A program made the translations under genes and the position numbers. Below are positions 1-64,000 of a stretch of 64,000 nt of DNA, in pieces. Positions within the stretch are counted from its first letter, which is position 1. The number at the start of each line of letters is the position of its first letter. This DNA comes from Bacteroidetes bacterium ADurb.Bin012. Its GTDB lineage: Bacteria > Bacteroidota > Bacteroidia > Bacteroidales > TTA-H9. The stretch is taken from assembly GCA_002071415.1 (NCBI GenBank), contig MWFC01000001.1, positions 1-64,000 of the forward strand, written 5' to 3'. The notes below the pieces were generated by a model. It saw only the letters and a list, made by a program, of their open reading frames with translations, was not told the origin of the DNA and searched no databases.

Positions 1-479
1 CCAATCCCTGTACCTGCATCGGAACTTGCTACCACTGAAGGGCTCATTTGCAACACATAAGGTAAATCTCGTCCAATGTTCAATTTCCTTATCTCCTTCC
101 GATGTAGTTCGCTAAAAGTAGTGGGAACCGAAATATCTACCCTGGTGGATTTTACGATTACTTCTTCCTGCATGTGAGCTAATGTCTGTAATTTTATTTT
201 TAAAAAGAGATTCCTGTCTAATTTAATGGTATCAAAATATGACTCATATCCTACATAACTGATTTTTAAAGGATAATTACCCGAAGGAAGTTTTTTGATG
301 GAAAAATATCCGACGTCGTTGGTTACAGCTCCATAAGGAGAATTCAATATAACAACATTGGCTCCAACGAGACTTTGCCCGCTCGAGGCGTCACAAACCG
401 TCCCACTCAGCATATACTGAGACATGGCCACATAGGGGACAAGCGCCATGAAAATGAAAATAAAAGTTTTTTTGAACAT
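1..479 (-). CDS. TonB-dependent outer-membrane receptor, N-terminal part (probable thiamin uptake)
   Basis: The gene reads leftwards off the window; about 159 residues from the ATG at 477-479 are visible. They show a hydrophobic signal peptide (MFKKTFIFIFMALV) ending near MSQ, then a carboxypeptidase-regulatory-like beta-sandwich (about residues 20-100; motifs SGTVCDASSGQ, GANVVI, VTNDVGYFSI, GYESY). A plug-domain start follows (EVIVKSTR, then DLPYVLQMSPSVV). This is the layout of Bacteroidota TonB-dependent receptors. A TPP riboswitch lies immediately upstream on the same strand, so the likely cargo is thiamin or a thiamin precursor; the substrate is inferred only from that regulation. The barrel is outside the window, so neither integrity nor a SusD-like partner can be judged. 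Confidence 0.9.
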   Translation of the reverse strand, partial: MFKKTFIFIFMALVPYVAMSQYMLSGTVCDASSGQSLVGANVVILNSPYGAVTNDVGYFSIKKLPSGNYPLKISYVGYESYFDTIKLDRNLFLKIKLQTLAHMQEEVIVKSTRVDISVPTTFSELHRKEIRKLNIGRDLPYVLQMSPSVVASSDAGTGI

Positions 480-483
480 AAAT

Positions 484-519
484 AATGGTTTTAATTGTGG
501 AACAATGTATTAAAACCAT
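484..519 (-). promoter_or_regulatory. Hairpin between TPP riboswitch and start codon (expression platform)
   Basis: A perfect 11-bp inverted repeat, ATGGTTTTAAT / ATTAAAACCAT, with a 14-nt loop lies four bases upstream of the receptor ATG and just downstream of the TPP aptamer. On the minus strand it is followed by a short T-rich stretch that runs into the start codon. It is well placed to sequester the translation start or act as an attenuator when the aptamer binds ligand. The mechanism is inferred from position only. Confidence 0.5.
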
Positions 520-549
520 ATAGGGGAAAAGGTCATGAATGAATTATAT

Positions 550-625
550 CTCCCTACGCCGGTATAATCCGGATCAGGTTCAAAGGGTATGATCTCAGCC
601 CCGCTATATCGGGACACCCCTATAA
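550..625 (-). promoter_or_regulatory. TPP (thi-box) riboswitch
   Basis: Read on the minus strand the segment contains the conserved THI-element pieces in order: AGGGGTGTCCCG, GGGGCTGAGAT, ACCCTTTGAACCTGATC, then CCGGCGTAGGGAG closing the P1 stem. These are the aptamer core that recognises thiamin pyrophosphate. It precedes the TonB receptor running off the left edge, and a -7-type promoter element lies just upstream. It predicts repression of the receptor when thiamin pyrophosphate is plentiful. Confidence 0.95.
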
Positions 626-636
626 GGTATCTACGG

Positions 637-644
637 CAAAATTA
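637..644 (-). promoter_or_regulatory. Putative -7 promoter element for the TPP riboswitch transcript
   Basis: The minus strand reads TAATTTTG, matching the Bacteroidota -7 consensus TAnnTTTG. The predicted transcription start, near 630, falls a few bases before the aptamer begins. No clear TTTG -33 box is seen at the usual spacing. Confidence 0.45.
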
Positions 645-714
645 GAATATTTTATCTAATAAACGATTTGATAAAATAATTTGCTATTTTTGATGAAAAA
701 TGATTTGATAAAAG

Positions 715-1134
715 ATGACTATCGCGATTATCAATGGACCAAATCTAAACCTTTTAGGAAAACGACAACCTCATATCTATGGTTCTGAACGATTCGAAGA
801 CTATCTCCGTCAGCTCGAAACAACTTATCCTTATATCAATTTCATCTATCGACAACATAATATGGAGGGTGAAATCATCAATACCTTACATGAATTTGGA
901 TTTTCCACCGATGGGATTATACTAAACCCTGGCGGTTTTACACATACTTCGGTAGCAATAGCAGATGCTATACGTTCTATTTACTGCCCTGTGGTAGAAG
1001 TGCACATCAGCATGCTCTTTGGCCGTGAACCTTACCGACAAAAATCGCTTACTGCTTCGGCCTGCAAAGGTTTTATTTGTGGCTTTGGATTAGAAAGCTA
1101 TCGGTTAGCTGTAGAAAGCTTTCTCCAAAAATAA
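715..1134 (+). CDS. aroQ: 3-dehydroquinate dehydratase, type II
   Basis: A 139-residue protein of normal length for the type II dodecameric enzyme, which dehydrates 3-dehydroquinate to 3-dehydroshikimate in the cytoplasmic shikimate pathway. Family motifs are complete: NGPNLNLLGKRQPHIYG near the N-terminus with the catalytic Arg17 and Tyr22, HNMEGEIINTLHE, ILNPGGFTHTSVAIADA and VEVHISMLFGREPYRQ. A TATTTTTG element at 685-692 fits a -7 box and would give a short leader, although a TTTG -33 box is not correctly spaced. It is transcribed divergently from the TPP-riboswitch receptor unit and appears monocistronic. Confidence 0.97.
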   Translation: MTIAIINGPNLNLLGKRQPHIYGSERFEDYLRQLETTYPYINFIYRQHNMEGEIINTLHEFGFSTDGIILNPGGFTHTSVAIADAIRSIYCPVVEVHISMLFGREPYRQKSLTASACKGFICGFGLESYRLAVESFLQK

Positions 1135-1720
1135 AAATAAACATCTCTCTAATAGAGAATTACCACAGCACTTTTTGTTTTTCTGAAAATGGTTAGAATG
1201 AGCCAAATCATTATTATTGACAAGAGCTATTTTAAATGAATAAATTTTATAGTCAATGTTTCTTGATTCAAAAGAAGTAAGAAATATTTGGAAAAACGCC
1301 CAAAAAGTAGAAAAAGCTTGTATATTTGTGTTATGAATTCCTTATTTTGATTCTTAGAAAAAGCATCTATGCCCATGGGGCAAGTCTCTGATTTGTTTAC
1401 ACGGGCTTTCCTTCAGAGAGAAGCAATTAAGGAATGCTACTATTTCAAATAGAAACACAGGTTTTAATAAAGTTTAACTGAATTGGAAACTCTTCTCATG
1501 TATAGCGTAAAAGTTAATAGCTATCCTTTCATCAAATGGTTTAATTCTTTTGATGATAAGGTTGCCAGATTATTATTATGGCTACTGCATCCAATATAAC
1601 AAAACCCGAACGGTGTTGTGCGTCAGCTAATGAGATACAGAAAGATACTTTCTTATCGTTTTACAAATTAACATAATACATTAATTTAATTAACTTATTA
1701 AAATTTAAATTTATAACAAA
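1135..1720. other. 586-bp intergenic stretch without a recognisable gene
   Basis: AT-rich sequence between aroQ and the next gene. Neither strand has an ORF worth calling and I see no tRNA or riboswitch signature. The last 60 bases before 1721 are almost purely A/T, as is common for leader regions in this phylum. A TATATTTG octamer near 1320 fits a -7 box but has no correctly placed partner. Confidence 0.5.
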
Positions 1721-2131
1721 ATGAACAAAATAAAATTTTTATTAGTAGCAGTTTGTTGCATCACAGCTACTTTAGCTTTTAAGGATGCTTCAGCACAGAT
1801 AACGGTAGGTCCAGTTAATTTTAATTATTACATATCTGATCCTGAGGCCCCTCCAACTACAGAATATTCTGTTTATGCAGTCCTTGAGACAAGTGAGGGA
1901 AATCTCTATCCTATCCCTATAGGAGAAGTTACCGGCCAAGGGCTAAAATATTTACCACAAGTCATTAATTTTCCCGGGGTTGTTCCGCCCAATCCTATGC
2001 CAAGGTATCCTTATCGAATAATTGTTATGGTGTACAGAGGCAGCATTGTTCGTACAGGAGTTTCCGACTGGGCCAACGAAGAAGGCTTATACCCCTGTAC
2101 GCCTAATCCTATCAAAGTCCAGCAGTTTTGA
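1721..2131 (+). CDS. Small secreted protein of unknown function
   Basis: 136 residues starting with a clear signal peptide (MNKIKFLLVAVCCITATLAF, cleavage probably after ASA near residue 26). The mature part of about 110 residues is rich in Pro, Tyr and Val, lacks any motif I recognise, and contains a single late Cys. A strong terminator directly follows, so it is probably its own transcription unit. It could be a small periplasmic or secreted beta-protein. Codon use and the signal peptide make it a credible gene, but its function is unknown. Confidence 0.75.
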   Translation: MNKIKFLLVAVCCITATLAFKDASAQITVGPVNFNYYISDPEAPPTTEYSVYAVLETSEGNLYPIPIGEVTGQGLKYLPQVINFPGVVPPNPMPRYPYRIIVMVYRGSIVRTGVSDWANEEGLYPCTPNPIKVQQF

Positions 2132-2139
2132 TTAAATTT

Positions 2140-2176
2140 GCATTTCCCCGGCCTGTTCCGGGGAAATGCTTTATCT
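2140..2176 (+). terminator. Rho-independent terminator after the small secreted protein
   Basis: A perfect 12-bp stem, GCATTTCCCCGG / CCGGGGAAATGC, with a 6-nt loop is followed by TTTATCTT. It lies nine bases past the stop codon and 10-20 bases before the next ATG, so it separates two same-strand genes. Confidence 0.85.
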
Positions 2177-2186
2177 TAATTGAAAA

Positions 2187-3836
2187 ATGGAGCCTCACTA
2201 TAAAAAATCCTTACTTTTAGTCTTAGCCGTTCTATTGTTCCGATTAAACCTATTTTCCCAAAAAGAACTCGACATTTGGTATTTTGGAAACAAAGCCGGC
2301 ATTAGTTTCGTTAATGGAGGACCCATCGCATTATTGAATAATAATGAATTTATTCCTGGATATTCATCTACTATATCTGATTCCTCAGGAAATTTACTTT
2401 TTTATGGTCAAATTCGTTTACTAAACCGCAATCACACCTTAATGCCTAATGGTGATTTGGGAACTACGGGGGAGCATGGTATGATTGGTATTCAGACGAA
2501 AATCCCAGATACGATTTATTATATTTTTCATGTGGATGGTTTTGGATTTCCCAATCCATCAGTTCACGAAGGCTTGACCTATTCCATATTGAACATGAAT
2601 CTCGACAATGGACTGGGCGATATTGAACCCAGCAAAAAAAGTATTCCTTTATGTGGTGCATCACAGGCTTTTGGATGTATTACGGCTACTCGCCACAGCA
2701 ACAATCATGATGCCTGGATAATTTCGAGAATACATGATCCTGATTCGAATTTTTATGTATCCTATCTTTTGAATGATAATGGTGTTGTCGATCAGCCTGT
2801 ATTTAGCAATAGCGGGGTATTTCTGGATTATTCTATATCTACAATGATACAGGCCTTGAAAATATCCCAGGATGGGAAGCATCTGGTATGCTGCTATTCC
2901 GACAGGTTTGAGGTGTGCAGTTTCAATACTGCCACGGGTGAAATTCAGCCCAAGTTTACCATTATTCCCAGTTATATTCCGGTTGGTCCATGCTTTCCTG
3001 ATGATTTGGCCTTTTCGGTTGATGGCAAGTTTGTGTATGTTGCATGTCATTATTACTGTACTGCCATTTCAGGTTGTGCTGCTGTATTTCAGTACAACAT
3101 GGAGAGGGGAGATTCTCTGTCATTTAAAGATTCTGAAAAATTCATAGCCATTGGGTCATTAATGGGCATACATCTTGGTCCAGATAATAAGATATATGCT
3201 ACACAGACGTTTACAGATTCTCTTAGTGTTATTCATCATCCCTCTTTACCTGGTTCAGCCTGTCAGTGGCAAAAAAATTATCTCAGCCTGCGGGGAAGAC
3301 AATCAGGTGTAGGGCTTTCACAAGGTCTTCAACGTTACTTTGCCTATATTAATCACTCTGGGCAATGTCAAGGAATGCCGGTAAGCTTTTCACCCAACAC
3401 CTATCCAGCACCCGATTCGCTTTGGTGGAACTTTGGCGATCCCGCCAGTGGCTCTGCCAATACTTCTATAGATAGCACTCCTCAACATATTTACGCCAAC
3501 CCTGGTTCCTACACCATACAAATGATAGTAAAACATATTGACAATCGCTACGACACGGCCATATTTCATCTTTTCATTGAGCCTCAGCCCATCCCCAACC
3601 TTGGGCCGGATATTACAGTATGTGAAAACCAGGCAGTAATTCTGGATGCAGGCTACAACCCCGAATGGACATATTTATGGAATACAGGAGCTACATCGAG
3701 CAGCATAACTGTCGACACCAGTGGAACATACAGTGTTACCGTAAGTTCTCAAAGCGGCTGTTCGGGCAGCGATAGCATCAATGTATTTATTGGTCAAGGC
3801 ACAAAACCTCCACCCCGTCTCATCAAACACGATTGA
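2187..3836 (+). CDS. Secreted beta-propeller-like protein with PKD and Ig-like domains
   Basis: 549 residues. A signal peptide covers about residues 1-25 (ending NLFSQ). Next comes a family-typical start (WYFGNKAGISFVNG) and a region of about 350 residues with propeller-like repeats (SQDGKHLVCCYS, SVDGKFVYVAC, GPDNKIYAT). A PKD domain at about residues 395-465 (YANPGSYTIQMIV) and a final Ig-like domain with LGPDITVCENQ and WNTGATSSSITV follow. Proteins of this architecture are normally secreted by the type IX system and end in a sorting or gliding-associated C-terminal domain. Here the protein stops at the end of the Ig-like unit with no such domain, so it may be truncated or exported differently. 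Function unknown; extracellular adhesion or binding is plausible. Confidence 0.8.
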   Translation: MEPHYKKSLLLVLAVLLFRLNLFSQKELDIWYFGNKAGISFVNGGPIALLNNNEFIPGYSSTISDSSGNLLFYGQIRLLNRNHTLMPNGDLGTTGEHGMIGIQTKIPDTIYYIFHVDGFGFPNPSVHEGLTYSILNMNLDNGLGDIEPSKKSIPLCGASQAFGCITATRHSNNHDAWIISRIHDPDSNFYVSYLLNDNGVVDQPVFSNSGVFLDYSISTMIQALKISQDGKHLVCCYSDRFEVCSFNTATGEIQPKFTIIPSYIPVGPCFPDDLAFSVDGKFVYVACHYYCTAISGCAAVFQYNMERGDSLSFKDSEKFIAIGSLMGIHLGPDNKIYATQTFTDSLSVIHHPSLPGSACQWQKNYLSLRGRQSGVGLSQGLQRYFAYINHSGQCQGMPVSFSPNTYPAPDSLWWNFGDPASGSANTSIDSTPQHIYANPGSYTIQMIVKHIDNRYDTAIFHLFIEPQPIPNLGPDITVCENQAVILDAGYNPEWTYLWNTGATSSSITVDTSGTYSVTVSSQSGCSGSDSINVFIGQGTKPPPRLIKHD

Positions 3837-4037
3837 TTATAAACCAATAGAAAAAATTTTGTAGGCTATTCAAGCAAAAACGAATCGAATTTTTTTAAAC
3901 TCTATCGACATCAAATTAAATTTATTTATGAATATTATATTAAATAACAAAACAAAATTTATAAGATGTGAAATTTTTCTATTTATACATTATTTATGAA
4001 TACGAAACGAATCGATAAAATATGTTTTCGGGATATG

Positions 4038-6227
4038 TTAGTTTTGTTTTAAAAGAAGATGTTCATAGAGAAACTCAGTCATCAATGAATAGAGATGGTA
4101 TGTAGTATTTTTTCCAGTATAAATTCCGTGATTGCTGTCGGGATAATACATTGTTTGAAAATGTTTATTGGCATTAACCAGTGCCGAAACCATTTCAACC
4201 GAATTTTGAAAATGGACGTTATCGTCGGCCGTGCCATGTATCAGCAGATAGTTCCCTTTAAGTTTGTCGGTATAATGGATAGGAGAATTGTCGTCGTAGC
4301 CTTGAGAGTTGGACTGAGGTAATCCCATATAGCGCTCAGTATAGATGTTGTCGTAATATCTCCAGTTGGTAACTGGAGCTACAGCTATACCTGTAGTAAA
4401 ATAATCGGAGCCTTTGGTCATACACAGCGACGACATAAATCCTCCATAGCTCCAGCCAAATATAGCAATACGTGTAGAATCGGCTATTCCCGAACGAATA
4501 AGGTATTTGGCGAGCTCTATCTGGTCGTCGGTTTCATATTTCCCCAACTGGCTATAAGTCATTTTTCTGAATTCTTCTCCTCTGAAACCAGTTCCGCGAT
4601 TATCTACTGAAACTACGACTATCCCATGTAAAGCCATCATTTGATACCACAATCTTCCGCCTTCCCAATAATTGGTTACGGTTTGCGATCCAGGTCCTCC
4701 GTACAGATAAACCAATACTGGATAAGGCTGTTGAGTATTGAAATGGGGGGGCTTTATCATCCATCCATCCAAAGTAACTCCATAAGAAGTCGTAAAAGAA
4801 AAAAACTCCACAGGTTGAAGCTGATATTCTTTTGCTTTTTCGGTAAATCCCGCATTATTTTCGAGGATTCGGAGTTCTTTGCCTCTGGCATCGCAAATCG
4901 ACATGATATGTGGTGTATTGGCATCCGACCATCTTTTAAGAAAATATGTGTAATTTGGATTAAAGCTGGCCGTGTTATTTCCTGGCTGGCCAGCAATGAT
5001 TTTAAGATGCCCCTTAGTGTCAACTGTGCAGATTTCACGATTTAGCGGGCTGCTATAGGCTGCAGAAAAATAAACAAGCTTGCGGATAGCATCATAACCA
5101 ATGATATGATCTACTTCCCATTCTCCTATCGTAAGTTGTTTATTTAATCTTCCATCGGTTGAATGAAGATAAATATGGTTGTAACCATTTCCCTGACTCG
5201 TGATGAAAAATTGATTCCCATCAGGAGTAAACATGAGGTCGTCGGTTATTTCTATATAGTATTTGTTCTCTTCACTATAGATGATATTTCCTAATGCGCT
5301 AGAAGGATTATAAAGAAGAATCTCGAGATGATTCTGCAAGCGATTGAGGCGCTGAATGGCCAGCATACCTGAATTTCCAGCCCATTGCATGCGAGGTAAA
5401 TACTGATCGTTTTCTGAACCCGTATTCAATTTTAATGCTTTCTTTTCTTCAATGTTATAAACATAGACATCAACGATGGAGTTTTCTTCGCCAGCCTTGG
5501 GATATTTATAACAGTAATTCTCCGGATACAATTTTCCATATTTTGGGAAGCAATATTGTTTTACACGAGTTTCGTCGAATCGATAATAAGCTATTTTGCT
5601 GCCATCGGGCGACCAGAAAAATCCTTTAGTAAAACCAAATTCTTCCTCATACACCCAGTCGGTCGTGCCATTGATGATTTCATTGATTTTTCCGTCGGTT
5701 GTCAATGGCATCTCGCTTCCATCGTCCAGATTTTTAATAAACAGGTTGTTCTCTCTAACAAAAGCAACCTTACTGCCATCGGGTGAAAACTCGGCCAGCC
5801 GCTGTTGCCCCTTGTCCGACAAAGCACTCAATTTTTTTTGCTGTAGATCATAAATATAATATTTTGCATAATAAGAATGTCGGTAAATGGGTTCAATTGC
5901 CGTTGCAATCAGCATTTTTTTGCCATCGTTACTGAGGCTAAAATCTTCCATCGAAATTTTTTCGCCTTGCGCATCGAGCAGGTCTTTGAGAGCTATAAGA
6001 TAGCCAACATAAGCCCCAGTTTTGTAATCATAAATCTTTAAAGTGTCGTTTTCCTTTTTTAGGTAATTTTTTCCATCGTTTAAAGGGGTAATCCAGTAAG
6101 AACTTTTGGTTGCCAAACCTCGGTCCTTCAATATAGCATCGAGTGTAAGTTCTTTGGTTTGCGAATGTAGAGATTTCGATAAGGTAACCAAAACCACCAA
6201 AAACACAAGATAATAAAATTTTTTCAT
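4038..6227 (-). CDS. S9B dipeptidyl peptidase IV family protein
   Basis: 729 residues with a signal peptide (MKKFYYLVFLVVLVTLS) ending around HSQ. The N-terminal beta-propeller carries the substrate amino-end-binding Glu pair in WVYEEEFGF. The C-terminal alpha/beta hydrolase has the nucleophile motif GWSYGGF near residue 590, an Asp in HGTADDNVHF near 662 and the His in DSNHGIY near 699, so the triad is complete. Length is normal for the DPP IV family. It should be a periplasmic exopeptidase removing Xaa-Pro or related dipeptides from oligopeptides, as in peptide-fermenting Bacteroidota. It stands alone between convergent and divergent neighbours. Confidence 0.95.
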   Translation of the reverse strand: MKKFYYLVFLVVLVTLSKSLHSQTKELTLDAILKDRGLATKSSYWITPLNDGKNYLKKENDTLKIYDYKTGAYVGYLIALKDLLDAQGEKISMEDFSLSNDGKKMLIATAIEPIYRHSYYAKYYIYDLQQKKLSALSDKGQQRLAEFSPDGSKVAFVRENNLFIKNLDDGSEMPLTTDGKINEIINGTTDWVYEEEFGFTKGFFWSPDGSKIAYYRFDETRVKQYCFPKYGKLYPENYCYKYPKAGEENSIVDVYVYNIEEKKALKLNTGSENDQYLPRMQWAGNSGMLAIQRLNRLQNHLEILLYNPSSALGNIIYSEENKYYIEITDDLMFTPDGNQFFITSQGNGYNHIYLHSTDGRLNKQLTIGEWEVDHIIGYDAIRKLVYFSAAYSSPLNREICTVDTKGHLKIIAGQPGNNTASFNPNYTYFLKRWSDANTPHIMSICDARGKELRILENNAGFTEKAKEYQLQPVEFFSFTTSYGVTLDGWMIKPPHFNTQQPYPVLVYLYGGPGSQTVTNYWEGGRLWYQMMALHGIVVVSVDNRGTGFRGEEFRKMTYSQLGKYETDDQIELAKYLIRSGIADSTRIAIFGWSYGGFMSSLCMTKGSDYFTTGIAVAPVTNWRYYDNIYTERYMGLPQSNSQGYDDNSPIHYTDKLKGNYLLIHGTADDNVHFQNSVEMVSALVNANKHFQTMYYPDSNHGIYTGKNTTYHLYSLMTEFLYEHLLLKQN

Positions 6228-6371
6228 GATATTTGCATTTAAGAAATATGTGTGGTCAAAATTATTGATTTTTCGCGGATTTTCAATGAAGACAGATTAT
6301 TTTCTATATTTCTTGATGAGAAAGTAGAATTATAATCGGGAGTAACTTTCGAAATAATAAAAAAATAGAAT

Positions 6372-7133
6372 ATGACGAATCAGGAGGAAAGAATAAGAAC
6401 TGCGGCCGAATTTATCAAAAAGTCGAAATATCTGGTAACCTTTACGGGTGCAGGAGTAAGTGTAGAAAGTGGAGTGCCAGCCTTCAGAGGCCAAGGGGGG
6501 TTATGGACTAAATATGATCCCAAGGTCTTAGACATCGATTATTTTATGAAATTTCCAGAAAAGAGTTGGCCTGTAATCATCGAAATATTCTATCAATATA
6601 TGGGTAAAGCCAAGCCCAATGCTGCTCATCTTATCTTAGCAAAATGGGAGAAAAAGGGTTTACTCCAAATGATTATTACACAAAATATCGACAATTTACA
6701 TTATGAGGCCGGTAATCGAAACATCATAGAGTTTCATGGCAATACACGAAATTTGATTTGCTTGGAATGTAGGAAAATTTATAAAGTGGATAAAAATTTA
6801 CTTGAAAATATTCCTCCCCGATGTTCAGTTTGCAAATCTATATTAAAGCCCGATTTTGTATTCTTTGGCGAAGCTATTCCCACTGAAGCCTATTCTGCTT
6901 CTATACAGGCAGCGCAAAAATGCGATGTATTGATTGTTATTGGCACTACGGGCGAAGTTATGCCCGCTAATCTTATTCCTGGGTTAGCGAAGAATAATGG
7001 AGCAAGGATTATCGAAATCAATCCACACATTTCTGAACACACACAGGTCGTTACCGATGTTTTCCTTCCCATTAAGGCCTCTGAAGCCATGATGGCGCTT
7101 GATGAAGCCATTTATTCGTCATCTGTTGAATAA
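6372..7133 (+). CDS. Sir2-family NAD-dependent protein deacylase
   Basis: 253 residues. Sirtuin motifs are complete: GAGVSVESGVPAFRG (26-40) for NAD binding, TQNID (103-107), the catalytic His122 in EFHG, a structural zinc site of Cys130, Cys133, Cys151 and Cys154, and GTTGEVMPA for NAD-ribose contact. It removes acyl groups from lysines using NAD+, giving nicotinamide and O-acyl-ADP-ribose. The last 22 bases overlap the convergent rubredoxin gene. CobB-like; exact acyl preference cannot be told. Confidence 0.95.
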   Translation: MTNQEERIRTAAEFIKKSKYLVTFTGAGVSVESGVPAFRGQGGLWTKYDPKVLDIDYFMKFPEKSWPVIIEIFYQYMGKAKPNAAHLILAKWEKKGLLQMIITQNIDNLHYEAGNRNIIEFHGNTRNLICLECRKIYKVDKNLLENIPPRCSVCKSILKPDFVFFGEAIPTEAYSASIQAAQKCDVLIVIGTTGEVMPANLIPGLAKNNGARIIEINPHISEHTQVVTDVFLPIKASEAMMALDEAIYSSSVE

Positions 7134-7285
7134 AAATATGTTTTCGGATTGCCACAACGAGGGCAAATGCAGTCGTCGGGAAGTTCGTCGAAGGGGGTAC
7201 CCGGTGCAATGCCATTCTCGGGATTGCCTTTCTGTGGCCTGTACATATATTCGCACAATCCACACTTATAAATACCAGAATCCAT
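7112..7285 (-). CDS. Rubredoxin
   Basis: A 57-residue one-iron electron carrier when started at the ATG at 7285, which gives the usual rubredoxin N-terminus; an in-frame ATG four codons upstream (7297) is the alternative. Iron ligands are in KCGLCEY and CICPRCGN, with the conserved PENGIAPGTPFDELPDD loop between them. It probably serves in oxygen or peroxide detoxification or general electron transfer in an anaerobe; the partner is not visible nearby. It overlaps the 3' end of the sirtuin gene on the opposite strand by 22 bp. Confidence 0.93.
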   Translation of the reverse strand: MDSGIYKCGLCEYMYRPQKGNPENGIAPGTPFDELPDDCICPRCGNPKTYFYSTDDE

Positions 7286-7362
7286 AATACGCTTCAAAAT
7301 TTAAATCTCGAGCAAAAATACCGAATTTTGCACGCGGATAAATGTTAATCATTCGAGAAATT

Positions 7363-8391
7363 ATGATTAAAACGCTTCGAACTCAGTCTCTTTTGTCATA
7401 TCTCGCCTTATCGCTATTATTGATGTCATGCAGTCGCAAACCTGAGAAGACAATCATCACCGGTGAGGCTCAAGGAACATATTATCAGGTAACTTATTTA
7501 GATGTTGCGAAGAGGAACTTTAGCAAGGAAATAGATTCCCTTTTGCATGCCTTCGACCGTTCGGTCTCGTTATGGGACGATAGTAGCATCATTTGCCGTA
7601 TCAACCGTAACGAAACAGGTGTAAAAACCGATAGTGTTTTCCGCTTTGTGTTTACCCAATCGATGGAAGTAGCCAAGAGAACTGATGGAGCTTTCAATCC
7701 GTGCGTAGGGCCGTTGGTGAAGGCTTGGGGATTTCATCGCAAGCAGGGAAAAATGCCCGATAGCCTCTTGATTATTGAATTGTTGAAACATATCGATTAT
7801 CGGAACATCTGGTTGCAAGGCGATAGTGTTGTGAAATCGGATACAAGCATAGAACTCGATTTCAACGCCATAGCACAAGGTTATTCTGCCGATTTGCTGG
7901 CTTCATTTTTACGGCAAAAGGGAATCACTTCCTATTTGGTTGATATTGGCGGGGAAGTAGTTACGGGAGATCCGAAACCCGATGGAAATCAATGGAGAGT
8001 TGGAATAGAAAAACCATCCGACAGTGCGAGCTCAGAAAGGGAAATTGAAGCCGTGGTGGAAATAGCCCACAAAGCCATTGCTACTTCGGGAAGTTACAGG
8101 AAATATCGTATAGAGAACGGAAGGCGATATTCTCATACGATTGACCCCAAAACAGGTTATCCTGTCAATCATAATTTGTTAAGTGTAAGTGTTGTGGCAA
8201 AAGATGGCATTACAGCCGATGCTTATGCAACAGCATTTATGGTAATGGGAGCCGAAAAAGCATGGAGATTTATTAGAGATAACAAAGATTTAGGACTTGA
8301 AGCCTATTTTATTCTCGACGAAAACAAATCGAATTTCCGAATCATTCAAACCCCGGGATTTGTGAGTCTGCTCTCCAAAACAACTGAATAA
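7363..8391 (+). CDS. apbE: FAD:protein FMN transferase (ApbE)
   Basis: About 342 residues from the ATG at 7363; the in-frame ATG at 7342 adds seven residues ahead of the signal peptide and is less likely. A lipoprotein signal ends LLMSC, so the enzyme is probably anchored in the periplasm. ApbE motifs are present: DGAFNPCVGPLVKAWGF, a YLVDIGGEVV segment, AIATSGSYRKY, SHTIDPKTGYPV and the metal-site region ADAYATAFMVMG. The enzyme attaches FMN covalently to Thr/Ser of target subunits such as those of Na+-NQR or RNF complexes; no target is encoded in the window. The last 50 bases overlap the convergent small membrane-protein gene. Confidence 0.95.
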   Translation: MIKTLRTQSLLSYLALSLLLMSCSRKPEKTIITGEAQGTYYQVTYLDVAKRNFSKEIDSLLHAFDRSVSLWDDSSIICRINRNETGVKTDSVFRFVFTQSMEVAKRTDGAFNPCVGPLVKAWGFHRKQGKMPDSLLIIELLKHIDYRNIWLQGDSVVKSDTSIELDFNAIAQGYSADLLASFLRQKGITSYLVDIGGEVVTGDPKPDGNQWRVGIEKPSDSASSEREIEAVVEIAHKAIATSGSYRKYRIENGRRYSHTIDPKTGYPVNHNLLSVSVVAKDGITADAYATAFMVMGAEKAWRFIRDNKDLGLEAYFILDENKSNFRIIQTPGFVSLLSKTTE

Positions 8392-8590
8392 AGGATGAAA
8401 GAGCTACTGTTTTGCCAATATATTCTTGGTATGAACCTTCGCCTCCACAAGTGCAGCTAAGGTTTTCGCCCGGCAACGACGAGGCACGTGTTTTCTTGAA
8501 CTTGGTTCCCTTGATGAAAAACATTTTGATGGCTATACCCGCAGCGGGAATTATTAGAAGAGTAAATGCTATCAAAATAAGTTTGAGCAT
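8342..8590 (-). CDS. Small single-pass membrane protein with CTCGG motif
   Basis: 82 residues from the ATG at 8590 (a GTG lies one codon upstream). One N-terminal membrane segment (LKLILIAFTLLIIPAAGIAI) is followed by a basic stretch (KMFFIKGTKFKKTR) and a short Cys pair in SCTCGG. This arrangement matches a small conserved Bacteroidota membrane protein that I recall from many genomes and whose function is unknown. The C-terminal 17 codons overlap the end of apbE on the other strand, and the family's usual length suggests that tail is not conserved. Confidence 0.7.
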   Translation of the reverse strand: MLKLILIAFTLLIIPAAGIAIKMFFIKGTKFKKTRASSLPGENLSCTCGGEGSYQEYIGKTVALSSFIQLFWRADSQIPGFE

Positions 8591-8633
8591 CACCGTGTTT
8601 CAAAATCGGTCATTTTGTAATTTTTGCAGCAAA

Positions 8634-9398
8634 TCAAGCTGAAAAATGTTGTTGGTTAATCTCGGAAAGTATAATCGATCCAGCAATTGCTACATTAAGA
8701 GATTCTGGCCCTTGTTTCAAATTATGCTTGGCGGCGGGGACGGCTACACTTTTATGGATAAAATGCTCATACTCGGGATGAATGCCTGAGGATTCGCTTC
8801 CTAATAAAAGAAGACCTCCCTTGGGAAAATTCGTCGTATAAATAGAATGGCCATTCATTTGAGCGCCGAAAATTTTAACTTCGTTTGGAAGGGTAGCAAA
8901 AAACTCATCGAGCGGTAGATAATAAACATAAGTACGAGCAATGGAGCCCATACTAGCTTGAACACATTTTGAATTGTATACATCCACGGTAGTGGACGAA
9001 CAAACGATATAACGTATGCCAAACCAATCGGCAGTTCGCAATAATGTACCCATGTTTCCCGGATCGCTGATATCATCCAGTACAATGCCCCATTCGTCTT
9101 TAAAAATTATCGTATTAAGCTGTGGGAGCGATGGAATGGGGAACAAAGCACTAATGGTTGAGGTAGTTTTCAGTTGTGAAATTCCTTCCATTTCTTTGCT
9201 TGAAATGGCTTTCGCCCGAGGATGCAAGGTTAATGGACCCTTGTATGATTCTATAAAATAAATTTCCATGGGCATGCATCCCGACTGAAGCAAATCAGTA
9301 ACTAATTTTTCTCCTTCTGCCAGGAAAACTCCTTCCTGATAGCGAAAGGATTTCTCCTTGAGTTTTCTAATGAAAGCTATTTGTTGATGTGAAAGCAT
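8634..9398 (-). CDS. TrmH/SpoU-family RNA 2'-O-ribose methyltransferase
   Basis: 254 residues from the ATG at 9398 (MLSHQQIAFIRKL). The longer reading from 9416 would begin inside the terminator hairpin of rplI and is rejected. An N-terminal substrate-binding domain (EGVFLAEGEKLVTDLL) is followed by a SPOUT knot with DDISDPGNMGTLLRTADWFG, LLLGSESSGI and VAVPAAKHN...SLNVAIAGSI. It transfers methyl from SAM to a ribose 2'-OH of rRNA or tRNA; the target nucleotide cannot be read from sequence. It follows the ribosomal-protein operon on the same strand, but separated by a terminator. Confidence 0.92.
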   Translation of the reverse strand: MLSHQQIAFIRKLKEKSFRYQEGVFLAEGEKLVTDLLQSGCMPMEIYFIESYKGPLTLHPRAKAISSKEMEGISQLKTTSTISALFPIPSLPQLNTIIFKDEWGIVLDDISDPGNMGTLLRTADWFGIRYIVCSSTTVDVYNSKCVQASMGSIARTYVYYLPLDEFFATLPNEVKIFGAQMNGHSIYTTNFPKGGLLLLGSESSGIHPEYEHFIHKSVAVPAAKHNLKQGPESLNVAIAGSIILSEINQQHFSA

Positions 9399-9401
9399 AG
9401 A

Positions 9402-9432
9402 TAAAAAACCCGCCATGGAGGGTCATGACGGG
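9402..9432 (-). terminator. Rho-independent terminator of the rpsF-rpsR-rplI operon
   Basis: On the minus strand a 9-bp stem (CCCGTCATG / CATGGCGGG, one G-U pair) with a 6-nt loop is followed by TTTTTTAT. It starts about 25 bases beyond the rplI stop codon and overlaps the proposed longer start of the following methyltransferase ORF. Confidence 0.85.
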
Positions 9433-9456
9433 ACCAATTATTGAAAGCCAAACAAA

Positions 9457-9906
9457 TTATTCTGCAAAGACTTCAAATTGAATAGTAGCTTTGACGTCTT
9501 TATGAAGATTTATGGTTGCCGTGTATGTTCCGAGTTCTTTAATGGAATCCCCATCGATGAGGATGCGTTTGCGATCTACTTCGATATGATGTTGATTTTT
9601 AAGAACTTCGGCAATTTGCAATGCATTCACCGAACCATAAATTTTACCGCTGCTCGAAGCTTTGGCACCCACTCTGATGAGAAGGCCATCTAATTTTTTA
9701 GCCAACTCGAGGGCTTCGTTTTGAACCTTTTCCTGTTTAAAGGCTTTTTGTTTAAGATTTTCGGCCAATACTTTACGATTAGAAGGATTCGCCATAATAG
9801 CGTATCCTTTGGGGATGAGATAATTAAGTGCATAACCGTTTTTCACGTTTACGATTTCGTCGGTATAGCCCAGCTTAGGTACGTCTTGAATCAAAATAAC
9901 TTCCAT
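9457..9906 (-). CDS. rplI: 50S ribosomal protein L9
   Basis: 149 residues, the family's normal length. The N-terminal 23S rRNA-binding domain shows MEVILIQDVPKLGYTDEIV and NGYALNYLIPKGYAI, a long connecting helix follows (about 50-80), and the C-terminal domain has KIYGSVNALQIAEVL. It is the last gene of the conserved rpsF-rpsR-rplI operon, 13 bases after rpsR, and is followed directly by a strong terminator. Confidence 0.98.
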   Translation of the reverse strand: MEVILIQDVPKLGYTDEIVNVKNGYALNYLIPKGYAIMANPSNRKVLAENLKQKAFKQEKVQNEALELAKKLDGLLIRVGAKASSSGKIYGSVNALQIAEVLKNQHHIEVDRKRILIDGDSIKELGTYTATINLHKDVKATIQFEVFAE

Positions 9907-9919
9907 ACTTTTTTCCTCC

Positions 9920-10198
9920 TTATTTGAGTAAATCAGCTACATAGGGAAGAAGTGCAAGATGACGGGCTCTTTTGATGGCCTGAGCCACTTTTCTTTGGTA
10001 TTTCAAGGAAGTACCCGTGAGCCTGCGCGGCAAAATCTTTCCCTGTTCGTTGACAAATTTCAGCAAAAATGACTCGTCTTTGTAATCAATATATTTTATA
10101 CCGCTTTTTTTGAAACGGCAGTATTTCTTCTTTTTGGTCTCAACCGCTATTGGAGTCAAATATTTGATTTCACTTTCACCTTGTGCCATAATGTTCAA
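9920..10198 (-). CDS. rpsR: 30S ribosomal protein S18
   Basis: 92 residues with the S18 core: [40 protein letters not shown] and [21 protein letters not shown]18 forms a heterodimer with S6 on the small-subunit platform, which matches its place 10 bases after rpsF. A single Cys near residue 27 sits where many bacterial S18 proteins have their N-terminal cysteine. Confidence 0.98.
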
Positions 10199-10208
10199 TT
10201 TTTAGTGT

Positions 10209-10562
10209 TCAATCGTTTAATGTAGGAATGTCGTTTTTGTTGGTACGCTTTTTTTCATTGTAAGCAATAGCGTGTTTATCGAGCAATACCGTGAGAAAAC
10301 GTATAATACGTTCATCACGTCGGTAGGCGGTTTCCAATTCATTAATCAGGCTGCCTTCGGCCTTAAATTCGAAGAGCTGATAAAAACCCGATGATTTTTT
10401 TTGAATTGGATAGGCAAGCTTGCGCAAACCCCAGTTTTCTTCGTGCACAATTTCAGCACCTTTTTCCACCAGTAAATCGTGGAACTTCTTTACCGTTTCC
10501 CTCATCTGATCTTCAGACAAGACGGGAGTCATAATGAAAACGGTTTCGTACTGGTTATTCAT
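10209..10562 (-). CDS. rpsF: 30S ribosomal protein S6
   Basis: 117 residues with the ferredoxin-like S6 fold and typical segments [41 protein letters not shown] and [15 protein letters not shown]. First gene of the S6-S18-L9 operon. The leader at 10563-10690 is very AT-rich; I could not make out the S6:S18 binding RNA motif known upstream of many rpsF genes. Confidence 0.98.
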
Positions 10563-10698
10563 TTAATTGAAATTAAATTAATTAGACTGAATAAATTTTT
10601 TATTAAATTGGATGGCAAAATTATTAAATTCTTACAAATTGCACAAAAAAAATCGTAAAATTTAGCTAAAGTTCAGCATTCAGGATGGATTTAGGAGC

Positions 10699-11844
10699 TT
10701 ATTCCGTAGCAACAATCTCATTTAAAATAAAATGTGCAGTCAGGCCGTCGCCAAAAATGGGAGGAAAATTCCGTGGAGGATTCTTCAAATATTCTATGCT
10801 CTTGGTTAAGATTTGTTCTTCGTTGGCATCAGCCAAAGCCCCCGCACCTGTTTCTATAATTTCTTTCCATTCGGTTTCGGCTCGAAGTATTACACAAGGT
10901 TTTCGATAAAAATAGGCTTCTTTTTGTACTCCTCCCGAATCGGTCAAAATAAGAGCCGCATTCTTTTCGAGTAAAATCATATCGAAAAAGGAAGCAGGTG
11001 GAATAATAAGGATATTGGGTTGATGCTGAAGATTTTTATAGGGATCGAGTTGAAGTTTCGATTTCAAGACTTTGGATGTTCGGGGATGGATAGGCAAAAC
11101 AACAGGCAAATGGGTGTTTTCTGTCAAGCGGATGAGCGATCTGAATATGGATTCGAGCCTCTGAGGCTGATCGGTATTGCTATCGCGATGAATAGTGATT
11201 AGAATAAATTTTCCTGGATTAAGCCCATATTGTTGTAAAATTTGGCTGTTCCTTTCGGCCATATCAGAGAAATACAGGCAATTATCATACATGACATCAC
11301 CACAATGATAAATTTTAGGATTGTTGATGTGGTAAGGAGGTAAAGTATCGGGCAGAAATCCTTCGCGTACGAGATTATGGAAACCCGTGGCTGTGGGGCT
11401 GAAAAGCAAGGTGCTGCAATGATCGCAAACAATGCGATTGATTTCTTCGGGCATGAGTTTGTTGAATGATCTCAATCCGGCTTCAACATGAGCGACGGGG
11501 ATATGGATTTTTGCTCCAGCTACGGCTCCTGCAAGAGTCGAATTGGTATCTCCATACAAAATGACAAAATCGGGTTTTTCGGTAAGAAGCACGTTTTCGA
11601 TTTTTTCTATCATTCGGGCAGTTTGAATGCCATGCGAAGCAGAACCTATTCCTAAATTGTAATGTGGGGTTGGAATTTGAAGCTGCTCTATAAAAACCTG
11701 CGACATCTTTTCGTCGTAGTGCTGGCCAGTGTGGACAATGATTTCTTGAATGGTTTCCGTAAAAAAATCTCTTATAGTTCTTGAAATAGCCGCAGCTTTT
11801 ATTATTTGTGGCCTTGCTCCAATAATGGTTACAATTCTTATCAT
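10699..11844 (-). CDS. wecB: UDP-N-acetylglucosamine 2-epimerase (non-hydrolysing)
   Basis: 381 residues, normal for the family. Motifs include GARPQIIKAAAISR at the N-terminus, HTGQHYDEKM, GDTNSTLAG, HVEAGLRSFN, PEEINRIV, GDVMYDN and the UDP-binding DSGGVQKEAY. It interconverts UDP-GlcNAc and UDP-ManNAc for surface polysaccharide synthesis. No other polysaccharide gene adjoins it, so its product pathway (O-antigen, capsule or a linkage sugar) cannot be told. Confidence 0.95.
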   Translation of the reverse strand: MIRIVTIIGARPQIIKAAAISRTIRDFFTETIQEIIVHTGQHYDEKMSQVFIEQLQIPTPHYNLGIGSASHGIQTARMIEKIENVLLTEKPDFVILYGDTNSTLAGAVAGAKIHIPVAHVEAGLRSFNKLMPEEINRIVCDHCSTLLFSPTATGFHNLVREGFLPDTLPPYHINNPKIYHCGDVMYDNCLYFSDMAERNSQILQQYGLNPGKFILITIHRDSNTDQPQRLESIFRSLIRLTENTHLPVVLPIHPRTSKVLKSKLQLDPYKNLQHQPNILIIPPASFFDMILLEKNAALILTDSGGVQKEAYFYRKPCVILRAETEWKEIIETGAGALADANEEQILTKSIEYLKNPPRNFPPIFGDGLTAHFILNEIVATE

Positions 11845-11929
11845 GATCTTGAAAACTTAGCCGATAATTACACCATTTCTTGAATGAGGCAAAGTAAAGT
11901 AAAATTTCTATCTCTCCATTTTTTTAACT

Positions 11930-12016
11930 TACAACTACCAAATTCCAAATTACAAACATTCCACTCACCAATCACCATCCACCAATCTCCCTGTCGCCTC
12001 GTCTCCCCCGTCTCTG
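11930..12016. repeat. Pyrimidine-rich intergenic block with a dispersed short motif
   Basis: The non-coding block between wecB and the symporter partner gene is unusually rich in C, T and A (CACCAATCACCATCCACC, then CTCGTCTCCCCCGTCTC). A 16-base motif at 11970-11985 recurs with one change at 17491-17506, at the 3' end of the thioesterase gene. It looks like a dispersed intergenic element rather than coding sequence. Confidence 0.45.
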
Positions 12017-12166
12017 TTATCCATTGCCTGTTTGATCGTCATTATCCAGATAACTATCGGGCTCGTCGAGCTTTTTTGCAGTAAGTATCTTGATGAAGAA
12101 ATATACTGCAAAACAAGTAACTATTGTCCAGGTAGATATCATGAGAATTAATGCCGAGGTATTCAT
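12017..12166 (-). CDS. Small accessory membrane protein of the NSS symporter (MetS-like)
   Basis: 49 residues found by reading the minus strand. A Met is followed by one strongly hydrophobic membrane segment (ALILMISTWTIVTCFAVYFF), a short basic part (KILTAKK) and an acidic tail (DEPDSYLDNDDQ). The ATG lies six bases after the stop codon of the large symporter gene. NSS-family amino-acid importers such as MetP are known to work with a tiny one-helix partner, MetS, encoded directly downstream, so a symporter subunit is the obvious reading. Identity is inferred from position and topology. Confidence 0.75.
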   Translation of the reverse strand: MNTSALILMISTWTIVTCFAVYFFIKILTAKKLDEPDSYLDNDDQTGNG

Positions 12167-12171
12167 AAGAG

Positions 12172-14016
12172 TTATATTTTATGGTATTTTTTACGATTTC
12201 GATAAGCCAGATGAACCATGACACCGAGACCAATAAACAATGTAAGGAGAATAAAGCGGGCAAATTTAATGTATAGAATGCGGTTAATGACTCTGCCTTC
12301 GAAAATGGGCTGTCCGGCGTTTACCACATCACCCAGTTGGACGAGCACTTTTTGATGTTCTTTATAGATGTAATTTTTCCCAAGTTCTGCGGTTTTCCCT
12401 TCGGGTGTAATCCGAACATAATCTTTCCCACGCAATGAATAGATAGAATCAACTATACCGGAATTTTCGGAGTAAAACACATCGGCCACATTTTGTTTAT
12501 TGTAGATAATGCCTTTATAGGTAATTTGCCCGAGAATGCTTTCAGGGTGAAGTTCCCAGCCTTTGAAGCTCAGGGATGTCCAATCGTCGTTAGCCGGACG
12601 GATCATGGAAGTAATGAAAACAATGATCAGTAATACGGGAGTAATATATTTCAGGATATAGCGGAAAATATTAGGCAGTTTCATATCGGCACCTTTCATG
12701 AATTCACTCCAGCCTTTATCTGCCCCAAAAAACCATGAAAACAGTATGGATTCGAACATAGCAAAAACAACCAGAGCAACGGTGCCAGCCCAGTAGTCGA
12801 ATTCGTCGAAAACACCTTGTTGAAAGAATAACACAACAGGTAGTCCCAAAGCGAGTGTAACTAAAGCAAATGTGAAGGATGCTTTCTTATTGTTGAATTT
12901 GAATTCGTCTTTTAGAAAACCCATTATGGGCGTCCCCATGGCCAAAGAAGAAGTTATTCCAGCAAAGAAAAGCAATCCAAAGAAAGCCACACCAGCGATG
13001 ACGGAAAGAATAGTCCCCCATTGTTCGAAAAGGAAGGGCATGGTGCGAAAAGCCAAGCCTAAACCTCCCAGACTAACCAGGTCGATAACTTTATCTATAC
13101 CCAAATAACCTACCGAAATAGGGATAATGATTGAGCTTCCAAGAACAATCTCGACAAATTCGTTCATGAATCCTGCCGACATGGCATTTACTGCAATATC
13201 GTCACGTTCTCTCAAGTAAGAGGCATAACATTGTATAGAACCCATGCCCACCGAAAGTGTAAAGAAGATTTGCCCTGCAGCAGCCAGCCAGACCTTGGGA
13301 TTGGTAAGAGAATCATACTGAGGGGTCCACAAGAATGAGAGGCCAACTAAGCCATCATAATTGGCGTTTTCGTTACCTGCTTTTAAGGTAATAGCTTTTA
13401 TGGCTAAAAAAATTCCAAATACAATAAGCAAGGGAACTCCAATCTTCGAAGCTTTTTCTACTCCTCCCGCCAAACCCCGACTTAAAATCCAGGCATTGAG
13501 GGCCAGGCACAATATATAAAAAACGATAGCTTCATAGGGTATACCCGTAGTGGAATGGCTGATATCTACATAACCATCGAAAAAACTACTTACCTGAAGC
13601 CGGCTCAAATGATCGAAAGTACCAAAAATGCTGTGAAGAATATACGACATGGTCCAGCTTTCTATGTAACAATAGTAAGCCGCAATGGCTAAATTGCTGA
13701 AAAGCCCAAAAACTCCCACATATTTCCAGACTGCCTTTTTGCTCATGCTATGAAGGATAAATGGGGTGGAATGATGTCCGAATTTTCCACCATATCTTCC
13801 TACTGTCCATTCGATCATCAATAAGGGAAATCCTAATAATACAAGGCAGACAAGGTAGGGTATAATAAATGCTCCTCCTCCATTCTGCATGGCTTGTACC
13901 GGAAAACGCAAAAAATTCCCGAACCCTACAGCATTTCCTGCCATCGCTAAAACAAGACCTACTCTCGAACCCCAATGCTCCCCTTTTAAATCGGCAGTCT
14001 TAAAATTTTTCCCCAT
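12172..14016 (-). CDS. Sodium-dependent amino-acid symporter, NSS/SNF family
   Basis: 614 residues with about 12 membrane segments. The N-terminal signature is visible: GSRVGLVLAMAGNAVGFGNFLRFP (broken helix TM1, sodium site) and GGGAFIIPYLVCLVLLGFPLLMIEW. It couples inward amino-acid transport to sodium entry across the inner membrane. Unusually, about 110 polar residues (WTSLSFKGWEL to GQPIFEGRVINR) are inserted between the penultimate and last membrane helices; they include a GDVVNAGQPIFEG segment like the turns of barrel-sandwich hybrid domains. The one-helix accessory gene follows after six bases. Substrate unknown. Confidence 0.92.
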   Translation of the reverse strand: MGKNFKTADLKGEHWGSRVGLVLAMAGNAVGFGNFLRFPVQAMQNGGGAFIIPYLVCLVLLGFPLLMIEWTVGRYGGKFGHHSTPFILHSMSKKAVWKYVGVFGLFSNLAIAAYYCYIESWTMSYILHSIFGTFDHLSRLQVSSFFDGYVDISHSTTGIPYEAIVFYILCLALNAWILSRGLAGGVEKASKIGVPLLIVFGIFLAIKAITLKAGNENANYDGLVGLSFLWTPQYDSLTNPKVWLAAAGQIFFTLSVGMGSIQCYASYLRERDDIAVNAMSAGFMNEFVEIVLGSSIIIPISVGYLGIDKVIDLVSLGGLGLAFRTMPFLFEQWGTILSVIAGVAFFGLLFFAGITSSLAMGTPIMGFLKDEFKFNNKKASFTFALVTLALGLPVVLFFQQGVFDEFDYWAGTVALVVFAMFESILFSWFFGADKGWSEFMKGADMKLPNIFRYILKYITPVLLIIVFITSMIRPANDDWTSLSFKGWELHPESILGQITYKGIIYNKQNVADVFYSENSGIVDSIYSLRGKDYVRITPEGKTAELGKNYIYKEHQKVLVQLGDVVNAGQPIFEGRVINRILYIKFARFILLTLFIGLGVMVHLAYRNRKKYHKI

Positions 14017-14220
14017 CCCCGTGGTGCTAATTTATTAATATATATATTATTATGTTTATTATCGAAGTTTTTCTTTTACGAAAAATGACTTGTTTTCGAA
14101 TAAAATTTTCGAGGCTCTAAAATAAAAAATATTGAAAACATAAATTGATGAACGAAAAATCATTCACGCGACAGGAAAACCGTATGGGAAGAAATTAGCC
14201 TGATTTATCCGATGTCATCG

Positions 14221-15483
14221 TTATTTTTGGGTAAGCAAAGAATGTCCGATTCTGCAATCGAGGCAACGTTTCAGGTTGCAATAATGCGTTTTGAGTTCGA
14301 TAAGAGCCTGACTTTCGAATGCGTCTTTCGCTTTATACCCAAGCGTTTCCCAGCCTCTTAAAATTTGATTGTTTTCGGGAGGCAAGTCCGATAAAAGATT
14401 TTCGATATGTTTCTGATGGCCGCTTTTGCCCGTATAAACGGCCTGAATATGAATGAAAGGAATGACAGAGTTGATAATGATAGAATGGATAAAATCCTTT
14501 CCGGCATTTTTTGGTCTGACGGCACTAATTTCTCCAAAACGATAATGTGTATCCCAATAATTCGAAGCCCGGCAAGCCAAAAGTTCTTCCATTTCGATGA
14601 GAGAATTGCATTCTGAGAGTTTCGACAAAAGATGTGATGAAGTATTGATGAGCGCGGCCAATTGTGCAATCCGAATGGTAGGAAAACTTGCAGGCCTCAT
14701 TCTTAAAAATTTCCACAAATAGACGGGAATAGGAGTGAGATGATATTTGTTCTTCAGGAAATGAAATTCTTCTTTTAATTTCCTTTGGTAATCGTCAGAA
14801 GCCTCGGCAAGCATGCCTGCCTGACCGAACATGAGGGCTTCGATCTGAAAAAGATTGCCTTTGTGTTTGGCTAATAAATTCAATGGCAATGACCTGGCTA
14901 AAAGTTCAAATGGTTGAATATTGGCTTTTAAACCAAAGTTACGTGTCAAAATGATATAAAAGGCTTCTGAAAGATTGTTTTTATTCAGGGTCACGATTTT
15001 TGAAATCTCTTCGATCTTCCGTTCGAGGCGCATAACGAGGGAAATTTCGAGCATGGAATGTGTGGTAAGTGGAAATGCTTCGTGAAAATTTCTTGCACAG
15101 GGGATCCAGTCTTTTGACATTAAAAAAGTTTGATAACGATTCCATAAGCATGGATCAGTAAAGGGTTTCAGCTCGAGAGTGGGAAATTCTTTGGGTTCTT
15201 GCCCACTGAGATCATTTTCGAAAACAGCATGCAGAATGATGTTTTGATAGGCCTTGTCCTTCTCGTGCCCATGCTTGTACCAATCAGATGTATGCAAATG
15301 GATTTCGACGTTTCCGGCCCATATTTCATCTTCGATTTTTATTATGGCTTGAATAAAATCGGGCCCTGCATCTTCATTGTGTATTCCTGGTTGAATAATG
15401 GTAATAGGTTGACCCGATGTGGTTTGCAGTTCTGGTTTCAACAGGTTGTTTTTCCATAAATAATGCACAAAGGATTCGGTCAT
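14221..15483 (-). CDS. DUF2851 family protein
   Basis: 420 residues. The N-terminal part has the family's conserved stretch (FVHYLWKNNLL, then PGIHNEDAGPDF, then WAGNVEIHLHTSDWYKHGH and LHAVFEND), which resembles nuclease-like folds. The C-terminal part ends with a Cys cluster (HYCNLKRCLDCRIGHSLL). DUF2851 proteins are common in Bacteroidota and their function is not established. Likely cytoplasmic, with no signal peptide. It sits 34 bases downstream of the flavoprotein gene and may share its transcript. Confidence 0.88.
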   Translation of the reverse strand: MTESFVHYLWKNNLLKPELQTTSGQPITIIQPGIHNEDAGPDFIQAIIKIEDEIWAGNVEIHLHTSDWYKHGHEKDKAYQNIILHAVFENDLSGQEPKEFPTLELKPFTDPCLWNRYQTFLMSKDWIPCARNFHEAFPLTTHSMLEISLVMRLERKIEEISKIVTLNKNNLSEAFYIILTRNFGLKANIQPFELLARSLPLNLLAKHKGNLFQIEALMFGQAGMLAEASDDYQRKLKEEFHFLKNKYHLTPIPVYLWKFLRMRPASFPTIRIAQLAALINTSSHLLSKLSECNSLIEMEELLACRASNYWDTHYRFGEISAVRPKNAGKDFIHSIIINSVIPFIHIQAVYTGKSGHQKHIENLLSDLPPENNQILRGWETLGYKAKDAFESQALIELKTHYCNLKRCLDCRIGHSLLTQK

Positions 15484-15517
15484 TCCATTTTTATATTATT
15501 TTGAAAACCAAACAAAT

Positions 15518-16705
15518 CTATAATAATTTGGAAGAATATTGCGAAGAGAGGAAGATTTTGAAAATGAACTTGCGGAAGTCTCTATTGTTGCTCAACTGAT
15601 GAAAACATCGATCGAAAGTTTTGGGGTGCTTCGATAGATATTTAACGATTCTATGTCTTGATTTGAATTCTTTCTCGAAAATATTGGCAATGATATGATT
15701 ATAAGTTGAAAGGAATTCATCTGAAAAATTATTTTCTTCGAAACATTTTAAGATATGAAGCCCGGCCAGGTGACCACTCAAAAGTGCATTACCTATTCCT
15801 TCTCCGGCCAGGGGGTCCACCAGACGTGCTGCATCGCCAACTTTCAGAATTCTACCCTCCGAATAACTGCCTTTGGGGTATCCAAGAGGCAACCAGCCAC
15901 CCTGAAGTGATGAGGCTAATGAAGCACTCTGAAATTGACCCGCCAGAATGCTGTGGCTCTGAATGAGCTCGAAAAAATAGTGTCGCAACTGCAAAAGTGA
16001 GGCTTTATAATAAGTTATTGGCACATACAAACCTACGTTGGCCAATCCTTCCTGCAGTGGAAAAATCCAGAAATAGCCCGGGAAAATATAAGACGTAAAA
16101 TAGAATTGCAGGATGTTTTGCTGATGTTCTTCTATCTGAAGGTCTTTCACGAAAGATGAGATGGCAAAAGCCCATGAGTTTCTGACAGATTTGTCACGTA
16201 TATGTTTAACTCCTGTAGCATCTATCAAAATGGAAGTCTTGTGAAAATTCTTTTCGGTAATCAGCTCGATGTTACCTTCATTTTTCAATGTTTTTAAAAC
16301 ACTGGTTTGGGGGTAAAATTCGATAAATGGATCATCGAGAAGATTTTGAAGCAAATAGAAATCGAATTCCTGCCTGTTTACCGTATAGCCCATTGGTTGC
16401 ACATCATTTTTTTGCAGGTCGAGTAAAAATGAATAATTGTTATGCTTCAGGGTGTTGATCTGAAATCCATAAATAGGATTTTTATTATCGAAACCATCGA
16501 GCAATTTTTTGTTATTGAAACTCAGCTTTCGCAATGTGTTGATAGCTCTTATTCCCAGTTCGCCTCCGCAGGGTTTCGATCGTGGGAAAGCTTTTTTATC
16601 GAAAATTTTTATTTTGAGCCCTCTTCCCTTAAGGGTAAGTGCACATGCCAATCCTGCTGGCCCTGCACCAGCTATGGCCACATCACAATCATCAGGCGAA
16701 TCCAT
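15518..16705 (-). CDS. Geranylgeranyl-reductase-family FAD-dependent oxidoreductase
   Basis: 395 residues. A Rossmann FAD site begins the protein (VAIAGAGPAGLACALTLKGRG), followed by FDKKAFPRSKPCGGE, which is typical of geranylgeranyl reductase and digeranylgeranylglycerophospholipid reductase relatives. A second FAD motif, VGDAARLVDPLAGEGIGNAL, occurs near residue 285. Such enzymes reduce isoprenoid double bonds or oxidise related lipids; in Bacteroidota the substrate is not defined. Probably co-transcribed with the DUF2851 gene downstream. Confidence 0.88.
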   Translation of the reverse strand: MDSPDDCDVAIAGAGPAGLACALTLKGRGLKIKIFDKKAFPRSKPCGGELGIRAINTLRKLSFNNKKLLDGFDNKNPIYGFQINTLKHNNYSFLLDLQKNDVQPMGYTVNRQEFDFYLLQNLLDDPFIEFYPQTSVLKTLKNEGNIELITEKNFHKTSILIDATGVKHIRDKSVRNSWAFAISSFVKDLQIEEHQQNILQFYFTSYIFPGYFWIFPLQEGLANVGLYVPITYYKASLLQLRHYFFELIQSHSILAGQFQSASLASSLQGGWLPLGYPKGSYSEGRILKVGDAARLVDPLAGEGIGNALLSGHLAGLHILKCFEENNFSDEFLSTYNHIIANIFEKEFKSRHRIVKYLSKHPKTFDRCFHQLSNNRDFRKFIFKIFLSSQYSSKLL

Positions 16706-16810
16706 CGCAGATCGGGTATTTTAAGAGATTTACCTTGCGAAATTAAAGAATAAAGTTGTAATTTCTATCGAAACAAAGGAAATGAATTGGAGGGTACAAC
16801 CTAAAATCAA

Positions 16811-16836
16811 TAAAAAACCCGCCGTAGAGGCGGGTT
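16811..16836 (-). terminator. Rho-independent terminator after the RRM gene
   Basis: On the minus strand an 8-bp perfect stem, AACCCGCC / GGCGGGTT, with a 5-nt loop is followed by TTTTATT. It lies about 65 bases past the stop codon of the RNA-binding protein gene. Confidence 0.85.
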
Positions 16837-16899
16837 CAATGGGACTACCGGCGAGCGGTTTGGTTTGTTTACATTTTTAAGTAAAGGGCCCGTTAAATA

Positions 16900-17217
16900 T
16901 TAATATCTGCGGTTACCTTGGTAGCCACCACGGTTGTCGTTTCCACCCCGGTGGTTGTTTCTGCGAGGACCTTCTTTACGTTCTTCGGCTTTGTTAACAA
17001 CGATAGTTCTACCATCTACTTCAGCACCGTTAAGTTCGTCGATTGCCTGCTGAGCTTCAGCATCATTGGGCATTTCAACAAAACCAAAACCTTTACTGCG
17101 GCCGGAGAATTTATCTGTGATGATCTTCACCGAAGTTACTTCCCCATGTTCTTCAAAGATTTCTCTTAAATCAGTCTCTTGTAGCTTGAAAGGGAGACTG
17201 CCAACAAAAATGTTCAT
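16900..17217 (-). CDS. RRM-domain RNA-binding protein
   Basis: 105 residues: one RNA-recognition motif with RNP2 IFVGSL (3-8) and RNP1 KGFGFVEMP (42-50), then a basic Gly/Arg/Asn-rich tail (RRNNHRGGNDNRGGYQG) after residue 85. Single-RRM proteins with RGG-like tails are abundant in Bacteroidota and act on mRNA; RbpB-type proteins of Bacteroides are the nearest known relatives. A -7 element lies about 40 bases upstream and a terminator follows, so it is monocistronic. Confidence 0.95.
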   Translation of the reverse strand: MNIFVGSLPFKLQETDLREIFEEHGEVTSVKIITDKFSGRSKGFGFVEMPNDAEAQQAIDELNGAEVDGRTIVVNKAEERKEGPRRNNHRGGNDNRGGYQGNRRY

Positions 17218-17254
17218 ACAAAAACAAAAATTAAGTGAGTAAATTAAAAACGTG

Positions 17255-17262
17255 CAAAGATA
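17255..17262 (-). promoter_or_regulatory. -7 promoter element of the RRM gene
   Basis: The minus strand reads TATCTTTG, an exact match to TAnnTTTG, 38 bases upstream of the ATG. That would give a leader of about 30 bases. I could not place a TTTG -33 box at 18-20 bases. Confidence 0.5.
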
Positions 17263-17499
17263 TAAACTAATCTAAACGAGTATTCATTTCGGCGAAAAAT
17301 TGAAAAAATTTTTCCAACTTACTCAGCGAAAAAAATTTTTTTACCCGGAAATTCAAACAATTGATGCGACTTTTCGAATCTCCCATCCAATAAAAATCTT
17401 GGCTTTTTGATGAATTCAATTTCCTAATCGACCCTGTCTTGCAATATATATCCCATACGCTGTAAACTTTTCGCCTCATTGCCTATTTTTAATCACCAT

Positions 17500-18054
17500 T
17501 CACCAAACCCCATCTTCTTTGCCAGCCTCTTCCTTGCTGTAATAGAATGCAGTGGGATGTGGTAGTTTAAACTTCTCCCGGGCAATCTTCTCGGGAAACA
17601 AGTAATATATAATCATAGCCCTGGTACAAACCCCAGTATCTTCTTTCGAAAGCGTAACTTCTATAAATGCAAGATGATGCTTCTGTTCGATCAAGCGTGC
17701 TTCTAAATGAATATTACTGCCAATTCCACTTACCGGTTGTAAATACCGAAATTTCATCGATGCAGTTACTCCACCTGTTTTTAGTTTCACAAATACATAC
17801 CAACTTGCAATTTCATCCATCAAACAAGCCTGAATTCCTCCATGGAGTATATCGTGGTAGCCACAATAATTCTCAGTGAAAAGCCACTCGGCTGTAATAG
17901 CATCATCCGTTTCCTTGAACTTCAAGTGAAGACCGTAAGGATTAGTGGGCGAACATCCAAAACAATGGTTATCCTCCTCATCAACGAAAGGATTACGTAT
18001 ATTTCTCATCTTATCCTGTTCGATTCGTTGCAAAGTTAAACCTTCCTCTAGCAT
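17500..18054 (-). CDS. Hotdog-fold (PaaI-like) acyl-CoA thioesterase
   Basis: 184 residues. The hotdog signature HDILHGGIQACLMDEIASW contains the usual HGG and the catalytic Asp/Glu region. NHCFGCSPTNPYGLHLKF at the N-terminus is typical of the subgroup in which FGCGxxNPxGL-like motifs occur. The enzyme should hydrolyse an acyl-CoA or acyl-ACP thioester; substrate unknown. It stands alone. Its stop codon lies within a short motif also found at 11970-11985. Confidence 0.88.
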   Translation of the reverse strand: MLEEGLTLQRIEQDKMRNIRNPFVDEEDNHCFGCSPTNPYGLHLKFKETDDAITAEWLFTENYCGYHDILHGGIQACLMDEIASWYVFVKLKTGGVTASMKFRYLQPVSGIGSNIHLEARLIEQKHHLAFIEVTLSKEDTGVCTRAMIIYYLFPEKIAREKFKLPHPTAFYYSKEEAGKEDGVW

Positions 18055-18458
18055 AATCTATTGTTGATTCTTCTATGCATGATTAACCATCTGTTTCATA
18101 ATTTATTATGGTTTATAATTCGTTTTCTGATATTCAACAAAGAAGTCTATACCGATTCGAAAAATCTTTGGGGTATTGCGAAGCGTATCGATCGGGTTCA
18201 AACTGGCGCTGGTTGGCTTCTCCTGAAATCAATGGTTTCTAAAGCTGAAAAATGTAAGGTTTAAGTGATATTATCAATGAGAAAATCCTCCTTCATTATA
18301 TAACTCAATAATTATGAGAAACTGATTGAAATTCATTAGTATATAAATTAGTCGAGGGTTTTCTTTTGGCTTTGATTTTTCGAGCTGGATGACAGAAAAG
18401 ACTCAACAACCAGTTTTATTTTAAATTTGCAGTGGAAACGGAATAAAATCATTTTCGC
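18055..18458. other. 404-bp intergenic region upstream of fabG
   Basis: It separates two divergently transcribed genes. A 67-codon ORF on the plus strand (18061-18264) has no signal peptide, domain or ribosome-binding site I would trust. A TAAATTTG box at 18422-18429 is a good -7 element for fabG, giving a leader of about 25 bases. Nothing else recognised. Confidence 0.5.
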
Positions 18459-19205
18459 ATGAAATTATTGGAAGGTAAAACTGCTTTGATTACTGGAGCG
18501 GCCAGAGGTATAGGTCGTTCTATTGCCTTGAAGTTTGCTTCGGAAGGGGCTCACATTGCCTTTTCCGATCTTCGTTTGGACGAGGCAACGCAAATTTTGG
18601 AAGAAGAAATCCGAGGAATGGGTGTCGAAGCTATGGCTTATGCTTCGGATGCGTCTTCTTTCAGTGACAGTGAGATATTGGTTACGCAGGTTATAGAGGA
18701 TTTTGGTACGATTGAAATTTTAGTGAACAATGCAGGCATTACGCGTGATAATTTGTTAATGCGCATGAGTGAAGCTGACTGGGACTTGGTAATGAAAGTA
18801 AATTTGAAATCGGTTTTCAATCTAACCAAAGCTGTTCAAAAAATTATGTTAAAAAACAGATTCGGAAGCATCATCAACATGTCGTCAGTTGTTGGAGTGA
18901 AAGGGAATGCTGGGCAAGCCAATTATTCAGCTTCAAAGGCTGGTATCATTGGTTTTACGAAGTCAATGGCACAAGAACTGGGTTCGCGTAATATTAGATG
19001 TAACGCAGTGGCTCCTGGTTTTATTGATACTGAAATGACGGCGAAACTTTCGGAGGAAGTAAAAAGGGAATGGGCCGAAAAAATTCCTTTGAGGCGTGCT
19101 GGTCTGCCCGAAGATGTTGCCAATTCCTGCCTTTTCCTTGCTTCTGATTTGTCATCTTATATAACCGGCCAAGTGATACATGTTTGTGGCGGAATGGTTA
19201 TGTAA
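18459..19205 (+). CDS. fabG: 3-oxoacyl-[acyl-carrier-protein] reductase
   Basis: 248 residues of the short-chain dehydrogenase family. TGAARGIGR (13-20) binds NADP, NNAG is at 90-93, and Ser143 with Tyr156 and Lys160 (YSASK) forms the catalytic set; the C-terminus ITGQVIHVCGGMVM is typical of FabG. It reduces 3-oxoacyl-ACP in fatty-acid elongation. A TAAATTTG -7 element lies 30 bases upstream. The next gene starts 18 bases after the stop codon, so the two probably share a transcript. Confidence 0.95.
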   Translation: MKLLEGKTALITGAARGIGRSIALKFASEGAHIAFSDLRLDEATQILEEEIRGMGVEAMAYASDASSFSDSEILVTQVIEDFGTIEILVNNAGITRDNLLMRMSEADWDLVMKVNLKSVFNLTKAVQKIMLKNRFGSIINMSSVVGVKGNAGQANYSASKAGIIGFTKSMAQELGSRNIRCNAVAPGFIDTEMTAKLSEEVKREWAEKIPLRRAGLPEDVANSCLFLASDLSSYITGQVIHVCGGMVM

Positions 19206-19223
19206 ACAACATCACTCATTAAG

Positions 19224-21302
19224 ATGTCGTTTATTTTCGAAAATTCCGGCTGGTGGTTGGTGTTAGCCCCTGTGGTGGGCTTCGTTTATGCTTTTGTGTT
19301 ATATCGCAACACACACGATATCTTCGACCGAAAAATCCAGATTCTGCTCGGAATATTACGTTTTGTAGTGGTTACAATTCTGGTTATCGTTTTGATGGGA
19401 GTACTCATAAAACTTACCTCACATCGTTTCGAAAAGCCTTTGGTGGTTTTGGCGCTCGACAATAGCCAATCAATGGCTCAATTACCTGATTCGACCGAAA
19501 TCAGGAAGAATTTACCTGGACTTTTGAAAAATCTCGAATCAAAACTCGCACCCGAATTTGAAGTTAAGAAAGTGAGTTTCGGTTCATCGGTAAATGACAC
19601 TTTGAACTTCAGGTTCGACGAATCTGAAACCAACATGGCGTCTTTGCTCACCTATATTCAAGAACGCTATCCCAATAGAATCATCGGTGGATTAGTCCTT
19701 GTCTCAGATGGAATCATCAACCGAGGACAAGATCCTTTGACCATGGCTGAATCGAAGTTATACCCAATATTTCCCATAGCTATGGGTGACACTTCAACTC
19801 GAAGAGATTTGTTTTTTCAAGAAGTACGTTATAATCAGATTACTTTCACCGGGAATCAATTCCCTGTCGAAATTTATTTAAAGGCCGAATCGTGTAATAG
19901 CCAGAAATCGTCAGTAACTATCAGCAGCAATAATAAAAAATTGTGGACATCCGATTTTACGGTTTCTTCCGAAAATCAAATCATAACATTTTCTCCTGCC
20001 TTAATGGCCGAAAAACCTGGTATAATCCGCTATACAATCGAAATAAAACCCATTGAAGAAGAGAGCAATGTAAAGAACAATCGGATGGATTTTTTTATCG
20101 AGGTAAAAGACACCAGAGTAAAGGTGTTGATTCTGGCCGATGCTCCTCATCCCGATATAGCAGCTTTGAAGAAAGTATTTATTTTTCGGGATATTTATCA
20201 GGCCGAAGATTATTTAATCTCCAATTTCGATAAGGATATCCACCAATTCGACCTCATCATCTTTCATCAGCTTCCTTCCACTCGTGTTTCCGTAAATGAT
20301 ATTTACGAGCAAGCGCTGAAGGCAGGCAAACCCGTTATGTTTATTCTTGGCCAGAGTTCGGATATTGAACTGTTGAATGCCATGGAAATCGGATTGAAGG
20401 TTACAGCAACAGGAAAGAAATTCGTAAATGCTTATCCACTGCTGGTCGCCGATTTTCAACTTTTCCGTACAGATCATCGTTTGGTAGAGACGTTCGACAA
20501 ACTTCCTCCTTTGATTTCACCCGATGGAAAATATTCTGTTTCGCCGATTGCCGTTCCTTATCTACTACAGAAAATTGATAATGTACTGACATCGAATCCT
20601 TTAATTCTTTTTCATCGCAAGGAAAACCAGTCTGTTGCAATAATTGCCGGTGAAGGCCTTTGGTGGTGGCGCAATATTTTGTATCAGAATTATCGGGATC
20701 ATGAAATATTCGAAGATTTTATTCATAACATGGTTCAGTATCTAATCAGTAGCGAACCTACGGGAAATTTCAGAGTAAAAGTTGGAAACCGTTTTCGTGG
20801 CAACGAACATGTAAAGTTCAATGCCGAATTGTATGATGCCACTTTCAAGTTAGTGAACGAACCTGAAGTTCACCTCGAGATAAAGGATGAAAACGGTGTG
20901 AGATATCCTTTTATTTTTAATAGAATAGGGGATATCTATGAGCTCGATGCCGGGATATTCAATCCGGGAATCTATTCATGGACTGCCAGAACCACCTTCA
21001 ACAAGGAAGAATTATCGGCTGGAGGGATTTTTGTTGTAGAACATACAATTGCCGAAAAAAACTACTTAAAGGCTAATCATCGTCTTCTTTTCGATTTGAG
21101 TGAAAATAGCGGAGGAAAAATGGTCTGGCCTGTTCAGACCGATAGTATTCCCCAATGGTTGAAAAAAATGGGAAATACCGCTACTAAAGTCTATACCGAA
21201 GAATCTTATGTTAAACTGAATGATTTAGGGTGGCTTTTGGCATTGATGATCATCCTCATATCGGGAGAATGGGCAATAAGGAAATGGTCGGGAATATTAT
21301 GA
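19224..21302 (+). CDS. Membrane-anchored VWA-like protein of unknown function
   Basis: 692 residues. Two N-terminal membrane helices (WWLVLAPVVGFVYAFVL, and FVVVTILVIVLMGVLI) precede a von Willebrand A-like domain whose metal-site motif is VVLALDNSQSMAQ, with LVLVSDGIINRG further on. A long region of Ig-like segments follows, and one membrane helix lies at the C-terminus (WLLALMIILISGEWAI). This is the layout of the large BatA/BatB-like or DUF4159-type membrane proteins in Bacteroidota, involved in envelope stress or protein-protein contacts. The exact role is unknown. It sits between fabG and an M48 protease on the same strand. Confidence 0.85.
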   Translation: MSFIFENSGWWLVLAPVVGFVYAFVLYRNTHDIFDRKIQILLGILRFVVVTILVIVLMGVLIKLTSHRFEKPLVVLALDNSQSMAQLPDSTEIRKNLPGLLKNLESKLAPEFEVKKVSFGSSVNDTLNFRFDESETNMASLLTYIQERYPNRIIGGLVLVSDGIINRGQDPLTMAESKLYPIFPIAMGDTSTRRDLFFQEVRYNQITFTGNQFPVEIYLKAESCNSQKSSVTISSNNKKLWTSDFTVSSENQIITFSPALMAEKPGIIRYTIEIKPIEEESNVKNNRMDFFIEVKDTRVKVLILADAPHPDIAALKKVFIFRDIYQAEDYLISNFDKDIHQFDLIIFHQLPSTRVSVNDIYEQALKAGKPVMFILGQSSDIELLNAMEIGLKVTATGKKFVNAYPLLVADFQLFRTDHRLVETFDKLPPLISPDGKYSVSPIAVPYLLQKIDNVLTSNPLILFHRKENQSVAIIAGEGLWWWRNILYQNYRDHEIFEDFIHNMVQYLISSEPTGNFRVKVGNRFRGNEHVKFNAELYDATFKLVNEPEVHLEIKDENGVRYPFIFNRIGDIYELDAGIFNPGIYSWTARTTFNKEELSAGGIFVVEHTIAEKNYLKANHRLLFDLSENSGGKMVWPVQTDSIPQWLKKMGNTATKVYTEESYVKLNDLGWLLALMIILISGEWAIRKWSGIL

Positions 21303-21337
21303 TCAGATGAGGCGAATAAAAATTTAGATCAATAAAT

Positions 21338-22633
21338 ATGAATACTACTGTTATTTATTTGTTTTATGCTTTCTTGGCTATTTTAATACTGAGTTTTGCA
21401 GCCGAAAGGATCCTGGACTGGTTGAACATTAGGAATTGGCCCAAGGTATTACCCGATCTTATTCGAGATATATTTCCGGAAGAGAAATTTATGGAAGTCC
21501 GACAATATCAGTTAGTAAATTATAAAATAGGATTCATCGAAGCGACGATTACTTCTATCATTACCATTGGGTTTCTATATTTTGGTGGATTTGCATGGCT
21601 GGATGGAGTAGCACGGTCCTTTTCATCAAATTTAATCGTACAGTCTCTGATTTTTTTTGGAATTATAGCTGTAGCCACATTTATCATCAGGCTTCCGTTC
21701 GATATCTATGATACCTTTGTGATAGAATCGCGGTTTGGATTCAATACCACTACTCCCAGAATCTATATTACTGACCAGCTAAAGTCGGCATTGTTGACCA
21801 TCTTGATCGGAGTTCCATTGTTTTCGCTTATTGTTTTTCTTTATCAAAAGACCGGAGAATATTTTTGGGTACTGGTTTGGTTGGTGATTAGTATTTTTGC
21901 ATTATTTATGTCGTTGTTTTACAGTAGTTTGATAGTGCCTTTATTCAACAAGCAAACCCCCATACCCGAGGGAGAATTACGCACTGCCATCGAAGAATTT
22001 GCCCATAAAGCGGGATTTAAGGTGAAGGATATTTACGTGATCGACAGTTCGAAGAGGAGCAGTAAGGCCAATGCTTATTTTACCGGCCTTGGACCCGAAA
22101 AAAGAATCGTTTTGTATGATACGCTGATAAAAGATTTTAGTATCGATGAGATTCTGGCTGTTTTAGCTCATGAAATTGGACATTACAAGCATCATCATAC
22201 CACGATAGGGCTTATAACGAGCATTGTTCAGACTGGGTTAATATTGTTCGTATTTTCTCTTTTCGTTAAACCCGGGTCGGAATTGACGGAAGTTTTATGC
22301 AATGCTGCAGCAGGTGCCAGGCAAGTAACTCCTTCATTTTATATGGGATTAATTGGCTTTACTCTTTTGTTTAGCCCTATCTCGGCCATCATCGGATTAA
22401 TCTTCAATTCTATATCACGCAGACATGAATTTCAGGCCGATGCCTATGTAGCAGAACATCAAATGCAGGGCTATTTGCAATCGGCTCTTAAAAAATTATC
22501 TGTCAATCATTTGAGTAATCCCTTTCCGCATCCTTTGTACGTAAAAGTGTATTATTCTCATCCTCCATTGATAGAAAGACTGAAGGCATTGGAAAACACT
22601 AGTCGAAGAGAACCTCAAGGGAATGGTTTTTAG
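21338..22633 (+). CDS. M48 family (Ste24/CAAX-type) membrane metallopeptidase
   Basis: 431 residues with several membrane helices. The zinc motif HEIGHYKHHH is near residue 278 and the third ligand Glu is in HEFQADAYV near residue 364; the C-terminal HPPLIERLKAL is also typical of Ste24. It is an inner-membrane zinc protease; in bacteria such enzymes take part in membrane-protein quality control. It begins 35 bases after the VWA-like gene. Confidence 0.93.
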   Translation: MNTTVIYLFYAFLAILILSFAAERILDWLNIRNWPKVLPDLIRDIFPEEKFMEVRQYQLVNYKIGFIEATITSIITIGFLYFGGFAWLDGVARSFSSNLIVQSLIFFGIIAVATFIIRLPFDIYDTFVIESRFGFNTTTPRIYITDQLKSALLTILIGVPLFSLIVFLYQKTGEYFWVLVWLVISIFALFMSLFYSSLIVPLFNKQTPIPEGELRTAIEEFAHKAGFKVKDIYVIDSSKRSSKANAYFTGLGPEKRIVLYDTLIKDFSIDEILAVLAHEIGHYKHHHTTIGLITSIVQTGLILFVFSLFVKPGSELTEVLCNAAAGARQVTPSFYMGLIGFTLLFSPISAIIGLIFNSISRRHEFQADAYVAEHQMQGYLQSALKKLSVNHLSNPFPHPLYVKVYYSHPPLIERLKALENTSRREPQGNGF

Positions 22634-22854
22634 AAATAGAAGCTGCGGGCTTAATTTTTCGGAAGAAAGATTGGCTAAGTATAAATACTGAGATAATATG
22701 ATTTCTACTTTCTCATTTAATTCTTAGCCCGAATTTGCCATGAGGGTAGAGATTCAATATAAGAAAGAATAGGGGAAACATCGAGAATTATTTTCTTTTT
22801 TCGAGGTTTCACAGTTTCGAAGAATTACATAGCTTTATATAAAATAGGGGAGGG

Positions 22855-25593
22855 TTACAATCGGATGAAGAAACTGGCCTTGATCATGAATTTAGGTATT
22901 TTTTTGCCATCGGGACCCGGGTCGAGGTATGATAATCGATGAAAGGCCTGAACACGTATGATTTTGAGGATGTTTTCTATACCATATGAAACTTCCATGT
23001 AGGGTTTGCCAAAGTCCATGATACGGAACTCTGTGATTGGATTTCCGTTGATAGAGGGAGCCAATAAACCTTTTGGATTATCGTTTGTACGTATATAATT
23101 TTTCTTTCCATAGGTTGAGAAGACGAAATTGAATCCTGCCACTTCTCTCCATTTGAGGTGTTTGAGCAGCGGAATACGGTTGAAGAACAGGCCATCGAAG
23201 TGGTGGAGTAAAATTCCACTGATGGATTTATCGGCAACGAATTCGAAAAAATTCATCATGTTGAAGGCTTTCTCAGCAGCGAATACGGGTTCATTGCCTT
23301 GAGGGATAATGGCTTCGGGATAGGGAACTTTTCCCAGAGTAACTTCTCCGGTTAATGAGTAGTCGAGTTGGCCGAAATAACCAGTTCGCCATTTATGCAT
23401 GACATTTAGGGAAAATTTCTGGAAAGTGAAGTCACTGCCGAGAACATTTTTAAATCCCAATGTAGCATGGAAAGTCCATAATTGTGATTTAAGTGCTTCG
23501 GCACCAACGCGCCAGTTGTTTTCCACCAGCCATGTTCTTCTTTTCGAATAGCTGGTAATAAGATGAAATTCGGAAGTACGGTATTTTGTCCGAATGAGGT
23601 CATTATCGTCGTAATAGCCAAAATAGTAATCACCTTGAGAATGGAAGGTTTTGGTTCTTATCATCAATTTTGTATTCCAGCCTCGCCAGTGGTCGGTTTC
23701 GTACCAGATACGGGCGTCTTGCGAGAGGCTCATCCTGTGAAGATATCCAAACTGAGAAGAAAAGAGGAAGATATAATTGAGGAATACATGGGATTCGAGA
23801 AACTCCGGGTCGACTCCCAGGCGCATCATATCATACGAATAACGTAGTCCTATCTTTTCCCATTTGCTGCGGTTTAAGAATCGTTCTACCTGCAAACGGT
23901 ATTTGAAAGTTTCGTCTTTGAATCCATAAGCGCCATAGCCTGAAAGTATCCAGTAGTAGTTCCAGTTGATATTGGTCCTTACTGAAGTTTGAAATCGAAA
24001 CCCTTCGACGGGGTTATTGCCAAACATGGTGTACCAGTGCCCAAGTTCTATCTTTCCAAAGTTGTAGTAGCCATCCCAGATGATTCGAAGAGCTCTTCGA
24101 ATAAATGTAATTTGAGGGGCTTTTTTGAGTGAATCGATTGCCTCGAGCGAACTTTTTACTTGTTCATGATCAGCTATCATTTCTTTGCGCTGCTCGTTCC
24201 AAAAGTCGTCGGAATACGTCTTGGCTGCCATATCCACTTCAACGTTTCTATCGTAAAATGAAGGAGGTCGGGGTTGATTGATGATATAATCTTTGTTGGC
24301 AATATAGTATTTACCGATGAAGCCTACAGCTGAATCGCTAGTTTGTTGCAGATCGACCAGAACTCTTGTTTTGGTAGGCAGATAGTGGCCTGTAGATTGT
24401 CGTTCATAATCTTGTTGAATTTTGTATTTATCGATGAAGTTGATATTCACGGAGCTGGTAATTTCCAGATCGAGGCGGCGTAAGGCGTAATTTTTCGTAT
24501 CGATCCATATTTTCCCTGAAAAAACCAGATCAAGGGGTCGACGGGGTTTAACTTTCAGTTCGTAACAACTGTCGTTATCAACCATGACGGTATCCATGAT
24601 AAAATAATCATAGTAAGCAAAACTTCCTGTAGCTAAAGGGGTTATAAACGAGCGGTCGAGAATTTCCTGAAAGTTATTGTAAAAATTATATTCCTGAAGG
24701 GTTTTTCCAAGATAAGATTCAAAAATCTGGTAGTTATCGATAATCAGGCCATTCATACGACTTGCTTTCACAACGGTTTTGTTTCGTTTGGGATTTTTCC
24801 TGTAATATACCTCATTGATCTGTTCAGAAACGAAAAAGGGTATAACCAATTTTCCTTCCTCGCCAGCGGCTTTTTGTAAACTGTCCATCAAAGCGGAATA
24901 AGGCTTGAAGGTTTTGCTATTCTTGAAATTTTCATTGATTTGGTCGAGACTGATGTCAACTTTTACGTAGCTCTTATATTCGTATGCATCTAAATTTTCA
25001 GGATTGAAGAATTTTCTATTTTCACGTGCTTTTCTGATAATAGGGTAAGCTGGATTTTCTCCTGCCCTTACTACCACTTCCTCCAATTCAAAAGAAGTGG
25101 GTTCGAGTTGAAAATCCAAGGTTTGGTTTTTACCCTTCTGTATCTTTTTCGATTTGGATTTGTAACTGATAACCGTTACAGTGAGAGAATCGCCAGGAGT
25201 AGTGGTTTCGAGCCTGTATCTGCCATCAAAATTGGTAGTCGTACCTATAGTAGTTCCTTTGAAGAAGACATTAGCAAAGGGTATGGGTTCGTTGGTATTG
25301 GCATCGGTAATCTTGCCCTGAATTATAGTAGTATTTTGGTGAGGTTGGGCTTGTACGATCGTAATACCCCATGAAAACATCATTAGGAGTGAACAAACCA
25401 CCCACGAATAAAATAACTTGGTTCTCTTATTCGTAAATTGTATAATGTTTGGAATATGCCCATGTTTTATTTGAGTAAAAATGTATTTTGCCGTATGAAA
25501 AGGATGGCTTATAATTAACCGAATCTCTTCGAAATAAGATAATGAATGCCACTTTTCATCTATTGATTTATTCATAAAAAAGTTCGACTTCAA
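22855..25593 (-). CDS. DUF5686 outer-membrane protein with carboxypeptidase-regulatory domain
   Basis: 912 residues. An N-terminal stretch of about 60 residues precedes a hydrophobic segment (residues 61-84, SWVVCSLLMMFSWGITIVQAQ). A CarboxypepD_reg-like domain follows (about 90-165: IIQGKITDANTNEPIPFANV, then GTTTNFDGRYRLET). The rest is the DUF5686 region, rich in aromatic beta-strands and ending in FMIKASFFIRL like an outer-membrane barrel. Such proteins are surface or periplasmic and uncharacterised. The 60-residue extension ahead of the signal is odd: either the start is further in or the export signal is unusually long. Confidence 0.88.
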   Translation of the reverse strand: MKSNFFMNKSIDEKWHSLSYFEEIRLIISHPFHTAKYIFTQIKHGHIPNIIQFTNKRTKLFYSWVVCSLLMMFSWGITIVQAQPHQNTTIIQGKITDANTNEPIPFANVFFKGTTIGTTTNFDGRYRLETTTPGDSLTVTVISYKSKSKKIQKGKNQTLDFQLEPTSFELEEVVVRAGENPAYPIIRKARENRKFFNPENLDAYEYKSYVKVDISLDQINENFKNSKTFKPYSALMDSLQKAAGEEGKLVIPFFVSEQINEVYYRKNPKRNKTVVKASRMNGLIIDNYQIFESYLGKTLQEYNFYNNFQEILDRSFITPLATGSFAYYDYFIMDTVMVDNDSCYELKVKPRRPLDLVFSGKIWIDTKNYALRRLDLEITSSVNINFIDKYKIQQDYERQSTGHYLPTKTRVLVDLQQTSDSAVGFIGKYYIANKDYIINQPRPPSFYDRNVEVDMAAKTYSDDFWNEQRKEMIADHEQVKSSLEAIDSLKKAPQITFIRRALRIIWDGYYNFGKIELGHWYTMFGNNPVEGFRFQTSVRTNINWNYYWILSGYGAYGFKDETFKYRLQVERFLNRSKWEKIGLRYSYDMMRLGVDPEFLESHVFLNYIFLFSSQFGYLHRMSLSQDARIWYETDHWRGWNTKLMIRTKTFHSQGDYYFGYYDDNDLIRTKYRTSEFHLITSYSKRRTWLVENNWRVGAEALKSQLWTFHATLGFKNVLGSDFTFQKFSLNVMHKWRTGYFGQLDYSLTGEVTLGKVPYPEAIIPQGNEPVFAAEKAFNMMNFFEFVADKSISGILLHHFDGLFFNRIPLLKHLKWREVAGFNFVFSTYGKKNYIRTNDNPKGLLAPSINGNPITEFRIMDFGKPYMEVSYGIENILKIIRVQAFHRLSYLDPGPDGKKIPKFMIKASFFIRL

Positions 25594-25761
25594 TCTTTGT
25601 TGCCTGATTATCGATAAAAATTTAAAACGAAAATAATCAGAGTATATTTGACAACTGGTTAGTTAAAAAGTTATCAAGCTAATGTAGATTTTTGAACCGG
25701 CAAAATTACTATAAATAAATGTATACTTAATATAAATAAAGGGAAAAGATAAATTTGCAGT

Positions 25762-26328
25762 ATGGAATTGATGACATCGAATTTATGGGCAAACAGTCGA
25801 TTCAGCAGAAGCTTTGGTGTTCGTAGTGTGTTTAGCTTAGTATTCATTCATTTATGTGTTTTTGTTTCTTTAGGTGGGGATTTACCTACTGTTAACCGAG
25901 TTTTTGTGATCGAACGCTCGAAAAATGCCAATCAGGTTTGTTATGATTTGAATATTGACAGTCGAGGAAATTTGAATGCCGACAAACCGTTAAAAGTTTA
26001 TTGGTTAAATAGGACAGACAGGCCTGGAGCTATGGATAATCTGTCGTTGATTCAAGCGAAATATGCTTATGGATATTCATCAAAGTCATTAGGTAATGGG
26101 GATTACGAAATCACTTTAGTGGCATTTCCGGAGCGCAAGCTTAGACTTGAGAAAGGTAGCGATGGTAGATATCGAGCAATTATAAGTATAGCTGGGGTTC
26201 GGGCGCAATTAACCAGAATTTTTGTACAGTCTGAACCTGGAAATTATACCAAGGTAGCTTGGGTCGATTTGTATGGAATTTCTTTGAACAGTGGTAAGGA
26301 GGTAAGTGAGCGAATTATTGCCCGTTAG
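25762..26328 (+). CDS. DUF4833 domain-containing exported protein
   Basis: 188 residues; a signal-like hydrophobic segment (SVFSLVFIHLCVFVSLG) precedes the DUF4833 domain (about 45-185). Domain landmarks are FVIERSKNANQVCYDLN, KVYWLNRTDRPG and AYGYSSK. Family function is unknown; it is often found near inositol or lipid genes in Bacteroidota. A TAAATTTG -7 element at 25750-25757 is so close to the ATG at 25762 that the real start may be the ATG at 25771. It ends 45 bases before a bidirectional hairpin and is convergent with the inositol gene cluster. Confidence 0.82.
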   Translation: MELMTSNLWANSRFSRSFGVRSVFSLVFIHLCVFVSLGGDLPTVNRVFVIERSKNANQVCYDLNIDSRGNLNADKPLKVYWLNRTDRPGAMDNLSLIQAKYAYGYSSKSLGNGDYEITLVAFPERKLRLEKGSDGRYRAIISIAGVRAQLTRIFVQSEPGNYTKVAWVDLYGISLNSGKEVSERIIAR

Positions 26329-26372
26329 AAGATTTTGCCTTATAGTGAGGATGTTTTGTGAATAAGGAAATA

Positions 26373-26395
26373 GGGCTCAGGTAAAGCCTGAGCCC
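26373..26395. terminator. Hairpin terminator between convergent genes
   Basis: A perfect 9-bp stem, GGGCTCAGG / CCTGAGCCC, with a 5-nt loop sits between the ends of the DUF4833 gene (plus) and the inositol-phosphate synthase gene (minus). Short T/A-rich flanks occur on both sides, so it may serve both directions. Confidence 0.65.
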
Positions 26396-26422
26396 CAATA
26401 TTAAAAAATTCTTCTATGAAAT

Positions 26423-27739
26423 TTATTTGAATTGTTTTATCTTTTCATCGAGATGGGTGATGGGTTCTTCGTCCATAATTTCTCGCATGGTATTCTTGAG
26501 CTTGATATGCTGGATAAAGATATCATGTTCGGGAACCACATCGGGAGAATGCAATGGGCTCTTGAAGTAGAAAGAAAGCCATTCTTGTATTCCGTAGAAG
26601 CCAACTCTTTGAGCAAGGTTCATCAACAACACGAGATCGAGAGCAATAGGAGCAGCAAGTATGGAATCACGGCAAAGGAAGTCGATCTTAATTTGCATGG
26701 GATAACCCAGCCAACCAAATATGTCAATATTGTCCCAGCCCTCTTTATTATCTTTACGAGGTGGGTAATAATTGATGCGAACTTTGTGATAGTAGTTCTT
26801 GTATAATTCGGGGTAGAGTTCGGGTTGCAGAATGCTTTCTATTACACTGAGTTTACTTTCTTCCTTGGTTTTGAAAGAACCAGGATCGTCGAGTACTTCG
26901 CCATCGCGATTGCCCAGGATATTGGTCGAGAACCAGCCTTCGAGGCCTAGCATGCGCATTTTCAACATGGGTGCAATAGTGGTTTTCACTAAGGTTTGGC
27001 CCGTTTTGAAATCTTTCCCTGCAATGGGAACATGTAATTTTTCTGCCAACTGGAAAGCGGCAGGTGTATCGATGGTAAGGTTGGGAGCTCCATTGATGAA
27101 TGGAACGCCCTCGAGCAGTGCTGCCCATGCATATAACATACTCGGAGCAATTGCCAGATTATTGTTGCGCATACCCTCTTCAAACTTTTCTATACTCGAA
27201 TGCACTTCTTGTATAGGAGTATAAACCTCGGTACTGGCGCACCAAATCACAATCATATCATCGCAATGATTGTCGGCTTTGAACTGGCGAATATCGTTAC
27301 GCAACATCTCCATCAGCTCCATTTTGGTATTGGCTTTTTTTACCCAATTCCCATCGAGTTTTTTTACGAATTCCTTATCGAATACGGCTTTCATGGGACG
27401 AAGAGTAGCTAATTCATCGGCTACCTTATTAATATCTTTTTCGTTTAAAACTTCAGCGGTTTTTGTACCATCAAGAGCTGATTCGTCGTTGATATCCCAT
27501 CCTCCGAAAACCAATTGATCCAATTCATACAAGGGTAAAAAGTCTTTGATTTTGGGAAAATTGTTTTCAATCCGTCTTCCAATGCGGATAGTCCCCATTT
27601 GAGTGAGAGATCCCACTGGAACACCCATTCCTTTTCTTACAGCCATCGTACCGGCTATAAATGTCGTAGCAACTGCGCCATTCATTCCTACGATCAATAC
27701 CCCAAGTTTTCCTTGAGGCTTGCTAATCTGTTGTTTCAT
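26423..27739 (-). CDS. myo-Inositol-1-phosphate synthase
   Basis: 438 residues. The NAD-binding GMNGAVATTFIAG is at the N-terminus; further family segments are FGGWDINDESALDG, MIVIWCASTEVY, FINGAPNLTIDTPA and GKDFKTGQTLVKTTIAPML. The enzyme turns glucose-6-phosphate into 1L-myo-inositol-1-phosphate through an NAD-dependent oxidation-cyclisation-reduction cycle. It is the terminal gene of a five-gene minus-strand run with a HAD phosphatase, a flippase-like protein, a CDP-alcohol transferase and an ATP-grasp enzyme, which places it in inositol lipid synthesis. De novo inositol synthesis is uncommon in bacteria outside Actinobacteria, some Bacteroidota and hyperthermophiles. Confidence 0.95.
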   Translation of the reverse strand: MKQQISKPQGKLGVLIVGMNGAVATTFIAGTMAVRKGMGVPVGSLTQMGTIRIGRRIENNFPKIKDFLPLYELDQLVFGGWDINDESALDGTKTAEVLNEKDINKVADELATLRPMKAVFDKEFVKKLDGNWVKKANTKMELMEMLRNDIRQFKADNHCDDMIVIWCASTEVYTPIQEVHSSIEKFEEGMRNNNLAIAPSMLYAWAALLEGVPFINGAPNLTIDTPAAFQLAEKLHVPIAGKDFKTGQTLVKTTIAPMLKMRMLGLEGWFSTNILGNRDGEVLDDPGSFKTKEESKLSVIESILQPELYPELYKNYYHKVRINYYPPRKDNKEGWDNIDIFGWLGYPMQIKIDFLCRDSILAAPIALDLVLLMNLAQRVGFYGIQEWLSFYFKSPLHSPDVVPEHDIFIQHIKLKNTMREIMDEEPITHLDEKIKQFK

Positions 27740-27756
27740 GATGATTAAATTTAATT

Positions 27757-28482
27757 TTAAAGGGTTATATTATGAATTAAAGTATCGAGTTCTTTTAGAC
27801 TATGTATTGCATAATCGGCTTGCTTGCCGCCTTCCTCCTTTTTCCAGCTCCTTCCCTCGAGCCAAACGGTAATGCAACCGCATTGCTTGGCCGGCACAAT
27901 GTCACGATCATAAGAATCACCTACAACGACAGTATTTCCTGCAGGCACTCTCAGTTGATGAATGGCAAGTCGAAAAATGTCAGGACTGGGTTTACGAACG
28001 CCTACCCTTGCCGAATCTATCACAATTTGAAAGTATTCAATAAGATGAAATTCCTTTAAAACTGTGTCCATATTGCCATAAAAGTTGGATACTACGCCGA
28101 GAAGATAATCTTGGGCAAGTTTTGAAATAATTTGATTCGATTTTTCCAGGGTTTTACTAGCTTCTTTGTACGAGTATTCTAAGATGGCGTTCTTGTACTT
28201 GTAATGTTCAACCGGAGGCAGGTTATGATTCGATTCTAAGTAACGTAACTGAAGTTCTATCTGGGCAGCTAAGGTATCTTTGAAACCAAAATGAGGCTGA
28301 ATGATAACCGAAACGAGATGATCTCCAGCTTCGATGAAAGCCTTTTCGTATTCGGACTTATCAACGGGTATACCTGCCGATGTATATGCTTCCCAGAATT
28401 TTTCGCTCCAGTGCACTCCATCCGTATCGAGTGTTCCTCCAAAATCAAACAAAATGGCCTTGATATTATGAATGGGATTCAT
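27757..28482 (-). CDS. HAD-superfamily phosphatase (candidate inositol-lipid phosphatase)
   Basis: 241 residues with HAD motifs: nucleophile Asp in LFDFGGTLDTDG, motif II VVSNFYG, the Lys of motif III in VGVRKPSPDIF and motif IV VVGDSYDRDI. The second acidic residue of the usual DxD is Gly, as in several HAD subgroups with DFGG. A helical cap is inserted between motifs I and II. It overlaps the upstream flippase-like gene by 17 bases and precedes inositol-phosphate synthase by 17. Dephosphorylation of inositol phosphate or phosphatidylinositol phosphate is a fair inference from context, not a proven activity. Confidence 0.88.
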   Translation of the reverse strand: MNPIHNIKAILFDFGGTLDTDGVHWSEKFWEAYTSAGIPVDKSEYEKAFIEAGDHLVSVIIQPHFGFKDTLAAQIELQLRYLESNHNLPPVEHYKYKNAILEYSYKEASKTLEKSNQIISKLAQDYLLGVVSNFYGNMDTVLKEFHLIEYFQIVIDSARVGVRKPSPDIFRLAIHQLRVPAGNTVVVGDSYDRDIVPAKQCGCITVWLEGRSWKKEEGGKQADYAIHSLKELDTLIHNITL

Positions 28483-29470
28483 CTTCTACGGGTTTTGTCA
28501 AAGGATTGATTCGCATAAGGATGAGTCCGAAAAAGATAAAGAAAAATTCTCGAACACGTGTAGCCAGACTTACGACAATACCTTGTGCAGGGGCTAACTT
28601 TAGACTTTCGTATACTAAATAAAGGCTCCCTTCGCGAGTTCCTAACTGCAAGGGTACAAAACCTACTAAATTGGTTAGCAGCGAAGTGGCGGCACTAATA
28701 TAAATGGCCTCGAAAAAATTGATATCGATTTGAATAGCCCGCATGATAAGAAAGAACTCGATCGCACCAACAATTCGTGCAAAAAATTCCATCCCAAGGC
28801 TTAAATAAAATTCTTTTCGGCGAGTATTATAAAATGCCACAATCTGTCGTTCTATCTCTTCGAGCGTGTCTTCCTGCTTCGACAGCTTGGCTGCAACTTT
28901 CTTCAAAAGCGGAATCTTATTCAGAAAATGAATGAAAGAAAATACTATCCCTTTTTTATACCACTTATAAATAATCAGTATTATGCTGATGAGAAAAGCA
29001 AGTACCACGCCCAGCACGATGTAGGTAGCCAAGGTAGGTTTCACTGTAAAGAAGATAATAAAGAGGGTAAAAGTCCAGAAGAAGAAATGGGAAAGAATAT
29101 GCATCAAATCATAAAGGATGACTGATGAAGAAGCTCTTTCGATTCCTATTAAACGTTTGATGTTCATTACTTTCCATGGTTCTCCGCCTAGGGCAATCAC
29201 TGGAGTGATGTAATTGAGTGCAAATGAACTGATTTTAAGAGAGACCAACTGAAGAAAATTTACCTTCAAGTGGTTTCCTATGATGATTTTCCAAGCAATA
29301 GTATTCAAACTATAAATAATCATCCAGATGAAGATGATGGGAATAAACCATACGCCTATTTGAGCTATCTCATTCAGTATGTTTACAATACCGAATCGAA
29401 TAATGAGAAAGGTAAAAATGCCTATCCCAATAAGAAAGAACAGCGTATTTATTTTGTATTCCTTTTTCAT
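28466..29470 (-). CDS. Lysylphosphatidylglycerol-synthase-type (UPF0104) flippase-like membrane protein
   Basis: 334 residues with about eight membrane helices and the family landmarks NTIAWKIIIG, ITPVIALGGEPWKV and SLLTNLVGFVPLQLGTREG. Relatives include the membrane part of MprF, which flips aminoacylated lipids. Within this cluster it probably translocates the finished inositol lipid or an intermediate across the inner membrane. It overlaps the CDP-alcohol transferase upstream by 4 bases and the HAD gene by 17, so the genes are translationally coupled. Confidence 0.88.
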   Translation of the reverse strand: MKKEYKINTLFFLIGIGIFTFLIIRFGIVNILNEIAQIGVWFIPIIFIWMIIYSLNTIAWKIIIGNHLKVNFLQLVSLKISSFALNYITPVIALGGEPWKVMNIKRLIGIERASSSVILYDLMHILSHFFFWTFTLFIIFFTVKPTLATYIVLGVVLAFLISIILIIYKWYKKGIVFSFIHFLNKIPLLKKVAAKLSKQEDTLEEIERQIVAFYNTRRKEFYLSLGMEFFARIVGAIEFFLIMRAIQIDINFFEAIYISAATSLLTNLVGFVPLQLGTREGSLYLVYESLKLAPAQGIVVSLATRVREFFFIFFGLILMRINPLTKPVEDESHS

Positions 29471-30387
29471 GTGTTTTGTAAGACTTCCTTTTGAAGCAAG
29501 TTCAGGTATTTCTTACTGATGAATTGTTGCTTTAAAACCATGTATATCAGGATAATATTCAATACAATGAGCTCAAAAAACCAATAGAGCAAAGGTAGGT
29601 TAATCAGCAATGATATCCATAATGTAATAGCTCGTGTATTGAATGATAATATATTGGTGTATTTCATCAAAGGCTTGTTTTCTTTGCGAAAATCATCGCG
29701 AAGCCATTGAGGTATCTGGCCTTGAAAATTCTTCTGGACGCAGCCAATGAGTTTTTGTAGATTTCCTGTAAAAAGTTCTTGTTCTCGGGTATAGTTGTGA
29801 TAAAAATACATGAAGAGTTTCATCCAGAAATCTTTTTTCCACGAAAGTGAGTCGTATTGTCTTTTTATATCCTTACTTGAATGGAATTCGCTGCCGGCTT
29901 CGCCTTTAATGAAGTAAAGATGTCCGTTTCGGTAATAATCGGCAATAGCTGCCTGAAAGATATGCGAGATACCAGTAACGATACCAATGATCCAGATCCA
30001 TGAACCATAGCCGTTGTGGGTAAGGCGGAGCCCAATGTGAATGTAAATGCTGAGAAACCATAGATTGCCTGCCAAACCATCGAGTATTCTGCCCAGTTCG
30101 GTTTTATCGTTTGTCATTCTTGCAAGCTGGCCGTCGGCACTGTCGAGAGTATTTGCAATGATCAGGAAAAGAATACCGAGAATATTGATCCAGATGTTGT
30201 TGTAATAATAAAGATGACCCGCCACAACACCCCAAAATATGCTGATAATGGTGATGGTATTCGGACGTATCTTGTGCTTTGCCGAAAATAAGGCTACCCT
30301 GTAACCTAATCTTCGATAAAAGTAAATATCGATCGCTTCCTCAGTATCCGATGATTTAAAAGTATTTTGTAATTCGCTTTGCTTCAT
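29467..30387 (-). CDS. CDP-alcohol phosphatidyltransferase family protein lacking the fourth Asp
   Basis: 306 residues with about six membrane helices. The family signature D-x2-D-G-x2-A-R-x8-G-x3-D-x3-D is present as Asp82, Asp85, Gly86, Ala89, Arg90, Gly99 and Asp103, but the last Asp is Gly107 (ILDGLAGN). That residue is the proposed catalytic base. Upstream and downstream segments match a paralogue at 34358-35254, which has the full motif. Overlaps of 4 bases with the ATP-grasp gene and with the flippase-like gene mark tight operon structure. It could be a phosphatidylinositol(-phosphate) synthase that uses another base, or a non-catalytic partner. Confidence 0.87.
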   Translation of the reverse strand: MKQSELQNTFKSSDTEEAIDIYFYRRLGYRVALFSAKHKIRPNTITIISIFWGVVAGHLYYYNNIWINILGILFLIIANTLDSADGQLARMTNDKTELGRILDGLAGNLWFLSIYIHIGLRLTHNGYGSWIWIIGIVTGISHIFQAAIADYYRNGHLYFIKGEAGSEFHSSKDIKRQYDSLSWKKDFWMKLFMYFYHNYTREQELFTGNLQKLIGCVQKNFQGQIPQWLRDDFRKENKPLMKYTNILSFNTRAITLWISLLINLPLLYWFFELIVLNIILIYMVLKQQFISKKYLNLLQKEVLQNT

Positions 30388-31235
30388 ATACTCGGAAAAC
30401 TGTGCAAGTTGAGTTCTACGGAGTGTGAATAAGCTTTGTTTATAATTACTTGTGCGATGTATTTAGCAGCTTCGTCACGTACAGGAGCAAAACTCGGCCA
30501 ATCATTCAAGTCAATAATTTGAATCTTACCATCGGGCGAAACAATAGCATCACCTCCATATACATCAACCTTTAGGGTTTCGGCACATTTGGCTGCCAAA
30601 TATTTCAGTTTTATTTCATTAATCTGCATGGTAAAGGTACTATCATGAAAATACCAGTGAAAAAACGGTGTATTCCTTACTGCATAAAATTTTATAACCG
30701 GTCCATCTACATGTTGTTGAATCACTGCACTGTGAATGCCTCTTTGTCGATATTCGAGAATGATTTCGTTTAATTCTTCGATACTGTATACAGTGGTTAC
30801 ATCCTCGCGATGAATGGCATGGACATCACCTCGTTTTATCCATACCTTGAATGGATTGGAGGCAAAAGGAATTTCGGGCAGAGGCATATAAGTATCTATC
30901 ACAATGGAGGAGGGAATGGGAATATTGGCAGGAGGTAATAAAGTGGCAAGGTTTTTACGGTAGCAGTTGAGAATTGCTTCGGTAGAATTGATGACCAAAG
31001 CGCCATTGGCTTCCAATTCCTGCAATACCCCGAGCGACCGAGTGCCTCGTATCATATTGAAAATATAGGGTGTATCGATCAAATCGGGTCTTATTTCATC
31101 CTCGTCGTAAACCGTAACACTATGCCCCTGCTTTTCAAGTTCTTCGATGGTTAATTGAAGAATCCGAGCATCGTTGGTAATATGATTGGGTGAGTATCTT
31201 TTCCCTCTCGATATGGCGGCAAAATGTAGATTCAT
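30384..31235 (-). CDS. ATP-grasp family enzyme
   Basis: 283 residues with an ATP-grasp layout: an N-terminal preATP-like domain (ITNDARILQLTIEELEKQG, resembling RimK-like enzymes), a central lid (WIKRGDVHAIHRED), and a metal/ATP site with DVYGGDAIVSPDGKIQIIDLNDWPSF, containing the acidic Asp...Asp-Asn ligands. Enzymes of this fold ligate a carboxylate to an amine or thiol via an acyl phosphate. It starts the run of overlapping genes leading to inositol-phosphate synthase, so an amino-acid decoration of an inositol lipid or of its precursor is possible, but no substrate is known. Confidence 0.85.
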   Translation of the reverse strand: MNLHFAAISRGKRYSPNHITNDARILQLTIEELEKQGHSVTVYDEDEIRPDLIDTPYIFNMIRGTRSLGVLQELEANGALVINSTEAILNCYRKNLATLLPPANIPIPSSIVIDTYMPLPEIPFASNPFKVWIKRGDVHAIHREDVTTVYSIEELNEIILEYRQRGIHSAVIQQHVDGPVIKFYAVRNTPFFHWYFHDSTFTMQINEIKLKYLAAKCAETLKVDVYGGDAIVSPDGKIQIIDLNDWPSFAPVRDEAAKYIAQVIINKAYSHSVELNLHSFPSI

Positions 31236-31278
31236 AATCGCTGATTTAGTTGTAAGCAGAATTTGAAAATTGAACTTC

Positions 31279-31878
31279 CTAATGTTCTAATTGTTCGAGT
31301 TCTTTCAATCCTTTGTCAGTTGCTATCCCTCTAAAATAGTTAATAATCAAGTCTTTATAAATATTTTTTCTATCGATGCGAGTATCATTATCTAATTCAA
31401 TAGAAAAGGCAAGTTTAAAAAGTTCGAGTATAACCCGGCTAATGAATGTGATGTGAAGATCGGCTCTAATCAAGCCATTCATGATGCTTTCCTTCAGAAA
31501 ATACATAATTTCACTCATTTTCATGGTATCGTTCTGATCGTTCATTTTTTTCCACAGGCTTGGGAAAGATTTCTGAACATCGAGAAAAAAATTTGGATGA
31601 AAACGCTGTAACGATTGTATGTGAAATTCTTCGAGTTGTTTGATAGTTTCGAAAAAACAAGTGGAATTTTGTCGGATCTGATGAAGTGCATTGAGGTTTT
31701 CCTCTGTAATTTTATCCATACAGGCTTTCAAAAGTTCGGCCTTTTTGGTAAAAATTTCGTAAATGGTACGTTTGGAAACTCCTGCTTCGCTTGCTATCCA
31801 ATCCATCGTAACTGATTTGATTCCATTTTGTTGGAACAGCTCAATGGCGGTATCAATGATCTTTTGCTTTGTTTCCAT
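31279..31878 (-). CDS. TetR/AcrR-family transcriptional regulator
   Basis: 199 residues from the ATG at 31878 (METKQKIIDTAIELF); the ATG 33 bases upstream adds an atypical tail and is rejected. The N-terminal helix-turn-helix is clear: GIKSVTMDWIASEAGVSKRTIYEIFTKKAELL. The C-terminal ligand domain is generic. It lies just upstream of the ATP-grasp to inositol-phosphate synthase run on the same strand (43-base gap) and probably controls it, itself, or the NTP-transferase operon 157 bases further upstream. Operator and ligand unknown. Confidence 0.92.
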   Translation of the reverse strand: METKQKIIDTAIELFQQNGIKSVTMDWIASEAGVSKRTIYEIFTKKAELLKACMDKITEENLNALHQIRQNSTCFFETIKQLEEFHIQSLQRFHPNFFLDVQKSFPSLWKKMNDQNDTMKMSEIMYFLKESIMNGLIRADLHITFISRVILELFKLAFSIELDNDTRIDRKNIYKDLIINYFRGIATDKGLKELEQLEH

Positions 31879-32035
31879 TCCATCATCACGATTGGAGGCG
31901 TAAAAGTACAAAACTTTTTCATTTTGAAAAGTTTTCTTTACGAAATAGGTAAGTATAGCTAAAGTTCAATGACTGCTAAATTAGGTTAGATTATTCTATA
32001 TTAGATATTTAAGATACTATAAACCATTTTAAATT

Positions 32036-32740
32036 TTAACTATTTTTTGATTTTAACATGAGTTCGGCTTGAAGGATATCGCTTGTATGATCGATGTCTA
32101 TTACCTTGCCAACGTTGCAAGCAATCAGAGAACATCCCTGTTTTAAAAGAAACCGCTGGAAATCGCGCATACGAAACATACCCTGTTGCATTGCTTTCTC
32201 GAGGAAGTTTATAACGAGGGGCTTGAAATAGTAAAAACCGGCACTCACTAACGACGACTCTTTTTGCGTGTCGGAAAATTCTACAATTTGCATTCTATTG
32301 TTGCAGATAATCCAAAGTGGCTTTTCGTCATCTACATAATTTGTGGCAGCCATTATGCCATCGGCATGTGGATGAGTGTCGATAAACTCTAGAAAGTATC
32401 TGAACGATTCGTCGGTATAAATTGGATCGACTGTAGTCAGGATGAAATCATCATCGCGAAGAAACTGACTAAGTTCATAAAAACTATGCATTGAACCTGG
32501 AGTCGATTTGACAATTAACTGGATGAATATCCCGTAATCCTTATCTCGAAACCAGTTCGCCAGTTCGGGATAGATATCGTTTACGATGATGCAGGCAGTT
32601 GAAAATTCATATCGTTTCGCACGATCGATCAAACGGTCTATCAGTGTCATTCCACCGATTTCGATCATGGGCTTGGGAATGTAAAGGCCTTCTTTACGCA
32701 GGCGACTGCCTTCACCTGCTGCTATAATGGCAAATTTCAT
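32036..32740 (-). CDS. Nucleotidyltransferase (sugar/alcohol-phosphate type), first of two
   Basis: 234 residues. The nucleotide-binding start MKFAIIAAGEGSRLRKEG with PKPMIEIGG is typical of the GT-A-like nucleotidyltransferase family; a metal-binding TTVDPIY segment occurs near residue 100, and the C-terminus has VIDIDHTSDI. Such enzymes make NDP-sugars or CDP-alcohols from the phosphate and NTP. It ends an apparent four-gene operon (CDP-alcohol transferase, nucleotidyltransferase, LysE-like protein, this gene) with gaps of only 11-13 bases. In this context a CDP-inositol or similar activated polyol is possible. Confidence 0.88.
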   Translation of the reverse strand: MKFAIIAAGEGSRLRKEGLYIPKPMIEIGGMTLIDRLIDRAKRYEFSTACIIVNDIYPELANWFRDKDYGIFIQLIVKSTPGSMHSFYELSQFLRDDDFILTTVDPIYTDESFRYFLEFIDTHPHADGIMAATNYVDDEKPLWIICNNRMQIVEFSDTQKESSLVSAGFYYFKPLVINFLEKAMQQGMFRMRDFQRFLLKQGCSLIACNVGKVIDIDHTSDILQAELMLKSKNS

Positions 32741-32751
32741 CGACGAGTAGA

Positions 32752-33588
32752 TTAAGTGAGTAGGTCAATACCGCGACCTAAAAGATAGATAGATATACCT
32801 ATCAATATAAAACCCAGGCCGCGGATAACATTTGTAAGTGTGCTGATATTGATGCGATGCCGGTTTTTTACTAAAAACGAGACATAAATGTAGAACCATG
32901 TAATACTACCAATGGATACAAAAAACGCATACAAGGCCGATAAGGTGTAATGATACCAGCGTGTAACGGGAGCTTTAGCCGTAGTGTAGGCTTCATGTTC
33001 TACCGATTCCGGGGCATTGTAAGAAAGGCTATCTTTTAAGGAAGGTGTAAATAGAGAGGGTTTTTGTAACATGGAATGATCAACTGCGTTTATGCTTTCT
33101 TGGAAAGAATCTTCCAATCCTCCCATGTTAAAACCAAGAGAAGCTACAAGCGAAAAAGTTATAAAAGTAGAGGAAAGCCATCCAAAAAAAAGTGTGGGGT
33201 TTAAGAAATTAAGGAACAATCCTGTGCGAAATCCTCCCCGATTATGGTATTTACTTTTCAGAATAGAATTATCGTTAAGGTTTTCAACTTTCAACCTGGT
33301 TTTAGTAATTCTAAATCCAATTACAAATACGAAAACCGCTCCAACCAATAGAATATATGGAATAGCAGGTTTATACCATTCGTAAAAATGGGTTAAGCCG
33401 AGCATGGAGATAAAAACATAGAAAAAATCGGCAAACGAAGCTCCTATGGCTGCTTTAAGGCTATACCAAAATTTTCCTTTGAGAGCATTGGAAGTAATCA
33501 AAATACTGATAGGGCCAGCAACCGGCACTGAAAATATGAATCCCGCCAATAAACCTACAATAGAGATAGTGATAAAATTGCTGACCAT
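32752..33588 (-). CDS. LysE-family-like membrane transporter
   Basis: 278 residues with about six to seven membrane helices. The N-terminal GFIFSVPVAGPISILITSNAL and following ASFADFFYVFISMLGL resemble LysE/RhtB exporters (consensus PGP). A polar, poorly conserved loop of about 60 residues (about 165-220) separates the third pair of helices. It lies between the two nucleotidyltransferases with gaps of 11 and 13 bases, so it belongs to the same operon. Export of a small polar compound is likely; the substrate is unknown. Confidence 0.8.
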   Translation of the reverse strand: MVSNFITISIVGLLAGFIFSVPVAGPISILITSNALKGKFWYSLKAAIGASFADFFYVFISMLGLTHFYEWYKPAIPYILLVGAVFVFVIGFRITKTRLKVENLNDNSILKSKYHNRGGFRTGLFLNFLNPTLFFGWLSSTFITFSLVASLGFNMGGLEDSFQESINAVDHSMLQKPSLFTPSLKDSLSYNAPESVEHEAYTTAKAPVTRWYHYTLSALYAFFVSIGSITWFYIYVSFLVKNRHRINISTLTNVIRGLGFILIGISIYLLGRGIDLLT

Positions 33589-33601
33589 TTTTTAATTCGA
33601 T

Positions 33602-34345
33602 TTATAAAATATTGATATTAAATGAATTGTTCGCTTTGCGCCAATCGGTTTCAGTATCTATTTCCATGCTCTGGAAAGGAGCAATATCCATAGCATAAAT
33701 TTTTTCTCCCCGATGGATTAATTCCTCGAATGCCGATTCATAAAATTCATTGATATGTTGTTGATAATCAATCTGTTGATGAAGAATCTGATAGAGCTTG
33801 TTTGTAGTAGCTACCGAAAAAAGCTGAATACCTGCCGATTCTCCTGCGGCTAAAATCGGATTGATATCTTTACTGATTTCAACGATATAATTGTCTTTGG
33901 TAATTCTCACCTTGATTTCTTCACTGCTTAAAAAGTTTTTATGGGCCTTGTTCAAAGCCAGAGAATTTTCTTGTTTACAATGAACAAGTTTATCGATAAT
34001 CAAAGGATCGAAAACAATATCTCCGTCGAGCAAAAGTAAGCTATGTCCTTCGATAGCTTTTTGGGTAAGTAGTAAAGAGTAAGCATTGTTGGTGAATTCA
34101 TAATCGGAATTATATACAAATTCTATGTTGAGTTGAGGATAGTTTTTCTTTACATATTGTTGGATTTGAGCCGATTCGAAGCCGGTAACGATTACGATTT
34201 GAAAAATCTGGTTTTCGATCAGGTTGTCGAGTATCATTCCCAAAATGGTCTTGTTTCTGATTTTGAGCAAACATTTGGGAGTATAATTAGTGATGGGTTT
34301 TAACCTTCGTGCTAATCCTGCAGCTAAAATTACGGCTTTCATCAT
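33602..34345 (-). CDS. Nucleotidyltransferase resembling phosphocholine or inositol-1-phosphate cytidylyltransferase
   Basis: 247 residues. AVILAAGLARRLKPIT and PKCLLKI form the nucleotide loop; VYNSDYEFTNNAYSLL resembles the substrate loop of LicC-type phosphocholine and archaeal inositol-1-phosphate cytidylyltransferases; DGDIVFD carries the metal Asp and MEIDTETDW is the usual C-terminal motif. It would make a CDP-alcohol. The adjoining CDP-alcohol phosphatidyltransferase (12 bases upstream) would be the natural acceptor enzyme. In hyperthermophiles these two activities are joined in di-myo-inositol-phosphate synthesis. Pairing here is inferred. Confidence 0.85.
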   Translation of the reverse strand: MMKAVILAAGLARRLKPITNYTPKCLLKIRNKTILGMILDNLIENQIFQIVIVTGFESAQIQQYVKKNYPQLNIEFVYNSDYEFTNNAYSLLLTQKAIEGHSLLLLDGDIVFDPLIIDKLVHCKQENSLALNKAHKNFLSSEEIKVRITKDNYIVEISKDINPILAAGESAGIQLFSVATTNKLYQILHQQIDYQQHINEFYESAFEELIHRGEKIYAMDIAPFQSMEIDTETDWRKANNSFNINIL

Positions 34346-34357
34346 ATTTTGTAAATC

Positions 34358-35254
34358 TTAGTTTTTAGTTGGATTGGGGTTAGTAATAAAATGAAGTGTC
34401 TTTAACTTTTTATTCTGAATCCACACTAAGAGTAACCAGTAGATATTCATAGGTACTACGATGATCCAGGCGGCAATGTCGGGTCGCATGAAAAGACAGC
34501 ACACAATAATGATGGTGATATGAGTTGTGGGACCTAAGAATGTCCAGGCCTTCATCATTTTGCGAAATTTTCTGTAATAAATTCCCGGGTCATATATAAA
34601 ATATTGATTTTTAGGTGACTTATGGAAGAATCGGCTAATGTTCAAATAAACCAGATAGGTTTGTAAAACGAAGCGTTCGAAACAGGTACCTGGGATTTTT
34701 CTTAAACGATTGAGCTCTTCCTTATAATACTCGTAATCGTTTGTCAATTGATGAGGTCTTCCCCAGGCATGATGTGTAAAACGGTAACGTTCCGAATCGA
34801 TTACAATGGAATGGACAATATTGGAAATAGCAGCCAGTGCTAGCAGTATCCACCATCCAACTGGATTAGAAACATATTCGACATAGCCTATTCCTATACC
34901 AATATAGATTGCGATGCCGGCGATATAATCGGCGGCACCATCCAGAATTTTACCTGCAACCGATGATGTTCCTTTTATTCTTGCCAATTGTCCATCGCTG
35001 CAATCTAATATATTGAACATAAAATAGAGCAAGGCACCCAGAATAAATGCCTGCTGGGTTCCCAGGGAGAAGACATATCCGCTGGCGATACCGCAAAACA
35101 TGGCTAAAACCGTAAGCTGGTTGGGTGTTACACTTATTGACTGAACCAATTTTGCCACTATATATCCTAAAGGCCGATAAATCCATAAATCGAAATACTC
35201 CTCAATTTCTAAAGCCTTGAGTGAAGCCTTATATTCTCGGGTACTTACAAGCAT
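34358..35254 (-). CDS. CDP-alcohol phosphatidyltransferase family protein with intact motif
   Basis: 298 residues, about six membrane helices, with the complete signature: Asp84, Asp87, Gly88, Ala91, Arg92, Gly101, Asp105 and Asp109 (DCSDGQLAR...GKILDGAAD). The family joins a CDP-activated alcohol or diacylglycerol to an alcohol acceptor. Both this protein and its paralogue at 29467 carry a C-terminal extension with a second helical pair. It begins the operon containing both nucleotidyltransferases. Candidate roles are inositol-phosphate lipid or inositol-phosphoceramide formation. Confidence 0.88.
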   Translation of the reverse strand: MLVSTREYKASLKALEIEEYFDLWIYRPLGYIVAKLVQSISVTPNQLTVLAMFCGIASGYVFSLGTQQAFILGALLYFMFNILDCSDGQLARIKGTSSVAGKILDGAADYIAGIAIYIGIGIGYVEYVSNPVGWWILLALAAISNIVHSIVIDSERYRFTHHAWGRPHQLTNDYEYYKEELNRLRKIPGTCFERFVLQTYLVYLNISRFFHKSPKNQYFIYDPGIYYRKFRKMMKAWTFLGPTTHITIIIVCCLFMRPDIAAWIIVVPMNIYWLLLVWIQNKKLKTLHFITNPNPTKN

Positions 35255-35451
35255 TGTTTATGGTTCGAATTGATGTGGTCTACAAAAATATAAAATTTCA
35301 CAAAATCTCATTATTCGTCAGCTCTTGGGGAAACATCATCTCGTCGATATTTCATTGTAAACTGATGATTATTATTTGAAAAGGAATTGATTTTTTGTTT
35401 GGCAAATCTGTTCACTGAAGTTTTGTTTCGATTCATTGGTCGTACAGGTGA

Positions 35452-36573
35452 TCAGATGTGCTTTATATAGGCTCGTCTTCGCTTGTGTTGTCTTTTGGGG
35501 AACATATCCCACTGCCGCCTTACCATTTGGTTATTCTCGAGCTCAACATTGCTTTCGGCTTTTTTTATCCCAAATTTTCTGTATTTGGGAATAAGGTCAA
35601 TAAACAATAGTGCATTTACTCCTTTTCCCTGAAGTTCTGGTCTTACGGCTGTCAAGTAAAAATCGACCGTGTCGTTTTTCTTCATGGCTCGTAAAATATG
35701 GATGAAGCCAAAAGGCAGAATCTTGCCACCTGACTTTTGTACGGCCTTGCTCAGTGATGGCATGGTAATGCCAAAAGCTGCAACTTTGTCGTGTTCGTCA
35801 ACGACAACCGAAATAAAATCGAGTACGATGAACGAGAAATACATTTTGATGTAGTAGTCGATTTGAGCGTCGGTTAGAGGGGCAAAACCATACAAGGGAC
35901 GGAAGGACTCGTTAAGAACCTCAAAGATTTGGTGTGCATATTTCAGCAGATCCTTCTTCTTTTTGAATTGTACAATACTGAGCTTGTAGCGTTCCTGAGC
36001 AATCTGTCCTACTCTGATGAACTTTTCGGGAACGGTAACCTCGGCATTCAGTTCATATTCGAGCCAATCGACATCTTTCTGATAACCTGCTTTTTCAGTA
36101 TGAATGGGATAATAGGGATGATTATAGTAAGTAGCAATAGTCCCTAATTCTTCGAAGCCTTCTATGAGCATACCTTCCTTATCCATGTCGGAAAATCCCA
36201 GTGGTCCTTGTACGGCTTTCATTCCCATGCTTTTTGCCCAATTTTCGACCTGAGCAAATAACGCAGAAGATACTTCAAAATCATCGATAAAATCGAGCCA
36301 GCCAAAACGGGCATTCCGTTCGTTCCATATCTGATTAGCCCTATGATTGATGATTCCGGCTATGCGTCCCACTGCTCGTCCATCCTTATAGGCCATCCAT
36401 AATTTGGCCTCACAAAATTCGAAGGAAGGATTTTTCCTCGGGTCGAGAGCATTCACTTCATCGAAAATAAGAGGGGGAACCCAGAAAGGATTCCCTTTGT
36501 AAAGGGGAAATGGAAAGCATACAAACTTCTTGATTTCTTTTCGTCCTGAAATTTCTTTGATTTCGATTGCCAT
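35452..36573 (-). CDS. GNAT-fold acyltransferase-like protein, candidate ceramide synthase A
   Basis: 373 residues. The N-terminal half is unrelated to simple GNATs (FPFPLYKGNPFWVPP, GRIAGIINHRANQ, RFGWLDFIDDF, GPLGFSDMDKEGMLIEG); the C-terminal half has a GNAT-like acyl-CoA motif, VRPELQGKGVNALL, and ends KRQHKRRRAYIKHI. A tandem paralogue of similar length follows upstream (36585-37739). Both lie directly downstream of serine palmitoyltransferase. Bacterial ceramide synthase (bCerS, described in Caulobacter) is also an acyl-CoA-dependent GNAT-like protein, so N-acylation of a sphingoid base is the leading hypothesis. Family assignment is from memory. Confidence 0.8.
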   Translation of the reverse strand: MAIEIKEISGRKEIKKFVCFPFPLYKGNPFWVPPLIFDEVNALDPRKNPSFEFCEAKLWMAYKDGRAVGRIAGIINHRANQIWNERNARFGWLDFIDDFEVSSALFAQVENWAKSMGMKAVQGPLGFSDMDKEGMLIEGFEELGTIATYYNHPYYPIHTEKAGYQKDVDWLEYELNAEVTVPEKFIRVGQIAQERYKLSIVQFKKKKDLLKYAHQIFEVLNESFRPLYGFAPLTDAQIDYYIKMYFSFIVLDFISVVVDEHDKVAAFGITMPSLSKAVQKSGGKILPFGFIHILRAMKKNDTVDFYLTAVRPELQGKGVNALLFIDLIPKYRKFGIKKAESNVELENNQMVRRQWDMFPKRQHKRRRAYIKHI

Positions 36574-36584
36574 AAGAATAAGTT

Positions 36585-37739
36585 TTATATGCTATCTTCT
36601 GAACGTGTGCTACTTAAGAAATATTTCTGATAGCATCTGCGGCATTTATGCTGACGATGTGAAAAATGTCTCCAAAGCGATCGCACCGCGAAATTGCTTT
36701 CATATTCGAAGTTGCTTTCTGCATAACGATAACCACGTTCAATAATTTTTTCCCCAATCTCATACATCAATACCGAACTGATTCCTTTGCGAATGTATCC
36801 CGGACGAACTCCTATATAATACATATCGACCGTATCGGTTTTTTTATGTTCTCCTTTAAAAAGAAGCCATTTAAGACGAAGCATATTCCCTTTCGATTTG
36901 ATGAACACGTCGCTGTATGAGGGCATAGCAACCCCAAAGGCGATTACTTTATCGGCTCGATCGGTAATAATGGAAATTAATTCTGGATCGAGAAGATATT
37001 TATAACGGGAAATATAGAAATCACCAATTTCTTTGGTAATAGGGACATACCCATAAACCAGGCCATATATTTGGTTTACGATATCGAAGATTTGATTGAC
37101 GTAAGGGAAGGCTTCGTTTATATTTTTGAAGGTATGTGGTATCAAATTATGGCGCTGAGTAACGTAATGAGCTATTTGTTCCAATTTACGAGGCATGGCA
37201 TCGGGAATATCAATCTGATATTCGATCCAGTCGGCGTCTTTTCTATAGCCCAAGTCCTCTATATATTTTTGATAGTAGGGATAATTGTATCTACCCAATA
37301 TTGTGGCCTTATATTCGAAACCTTTGATGAGCAACCCTGAGGTATCGAGATCGGTAAAGCCAAGTGGACCATTGATGGCTTCCATTCCATTTTGAATAGC
37401 CCAATTTTCTACTGTTTCGAAGAGTTTGGCGGCTACCCGAGGGTCGTCGATAAAATCCATCCATCCGAAACGAGCGTAACGCTTTCCCCATTTGTAAATG
37501 AATTCATTGTTAATGATTCCGGCAATACGTCCTACCATTTTCCCGTCCCGAAAAGCCATCCAATAGGCTGTTTTGCAATCTTTTATAATTGGATTGTGTT
37601 TGGAAGAAAGGGTTACTATACCATCTTCGACGATAACGGGTACATAATGAGGATCTCCTTTATAGAGTATGTTGGGGAAAGCAACGAACTGTTGAAGATC
37701 CTTGACGTTTTTTACCGGTTTAATCTCTATTGTATTCAT
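36585..37739 (-). CDS. GNAT-fold acyltransferase-like protein, candidate ceramide synthase B
   Basis: 384 residues, a tandem duplicate of the neighbouring 35452-36573 gene. Shared blocks include LYKGDPHYVPV, MVGRIAGIINNEF, RFGWMDFIDDPRV, NGPLGFTDLDTSGLLIKGFE, YNYPYYQ and the acyl-CoA loop VRPGYIRKGISSVL. It starts 24 bases after the serine palmitoyltransferase gene and ends 11 bases before the second copy, so the three genes form one operon. Two copies suggest different acyl donors or different sphingoid substrates. Enzymatic role is inferred from neighbours. Confidence 0.8.
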   Translation of the reverse strand: MNTIEIKPVKNVKDLQQFVAFPNILYKGDPHYVPVIVEDGIVTLSSKHNPIIKDCKTAYWMAFRDGKMVGRIAGIINNEFIYKWGKRYARFGWMDFIDDPRVAAKLFETVENWAIQNGMEAINGPLGFTDLDTSGLLIKGFEYKATILGRYNYPYYQKYIEDLGYRKDADWIEYQIDIPDAMPRKLEQIAHYVTQRHNLIPHTFKNINEAFPYVNQIFDIVNQIYGLVYGYVPITKEIGDFYISRYKYLLDPELISIITDRADKVIAFGVAMPSYSDVFIKSKGNMLRLKWLLFKGEHKKTDTVDMYYIGVRPGYIRKGISSVLMYEIGEKIIERGYRYAESNFEYESNFAVRSLWRHFSHRQHKCRRCYQKYFLSSTRSEDSI

Positions 37740-37763
37740 GGTGAGGCATCCTAAAGGTTGACT

Positions 37764-39024
<1,261 letters not shown>

Positions 39025-39039
39025 TTTCTTATTGCTCCC

Positions 39040-39753
39040 TCATATCGTAAGATAAACATTTCCAAGTAGAAACACTGCGGGTACTCGATGAATAGGAGGG
39101 GTGAATGCTTTCCATTGTTTTATTTCCATGGTTTTTATAAATTCGTTGGGGGAGAGTAGGCCTGAAGCAATGCATAAATTGGTGGTGGGTTGGCAATACT
39201 GCATGATTGAACCCAAGAGAGAGATATTTCGGTAGGGCGTTTCGATAAAGATTTGGGTTTGATGTTTTGCTTTTTGTTCCAGTTCAATTATTCGTTGTTT
39301 ACGTGCAATTTTTTCGACGGGCAGGTAGCCATGAAAACAGAAATTTTGTCCGTTGAAACCTGATGCAGCTAAGGCTAAAAAAATAGAAGAAGAACCCGGT
39401 AAAGGGATAACCTGAATATTTTTGCAGTGAGCCATCCAAACTAAAACGGCCCCCGGATCGGCAATGCAAGGAATTCCTCCTTCGCTCATCAATCCCATAT
39501 CGTGTCCCTTCATCATGGGTTGGAGCATAGTGGGAATATCTGCCGGTGGGGTATGTTCATTAAGGATTTGGAATGTGCATTCGTCGATAGGGAAGGAGGG
39601 AATGACCCTGCGCAGGAGTTTTCTTGCGGTGCGAATCTCTTCTACAATAAAATATCGCATCTCCGTGATAATCGAAAGGGTTTTTACATCCCAGCCAAAG
39701 GGCGAATTGATGGAAATAGGGGCGGGAATTAAAAATAATTTTCCTTTACTCAT
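39040..39753 (-). CDS. RsmI-like tetrapyrrole-methylase-family SAM methyltransferase
   Basis: 237 residues from the ATG at 39753 (MSKGKLFLIPAPI); an ATG 36 bases upstream lies inside the preceding gene and is unlikely. The tetrapyrrole-methylase fold is visible in GLMSEGGIPCIADPGAVLVW and VIPLPGSSSIFLALAASGF. It differs from true RsmI (which 2'-O-methylates C1402 of 16S rRNA) in its shorter form; many Bacteroidota have such a second copy of uncertain target. Start and upstream stop codons overlap as ATGA, so translation is coupled to the dehydratase gene. Confidence 0.85.
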   Translation of the reverse strand: MSKGKLFLIPAPISINSPFGWDVKTLSIITEMRYFIVEEIRTARKLLRRVIPSFPIDECTFQILNEHTPPADIPTMLQPMMKGHDMGLMSEGGIPCIADPGAVLVWMAHCKNIQVIPLPGSSSIFLALAASGFNGQNFCFHGYLPVEKIARKQRIIELEQKAKHQTQIFIETPYRNISLLGSIMQYCQPTTNLCIASGLLSPNEFIKTMEIKQWKAFTPPIHRVPAVFLLGNVYLTI

Positions 39754-40727
39754 CTCATATTTTCTTTGATGGCTGCAAAGGGAAGGCAACCAAGATCGAC
39801 ATTTCCACCCGAAAGGATGATGACAGTCTTAGAACTGTGGAATATTTCCGGATATTGAAGAACCGCCCCAAACGAAACGGCAGCCGACGGTTCTATAATT
39901 ATTTTCATTCTTTCCCAGATCAATTGCATTGCCTTCACGATTTTTTCTTCGCTAACCCTCAGGATTTCAGTAACATTTTCTATAATAACAGGAAAAGTTC
40001 TCGAGCCCAGTGAGGTGAGCAAACCATCGGCAATGCTTACGGGATGAATGGAAGGGACAATCATACCACTATGGAAGGAGAGATAAGCATCGTCAGCGCC
40101 TTCAGGTTCGGCTCCCAATGTTTTGGTATGATTCGAAAAATAACGAACAGCTAAGCTCGAACCACTCAATAATCCTCCTCCACCCACGGGGGCAACTAAA
40201 AAGTCAGGCCAACCTATTTCTTCGAAAATTTCCATTGTAGCGGTGGCTTGCCCAGCAATAACACTATAATTGTTGTAGGGATGGATTTCGATGGCATTGG
40301 TTTGTTGAAGCAAGTTTTTCAAGGTTTCTTCACGAGCAGCAAGAGTGGGTTCACAGAAGGTTATTTTGCCCTGATAATGTTTTACGGCAGCAATTTTAAC
40401 TATTGGGGCCGTACGTGGCATAACGATATAGGATTTTATTCCGCGAAGCAATGCGGCTCTGGCAAGGGCCTGAGCGTGATTCCCCGACGAATGGGTTGCT
40501 ACTCCCCCTGCACTTTCATCATCATCGAGCGAAAAAACAGCATTGCACGCTCCCCGCGATTTAAACGCCCCTGCCTTCTGAAAATTCTCGCATTTGAAAA
40601 AAAGATTACATTGGCTTAGTTCATCCAGAGTTTTGCTGGTAATTACAGGTGTTCGGTGAATGTACGGAGAAATACGCTTGTGAGCTTCATATATATCAAC
40701 AGGTTGAGGAATGCTTTCGAGAAGCAT
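39750..40727 (-). CDS. PLP-dependent threonine/serine dehydratase (or serine racemase)
   Basis: 325 residues of fold-type II. The PLP lysine is Lys56 in FQKAGAFKSRGA, the phosphate-binding loop is GGGGLLSG and SGNHAQALA contacts substrate. The length and lack of an ACT domain fit the catabolic dehydratase or the closely related serine racemase; sequence alone does not separate them. It forms 2-oxobutyrate from threonine or pyruvate from serine. It begins 11 bases after dnaA and overlaps the RsmI-like gene by 4 bases, so the three probably share a transcript. Confidence 0.88.
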   Translation of the reverse strand: MLLESIPQPVDIYEAHKRISPYIHRTPVITSKTLDELSQCNLFFKCENFQKAGAFKSRGACNAVFSLDDDESAGGVATHSSGNHAQALARAALLRGIKSYIVMPRTAPIVKIAAVKHYQGKITFCEPTLAAREETLKNLLQQTNAIEIHPYNNYSVIAGQATATMEIFEEIGWPDFLVAPVGGGGLLSGSSLAVRYFSNHTKTLGAEPEGADDAYLSFHSGMIVPSIHPVSIADGLLTSLGSRTFPVIIENVTEILRVSEEKIVKAMQLIWERMKIIIEPSAAVSFGAVLQYPEIFHSSKTVIILSGGNVDLGCLPFAAIKENMR

Positions 40728-40738
40728 ACGGTTTCGGT

Positions 40739-42202
40739 TTAAATCTTTATTTTCCTTTCAATATCAGTATAATATTGTTTAAAGGTTCTATCGGTTTCAA
40801 ACAGATTTTTTACAGTTCGGCAGGCATGCAATACAGTCGAGTGGTCTTTGTTGCCACATTGAAGCCCAATAGCTGCTAAAGAAGATGTTGTATATTCCTT
40901 TGCAAAATACATGACAAGCTGGCGTGCCTGAACGATGGAGCGCTTGCGTGACTTGCTCTTGAGCTGTTCGATACTGATATTGAAATAATCGCATACCACT
41001 TTTTGAATGTAATCCATAGAGATTTCCTTGGTAGTGCAAATCACGAATTTATCGATGATTTTTCGTGCCAACTCGAGCGAAATCGCCTTTTTATTGAGTG
41101 CCGACTGGGCAACAACCGATGTAAGAGCTCCCTCGAGTTCACGCACATTGGTGGTAATGTTGGCGGCAATGTATTCGACTACATCTTCGGGTATTACAAG
41201 GCCTTCATTATATATTTTTTTCTGAAGTATTGCCACACGTGTTTCAAAATCAGGTGTTTGTATATCGGCGGCCAAACCCCATTTGAATCGAGAAAGCAGA
41301 CGGTCTTCAATACCAGCAAGCTCTATCGGCGGTTTGTCGGAGGTAATAACGATCTGTTTCCCTTTTAAATGCAAATGATTGAAAATGTGGAAGAATACAT
41401 CCTGAGTTTTTTGCTTTCCAGCCAAAAATTGAATATCGTCGATCAGCAAAACATCGATCATTTGGTAGAAGTTCATGAAGTCGTTGGAAGTATTGTTCCG
41501 TACTGCGTCGGTAAACTGATGCTGAAATTGTTCGGCAGTAACGTAAAGTATCGTCTTATCGGGAAAATTTACCTTCGACTGCAGGCCAATAGCATGGGCA
41601 AGATGAGTTTTTCCCAAACCTACAGCACTGTAAATAAAAAAAGGATTAAAGGAGGTTTTGCCCGGATTCTGAGCAATGGCATATCCAGCCGAACGAGCTA
41701 ATTGGTTGCAGTCGCCTTCTACAAAATTTTCAAATGACAGAGTATCGATTAATTGTGATTGAATCTTGATTTTCTTTAAACCTGGTATGATAAAAGGGTT
41801 GGGAATTTCTCTGGCCAAGCCATCAGGATTAATGTCGATAGGAATGCTTACATCGGGATTTTCGATGGTATTCCGATTCGAAGCGGGCAAACGCATGGTT
41901 ATGTTATCGGATAACGGATAGCAATTATCCATGATGATGCTGTATTCCAGACGGCAATCAGGTCCCAATTCTTTTCTGATTGTCTTTTTCAAAAGGTCTA
42001 TATAGTGCTCCTCGAGCCATTCATAGAAAAATTGACTCGGAACCTGAATGGTTAAGACATTATTCTCAAACTTCAGCGGCTCGATGGGAATAAACCAAGT
42101 CTTGAAACTTGCCGGAGGAATATTATCCTCGATGACTTTCATACACTTTGCCCATTTTTCTCGGGCCTCATTGGTTTTAGTTTCGTGTCTATCCATATAC
42201 AT
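40739..42202 (-). CDS. dnaA: Chromosomal replication initiator protein DnaA
   Basis: 487 residues (an alternative ATG lies two codons in). Domain I (WAKCMKVIEDNIPPASFKTWF), a short variable linker, then the AAA+ core with Walker A GLGKTHLAHAIG and Walker B DVLLIDDIQFLAGK, and the C-terminal DNA-binding helices with the DnaA signature CGNKDHSTVLHACRTVKNL. It binds DnaA boxes at oriC and opens the duplex. I found no exact TTATCCACA boxes in the upstream intergenic region, so the origin cannot be placed here. Confidence 0.97.
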   Translation of the reverse strand: MYMDRHETKTNEAREKWAKCMKVIEDNIPPASFKTWFIPIEPLKFENNVLTIQVPSQFFYEWLEEHYIDLLKKTIRKELGPDCRLEYSIIMDNCYPLSDNITMRLPASNRNTIENPDVSIPIDINPDGLAREIPNPFIIPGLKKIKIQSQLIDTLSFENFVEGDCNQLARSAGYAIAQNPGKTSFNPFFIYSAVGLGKTHLAHAIGLQSKVNFPDKTILYVTAEQFQHQFTDAVRNNTSNDFMNFYQMIDVLLIDDIQFLAGKQKTQDVFFHIFNHLHLKGKQIVITSDKPPIELAGIEDRLLSRFKWGLAADIQTPDFETRVAILQKKIYNEGLVIPEDVVEYIAANITTNVRELEGALTSVVAQSALNKKAISLELARKIIDKFVICTTKEISMDYIQKVVCDYFNISIEQLKSKSRKRSIVQARQLVMYFAKEYTTSSLAAIGLQCGNKDHSTVLHACRTVKNLFETDRTFKQYYTDIERKIKI

Positions 42203-42744
42203 TCGTTGATATTTTTAAGTTATCATTCAGTTCAATAAATACAATTTTGCTCATTTGTGCCCCCTCTCCAAAAGTCTTCAACAAAATTGTGTGTAAAATT
42301 TTTGAAAAAAAAGCCTTTTCCTCCTTGCATTTTTCAATTCTTTGTGTATACACTTTTCTTGAAACTCGTTTTGGTTTGGTTTTCAAAGTTTTATTTTGCA
42401 CTTCTATTCATCTCAAGAGATAAATATTCTGTTAAAATAAAGGTTTATCTATCATAAAGGCATAATAATGAATTATTAATATAATCATTTGTTTTTCAAT
42501 TTATTAAAGTATTTGGAGGGAGTTTTTCCCACCGTCTAAATTAAAGGAATTTTTCAAATGGGCAAACCAAAAATGAAAAATTTAATATTGGAATCATTCT
42601 AAATAGAGATGATTGATTATAAATGAGTATAATGAGAGAATCAGTCAGGGAGTTATTCCTTAACTACCTGTTTATCAATAAATAAATAGTTATATCCCAA
42701 TGAGATTGACGCCTATTGTTTTAAGTGTCAGGTGTCAATAAGGA
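42203..42744. other. 542-bp AT-rich region between dnaA and the flavin receptor gene
   Basis: No gene is supported. A 70-codon minus ORF (42189-42401) overlaps the dnaA start and is dismissed. I looked for DnaA boxes (TTATCCACA and close variants) and saw none exact. It probably holds the dnaA promoter and the 3' end of the receptor transcript. Confidence 0.5.
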
Positions 42745-45324
42745 TTAAAATTTTATTTCGAGGCTTAACTTAAAGGTTCTTCCCGGTCCCCAGTAGCCCC
42801 TGAAGGTTTCCTTATTATGATGAATTCCATCGTTTCCACGGGTGATGTACTCCACATCGAAAAGGTTATTGCAAGCCAGCGCCAGCTCAGTTTCCATTCC
42901 CATCATTTCGAAATGAAATCCCAAGCGAACATCGGTTAATCCATATCCGGGAATTCGCCATGACTGAGCATCTTCGGGTTTTGTCCTTAGGGCGGGGTCG
43001 AAATCGGCGTAAAATCGGTCGTTCCAGATATAAGACAGGTGAAAATCGAATTGATTCAGGAAATGAATCAGCGCCGAAACTCCGGCTTGAAACTGTGGCG
43101 CATCACCCACATACAAACCTTCCGCATAAACCTTTACACTGTCGATCAACTGATTTTCGTTGTTGAATATTTTTGCATCCACATTGTTTTGCCATTTCCA
43201 GTTCCCAACAGAAACAAAAGCCGAAAGATTCAGATTAGATTTCAATGCCGAATAATGGGCTTCGGCTTCTATACCCTCATGCAATGCATCCAGACCTGTA
43301 ACCAGCGAGCGGGTTGTAGTTTGATTATCGATCAGTTTATATTCGTTTGAAAGGAGTGATTTGTCCTGCCATGCCACATAATATCCCGCGAGGTTGAGGT
43401 TGAAGTCGTTTTTTTGCCATCCCATTCCAACTTCTAGCGAAGTAATTTTTTCGTTCTTGAGGTTTTGAGCTGGATTATTGTTAAAGTTGGGGAACACGAA
43501 CTTGTAGTAAGGGGCTCTCGAAGTATAACCTCCGTTGAAGTAAACTCGTAATTGTGAGTTGAATGCATACGCCATGCCGGCTTTCAGCTCGTATCCGGTT
43601 TTATTGACGATGGAACTTGCCGGATGTGTGGGATAATTGTAGCGATCCTCTCTTTGATAGGTATTGTAGTTGAGTCCGAATGATAGCAATCCCGACAGAT
43701 CGCCTTGTTCATAATTTGCCCGTACAAAGCCCGAAGCCAGTCCAACAACAGCCCCGTTATCAATTCTCGTCGTGTCTCCTCTTTTTTTCAAAATGTTTCT
43801 TCCCTGCCGACTTTCAATAGCCCAAGCATAATCATCGATAAAATATTGTGCTCCCAGCAAGTCGTAAATTTCTTCCCATAGCCAGCTTTTGAAATAACGT
43901 GCATGGATTCCGGTAGTGAGAATTATTTGATCGTTAGGTTTATAACTATAAGCCGAGATAAGTCCTGCCCAGTAATGTGAAGCAAGGAAAAGGGTTTGGG
44001 AGTTTTTTGCAAAATGGCGCAATGTATCGCCTTGGGGTGTAATATAGATATCCTGATGGGTGAGATTATCTCTGGCAATGGCATCCCAGTCGACTTGGCC
44101 CGAAGGCGTCTGATATTCGAATACGTTTTTCCCACTGAAGTTTTCGGCCCAATTGCCTCCTCCTTTCCCATAGCTGAAATAGGCCGAAGTTGAAAGAGAG
44201 GCTTTATTACTGATAGTCCAATAGTGGTTTAAATTTAAAAGTGGCTTATGATAGAAGTTCTCGGCAAGATTCTTGCGTATTCCTCCATAAGTTCCCCAAT
44301 CCTTATTGTACTTGATTCCTCTTTCTTCGATTTCGGCATACGATAACAAAGTGCTTCTTTGTCCATGTCGTTCAGGTGAACCAATAGCATTGAAGGTGAA
44401 AAGGTGAGATGGATTCAATTGTTTGCTGATAGATAAATAATAAGCAAATCCATTTACTTGAGTTCCATCTACATAGCCTTGTCCTGTGGTATGCGATCCC
44501 ATAAAGCTGATGCTTAATCCATTGGGGTTGATTCCGCTAGAATATTTAAAAGAAGTACGTTGCAGTCCATAATCCGTTATTGAAGTGCTTAACATTCCTC
44601 CAGTTAATGAAGGATCTGCATTGGTAATAATATTGATAGTGCCTCCTAGTGAATTATTCACCAAAACTGAGGCTCCTATCCCTTTCTGAACTTGAATATT
44701 TTCAGTGGCCTCTTGCAGCCCGTCCCAATTCGACCAATATACCAGTCCATTTTCAACGCTTCCAATAGGAATTCCATTCAGGGTCAAAGCAAGGTTTTCT
44801 TGTTTGAAACCTCTGATATTGATGGCTGCATCACCTACCCCACCGCCTGTACGGCTCGAGTAAACCCCAGGCATCATCCGCATGATTTCTGGATAGGAAT
44901 GATCCCCTGAAATTTGATGAATCATTTTTCGATTGATGGAATTTACGGTTACGGGATCGGTTTGTTCGCGTACAGTAAAAGCCAGGATATTTACAGGTGA
45001 AAGGTTGATTACCAATCGCCTTAAAGATATTTCGTTCAATTTAATGATATTTCCTTGGCTTGCATCGAAATTGATCGTTTCGTTTTGGAATCCAATATGG
45101 CTGATGAGCAAACGCCCTTTTTCCATTTTGGTGATCAGCGTAAACTCACCCTTTGAGTTGCTTACTGTGCCTTCTCCAGTCGATTCCACAGTGATGTCGG
45201 TACCCGATAAGGGTTGATGCGTGTCGAAGTCGCAAATTCTACCTTGAATAACCGTTTGAGCAAATGCCTGCCAACTGAATGCAAGCATGATCAGAGTGAA
45301 TAAATAAGAAATTTGTGTTTTCAT
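42745..45324 (-). CDS. TonB-dependent outer-membrane receptor under FMN riboswitch control (probable flavin uptake)
   Basis: 859 residues from the ATG at 45324. The reading frame stays open to 45459 but that stretch is riboswitch and attenuator RNA. Signal peptide MKTQISYLFTLIMLAFSWQAFAQ, a CarboxypepD_reg-like domain (TVIQGRICDFDTHQPLSG to about residue 105), a plug domain with GDHSYPEIMRMMPGVYSS, NIRGFKQENLALTLNGIPIG and NNSLGGTINIIT, then a 22-strand-type barrel ending FKLSLEIKF. The upstream FMN riboswitch implies transport of riboflavin or a flavin, powered by TonB from the inner membrane. The substrate is inferred only from regulation. Confidence 0.92.
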   Translation of the reverse strand: MKTQISYLFTLIMLAFSWQAFAQTVIQGRICDFDTHQPLSGTDITVESTGEGTVSNSKGEFTLITKMEKGRLLISHIGFQNETINFDASQGNIIKLNEISLRRLVINLSPVNILAFTVREQTDPVTVNSINRKMIHQISGDHSYPEIMRMMPGVYSSRTGGGVGDAAINIRGFKQENLALTLNGIPIGSVENGLVYWSNWDGLQEATENIQVQKGIGASVLVNNSLGGTINIITNADPSLTGGMLSTSITDYGLQRTSFKYSSGINPNGLSISFMGSHTTGQGYVDGTQVNGFAYYLSISKQLNPSHLFTFNAIGSPERHGQRSTLLSYAEIEERGIKYNKDWGTYGGIRKNLAENFYHKPLLNLNHYWTISNKASLSTSAYFSYGKGGGNWAENFSGKNVFEYQTPSGQVDWDAIARDNLTHQDIYITPQGDTLRHFAKNSQTLFLASHYWAGLISAYSYKPNDQIILTTGIHARYFKSWLWEEIYDLLGAQYFIDDYAWAIESRQGRNILKKRGDTTRIDNGAVVGLASGFVRANYEQGDLSGLLSFGLNYNTYQREDRYNYPTHPASSIVNKTGYELKAGMAYAFNSQLRVYFNGGYTSRAPYYKFVFPNFNNNPAQNLKNEKITSLEVGMGWQKNDFNLNLAGYYVAWQDKSLLSNEYKLIDNQTTTRSLVTGLDALHEGIEAEAHYSALKSNLNLSAFVSVGNWKWQNNVDAKIFNNENQLIDSVKVYAEGLYVGDAPQFQAGVSALIHFLNQFDFHLSYIWNDRFYADFDPALRTKPEDAQSWRIPGYGLTDVRLGFHFEMMGMETELALACNNLFDVEYITRGNDGIHHNKETFRGYWGPGRTFKLSLEIKF

Positions 45325-45343
45325 ATTGCTTGATAATAAAAAT

Positions 45344-45363
45344 GCCCTGATTTGTTTCAGGGC
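45344..45363 (-). terminator. Attenuator hairpin downstream of the FMN riboswitch
   Basis: On the minus strand a 7-bp stem, GCCCTGA / TCAGGGC, is followed by ATTTTTATTATC. It lies between the aptamer and the receptor ATG (20 bases upstream of it). The arm sequence also resembles the aptamer's closing stem (TTCAGGGC), so mutually exclusive pairing is possible. This is the likely expression platform. Confidence 0.65.
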
Positions 45364-45412
45364 AGAATGATCTTTACCGAGCAATGGAGCACCAAAAGAA
45401 TAGTGCGTTTGA

Positions 45413-45527
45413 CATTTCTTCTTCCATCCAGACTTTGACTGTCGGTACCGGAGTTTCACCGGTTCAGTCCCTTTGGGGAGTTGCGGACTTTACCGCCGAT
45501 CGGGAATTTCACCCTGCCCTGAAGAAA
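45413..45527 (-). promoter_or_regulatory. FMN riboswitch (RFN element)
   Basis: Read on the minus strand the conserved RFN blocks appear in order: TTCAGGGCAGGGTGAAATTC, CCGATCGGCGGTAAAGTCCG, CCGGTGAAACTCCGGTACCG and ACAGTCAAAGTCTGGATGG, ending AAGAAG. This is the FMN-binding aptamer. It is transcribed from a promoter whose start falls at the aptamer's first bases, and the only gene downstream is the TonB receptor. Confidence 0.96.
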
Positions 45528-45534
45528 ATCGCTG

Positions 45535-45563
45535 CAAAAATAAAGAAATTTTATTGCCAACAA
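45535..45563 (-). promoter_or_regulatory. Promoter of the FMN riboswitch transcript
   Basis: The minus strand reads TTG (45561-45563), 18 bases, then TATTTTTG (45535-45542). Both match the Bacteroidota consensus and predict a start near 45528, at the first base of the aptamer. Confidence 0.65.
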
Positions 45564-45574
45564 TGTGATTTGTT

Positions 45575-47563
45575 TTAATGCACAAATTTTCGTTGAACTT
45601 TTTTGCCCTCCCAATTTATTTCGATGAAATATATGCCTGATGGTAGGCTTGAAATATTAAGTCTTAAAGTTTGAAAACCGGGTAATAAATTGTACATATT
45701 GGTATAAACCTTAGTGCCAGAAACATTAAAGATATTGATTTCAGACAGAGAGGCTTTATTAACGGAAATATTCATGTATAATTCATGCTGGACAGGATTA
45801 GGATAGATTTCCGAAACCGTAAATCTCTCAGAGAGGGGTTGGGCAATACCAACAGCAATTGAGGCTTGTTTAAGCACAATATCACTGTTGGGATCAAAGT
45901 AAACGCCGATGGGTTTTTTATCGAAAATAAACGAGAATCCCTGGTGATTTACATCATTCATTACTCTGATCAGAGTATCGAGTTCATTTAGTCCCACAAT
46001 CCTTATAGTGATTGGCATTTTAAAGAATCCCGTATTGGTTTGAGTTTGATTAACTTCTAAATATAATCCCCAATGTTGATCGTCAATTTGCGTGATGCTG
46101 TAATAATTTTGGTAAATAGGATGATTGGGCATATATATCCATTCATCGAAAAACCATTGATAATCTTCACCCGTAACTGAGTTTACAATATTGATGAAGT
46201 CAGGGATAGTAGCTGATTGGTATCGAAACGATGAATCATGGGCATATTGGTGAATAATATTGAAAAATATTGAATCGCCCAAAGTATATCTTAGCTGATG
46301 AAGTACACAAGCGCCTTTACAGTAAGTTATGGCATAGTTGAACAATATATCAGAGGAGGGAGTAGTAATAGCCCAACTTGGATCAGAAATAGGCCAATGT
46401 GGGTTAGCTGATAGATAATAGGAAGCATTTTGAAGCACATCCTGTTTGTAAGCATTATAACCCGATTTTTCTCCCAGCCAGAGACTTTCGCTAAAGGTGG
46501 CAAATCCTTCGTTAAGCCAGATATCGGCCCAGGTTGCACAAGTTATCATATCGCCAAACCACTGATGTGAAAATTCATGTACAATGAGGCTTTCGTCCCA
46601 GCAATTGGGACAAATGCTCGTAAGAGTCTGGTTCTCCATTCCACCCCATTGAAATTCGTCGTTCAGGCTTGCAAATCCATTCTTGGGAAAGGGATGCTTG
46701 CAAAAAGTTGAACTAAAATAAGTTGTTACATCATCTATAACATTGATGATATTTTGAGGATTTTCGCCTTGATTGTAATAGAACCTGAAGGGGAAATGCT
46801 CGGATGTGTCGTTAGGATTCGTATAATTTATGATCTTGAGGTTGTAATTGGTTCTCGAAGTGAGGGCAATGAGATACGTAGCCACGTTTTCATCACTTTT
46901 CCAAGTATAATAGATAGTATCAGCAATTTTGACCGAATCTTGCAATATACCGTTACTTCCAAGTTTTACATTGGAAGGTACTTTAGCGGTCAATTCCCAT
47001 TGGGCCTTATCAGATGTCCGGTCGTAACAGGGAAACCAGCAGCGGGCACCTTCGGGTTCACAATCGGTAAATACAAAGCCATTCTTAGCATAGAAGGCGT
47101 AGTCATTTACATTGTTATGATGATATTTTATGGCAATCTGAAAGGTGTCGCCCGGTATCATAGTAGTATCGAGATTGATGGTAAGGATGTTACCGCTGTG
47201 GGTGAAGGTGGAGGCAGCAATACTAACTTCCTGAATTTGAAGAGATGAATTCACTGCATTCAGCTTTACATGATCGAGCAAACTGTCGGCTTTCAAGGTA
47301 ATGACCAGCTTACCGTCGAAAGCATGCGAGTAAGGCGATTGGTAGCACGACCAGATATCAACATCGAGTTGATATTTCAAAACATCGAACGACTTGGGGA
47401 AATAATTTTTCTCTTCGTTGCGAAAGTATTCAGTAGAATATTTTTTTATTTTATCGAGATGACAGCGATACGACCCTCTTTCGAAAACTTGTTGAGCTTT
47501 TCCAGAATTTAATATTCCAAGGCCCAAAACGAGGGAAAGAATTATGGTAAGTTTGGTTTTCAT
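45575..47563 (-). CDS. M1-family aminopeptidase with type IX secretion sorting domain
   Basis: 662 residues: a signal peptide (MKTKLTIILSLVLGLGILNSG), an N-terminal beta-saddle, then the catalytic domain with the exopeptidase motif WGGMENQT and zinc site HEFSHQWFGD (near residue 330) with the third ligand in WLNEGFATFSE. The last 80 residues form a Por-secretion-type sorting domain (EIYPNPVQHELYMNI, INIFNVSGTKVYT, LPSGIYFIEI), so it is exported across the outer membrane by the type IX system. It releases N-terminal amino acids from peptides at the cell surface. Length is short for M1 because the helical C-terminal domain is missing. Confidence 0.93.
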   Translation of the reverse strand: MKTKLTIILSLVLGLGILNSGKAQQVFERGSYRCHLDKIKKYSTEYFRNEEKNYFPKSFDVLKYQLDVDIWSCYQSPYSHAFDGKLVITLKADSLLDHVKLNAVNSSLQIQEVSIAASTFTHSGNILTINLDTTMIPGDTFQIAIKYHHNNVNDYAFYAKNGFVFTDCEPEGARCWFPCYDRTSDKAQWELTAKVPSNVKLGSNGILQDSVKIADTIYYTWKSDENVATYLIALTSRTNYNLKIINYTNPNDTSEHFPFRFYYNQGENPQNIINVIDDVTTYFSSTFCKHPFPKNGFASLNDEFQWGGMENQTLTSICPNCWDESLIVHEFSHQWFGDMITCATWADIWLNEGFATFSESLWLGEKSGYNAYKQDVLQNASYYLSANPHWPISDPSWAITTPSSDILFNYAITYCKGACVLHQLRYTLGDSIFFNIIHQYAHDSSFRYQSATIPDFINIVNSVTGEDYQWFFDEWIYMPNHPIYQNYYSITQIDDQHWGLYLEVNQTQTNTGFFKMPITIRIVGLNELDTLIRVMNDVNHQGFSFIFDKKPIGVYFDPNSDIVLKQASIAVGIAQPLSERFTVSEIYPNPVQHELYMNISVNKASLSEINIFNVSGTKVYTNMYNLLPGFQTLRLNISSLPSGIYFIEINWEGKKVQRKFVH

Positions 47564-47634
47564 AATGGTTATGCTTTGAATGGGCGAAGATAGGATTTTT
47601 TTCGAAGAACCAATTTTATAAAATAGAGAAAAGA

Positions 47635-48381
47635 TTAATATGGATGATTCTTTATTCTTTCGATGGCCGATAAAATTTCACGGTGAGAGGGAATAGCCAC
47701 ATTGGTAGCGAGAAATCCTTCATAAACGAAATTGCCATATTTATTGCATTCGGCGATAAATTCCTTCACCACTGCACTCAGGTCTATATTCAGAGGTACA
47801 AGAATACGAAGAGAGGTGTATTCGAACAAGAAACGAAGTTTCTCGGTTTCAATCTGATAGTTTTTACATGTTTCTTCCCATTCCATACGGATGATGCGAG
47901 CCTGGTTTTCGCTGAAAGTTCCTTCAAAGGAAGGGAAGATGGCAATAAACATGCGCAGTTTGTTGTCTTTACCGCCCAAACCCGTCGAAATAAGGCTGGG
48001 AGGATTGTCGCTCAACTCTCCTTCGATTAAGGTTCGAGAAATATAATAGGCAAAACGGGCAAAATCCTGAAGCTTTGGTGGAGCAACTTCCTTGTATTTT
48101 TCGATAACCCTGAAAGCTTCGATGTTGCTTCTTAAAGCAAGTATGACAAGAATTTTTTTGCCTTCGGCAATAGTTAGATCGCTCTCGAATAATCGGGCAG
48201 CCATCTTTAGGGCATGTTCATCGCCAACTTTATTGGGCTTCAGTTTGCGTGCAAGTCGTAAAAATTGCTCCTGATCCTTCACATTGATGATATCATCAAC
48301 AATTCGAATATTAGAACTGTGTTCTGTAATATAATGATAAAACTCTTCGGCGTCGGAAAATTCTGAAGGTTCGTTCGGCAT
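47635..48381 (-). CDS. Conserved cytoplasmic protein of unknown function
   Basis: 248 residues with no signal peptide or membrane segment and no motif I can name. It is rich in amphipathic helices with an acidic N-terminus (MPNEPSEFSDAEEFYHYI). It starts 15 bases after the diacylglycerol kinase gene ends, in the same direction, so it may belong to the lipid-kinase operon. A real gene by composition and spacing. Confidence 0.7.
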   Translation of the reverse strand: MPNEPSEFSDAEEFYHYITEHSSNIRIVDDIINVKDQEQFLRLARKLKPNKVGDEHALKMAARLFESDLTIAEGKKILVILALRSNIEAFRVIEKYKEVAPPKLQDFARFAYYISRTLIEGELSDNPPSLISTGLGGKDNKLRMFIAIFPSFEGTFSENQARIIRMEWEETCKNYQIETEKLRFLFEYTSLRILVPLNIDLSAVVKEFIAECNKYGNFVYEGFLATNVAIPSHREILSAIERIKNHPY

Positions 48382-48396
48382 GTGAGTCGATATTTT

Positions 48397-49278
48397 TTAT
48401 AATGGAATAAGAATTCGTAACGAATGGGGTTTCACTTTTACATGAACTTCTTTGTCCATTTTGAAAGGTTCTCCATCAATGTTTACATATTTGCCTGTCT
48501 CGCGAATTACGGTAAATTGATCGGCTTTATAAGTGTTCACATAGAGGCTCTTGTCAATTTTATGCGTAAATAGAAGAACCACCGTGCGCAGGATTTTTGA
48601 ATAGGGAATTTTTTTGACTATTGTAATATCGGCCAGTCCATCGGTAATGCTGGCCTTGGGGGCAATGAATGTATTGTAGCCAAACTGGTTGCTATTAGCA
48701 ATGCTTAGTAATATGGCTCTTTCCTTGATGATGAAATTGTTGGCAATAACTTGGAAGAGTCGCGGGCGAAAAGTGATGTATTCCTTCACCGCAATCTTGA
48801 AATAAGTAAAAAATCCTCGATGATTGTCTAAGGCAAATTGCCTTGCAATACGCGCATCGAAGCCCATACCTGCTATGCTTACCGCAATACGATCGTTTAG
48901 CTGAATGGTGTCGATGCACATGGCTTCTCCATTTTTTATCAAATTCAATGCTTCTTCAAGTTTGAAAGGAATCTTGAGAAAATGTGCCAGACCATTACCC
49001 GAACCAGCCGGGATGATGCCAAGAACAGCACTGCTATCTACCAGTACTTGTGCAATTTCGTTTATGGTTCCATCTCCTCCTACCGCTACGATGATATCAT
49101 AACCTTTTGCAACGGCTTTTTGCGTAAGATCCGAAATTCTGTCCTTTTCATTAATTCTAACGATTTCTGTTTGAAAGGTTTCGGCCGGAAAATATTCGGG
49201 TATCATCTCTTCTAATTTTTGTTTACGCGAATGATGAATGCCTGCAGCGGGATTGATGATGAAGTAGATCTTTTTCAT
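48397..49278 (-). CDS. Diacylglycerol-kinase-family lipid kinase
   Basis: 293 residues with the DAGK catalytic fold: FIINPAAGIHHSRK at the N-terminus, the ATP loop IVAVGGDGTINEIAQVL, GIIPAGSGNGLAHFL and a C-terminal half ending in VNIDGEPF. It phosphorylates a lipid alcohol such as diacylglycerol (or a sphingoid base or ceramide) with ATP. Its start overlaps the end of the LtaS-like gene by 4 bases, so both are made together. In Gram-positive bacteria DgkB recycles the diacylglycerol released by LtaS; the same logic fits here. Confidence 0.93.
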   Translation of the reverse strand: MKKIYFIINPAAGIHHSRKQKLEEMIPEYFPAETFQTEIVRINEKDRISDLTQKAVAKGYDIIVAVGGDGTINEIAQVLVDSSAVLGIIPAGSGNGLAHFLKIPFKLEEALNLIKNGEAMCIDTIQLNDRIAVSIAGMGFDARIARQFALDNHRGFFTYFKIAVKEYITFRPRLFQVIANNFIIKERAILLSIANSNQFGYNTFIAPKASITDGLADITIVKKIPYSKILRTVVLLFTHKIDKSLYVNTYKADQFTVIRETGKYVNIDGEPFKMDKEVHVKVKPHSLRILIPL

Positions 49279-51221
49279 GGTTTTACCATTTGATCTGCGC
49301 GGAGTCGATGATATATTATCCGGTTGTTATATTGCTGTATGATAGCTTTTAGAAAACGTAAAGCTTCGTCCTGTTCAGGCAATTGCTCAGCAGCAAGGTT
49401 ATTGGTTTGAAGACTGTCGTTTTTTAAATCGTAGAACCCACTTACTTTTTCATTGAAATATCTGAGGCATTTATTCTTATAAATTAGTTGATATTCTTGA
49501 TTTAGATAGCTGATACCAAATGGGGTAGAGGTGATATCGAAAACACTTCGACCAAAGGCAACAAACGAACCCTCAGCATTTAAGAAATCCATTACCGAAG
49601 GATAAATATCACATTGCTGCGCAATCTGCGATGAAAAGCCGCGGAAAGAATTATCGGGCAGATAGAAGATCAAAGGAATGACATGTTGCCCAACCGGTGT
49701 AAGATAATAAGGGCTAAAAGCCTCGGAGGTGTGGTCGGCTGTAATGATGAAAAGGGTATTCTTGAACCATGATTCCTGCGAGGCCATTTTGAAGAATTGA
49801 CCCAATGCATAGTCGGCATAACGTATGCTTTGATGTATCTTGAGTTTCCCAGGTCCGAAACGATTCATATATTTTGCTGGAACGACATAAGGATGATGCG
49901 AAGACAAACTGAAGAATACTACCAGAAATGGCTGTGTTTGATTCGAGAGATCCTTCGCCATGAACTGGAAAAAGGGCTCGTCAAAAATTCCCCATCTTCC
50001 ATCAAAGGCTTCTGGTCCCCTGTATTCATTCTTACCTTTATATTCATCGAAACCAGACAAACGCGAAAATGCATCGAAATGCATGGTGCCATTCATTCCT
50101 CCATGATAAAATATGGAATGATATCCCAGAGGCTTCAGGCTTAAAGGCAGGCTCGAGATAGGCTCGCTAACATAGGGCGAATTGATGAATTCTACGGGCA
50201 TAAGGGAAGGAAGGCTCGAACAAATGGCAGGAATAGCCTCGATGGAACGCTTTCCGTTAGCATAGGCTCGAAAAGTAAGACCATGCCTCATGAGGGAATC
50301 CAGCACGGGTGTGTAACCTTCCGTGGAATCCTTGTAAAGCTGCGGATTCATCAGTGCGGAATGCTCAAGTGAAAAACTCTCCATAATAATTATGACCACA
50401 TTGAATTTCGTTGTAGGTTGCGTAGCTCGATAATAATTTTTTAGGGGCTGGAATATGCTGGCGGCTTCTGCTTCATCTTCATAATAAACCACTTCTTTCA
50501 GCGAAGGTTTTCCATAGGTTTTGATGATTGTAAAAGGAGTATTCAATATAAGAGCATCATAATCGGGAGAAATCATTTCTGCTGCATTCACCAAATAGAT
50601 CGGCCTGCGCTGAAAACCTCCTCTTATTCCTACAATGGCTATTCCTCCCCATACAATCATTAAAAACAAATTCCAGATAAAAAAGTTCCATTTGCTTTGG
50701 TAAAAGAGTTTTTTTTCGTACCTTAGTCTTGTGGTCAGCAAAACAAAAATAGAAAACAGAACAAAGAAAACCAGCAGATAAATCCAGAAGTCGGATAAAA
50801 ATTTTGGAAGGAGCAAGCCCATGTTGTTTGTGGCTTTTAAAAATCCAGTAACATCCCATGTAAGTCTTTTCAGCGTAAATGGATAGTAAGCCGAATCGAT
50901 GATATTGAGAAGGATGCCAATGGCGTTTGCGAAATAAAATAAAAAGGAACTAAAATTTCGGTAGTACTTATGATTGCGAAAAGGGAAGGGGAGGGTTGCA
51001 AGGAAAATATAAGGCAAATTCAGCATGATTACAGCCGAAAGATCGAATCGCAACCCTAACCGCCATATTGTAAAAATAGAAGGAATGGCTTCGGAGGGGA
51101 AAAGATCATGCTGAAACCAGTAAAGACATAAACGCGAAAGGGAAAAAACAATAAGAGCTATGAGTAAACGATAGGCTACAATAAGATGGGTGCCATTTTT
51201 CCAGACGAATTTAATTTTCAT
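49275..51221 (-). CDS. LtaS-like membrane phosphotransferase (sulfatase fold)
   Basis: 648 residues. About five N-terminal membrane helices are followed by a periplasmic alkaline-phosphatase-fold domain: VVIIIMESFSLEHSAL (metal site), a nucleophile in NGKRSIEAIPAI, FYHGGMNGTMHFDAF and ITADHTSEAF. Relatives include lipoteichoic acid synthase and phosphoglycerol/phosphoethanolamine transferases, which move a head-group phosphate from a phospholipid to an acceptor. In a Gram-negative cell the acceptor could be a membrane-derived glycan or lipid A. Coupled by a 4-base overlap to the diacylglycerol kinase gene. Confidence 0.9.
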   Translation of the reverse strand: MKIKFVWKNGTHLIVAYRLLIALIVFSLSRLCLYWFQHDLFPSEAIPSIFTIWRLGLRFDLSAVIMLNLPYIFLATLPFPFRNHKYYRNFSSFLFYFANAIGILLNIIDSAYYPFTLKRLTWDVTGFLKATNNMGLLLPKFLSDFWIYLLVFFVLFSIFVLLTTRLRYEKKLFYQSKWNFFIWNLFLMIVWGGIAIVGIRGGFQRRPIYLVNAAEMISPDYDALILNTPFTIIKTYGKPSLKEVVYYEDEAEAASIFQPLKNYYRATQPTTKFNVVIIIMESFSLEHSALMNPQLYKDSTEGYTPVLDSLMRHGLTFRAYANGKRSIEAIPAICSSLPSLMPVEFINSPYVSEPISSLPLSLKPLGYHSIFYHGGMNGTMHFDAFSRLSGFDEYKGKNEYRGPEAFDGRWGIFDEPFFQFMAKDLSNQTQPFLVVFFSLSSHHPYVVPAKYMNRFGPGKLKIHQSIRYADYALGQFFKMASQESWFKNTLFIITADHTSEAFSPYYLTPVGQHVIPLIFYLPDNSFRGFSSQIAQQCDIYPSVMDFLNAEGSFVAFGRSVFDITSTPFGISYLNQEYQLIYKNKCLRYFNEKVSGFYDLKNDSLQTNNLAAEQLPEQDEALRFLKAIIQQYNNRIIYHRLRADQMVKP

Positions 51222-51244
51222 TCAAAAATACCTGGGCTTATTAT

Positions 51245-51916
51245 TTATTTGTGATAGATCAGTTGGCTTATATACGAAGTGTCGAGTGAAGTGGCTGTTT
51301 CGGTTATCAAATGGTAAAAAAGTTGAAAGGATTTTCCATCGTGTTGAATCGTTCCAGAAGCTAAAAAATACGTGGTAGAAGTATCGGTAATCTCAATAAT
51401 TTGTTTGCTGAATCCAAGTGTATCTCCCAAGTATCCCAACAAATCGGCCTTGATGAGAGAAGGGTAGAGGCCTCCGATTTGTTCGAAGTAAATATGACGG
51501 GTTCCAGGATTATACAACGAATCAGTGAACAGAACCGAAATGCCTCCAGGATAAGGCGAAATTCGTTCACCCGACCATTTGCCGGTTAAATTTGCCCCTT
51601 CGATGCGAACAATGACCGTTCTTTCGGCATTGGCTACATTATTATTGAAATCTTCGGCAAAGTAATAAACCTTGTATCGGCCCGCCTTGTGAATGTTCAA
51701 TTCGGAGGTATCAATCCACATCTTGAAAACCCCATAGTTATCGGTGATAATAACACCTGAATCATAAAATGGGCTGTTGAGTCGGATATAAACCGGATTT
51801 GATCCTACAACGGTGATAAACGGAGGGGTGTCATCTTTTACTTCATCTATACAACCAGTAAGCGTAAAACTTGTGAATAGACACGCACAAATACAGAAAA
51901 ACAAAAACCTTTTCAT
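51245..51916 (-). CDS. DUF5011-type immunoglobulin-like lipoprotein
   Basis: 223 residues. A lipoprotein signal ends LTGC (Cys22). Next is a DUF5011-like Ig fold (about 30-105: DTPPFITVVGSNPVYI, YDSGVIITDNYG, GRYKVYYFAEDFNNN) of the type found in surface lipoproteins of gut and environmental Bacteroidota. The remaining 115 residues are unassigned. Likely surface-exposed; ligand unknown. It lies 24 bases upstream of the LtaS-like gene on the same strand. Confidence 0.85.
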   Translation of the reverse strand: MKRFLFFCICACLFTSFTLTGCIDEVKDDTPPFITVVGSNPVYIRLNSPFYDSGVIITDNYGVFKMWIDTSELNIHKAGRYKVYYFAEDFNNNVANAERTVIVRIEGANLTGKWSGERISPYPGGISVLFTDSLYNPGTRHIYFEQIGGLYPSLIKADLLGYLGDTLGFSKQIIEITDTSTTYFLASGTIQHDGKSFQLFYHLITETATSLDTSYISQLIYHK

Positions 51917-52022
51917 AATAAGAGGATTTTGATTGATTTTGCAAAATTATTCAAAAATCGATGACTTTGGTTTTTACTCCGCCTCGAGTGTCAATTAAGG
52001 AATTTTGGATTACATCCATTCG

Positions 52023-52051
52023 ATTGCTATCACGGTTGTTTTGTAATTTTG
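52023..52051 (+). promoter_or_regulatory. Putative promoter of ychF
   Basis: ATTG (52023-52026), 17 bases, then TAATTTTG (52044-52051), close to the Bacteroidota pattern, with 25 bases to the ATG at 52077. It is the only promoter-like pair upstream of this gene. Confidence 0.5.
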
Positions 52052-52076
52052 CTATGAATAATCGAATCGAACAGTC

Positions 52077-53165
52077 ATGGGTTTACAGTGTGGAATTATA
52101 GGTTTGGCTGGAGTTGGGAAAACTACTCTTTTCAATTGTTTGTCGAGTTCAAGAGCTCGGGCAGGGGGAGGCGGAAGTAAAAGTAATTTAGGAATGATTT
52201 ACGTTCCCGATGATCGTTTACAAAAGATCGACGCTTTGATAAAATCGGCCAGGATTGTTCCTACCACGGTAGATATCGTAGATATACCGGGTTTGGTGAG
52301 AGGAGCTGGTAAAGGCGAAGGTGTAGGGAGTAAATTTCTGGCCGATATACGAAATACCGATGCTTTGATTCATGTTTTGCGTTGTTTCGATGAACCTTCG
52401 GTGCCTCATGTGGAAAGCAGCATCGACCCTGTAAGAGACATCGAGATGGTAGAACTCGAACTTATCGTTCGTGACCTCGAATCGATCGAGAAAAAACTAC
52501 AGCGGCTCGAGAAACAGGCAAAGAGCGGCGACAGGGAGGCTCGAACTGGTATCGAAGTGCTCGAAGTATATAAACATCATTTGGAGGATTTTCTTCCTGC
52601 ACGCACAGCTCCTGTAGGAAAAGAATTCCAACGTTATTTAACCGACCTTTTTCTCTTGAGTGCAAAACCCGTCATGTATGTGTGTAATGTCGATGACGAT
52701 TCTGCTATTACGGGAAATGCTTACAGTAATGCCGTAAGAGATTTCTTCGACGATCAGAATGTTGAAATATTGACTATTGCAGGAAAATTGGAATCAGAAA
52801 TTGCCGAATTGGATGACCCGGCCGATCGTCGGGCATTTTTAGAGGAGGTAGGCTTGAATGAACCTGGCGTTAATAAATTGATACAATCGGCATATCGCCT
52901 GCTGAATCTCCAGACTTTTTTCACGGCAGGACCCAAGGAAGTAAGAGCATGGACCATTCGCAAAGGAATTACAGCACCAGAAGCTGCTGGCGTCATTCAT
53001 TCCGACCTCGAACGCGGATTCATAAGAGCTGAAGTGATGAAATACGACGATTTTATTCGATTGGGCTCTGAACACGCATGCCGTGAGGCCGGTAAACTAT
53101 TCATCGAAGGAAAGAATTATGTGGTTCAAGATGGCGATATCCTGCATATCCGGTTTAATGTATAA
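52077..53165 (+). CDS. ychF: Redox-regulated ATPase YchF (OBG family)
   Basis: 362 residues, the usual size. GLAGVGKTTLFNCL is the P-loop, DIPGLVRGAGKGEGVGSKFL is the G3/switch region, and a coiled-coil insert and C-terminal TGS-type domain end with VVQDGDILHIRFNV. YchF preferentially hydrolyses ATP, binds the ribosome and affects oxidative-stress responses. It is monocistronic, with a promoter-like pair just upstream. Confidence 0.96.
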   Translation: MGLQCGIIGLAGVGKTTLFNCLSSSRARAGGGGSKSNLGMIYVPDDRLQKIDALIKSARIVPTTVDIVDIPGLVRGAGKGEGVGSKFLADIRNTDALIHVLRCFDEPSVPHVESSIDPVRDIEMVELELIVRDLESIEKKLQRLEKQAKSGDREARTGIEVLEVYKHHLEDFLPARTAPVGKEFQRYLTDLFLLSAKPVMYVCNVDDDSAITGNAYSNAVRDFFDDQNVEILTIAGKLESEIAELDDPADRRAFLEEVGLNEPGVNKLIQSAYRLLNLQTFFTAGPKEVRAWTIRKGITAPEAAGVIHSDLERGFIRAEVMKYDDFIRLGSEHACREAGKLFIEGKNYVVQDGDILHIRFNV

Positions 53166-53238
53166 GGTGGCATCGAGGCGTAAACTGCCTTCATAGGAAT
53201 CGAAAATTATTCGCAGAATCTTCCCCCTGTCCCTGATT

Positions 53239-53619
53239 TTATTTCTTGTTTTTCAATCTGTTGGCAACAAAATAAGAACTCAGGAACAACCCTCCCGAAA
53301 GAATGAAAGGTAAGGCATACACAAATCCACCGAAAGAAAGACTAAGATGACCTCCCATAAATTGAAGAAAAAATATTACGGCCGAAAAAATAAGAATGAT
53401 GCCCGCTTCACCAGTGTGCCAAAAACCAATGATACAACCAATGAAAGCCATTCCCACTAATAACATCAAATCAATGATATGGGGAAGTTTTGTGCCTTCG
53501 GTAAACGTAACCCTCTTTATTAAATAAAATACCAGGAAAAATAATAAACCAACGATTCCTGTGATGAGGCCAGCCACTTTCAGATATTTGCTCAATTTAT
53601 GGTTTTTATGTTCGTACAT
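53239..53619 (-). CDS. Small four-helix membrane protein of unknown function
   Basis: 126 residues with about four hydrophobic segments (VAGLITGIVGLLFFLVFYLI; LLVGMAFIGCIIGFW; IILIFSAVIFFLQFM; ALPFILSGGLFLSSYF) and a lysine-rich C-terminus. No family recognised. It faces the ychF terminus convergently. Believable as a gene because of the membrane pattern and its start codon context. Confidence 0.6.
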   Translation of the reverse strand: MYEHKNHKLSKYLKVAGLITGIVGLLFFLVFYLIKRVTFTEGTKLPHIIDLMLLVGMAFIGCIIGFWHTGEAGIILIFSAVIFFLQFMGGHLSLSFGGFVYALPFILSGGLFLSSYFVANRLKNKK

Positions 53620-53904
53620 CTGTCTCGATCGAATTTTTAGTCAAACCCACAAACATACACTATCGATTCCAATCAAATTTGACCATCTTCGAATGAAATA
53701 AAACGAAACAGCCAAAATCTAATACACTCGAGCGAACCTCTGTCTATTCGGATAATCATACAGAAAGTTTTACGAATTGATAAGATAATTACCCATGAAT
53801 ATGTTGACGAATAAGAATATGAAAGAATCAAGACCGCTGCTAATGTGTAAGTTCGAACGAGCTTAGCCTTAAAGGCATATCTCAATTGGTCGACTTCATG
53901 TTTA
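53620..53904. other. Intergenic DNA flanking the IS110 remnant
   Basis: AT-rich sequence with no gene or structural RNA visible on either strand. It may include the left end of the decayed insertion sequence, but no inverted ends could be recognised (IS110 elements lack long terminal inverted repeats). Confidence 0.4.
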
Positions 53905-54660
53905 ACTTTTAATCGGAAAGTACATGTGATAGCAGTCGGTCTTGACTTGTACAAAATTACAATATTTTGAGGAATAAACAACATGAAGAACACTTTTGAA
54001 GTGAAGAAATTTTCGACCCTAAGGTGTGGCATTCTATGGGCAAGTATTTGAGAGAGATGAAAGCGAACAGAATTGCCATGGAGAGTCCATGAATTTATGG
54101 GATACCACTAGGGAACCTATTCGAAGAAATGGGATTTGAGCTGCTTTTTAGTGAATCCATATCGGATAAAACAAATGCCAGATAGAACGAGCGATGTAAA
54201 AGATGTGCAATGGATTGTCGTGTTTTTACAGAGAGGTATGTTTTAACCCAAGTTTGGTTCCGGATAAGCATATCAGGGAATTGCGAACTTATACACGAAA
54301 ATAAGGCATATTGCAAAAGTGTATCACAAGTGTTCTGCAGGAAATGGAATCTGCCTTGGAAATGTGTGGCATTCGTATTACCAGCTATGTAAGCAATATA
54401 TCGTCGAAAAGTATTCAAAAGATAATTGACAGTATTGTTGACGGGAGTGATGATATGGATCAATTGGAAGAATTGGCACACAGTCGGATTGGCAATAAGC
54501 ATAGGGAACGAAAAGAAGAGATGGAACTATTGTAAACCATCCGTGCGATGGGAAAAATCATCTTCCATGAGTATCATCGCCGAAATGGAGGCAGAATGAG
54601 TAAATTCGGGAACAACATTAAATTTAGTGGCTGGGCATGATTAGCCCATGAAATCATGGA
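53905..54660 (+). pseudogene. Degenerate IS110-family (DEDD) transposase remnant
   Basis: Joining reading frames recovers a decayed IS110 transposase. It begins VIAVGLDLYK (the N-terminal GIDxxK-like motif), then IAMES, LLLVNPYRIKQMPDRTSDVKDVQW after one extra base in a T run, VPDKHIRELRTYTRK in another frame, a 74-codon in-frame part at 54311-54535 (MQKCITSVLQEMES, with YVSNISSKSIQKIIDSI), and finally IIAEME and MSKFGNNIKFSGWA. These match the RuvC-like catalytic domain, DVKD motif and C-terminal Ser domain. At least four frameshifts and several stop codons mean it is inactive. It lies next to the pRiA4b ORF-3-like gene and the CRISPR array. Confidence 0.85.
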
Positions 54661-54703
54661 AGTGTCGTTCGAATATTGAACTAAATATCTCCTCGTATAA
54701 CTT

Positions 54704-55330
54704 TTATTTTTTGAACTTATCTTTATAGATTTGGTTGAAAAAATTAGCTTCAAGGACGAGATCATAATCATTGGGATCCCATTCGTCATTCGGACCTAAA
54801 TCGAGCCATTCCAATAATTCCGAACGTTGAGGATCGGATTTGTCGGCCATAATGAATTTGAACTCTTCGAAGCTGTAAGTGCCACCACAATCTTCAGGTG
54901 GGCATGCACCTTTGCCGCCAAGCAGAATTGCCGATGAAGAATCATGCAACTTATCGATTTTCTCCAGAGTAATTTTATGCACCCAGTCGTCGCCAAAATC
55001 ATAAATGTAGGTAAAAATTTGTCCTTCGCGATTGAAAATGTCGGTAAGTTTTGTTTTAGCTGCATTAAGTGAATTGACAGCGTTGAAAAAAAGGTTAAGA
55101 GAGAAGAAAGAGTCAGATGTCTCTTCATCTTCTTCGGGTACAGCTTCTATTTGAGGGCTCGAACGATAACCCAAGGGGGAAAAGGCATACAGATGAGAAT
55201 TCGACCAACCGAATGCATCTTGAATGATGTTGTGAAAATCATCGAAGGTAATTGCAGCTGGAACTATTATTCTTCGCCAAACTGACGGTTTAGTGATGCG
55301 TTGGAGCTTAATTTTGAATTGAAAAGTCAT
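54704..55330 (-). CDS. Plasmid pRiA4b ORF-3-like family protein
   Basis: 208 residues with the family's landmarks: LKIKLQRITKPSVWRRIIV-type start, DAFGWSNSHLYAF, YIYDFGDDWVHKITLEK and GGKGACPPEDCGGTYSFEEF. The family was named after a plasmid gene and is often found on insertion elements (IS1096 passenger gene) and mobile DNA; its biochemical role is not established. It lies between the IS110 remnant and the CRISPR array and is intact. Confidence 0.9.
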   Translation of the reverse strand: MTFQFKIKLQRITKPSVWRRIIVPAAITFDDFHNIIQDAFGWSNSHLYAFSPLGYRSSPQIEAVPEEDEETSDSFFSLNLFFNAVNSLNAAKTKLTDIFNREGQIFTYIYDFGDDWVHKITLEKIDKLHDSSSAILLGGKGACPPEDCGGTYSFEEFKFIMADKSDPQRSELLEWLDLGPNDEWDPNDYDLVLEANFFNQIYKDKFKK

Positions 55331-55517
55331 GGGGTTTAGTTTTTTAGTTAGAGTTTGTCAAACACTCATTGAAATTATTGGTAAAAGTATGAATTCAAAC
55401 GAAAGAAGAAAGAATTTTACGAAGATTTCCCGAAGTAACTTTCTCTTTAAAGCTGCATTTATAGAATTCTGCTGCTTTCTTACCACGACATCCTGCTTTT
55501 TTACCTTTCGTTCGTCG

Positions 55518-58500
55518 AAAGTCTTCTATTCCAATTTCTTATCAAACCACAACGGTCTGTCTCCATTCTTTTAGCGAATTCCCAATGTCTTCTATTCCAA
55601 TTTCTTATCAAACCACAACGCATGGTCGACACCTCTACAAGAGCGCATTAATGTCTTCTATTCCAATTTCTTATCAAACCACAACGGCATCGAAATGATA
55701 GTCATGCAAGGTCGTAATGTCTTCTATTCCAATTTCTTATCAAACCACAACAGATTCGACGAAATTGCGGACAATTCAGAAAATGTCTTCTATTCCAATT
55801 TCTTATCAAACCACAACGCAAAAGCACCAGCCGAGAAAGGAGGAGCGAATGTCTTCTATTCCAATTTCTTATCAAACCACAACGTGGAGGTGGAGGAGGA
55901 GGTGGTGGAGGCTAATGTCTTCTATTCCAATTTCTTATCAAACCACAACTGACAGTAAAATAACTCTACCGTTTTTTCAAATGTCTTCTATTCCAATTTC
56001 TTATCAAACCACAACCCGGCGGTGATTACATACCCACAGAAAGCCAATGTCTTCTATTCCAATTTCTTATCAAACCACAACGGTCCCAATAAAAAGTAAT
56101 CTTGCACCGAAAATGTCTTCTATTCCAATTTCTTATCAAACCACAACGGTGCACAGTGGGAAAAAGGAGTGACACAAAATGTCTTCTATTCCAATTTCTT
56201 ATCAAACCACAACGGTCATAGCATCGACCCACTGCTCGTATTTAATGTCTTCTATTCCAATTTCTTATCAAACCACAACGCTCTCTACGAAAGCCCAATC
56301 GTGTCGCAGAATGTCTTCTATTCCAATTTCTTATCAAACCACAACACTTTATCGCAAAGTGTCCGTACACCGATAAATGTCTTCTATTCCAATTTCTTAT
56401 CAAACCACAACCGCATGCTCCACCAACCATTCGTGTACCTCAATGTCTTCTATTCCAATTTCTTATCAAACCACAACAAACCGCTTTTTCTTCCTTGTCA
56501 AATTTCGAATGTCTTCTATTCCAATTTCTTATCAAACCACAACACGTCCCGGTTCATAAACGGACTATAAAGTAATGTCTTCTATTCCAATTTCTTATCA
56601 AACCACAACTACGATCGATGACGACTTTATTTATCCGAGTAATGTCTTCTATTCCAATTTCTTATCAAACCACAACGAGAGCCTGGAACGCAGAGAAAAA
56701 ATCCCAAATGTCTTCTATTCCAATTTCTTATCAAACCACAACTTAGAAGAGTTCCTTTTTTGCGTGACATAAAATGTCTTCTATTCCAATTTCTTATCAA
56801 ACCACAACCAATCATGGAATCAGTTTTTGGCGCAGGCAAATGTCTTCTATTCCAATTTCTTATCAAACCACAACTGGAGGAGGACGAAGTGCTGGATACA
56901 ACAAAATGTCTTCTATTCCAATTTCTTATCAAACCACAACAGTTGTTCATTAAGCGTTTCTGCGGCTTCTAATGTCTTCTATTCCAATTTCTTATCAAAC
57001 CACAACATAAGTTTTGCCCGACCTTGCCCCACCTTGAATGTCTTCTATTCCAATTTCTTATCAAACCACAACAGTGTTGCCGAGGGACTTACAGGTGCTT
57101 ATAATGTCTTCTATTCCAATTTCTTATCAAACCACAACATACACCGGTAGCAGAAATGCGGGAGCTAAAATGTCTTCTATTCCAATTTCTTATCAAACCA
57201 CAACTTAATGGATGAAGGGTTCGAAAAAGAGCTTAATGTCTTCTATTCCAATTTCTTATCAAACCACAACAAAGAAATATGAGCAGTGGGTAGATGCTAT
57301 GAATGTCTTCTATTCCAATTTCTTATCAAACCACAACATTTAGCGCTATATCTACGACAGCATCAGTAATGTCTTCTATTCCAATTTCTTATCAAACCAC
57401 AACAATAAATCAGAAATATCTGAAAATTGTGATAATGTCTTCTATTCCAATTTCTTATCAAACCACAACTATCCGTTGTTTGCTGATGCTATTGAGGAAA
57501 ATGTCTTCTATTCCAATTTCTTATCAAACCACAACTATCGTAGCATAGTCGCCGGTTTCCTCCGTTAATGTCTTCTATTCCAATTTCTTATCAAACCACA
57601 ACTATCGTAGCATAGTCGCCGGTTTCCTCCGTTAATGTCTTCTATTCCAATTTCTTATCAAACCACAACGGCGCATACTTTTATAATAATTCAATTGGTA
57701 ATGTCTTCTATTCCAATTTCTTATCAAACCACAACACCTCTACGTATTCGCCAAGGTCATTCCATAATGTCTTCTATTCCAATTTCTTATCAAACCACAA
57801 CAGAGTTGTCTTTAGATGGTATATAAGTGTTAATGTCTTCTATTCCAATTTCTTATCAAACCACAACATTATATTATGTGGGACAGGGATAGGTGTGAAT
57901 GTCTTCTATTCCAATTTCTTATCAAACCACAACGGGCGCTTTACCTACAAATTTAACATATTTAATGTCTTCTATTCCAATTTCTTATCAAACCACAACA
58001 CAGGCTTTATATTGTAATCCGCAAAAAATAATGTCTTCTATTCCAATTTCTTATCAAACCACAACCTACGTTATACGAGATTTTATAGCCATTAAAATGT
58101 CTTCTATTCCAATTTCTTATCAAACCACAACGGGCGCTTTACCTACAAATTTAACATATTAATGTCTTCTATTCCAATTTCTTATCAAACCACAACGAAA
58201 AATTAAATGACATTTTAACTGATATTAATGTCTTCTATTCCAATTTCTTATCAAACCACAACGTCCATTAAATTTTGCTATATAAATTAATTAATGTCTT
58301 CTATTCCAATTTCTTATCAAACCACAACAGCGAAAAATTAAATAAAAAAGGTTTTTTAATGTCTTCTATTCCAATTTCTTATCAAACCACAACTCTTTGC
58401 AGGACATTTATATAAACTAAAAGAATGTCTTCTATTCCAATTTCTTATCAAACCACAACATATTTTAAAAAGGTATTTCAGTATTTTTTAATGTCTTCTA

Positions 58501-58855
58501 TTCCAATTTCTTATCAAACCACAACTTCTAAAACTATAACTTGATCTTCGTTTTCAATGTCTTCTATTCCAATTTCTTATCAAACCACAACTATCAGGAT
58601 GGGTGCTTCACGGGGCTAAGTAATGTCTTCTATTCCAATTTCTTATCAAACCACAACCGCTGCACGATAATGATTTCTTAGCTTCTCAATGTCTTCTATT
58701 CCAATTTCTTATCAAACCACAACATTAAGCCTATTAAGGTGTATTCCTCTTCAAATGTCTTCTATTCCAATTTCTTATCAAACCACAACAGAACCTTTGA
58801 CGTATAAGGCAGTACCTTAAATGTCTTCTATTCCAATTTCTTATCAAACCACAAC
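55518..58855 (-). CRISPR. Type II-C CRISPR array, 51 repeats and 50 spacers
   Basis: Counting the repeat by its GTCTTC core gives 51 copies of a 36-bp repeat with a 66-bp period (spacers mostly 30 bp, a few 29 or 31). On the minus strand the repeat begins GTTGTGGTTTGAT and ends AGAAGACATT, the usual orientation of GTTGTG-type II-C repeats, so crRNAs should be read leftwards from the cas side. Copies are almost identical; the one at 55518 differs in its terminal bases, marking the old (trailer) end. The leader therefore lies next to cas2. Two spacers occur twice (57536-57566 and 57603-57633; 57934-57963 and 58132-58160). Confidence 0.99.
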
Positions 58856-58985
58856 AGACTTAGCCAAAAACCAAGTAAAATCAAGGCTTTTCCGATCAAT
58901 TTAGGATAAAAAAATTGCATAAACTCTTAAGAAAACATTTATCAACCTTTGGTTTTTCAGTTTTGTTAATGAACGTTTGGCAAAA
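58856..58985 (-). promoter_or_regulatory. CRISPR leader region
   Basis: The 130-bp AT-rich stretch between cas2 and the first (newest) repeat is the expected leader position when the array is read on the minus strand. I could not find a clear TAnnTTTG promoter element. A short segment, TTTATCAACC, faintly resembles part of the repeat, but no anti-repeat long enough for a tracrRNA is visible. Confidence 0.6.
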
Positions 58986-59342
58986 TTAAAAAAATTCAAG
59001 TTGCCTTGGTCCTTCAGGTAAAAATTTTTCCGTTTTACCGAAAAAATTATAAATTTCACCATATTGCTTGTCGGTAACCATCAAGATACTTACTTGACCT
59101 TTTACCGGGATTATGCTTTTCACCCGCTTTACATGAACCTCGGCATTCTCACGGCTTGGGCAGTGCCGTGTATATACCGAATATTGCATCATATTGAAGC
59201 CATCTTTTTCCAGATTTTTGCGAAAGCGTGTAGCTTCTTTTATTTCTTTTTTAGTTCCTACGGGTAAATCGAAAAATACAAATAACCACATAACCTGATA
59301 TGCATTAAGTCGTTCAAATAATATCTCTAAAATGTATATCAT
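58986..59342 (-). CDS. cas2: CRISPR-associated endoribonuclease Cas2
   Basis: 118 residues. Cas2 core: WLFVFFDLPVGTKKE (metal Asp in FDLP), NMMQYSVYTRHCPSRENAEVH and IPVKGQVSILMVTDKQYG. An N-terminal stretch of about 17 residues precedes the usual start; a start at the Met at residue 18 (ATG near 59291) is possible, but the 4-base overlap with cas1 supports the longer form. Cas2 dimers bridge two Cas1 dimers in spacer acquisition. It is the last gene before the array. Confidence 0.95.
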   Translation of the reverse strand: MIYILEILFERLNAYQVMWLFVFFDLPVGTKKEIKEATRFRKNLEKDGFNMMQYSVYTRHCPSRENAEVHVKRVKSIIPVKGQVSILMVTDKQYGEIYNFFGKTEKFLPEGPRQLEFF

Positions 59343-60223
59343 TTAAAATCAGGGAATGACAGCTTCCTTTGTTTTCCACCATAGCATCTGGCAAGTGAGG
59401 CACTCGATTGCTGCATGGCTAACATAAGCGGCCTCGTAGTCTTTTCCAAATTTACATCTCGTGCTAACAATTGAATAGCCATCTGTTTAAATTCTTTATC
59501 GGGTTCAGGTTTATCTGTTTTATACCAAACCTCATAAACCAATTCATCTACATATACTCGATAGGGTTCCATCATATCGTCGGCAAGACAAAATGCGTTA
59601 TAGCGATTGCTATGGAATATTCCAAGAGTTGAAAGAAGGCCGGAACCAGCCAATGCTCGAGCCATTGCTGAACGAATGATAATGTAACCATAATTTAGCA
59701 ATGAATTGGGTGGTGGCCCAAAACGGTCGCGTATAAAACCCGATCCCCACAGCTCATGCCAGTAATATTTTGCCGCTAAAGCTTCCCTATTGCTCGTATC
59801 GCCACTCATAACTTCATTGGCAAAAATCTTTAAAGGCTGATCATTTTTATTTAATTTATGTAATAAGGCAGCCTGGTTTCGGATTTTGCAAGTAATGACA
59901 TTTTTCCATAAATTTTTTTTTAGAGGTTCGGAAGCTTCTATCTGAGTATGAAAAATTTCGGTTTGGACCTGATTACTGTCAAGGTTTAGCAACATGCCGG
60001 TAGGCAAATATTTTTCGTCGCAAAAAATAATTGCCGCGTTATTCGAATTTAAAGCCGTAATAAGTTGCACGCTTATCGTTACATAACGATTTTCGATTAT
60101 CAAATAGCCTATGTCTTCGATAGGTGCAGTTTTTTTAATTCCTTCCTTATCGGTAAAAACTAATTGATTATTATTCAAGTTTAAATGCCCTGCATTCTGT
60201 ATGCAAAGAGTGCGCTTTATCAT
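59339..60223 (-). CDS. cas1: CRISPR-associated endonuclease Cas1 (type II)
   Basis: 294 residues, typical for type II-C Cas1. Metal-binding residues are visible as Glu in NREALAAKYYW, His in GIFHSNRYNAFCLADD and the acidic residues in DDMMEPYRVYVDELV. Cas1 integrates spacer DNA into the leader end of the array. It overlaps cas9 by 4 bases and cas2 by 4 bases, so the adaptation genes are coupled to the effector. Confidence 0.97.
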   Translation of the reverse strand: MIKRTLCIQNAGHLNLNNNQLVFTDKEGIKKTAPIEDIGYLIIENRYVTISVQLITALNSNNAAIIFCDEKYLPTGMLLNLDSNQVQTEIFHTQIEASEPLKKNLWKNVITCKIRNQAALLHKLNKNDQPLKIFANEVMSGDTSNREALAAKYYWHELWGSGFIRDRFGPPPNSLLNYGYIIIRSAMARALAGSGLLSTLGIFHSNRYNAFCLADDMMEPYRVYVDELVYEVWYKTDKPEPDKEFKQMAIQLLARDVNLEKTTRPLMLAMQQSSASLARCYGGKQRKLSFPDFK

Positions 60224-63200
60224 TTAATAATCTTATTAACAGTACCATCCATATTTATTTTTACTTTTATGGGTTGGTGCCTTTCCCAACTTCTTAAACT
60301 TTGTATTCTTAATTCTTCCTCGGGATTCTTAATAGTGGAAGCCAAGTGATGCCTGAATGTCAGGAAAATTCCTCCTTCTGTTGATGATATCTTCTGCACA
60401 CGGTATAAATATTTGCTTAACTCTTCATAGGGGATTTTCATATCTTCGGATATATCGGAGGCATAAAGATAATTAAATATGAACATATCGTTTTCCTGCA
60501 CGGTGGCAATTATTTGTGAACCATCAGGCGGAAGCTGATATAATGGCTGTTTGTGACGCAAGCGATTTACAGCATCCCAAAACTTGACCATCTCAAATTT
60601 TAGATTCCCTTCTACATCTTTGTAAATAATGCAATGATGATTATTTCTGGGATCAACATAGCAATTTATATTTGGCTTTAATTTAACAGCATTTCCCTTA
60701 TATTCAAAAATTCTAACTGTATATACAGGAACAGGATCACCTCCTTTGCGATTTGGAAGCCGTATAGCAGGATTTTTATCCTTATCGAAAAAGAAGCCAT
60801 TTGGGATATTATAAGGTTTTGAAATATCGATATTAAATACATTTTGAAGTCGGTTTTCAATTAGCTTCTTAATAGTAGTATCAACGATTTTCGCTACGTG
60901 TTTATGATCTTTTATTTCGGTAATATTACATCTTACATGATATTGTTGTGGTTTAATACCTGGTAGATATTTAGCAGCCGATACTATTTTACCTTCTCCC
61001 TGGTCAAGAATATAACCTCCATAGAATGTATCTTTGTGAAGTTGCCCTTTTACCGAATATCCTTTGGAAACATAAGTATCATGATTTTTACGAATTCTCT
61101 TATAAACAGGCACCAAAACTCTATAGTTAGTTCGATAAGATACCAAAATTTTTGAAATTGCTTCTTTTACAGCATTTTGAAAGTGTGGGTTAGGTTGTTC
61201 GAATTTGGGTTTTGGAGCCAAATTACGTTGTTTATTTTTGAGATTACCAAAATAAGTAGATAGTTTTTGATAGTAACTTGTAGTAGCAGAAGCAATTACA
61301 ATGGCGTCAATGGCATGATGACGCTGGTCTTCACGATTTTTCTTCGGATCAATAATAATTTCTCCCGTCTCGGTATCCACCCTAATCAAACTTTCAATTA
61401 TTTTTTCGTTATTATTTTTATCGATAATGGGCTTAGGATTTTCAATAGGTTGAAAATTAATGATTTCCTGTATTTTAAAATAAATAAAGTAACGCCCTGG
61501 TGCAACATCGGCTTTTAATTTCCAATTGTAGTCCATATCGGGACAAAATATGCCCTGGCTATCCACAGTTCCATTTAGTGTATAATAGTTTTCAGGAGGA
61601 CGAGGTAAATTAAGTGCCGGTAAAAAATCAGCATTATTTACATCAAAGTCTAATAATGCAGTATAAAACCCGTTGATTAGTTGAGCTTCACAGGAATAAA
61701 TGGATGATATAAATTTTTGATTTGAAACTCTACCTTGGATGCTTATTTTATTTTCATTCTTTCTATTATCATTAATATCATTTTGTTTGATTTCAGCTTT
61801 GATTACAGGAATTATAGCCCAATAATATCCATCTTCTATTATTTTGTTCGTATTGAAATTAATTCCATGACTTTCGTTAATGAATCTTTTTTTCTTGAGA
61901 TTACCCTTAATAATTATTACATTTTCGCTAATTTGGGGTTGAGGAGTAAACCTTGGAATGAATTCCTGTGCAGCCTGAGCTTTTATAAAGGCCCAATATT
62001 TCCCAGTTTCAAAGCCATTTGCAGGAATTTTTAGTGAGGCATAGTATTTACTATCTGATTCAAAATAGAATTTATTCCCAGTCTCTTTTTTTATTTCACC
62101 AGGTATGGCTAACTCATTATCCATTGGTATGGGTTTGAAATTTATTTTTGGGATGGCTTTTTTAACATGATTGTTTTCATCAACGATAAGATAATGAATA
62201 GTTGGTTCGCTTTCGTTTATATTTAAATCATTCAAGGGAATATCGGTTATAGGTTCACTAAGAATATCGTTTAGTCCCCATAATCGGCGTAAATCGGCTA
62301 TAAGTTGGCCAGGGAATGACCTAACGTCGTCGCATATTTCCCTTAAGATTTGTACTGATTTTTTGCTGATATAACGTGTGTCGTTGAGTTGTCGTTGAAT
62401 AAAATCGTCAAGCATAGCGGGTTTTTTTGAAGTAAAACGCCTTGCTTTTTTATAGGGCAAGATTTGGAAGACTCTTTGCTCGATTTCTTCCCATGAATCA
62501 GCATTCCATAAAGATTTACTACTGTTTTTTAAATAAAACTGATAAGGTGTCAATTCACCTTTCGAACGATTGAAATTGGCTTCACATAGAGTTTTATTTC
62601 CGAATGAATCGTCTAAACTAACGGAATAGGGTATAATATGTTCAATTTGGAAAAAATTATGAGGCCCAAGCAAATCGGAAAGGCGAATGGTTTTACCCGT
62701 ATAGGGACAGATTACGATACCATTTTTCTGTTCGATTTCACTATAAAGTAGATACTTAATGATGTTATCACGTGAAGGTTTTAAGCCTGCTTCAATGATT
62801 CTTTCGCGAGCTTCCTTATTTTTTTGTTCATTAATTGCATTTTCTTTTCTGATTTCCTGTCGCCTTTTTTTATTGTTTTTCAAATCGCGTCCAACCTCAA
62901 CATGGATGCGATCAAAACAGAAATCTGGCCCAAATTCGGGCATACTACGATATTTTTTCAGTAGATAATTTACGAGCCGGCGCATTTCATTTAGCCCAAT
63001 TTGGACAAGTGGATTTCTTAAATTCTCGACAGGTGAAATGTAATCTCCCTTTTTCTCTGGACCTACCTCCCGACTGGGATGGTATAATTTTAAAAAGGCT
63101 TTATCATTAGGGTTAAATCCAAAATTATTAACAGTGCTCGAAAGGTATTCTTTTATATTCTGAATAATTTCGCCTTCATGATATTTTTTGCCATTGCAAA

Positions 63201-64000
63201 GATCTTTGATAAATTGTTCTATATCACTATGATAATCTTTAAAATATTCCCATCTGCTGCCAAAAGTGTTTTTGATCCCTCCAAGCAAGACGGCTTGTTG
63301 AAAAATAAATCCCTTTTCAAGGAAAGGCAGTATGTTATGAATAGCTTTTAATGAGATTGATGCATACCCATCTTCAAGTGTAATTTTTGCGCTTTTTTGG
63401 GCTTTTTCTTCAGTGAAATGGTATTTTTTTATGAGCCGTTGGGTCAAAAGTTCTTCATCTTCAAAAAACATGAAATCATGCCATATTTCATGTTTATTCT
63501 GCACCCATATCTCAGTAGGAAACAAACTTTTTAATTTTTTTATAGTAGGACATCCAGAAACTTTTTGGTCTGCATCGTAATTGAAATATTCATTTTGCAG
63601 CTTTAAGGCATCAATAATAACTTTAAAGTCGAAAACTTTATCCTGATATGATATTACATTTAAAACAGTTTGCCGCTGACTAGCATCAAGCGGTTGTTCC
63701 TTTCGACCGTATCGTATATTATTTATCAATTGCCATGCTCTATATAGTTCGAAATCAGGATGAGAAATTGGACAAGGGGTAGGCCCGGTTTCTATCCATT
63801 TGTTGGTAGTTTTATCAAACATTATTCTCTTTTCGAAAGTACATTTTGACAAAAGATGTTTTTGTGATCTTAATGGCCGTTGCCAGAATAAAAGACTATC
63901 CTGACTTCTATATAATATTTCATGAGTTTCGTCATTAATTTCGATTCGTCCCCCAAAAAGAGTTTTTAAGGAGATCTGTTGTGCAACTTTTATGGTTTTC
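60220..64000 (-). CDS. cas9: CRISPR-associated endonuclease Cas9 (type II-C), N-terminus beyond window
   Basis: About 1,259 residues are visible; the frame is open at the right edge, so RuvC-I and part of the bridge helix/REC lobe are missing. The TTG at 63852 is not the start: upstream codons continue the Cas9 sequence (LFWQRPLRSQKHLL). RuvC-II is IHVEVGRDLKNN, the HNH nuclease (62560-62661) has FQIEHIIPYS, NKTLCEAN and NRSKGE, and RuvC-III (61303-61320) is HHAIDA. Between HNH and RuvC-III lie about 300 extra residues (61340-62265); the His-to-His distance is 440 residues, against 143 in S. pyogenes Cas9 (H840 to H983). The C-terminal part (wedge/PAM-interacting) is intact to the stop codon. 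Confidence 0.96.
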   Translation of the reverse strand, partial: KTIKVAQQISLKTLFGGRIEINDETHEILYRSQDSLLFWQRPLRSQKHLLSKCTFEKRIMFDKTTNKWIETGPTPCPISHPDFELYRAWQLINNIRYGRKEQPLDASQRQTVLNVISYQDKVFDFKVIIDALKLQNEYFNYDADQKVSGCPTIKKLKSLFPTEIWVQNKHEIWHDFMFFEDEELLTQRLIKKYHFTEEKAQKSAKITLEDGYASISLKAIHNILPFLEKGFIFQQAVLLGGIKNTFGSRWEYFKDYHSDIEQFIKDLCNGKKYHEGEIIQNIKEYLSSTVNNFGFNPNDKAFLKLYHPSREVGPEKKGDYISPVENLRNPLVQIGLNEMRRLVNYLLKKYRSMPEFGPDFCFDRIHVEVGRDLKNNKKRRQEIRKENAINEQKNKEARERIIEAGLKPSRDNIIKYLLYSEIEQKNGIVICPYTGKTIRLSDLLGPHNFFQIEHIIPYSVSLDDSFGNKTLCEANFNRSKGELTPYQFYLKNSSKSLWNADSWEEIEQRVFQILPYKKARRFTSKKPAMLDDFIQRQLNDTRYISKKSVQILREICDDVRSFPGQLIADLRRLWGLNDILSEPITDIPLNDLNINESEPTIHYLIVDENNHVKKAIPKINFKPIPMDNELAIPGEIKKETGNKFYFESDSKYYASLKIPANGFETGKYWAFIKAQAAQEFIPRFTPQPQISENVIIIKGNLKKKRFINESHGINFNTNKIIEDGYYWAIIPVIKAEIKQNDINDNRKNENKISIQGRVSNQKFISSIYSCEAQLINGFYTALLDFDVNNADFLPALNLPRPPENYYTLNGTVDSQGIFCPDMDYNWKLKADVAPGRYFIYFKIQEIINFQPIENPKPIIDKNNNEKIIESLIRVDTETGEIIIDPKKNREDQRHHAIDAIVIASATTSYYQKLSTYFGNLKNKQRNLAPKPKFEQPNPHFQNAVKEAISKILVSYRTNYRVLVPVYKRIRKNHDTYVSKGYSVKGQLHKDTFYGGYILDQGEGKIVSAAKYLPGIKPQQYHVRCNITEIKDHKHVAKIVDTTIKKLIENRLQNVFNIDISKPYNIPNGFFFDKDKNPAIRLPNRKGGDPVPVYTVRIFEYKGNAVKLKPNINCYVDPRNNHHCIIYKDVEGNLKFEMVKFWDAVNRLRHKQPLYQLPPDGSQIIATVQENDMFIFNYLYASDISEDMKIPYEELSKYLYRVQKISSTEGGIFLTFRHHLASTIKNPEEELRIQSLRSWERHQPIKVKINMDGTVNKIIK

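Follow-up and report, generated by a model that had tools for sequence, protein, structure and literature searches.

Outer-membrane receptors under riboswitch control are known for vitamin B12 and thiamine. B12 and TPP riboswitches precede btuB-like receptors (PMC2211319, PMC5317091), and OMthi is described as a thiamine TonB receptor under a riboswitch (PMC6977713). For FMN riboswitches, a survey of 842 elements in 1133 genomes lists no outer-membrane receptor among the targets; it mentions two genes with no evident link to flavins, and the terms 'TonB', 'outer membrane' and 'Bacteroid' do not occur in its text (PMC4418817). The same survey names the riboflavin importers RibU, PnuX/RibM, RibN, ImpX, RfnT, RibXY, RibZ and RfuABCD, many of them under FMN riboswitches, and it agrees with the original prediction for the locus treated here in placing FMN riboswitches usually at riboflavin synthesis or transport genes (PMC4418817). 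Bacteroidaceae have no FMN riboswitch, as stated in PMC3766115. The words 'riboflavin' and 'flavin' are absent from a 2024 review on TonB-dependent transporters (PMC11658791). No description of an RFN-controlled TonB receptor was found among titles, beginnings of abstracts and open papers, including PMC12405394, PMC6593275, PMC13209645 and PMC6041382, and an earlier mention elsewhere is possible. The passage of flavins across the outer membrane of Gram-negative auxotrophs appears to have been little studied.

The locus analysed here lies in a window of 64,000 nucleotides (positions 1 to 64,000 of contig MWFC01000001.1) from Bacteroidetes bacterium ADurb.Bin012. Its riboswitch has the full-length aptamer and the terminator-type platform of known FMN riboswitches, but controls an outer-membrane receptor, P0001. 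With a probability of about 0.85, P0001 is best explained as an outer-membrane importer through which riboflavin auxotrophs take up flavins and which FMN represses, and hence as part of a flavin-starvation switch whose substrate and riboswitch function we infer.

Promoter, riboswitch and receptor gene in the window

The aptamer, the promoter motif, the terminator and the identity of the gene were established by computation. A covariance-model scan of the window gave a match to RF00050 at 45412-45530 on the minus strand (111.2 bits, E 4.8e-25; gathering score 66.2) spanning the full-length model (1-138), which confirmed the FMN riboswitch (RFN element) of the original prediction as well as its coordinates. 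This copy is the sole one, since no second FMN riboswitch was detected in the whole genome (2.64 Mb in 154 contigs, 97.7% complete). Upstream, the minus-strand sequence reads TTG (45563-45561) and, after 18 bases, TATTTTTG (45542-45535), the whole feature covering 45535..45563. We take TAnnTTTG to be the Bacteroidota -7 motif and the arrangement of TTG, 18 bases and TATTTTTG to fit the Bacteroidota promoter pattern. The last G of TATTTTTG precedes the aptamer's first base (45530) by five positions, and the predicted transcription start falls no more than a few bases from that base; the earlier claim of a promoter in register with the aptamer was thereby borne out, and the motif recurs in relatives.

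The attenuator stem expected behind the aptamer was also recovered, as an intrinsic terminator at 45343..45364 on the minus strand with an 8-bp stem, a 6-nt loop and a T run (TGCCCTGA-N6-TCAGGGCA-TTTTT, from 45364 to 45343). Folded in isolation it reached -13.9 kcal/mol (z -4.3), and its 3' arm is a copy of aptamer sequence. About 19 nt separate it from the ATG at 45324, at which the gene of P0001 begins (859 aa, 42745..45324, minus strand, stop at 42745), a TonB-dependent outer-membrane receptor and predicted flavin importer. A longer frame of 904 aa (GTG, 45459) was rejected; the ATG is the likely start because the start codon of the longer frame falls inside the aptamer. The next gene downstream is dnaA, starting 542 nt past the P0001 stop, and the description of the receptor as a lone gene thus holds for the window.

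Membership of P0001 among the TonB-dependent receptors (plug and TonB barrel) was supported by the Pfam domains found over cut-off, namely CarbopepD_reg_2, Plug and TonB_dep_Rec_b-barrel, and by fold matches to TonB receptors in the PDB. Its AlphaFold2 model, computed from a thin alignment of 12 rows, has a TonB receptor fold (pLDDT 73, pTM 0.68), and Foldseek ranked PqqU with PQQ first in the PDB, closely trailed by FhuA, FoxA, Fiu and FecA. A sequence search of the PDB with the single protein gave no match; with the receptor alignment, TonB receptors were matched, mostly over the plug. The modelled fold supports the class of TonB receptors, not a ligand.

A TPP riboswitch (72.7 bits) was also observed at 533-631 of the window, on the minus strand. 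It precedes the start of a receptor-like ORF (3-479, minus strand) which is cut by the contig end and has, by eye, a CarboxypepD-like N-terminus, making it a second riboswitch-controlled receptor in the window.

Receptor-linked FMN riboswitches and riboflavin genes

Analysis of 198 genomes of the order gave RF00050 matches in 41, of which 40 were over the cut-off, with one element each; the remaining genome, G136, was excluded at 26.6 bits. According to frame heuristics, the first gene downstream of these 40 elements was an outer-membrane receptor in 16 genomes, a ribD operon in 16 and ribB in 8. The rib genes were named by eye, with PF00885 and PF00925 positions checked where they lay in the same operon and the ribB label resting on inspection by eye only. 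Fifteen of the 16 receptors were P0001 or its homologues (34-47% identity). A protein search of the same sample showed that all close relatives of P0001 (at least 43% identity) were RFN-controlled, and that no riboswitch accompanied 20 distant homologues (32-37% identity), among them one (L154) with almost no upstream sequence. The sixteenth receptor, in G148 (element at G148:C157:5160-5279, L058), appeared by eye to be Oar-like; it lies directly behind its FMN riboswitch and is truncated where the contig stops, and its genome has no RibH.

The link between riboswitch and receptor extends over the family. With an alignment of 12 receptors, 219 relatives were retrieved from named genomes. We kept the best 80, most of which carry titles of Bacteroidales or Bacteroidetes metagenome assemblies, and scanned them upstream with a covariance model derived from the order's 16 elements. 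An FMN element was found directly upstream in 75 of these 80 loci, a proportion that is favoured by closeness because the 80 are the best of 219. Nine of the loci (L074, L075, L077, L079, L081, L083, L085, L105 and L113) are shared with the order sample, so the 80 loci and the 16 order genomes are not independent. Four of the five misses (L098, L109, L129 and L147) lie at contig ends, with no more than 101 bases ahead of the match; in the fifth, L122, no element was detected in 2137 upstream bases, and an Rfam scan was also negative. Re-scanning 16 loci with Rfam confirmed all 12 complete elements, the rest being L088, in which the element is cut, and three of the misses. The RFN-controlled receptors that the original prediction had proposed to look for in relatives were therefore found, both in the order (16/40) and at homologous loci (75/80).

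Among 395 genomes sampled over the phylum, 28 had an element over the cut-off, including that of the window. The other 27 elements precede, by eye, ribB or ribD and none precedes a receptor; judging from these, the association of the element with a receptor looks confined to this branch.

The riboflavin genes divided along the same line. RibH (PF00885) was absent from all 16 genomes with an RFN-controlled receptor and present in all 24 with RFN-controlled rib genes (Fisher 1.6e-11 when only RFN genomes are compared and 1.6e-13 over the whole sample, in which 160 of 198 genomes have RibH). RibA was over the cut-off in none of the 16 receptor genomes versus all 16 rib controls tested, and RibF was found in all 32. 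The pattern of riboflavin uptake, with synthesis missing and flavokinase/FAD synthase kept, was hence seen in 16/16 receptor genomes. From the absence of RibH and RibA, the window genome and similar genomes are predicted to be riboflavin auxotrophs which, given the presence of RibF, could still convert imported riboflavin to FMN and FAD. Likewise, 48 of 50 additional receptor genomes had no RibH; these 50 were taken from the 80 loci, lie outside the order sample (thus omitting the nine shared loci) and were chosen before the RibH result.

Three observations stand beside this pattern. In the two exceptions among the 50, G638 (L120) and G230 (L136), an RFN-controlled receptor and RibH are both present; these may be prototrophs with uptake or else mixed assemblies. 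Among the 38 order genomes without RibH, 22 also have no RFN-controlled receptor. A RibA-like piece of 53 positions with two stops, below the cut-off, lies at G126:C43:1247-1402 and is perhaps a remnant of lost riboflavin synthesis.

The leader as a predicted switch

The minimum-energy fold of the whole 206-nt window leader without ligand (-66.9 kcal/mol, z -3.45) contains 15 contiguous pairs joining aptamer positions 45523-45509 to positions 45370-45356. The predicted antiterminator thus has its 5' strand inside the aptamer (45509..45523, minus strand) and its 3' strand overlapping the terminator 5' arm (45356..45370, minus strand), and this 15-bp helix is incompatible both with the aptamer's own pairing and with the terminator, whose 5' arm it takes. 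An expression platform coupled to the aptamer, as expected of an RF00050 member, was accordingly found in the form of the terminator and the antiterminator predicted by folding. Because the antiterminator excludes aptamer and terminator, read-through is predicted at low FMN and termination when FMN is bound, and FMN should turn the receptor gene off. RNA polymerase would start at the first bases of the aptamer; at low cytoplasmic FMN, the aptamer 5' strand UUCAGGGCAGGGUGA would pair with the sequence before and within the terminator 5' arm, and the antiterminator so formed would let transcription continue into the receptor gene. Upon binding of FMN, which we infer together with the direction of the switch, the 5' strand would be retained in the aptamer, the terminator would form and the receptor would not be made.

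Leader statistics were based on 75 leaders, those of the window and 74 relatives, with L088 left out because its element is cut by the contig end; L104, with 38 nt upstream, was also left out of the promoter count. The motif TAnnTTTG occurred at most 45 nt from the aptamer in 73 of 74 leaders (200 shuffles: mean 3.7, maximum 9), and in 44 of these 73 its last G lay 4-8 bases before the aptamer. Terminators of at least 7 pairs were found in 39/75 leaders (30 dinucleotide shuffles: mean 0.5, maximum 2). A complement of at least 7 nt to the first 24 bases of the aptamer was present in 48/75 leaders (shuffles: mean 8.7, maximum 15), and the aptamer variants TTC[A/G]GGGC changed together with CCC[T/C]G in the leader (30:5 versus 3:15, Fisher 1.3e-6). 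A tree-aware count of this co-change gave 2-4 independent concordant pairs and 0-1 discordant, too few for significance, and pairs between aptamer and leader in minimum-energy folds were not above those of shuffled leaders (34/75 versus 31.4). The antiterminator was for these reasons rejected as a family-wide rule; it is convincing for the window and unproven for the receptor family.

Substrate, neighbouring genes and known systems

In the proposed pathway, the receptor would import riboflavin (alternatively FMN or FAD) through the outer membrane, powered by TonB, a putative inner-membrane carrier would move the flavin inward, and RibF would make FMN and FAD. The cell would depend on the receptor because at least two riboflavin biosynthesis enzymes are missing. 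Both the use of TonB and the flavin substrate are presumed for P0001. Flavin uptake, which had been suggested from regulation, gains support from the co-occurrence of riboswitch and receptor at 75 of the best 80 among 219 relatives, from the absence of RibH and RibA with RibF kept in 16/16 genomes and the repeated absence of RibH (48/50), and from promoters and terminators that recur in relatives far above shuffles.

The carrier was sought among two Pfam families. PF03825 was rejected as the partner, being patchy (above its cut-off in 5/16 receptor genomes, G134, G050, G126, G119 and G005, versus 9/16 controls) and absent from the window genome; PF04973 (PnuC-like) was rejected as well, as it occurs in 15/16 receptor genomes and 11/16 controls and is not separable from thiamine and nicotinamide carriers. 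No inner-membrane flavin carrier was consequently assigned among PF03825 and PF04973 candidates. In one genome, G126, a NupG-like MFS gene (PF03825) lies 23 nt behind the RFN-controlled receptor (G126:C40, L046 1501-5311), and its product is a candidate inner-membrane flavin carrier. At seven loci (L091, L092, L095, L097, L104, L110 and L115), a co-directional protein of about 472 aa is encoded 9-36 nt behind the receptor; it is possibly a co-transcribed partner, and the representative scanned (L091) had no Pfam match.

Genes further behind the receptor raise the possibility that flavin nucleotides are the main substrate. At 42 of 79 loci, the next gene belongs to one cluster of large receptor-type proteins, a scanned representative of which has OMP_b-brl_4, CarboxypepD_reg and Plug domains; others are distant P0001 paralogues. 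Behind this second receptor there is often a type I phosphodiesterase/nucleotide pyrophosphatase (NPP, Pfam PF01663): 40 regions of relatives were fetched from 50 NPP matches, leaving out weak matches, one duplicate and a few others, and 23 of the 40 have RFN element, receptor, second receptor-type gene and NPP one after another, all in the same direction except in L174, whose middle gene has the opposite orientation. NPP enzymes are able to cleave FAD; loci of this kind may therefore salvage FAD, and an NPP behind the receptor may permit the use of external FAD. A receptor that serves mainly flavin nucleotides (FAD) and forms a nucleotide-scavenging unit together with NPP and the second receptor is a variant of the flavin importer reading which we regard as tentative. 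The window genome's own NPP stands alone on another contig (L190), and the stretches of 145-680 nt that follow the receptor are possible sites of separate promoters. An NPP also follows three of the 20 distant receptors without riboswitch, all three in genomes with RibH, and the association may therefore belong to nucleotide metabolism in general. It is likewise somewhat doubtful, though possible, that these receptors constitute a dedicated outer-membrane flavin importer family, the first to be described, which in many relatives would head a surface FAD-salvage locus of riboswitch, receptor, second receptor and an NPP that splits FAD outside the cytoplasm. On that reading, the loss of riboflavin synthesis in these uncultured Bacteroidales would depend on community flavins imported via the receptor.

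It is improbable, but deserves consideration, that P0001 imports a non-flavin compound, heme or an iron complex for example, whose need tracks flavin status. The best NCBIfam matches of P0001 are indeed heme/hemoglobin receptor families, far below their cut-offs (heme receptor TIGR01785, 75.5 of 316.85 bits), and TonB receptor folds do not tell substrates. Against such a substrate stand the RibH split of 0/16 versus 24/24, with RibF kept, and the usual connection of FMN riboswitches with riboflavin synthesis and transport (PMC4418817). Finally, most of the genomes compared are metagenome assemblies and the receptor genomes are related, but an apparent auxotrophy due to assembly gaps, with an association by accident of shared ancestry, is very unlikely, given that completeness is 97.7% for the window genome and 92-99% for all but one of the 15 other receptor genomes (76% in the remaining one), that RibA and RibH are both missing and RibF found in all 16, and that RibH loss was repeated in 48/50 further genomes while the RFN-rib genomes are similar drafts.

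The flavin importer reading appears to point to a so far undescribed outer-membrane entry route for vitamin B2, for which the locus gives a protein family, its regulation and a likely substrate. It also predicts riboflavin auxotrophy for a mostly uncultured Bacteroidales group, and vitamin cross-feeding is therefore testable.

Among known systems, PqqU (YncD) is, according to PMC11658791, a TonB receptor for PQQ, a small aromatic redox cofactor. It is the best fold match to P0001, at 14% identity, and because all TonB receptors score alike this likeness is an analogy only. Compared with RibU and the other importers named at the outset, P0001 would act before such a carrier, at the outer membrane; to our knowledge, none of those importers is an outer-membrane beta-barrel. 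By analogy, BtuB and OMthi resemble P0001 as receptors for a vitamin whose cofactor form is sensed by the controlling riboswitch. P0001 differs from them in that its sensor is an FMN riboswitch, in that it is not a BtuB by NCBIfam cut-offs (TIGR01779, 41.5 of 599.7 bits; NF007926, 24.6 of 836 bits) and in that no pnuT-like carrier adjoins it in the window. With P0001, riboswitch-controlled vitamin receptors, so far of B12 and thiamine, would be extended to a third vitamin, the flavins.

What the first reader, a model, noticed from the sequence alone, without database searches (positions are those of the whole stretch)
61340..62265. Cas9 with a large insertion of four similar beta-rich units between HNH and RuvC-III
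Seen directly: the catalytic HNH His and the RuvC-III His are 440 residues apart. Known: they are 143 apart in S. pyogenes Cas9 (H840, H983) and about 144 in S. aureus Cas9 (H557, H701). The extra 300 residues contain about four units of about 40 residues starting near residues 588, 643, 701 and 755 (counted from the TTG at 63852). Each has a short strand like IIIKGNL / SIQGRV / TLNGTV, a variable middle, then a GYYWA / GFYTA / GRYFI strand. Inference: a tandem beta-domain array has been inserted at the HNH-RuvC linker, which moves during target cleavage. It could bind nucleic acid, another protein or an anti-CRISPR, or change PAM/target checking.
Basis: partly seen in the sequence, partly recalled or inferred. 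Interest (0 to 1): 0.75.

Follow-up and report, generated by a model that had tools for sequence, protein, structure and literature searches.

The report
Cas9 clade with beta-repeat insert
This bacterium's Cas9 carries an extra domain of about 310 residues, built of repeated beta units and inserted right beside the RuvC cutting site; it is a real and conserved hallmark of one branch of Bacteroidota Cas9s that none of the searched family libraries, solved structures or held papers describes, and what it does is still to be tested.

Summary
The full Cas9 (1543 aa, starting outside the window at 64851) has 440 residues between HNH H738 and RuvC-III H1178. About 309 of them (862-1170; window 61342-62268, minus strand) are an insertion inside the RuvC-III subdomain, where ThermoCas9 has two adjacent residues. 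The insert holds four full, mutually homologous beta units plus half a unit at each end, probably a split fifth. It occurs in one Cas9 clade: 26 further sequences from Bacteroidales-type genomes, including Odoribacter laneus, always 297-326 aa. A tree built without the insert puts them in a single clade. The nearest relatives have short loops there (138-153 aa His-to-His); one sister has a 74-aa linker. No Pfam, NCBIfam, PDB-sequence or Foldseek match, and no homologue outside Cas9, was found. The array abuts the K-x-R motif corresponding to SpCas9 K974/R976, which contact the non-target strand. It is net acidic, unlike the basic rest of Cas9. Best reading (architecture shown, function inferred): an intrinsic beta arm at the RuvC mouth that tunes non-target-strand handling or HNH/RuvC conformation. 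Catalytic residues, cas1, cas2, a 51-repeat array and a tracrRNA candidate are present. New variant of a known kind.

The parts
60220..64000 (-). cas9, residues 285-1543 plus stop; the gene continues outside the window to 64851
   Evidence: Open frame of 1543 aa with no stop; TIGR01865 E 2.8e-150
61342..62268 (-). Inserted domain, residues 862-1170
   Evidence: Residues 861 and 1171 align to adjacent residues 710 and 711 of ThermoCas9 9ar4; insert length 297-326 in 27 clade members
62125..62268 (-). N-terminal linker and C-terminal half of a unit (U0), residues 862-909
   Evidence: Joined with the half after U4 it matches U4 at 86% and U3 at 80%, U1 and U2 poorly
61939..62124 (-). Beta unit U1, residues 910-971
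   Evidence: Profile-profile and AF2 strands
61759..61938 (-). Beta unit U2, residues 972-1031
   Evidence: Profile-profile and AF2 strands
61597..61758 (-). Beta unit U3, residues 1032-1085; best conserved full unit
61420..61596 (-). Beta unit U4, residues 1086-1144; most acidic unit
61342..61419 (-). N-terminal half of a unit (U5), residues 1145-1170; as conserved as HNH
   Evidence: 66% mean identity in the clade
62542..62709 (-). HNH nuclease core, with H738 and N761
   Evidence: PF13395 over its cut-off
61102..61341 (-). Rest of RuvC-III, residues 1171-1250: K-x-R motif then HHAIDA with catalytic H1179 and D1182
   Evidence: PF18541; residues read; motif census
59339..60223 (-). cas1, type II
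   Evidence: TIGR03639 299.7 bits, PADLOC Cas1_II
58986..59342 (-). cas2
   Evidence: TIGR01573, PADLOC Cas2_II
55518..58855 (.). CRISPR array, 51 copies of a 36-bp repeat, spacers about 30 nt

Best explanation
Shown: in one clade of Bacteroidota type II-C Cas9s a domain of about 300 residues is inserted inside RuvC-III, directly before the K-x-R motif that leads into the catalytic HH-x-x-D. It consists of four full homologous beta units plus half a unit at each end. [quoted passage not shown] It is not a nuclease. It probably grew from a short loop through a longer linker to the present fixed array.
For: Position: the insert ends at K1171-x-R1173, which corresponds by motif to SpCas9 K974-x-R976 (numbering checked). 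K974A and R976A impair non-target-strand but not target-strand cleavage, and both residues are modelled contacting that strand near the RuvC site (PMC5680257). K-x-R is kept in all 27 clade sequences scored. Constant length of 297-326 aa and no loss in the clade imply function. U2 and U3 (40-43% mean identity) are better conserved than U1 and U4 (31-32%), and the last half unit (66%) is as conserved as HNH, as expected for an arm fixed to RuvC with a contact further out. Nuclease residues are intact. The neighbouring Cas1 need not be special: the window's Cas1 pairs, 97/87, with the Cas1 of G005, whose Cas9 lacks the insert. No extra accessory gene is shared by all loci.
Against: No experiment. 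The correspondence to K974/R976 is by motif, not by superposition. Constant length and conservation fit protein docking equally well.
Confidence: 0.4

Rival explanations
1. Docking platform for another protein: Cas1-Cas2 during spacer capture, or an unlinked host factor.
For: Acidic, conserved, all-beta repeat domain without catalytic motifs; distal units U2 and U3 are the better conserved full units.
Against: Cas1 phylogeny does not follow the insert: bearers are split into several groups and the window's Cas1 is closest to one serving an insert-free Cas9. No third gene is common to the loci. Known partner PcrIIC1 binds the C-terminal helix of its Cas9, a different place (PMC13153721).
Confidence: 0.25
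2. Structural decoration or stability module with no specific regulatory role.
For: Other long Cas9s of the order gained length at other places; units evolve faster than the nuclease domains.
Against: Fixed unit number and length across a deep clade, no loss seen, strong conservation of the last half unit.
Confidence: 0.15
3. Shield against anti-CRISPR proteins that target HNH or RuvC.
For: Bulky domain near the nuclease sites; known AcrIIC proteins bind HNH of other II-C Cas9s (PDB titles).
Against: No direct evidence; a shield under attack would be expected to vary more in its surface and length than seen.
Confidence: 0.12
4. Extra nucleic-acid-binding domain for the displaced strand, flanking duplex or guide RNA.
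For: Site beside the non-target strand; U2 is mildly basic, mean +2.5.
Against: The whole insert is net negative in 25 of 27 sequences, mean -1.9 per 100 aa against +3.9 for the rest of Cas9; no nucleic-acid-binding family or fold recognised.
Confidence: 0.08

Closest known systems
Odoribacter laneus YIT 12061 Cas9 (L031, NZ_JH594596.1) and the other clade members L029-L048
   Same: Same insert, same site, same number of units, 45% identity over the whole protein
   Different: Nothing in kind; the window's protein is a divergent member with 30-37% identity in the insert. No characterisation was found in the held papers
ThermoCas9 (PDB 9ar4) and Nme1Cas9 (6jdq), type II-C
   Same: RuvC, HNH and RuvC-III align on both sides of the insert
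   Different: No insert: residues 710 and 711 of ThermoCas9 are adjacent where this protein has about 309 residues
CbCas9 with PcrIIC1 (PDB 8iyq, 8wr4), a Bacteroidota Cas9 of 1442 aa
   Same: Best fold match of the 954-residue model; long Bacteroidota II-C Cas9
   Different: About 42 residues at this site (chain 986 to 1028); its extra length lies elsewhere and its partner binds the C-terminal helix (PMC13153721)
G042 Cas9 (L051/L112, 1209 aa)
   Same: Sister of the clade, support 87; 74-aa linker at the same site
   Different: At most one unit, and that only suggestive (47% to a U1/U2 window, 0.1% to the joined end halves)
Engineered domain-inlaid Nme2Cas9 base editors (PMC10874451)
   Same: A foreign domain placed in a Cas9 surface loop near the displaced strand, protein stays active
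   Different: Artificial and enzymatic; whether any of the eight sites is this loop was not established

Membership tests
Cas9 (type II effector) | RuvC-I/II/III and HNH with catalytic residues | tested here: met
   D8, E652, H738, N761, H1179, D1182 present; TIGR01865 502.7 bits
CRISPR subtype II-C | cas9, cas1 and cas2 only, without csn2 or cas4 | tested here: met
   cas9-cas1-cas2-array; the gene upstream of cas9 is an unrelated ORF
CRISPR subtype II-C | tracrRNA with anti-repeat | tested here: inconclusive
   Candidate at about 65004-65092 plus strand: partial anti-repeat match and terminator-like hairpin, fold z -2.8; no Rfam hit, expression not tested
PcrIIC1-associated Cas9 (CbCas9 type) | pcrIIC1 gene in the locus | tested here: not met
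   No third gene in the window's operon
Insert as an ordinary, characterised Cas9 region | Same segment in a solved Cas9 | tested here: not met
   No PDB sequence match to the insert at E up to 10; profile search gave one chance hit, eS17 E 0.06
Any known domain family | Pfam, NCBIfam or PHROGs match to the insert | tested here: not met
   Only the RuvC_III tail and Cas9 models recur; PHROG 32621 hits are one motif of about 14 residues
Beta-propeller or other known beta-repeat fold | Fold match to solved structures | tested here: not met
   Foldseek PDB best E 0.15, all TM-scores below 0.2. A single AF2 model from 20 related sequences, so a weak negative

The most novel reading that the evidence does not exclude
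A natural Cas9 lineage evolved a new fold at the RuvC mouth: a closed five-unit beta ring (the half units at the two ends completing one unit, both ends returning to the same loop), amplified from a single linker unit, that gates the non-target strand and so sets the timing or proofreading of RuvC.
Probability: 0.2. Interest if true: 0.75.

Novelty: new variant of a known kind. Interest (0 to 1): 0.55.

Why it matters
It defines an unannotated, clade-wide structural variant of Cas9: a natural domain inserted beside the residues that feed the non-target strand to RuvC. If the domain tunes that step, it is a natural model for controlling strand cleavage and specificity, and its site is a naturally permissive place for engineering. 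The series short loop, 74-aa linker, full array also offers a case of how a new repeat domain can grow inside an enzyme core. The question is directly testable with one deletion mutant and one structure.

Tried and rejected
HNH-RuvC linker (L2) as host site: rejected, the insert is downstream, within RuvC-III. Common trait of long Bacteroidota Cas9s: rejected, others of 1367-1567 aa have 163-198 residues between the His residues. Homologue outside Cas9: none at E 0.001 in a phylum sample of 396 genomes, none in phage records; the PHROG hits are a short motif; the G129 hit is a short frame with a stop, taken as chance. Beta-propeller: suggested by half units at both ends but without Foldseek support. 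Dedicated Cas1 partner: not supported. G042 linker as one ancestral unit: only suggestive. PAM from spacers: an array search of phage records gave three chance-level hits. A genome-contig scan with the single sequence found nothing; the alignment-based scan found 20 loci. Viral-model fold search of the insert: nothing.

Full report
OBSERVATION. The Cas9 frame runs off the window. In the assembly it is 64851-60223 on the minus strand, 1543 aa. HNH H738 and RuvC-III H1178 are 440 apart; by homology with SpCas9 H983 the catalytic His is the next one, H1179. phmmer against ThermoCas9 (9ar4) aligns residue 861 with 710 and residue 1171 with 711, so residues 862-1170 (window 61342-62268) are a clean insertion. 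Matches to plasmid-borne Cas9s mostly stop at about 863-866 too. The site is inside RuvC-III, after ...GQLIADLRRLWGLN and before KNREDQRHHAIDA; it is not in the HNH-RuvC linker.

REPEATS. With 20 clade members aligned, four full units U1-U4 (residues 910-971, 972-1031, 1032-1085, 1086-1144) match each other in all six profile-profile pairs at 96.9-98.4% (E 1e-10 to 1e-15). Column-shuffled units gave at most 8.4% and other Cas9 segments at most 1.0%. Half a unit precedes U1 and half a unit follows U4. Joined, they match U4 at 86% and U3 at 80%, but U1 (16%) and U2 (1%) poorly, so a split fifth unit is likely but less certain. Orthologous units share 32-43% identity on average, units within one protein 23-27%. 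The array therefore arose before the clade spread and the units then specialised.

FOLD. AF2 on residues 854-1183 with 20 sequences gives an all-beta model, pLDDT 83.3, pTM 0.67. A 954-residue model shows the same strands at lower confidence (pLDDT 68.7, pTM 0.35). Foldseek finds nothing for the insert in the PDB (best E 0.15) or among viral models, whereas the larger model finds Cas9s. Pfam, NCBIfam, PHROGs and PDB sequence searches give no family for the insert. Because both ends return to one loop and the half units sit at the two ends, a closed arrangement is attractive; that is inference, and no propeller was matched.

DISTRIBUTION AND ORIGIN. A scan of named genomes found 20 Cas9 loci, among them Odoribacter laneus, Prolixibacteraceae, Marinilabiliaceae and Paludibacter; 18 are read across the insert and L047 ends before it. 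The insert is 297-326 aa in 27 sequences. In the window's order 60 of 149 sampled genomes have Cas9; three of them, the window's included, hold the full insert, and a fourth (G074) shows its end at a contig edge. In a phylum sample of 396 two have it. Other Cas9s of the order have 163-198 residues between the His residues even at 1367-1567 aa. Trees built without the insert put all bearers in one clade (SH-aLRT 99). Next come G042, with a 74-aa linker (support 87), and then Cas9s with short loops of 138-153 His-to-His. The G042 linker resembles one unit only suggestively (47% to a U1/U2 window, 0.1% to the joined end halves), so growth from one unit is a working model, not a result.

CONTEXT. 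cas9, cas1 and cas2 lie together, followed by a 51-repeat array. A tracrRNA candidate, with anti-repeat and terminator-like hairpin, lies outside the window at about 65004-65092 on the plus strand. All expected catalytic residues are present. The Cas1 tree does not follow the insert: the window's Cas1 is sister (97/87) to that of G005, of the same family, whose Cas9 lacks the insert. Exchange of cas9 beside cas1 is described for Flavobacteriales (PMC12669027).

MECHANISM. Position is the strongest clue. K1171-x-R1173 corresponds by motif to SpCas9 K974-x-R976 (numbering verified; motif census). In SpCas9, K974A and R976A affect non-target-strand but not target-strand cleavage, and both residues are modelled hydrogen-bonded to that strand by the RuvC site (PMC5680257). 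The array is therefore rooted immediately before the residues that take up the non-target strand. Its net charge is -1.9 per 100 residues against +3.9 for the rest of the protein; U4 is acidic and U2 mildly basic, which disfavours a general DNA or RNA grip. U2 and U3 (40-43% identity) are better conserved than U1 and U4 (31-32%), and the last half unit (66%) is as conserved as HNH, which fits an arm fixed to RuvC with a contact further out. I favour an intrinsic arm that tunes non-target-strand loading or the HNH/RuvC arrangement (0.40), over protein docking (0.25), decoration or stability (0.15), an anti-CRISPR shield (0.12) and nucleic-acid binding (0.08). The architecture is shown; every statement about function is inference.

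NOVELTY. Searches of the held open-access library gave no description of this insert. Subscription papers are not held, so an unseen description is possible, and the O. laneus sequence itself is public. The protein is a Cas9 by every tested criterion; the insert is new relative to the libraries searched. Hence: a new variant of a known kind.

Noticed in passing
L029, L032, L036, L039, L040, L045, L048, L109, L110, between cas9 and cas1: Many loci of this clade, not the window's, carry a small ORF with HFH/HVH motifs like REP-associated (Y1, IS200-like) transposases between cas9 and cas1. Of three scanned only the L039 one passed the Pfam Y1_Tnp cut-off, barely.
   Followed up: partly
L035 (+631), L037 (+517), L048 (+596) after cas9; L032 (+326): Three loci share a 217-218 aa protein without a Pfam match downstream of cas9; L032 has a DUF6261 protein in the same place.
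   Followed up: partly
L042 around 4329-4331: This insert-bearing cas9 is split by a single in-frame stop; the frame continues on the other side. Pseudogene or sequencing error, not resolved.
   Followed up: no
   Followed up: partly
L111 (G673) 1536-6062: Most divergent insert found: same site and layout, 326 aa, on a long branch for both Cas9 and Cas1.
   Followed up: partly
window 55518-58855: Array of 51 near-identical repeats; no spacer matched a held phage record beyond chance.
   Followed up: partly
L014, L071-L073, L076, L077, L079, L080: Another group of Bacteroidota Cas9s in the order is about as long (1470-1567 aa) but has only 192-198 residues between the His residues, so its extra length lies elsewhere.
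   Followed up: no
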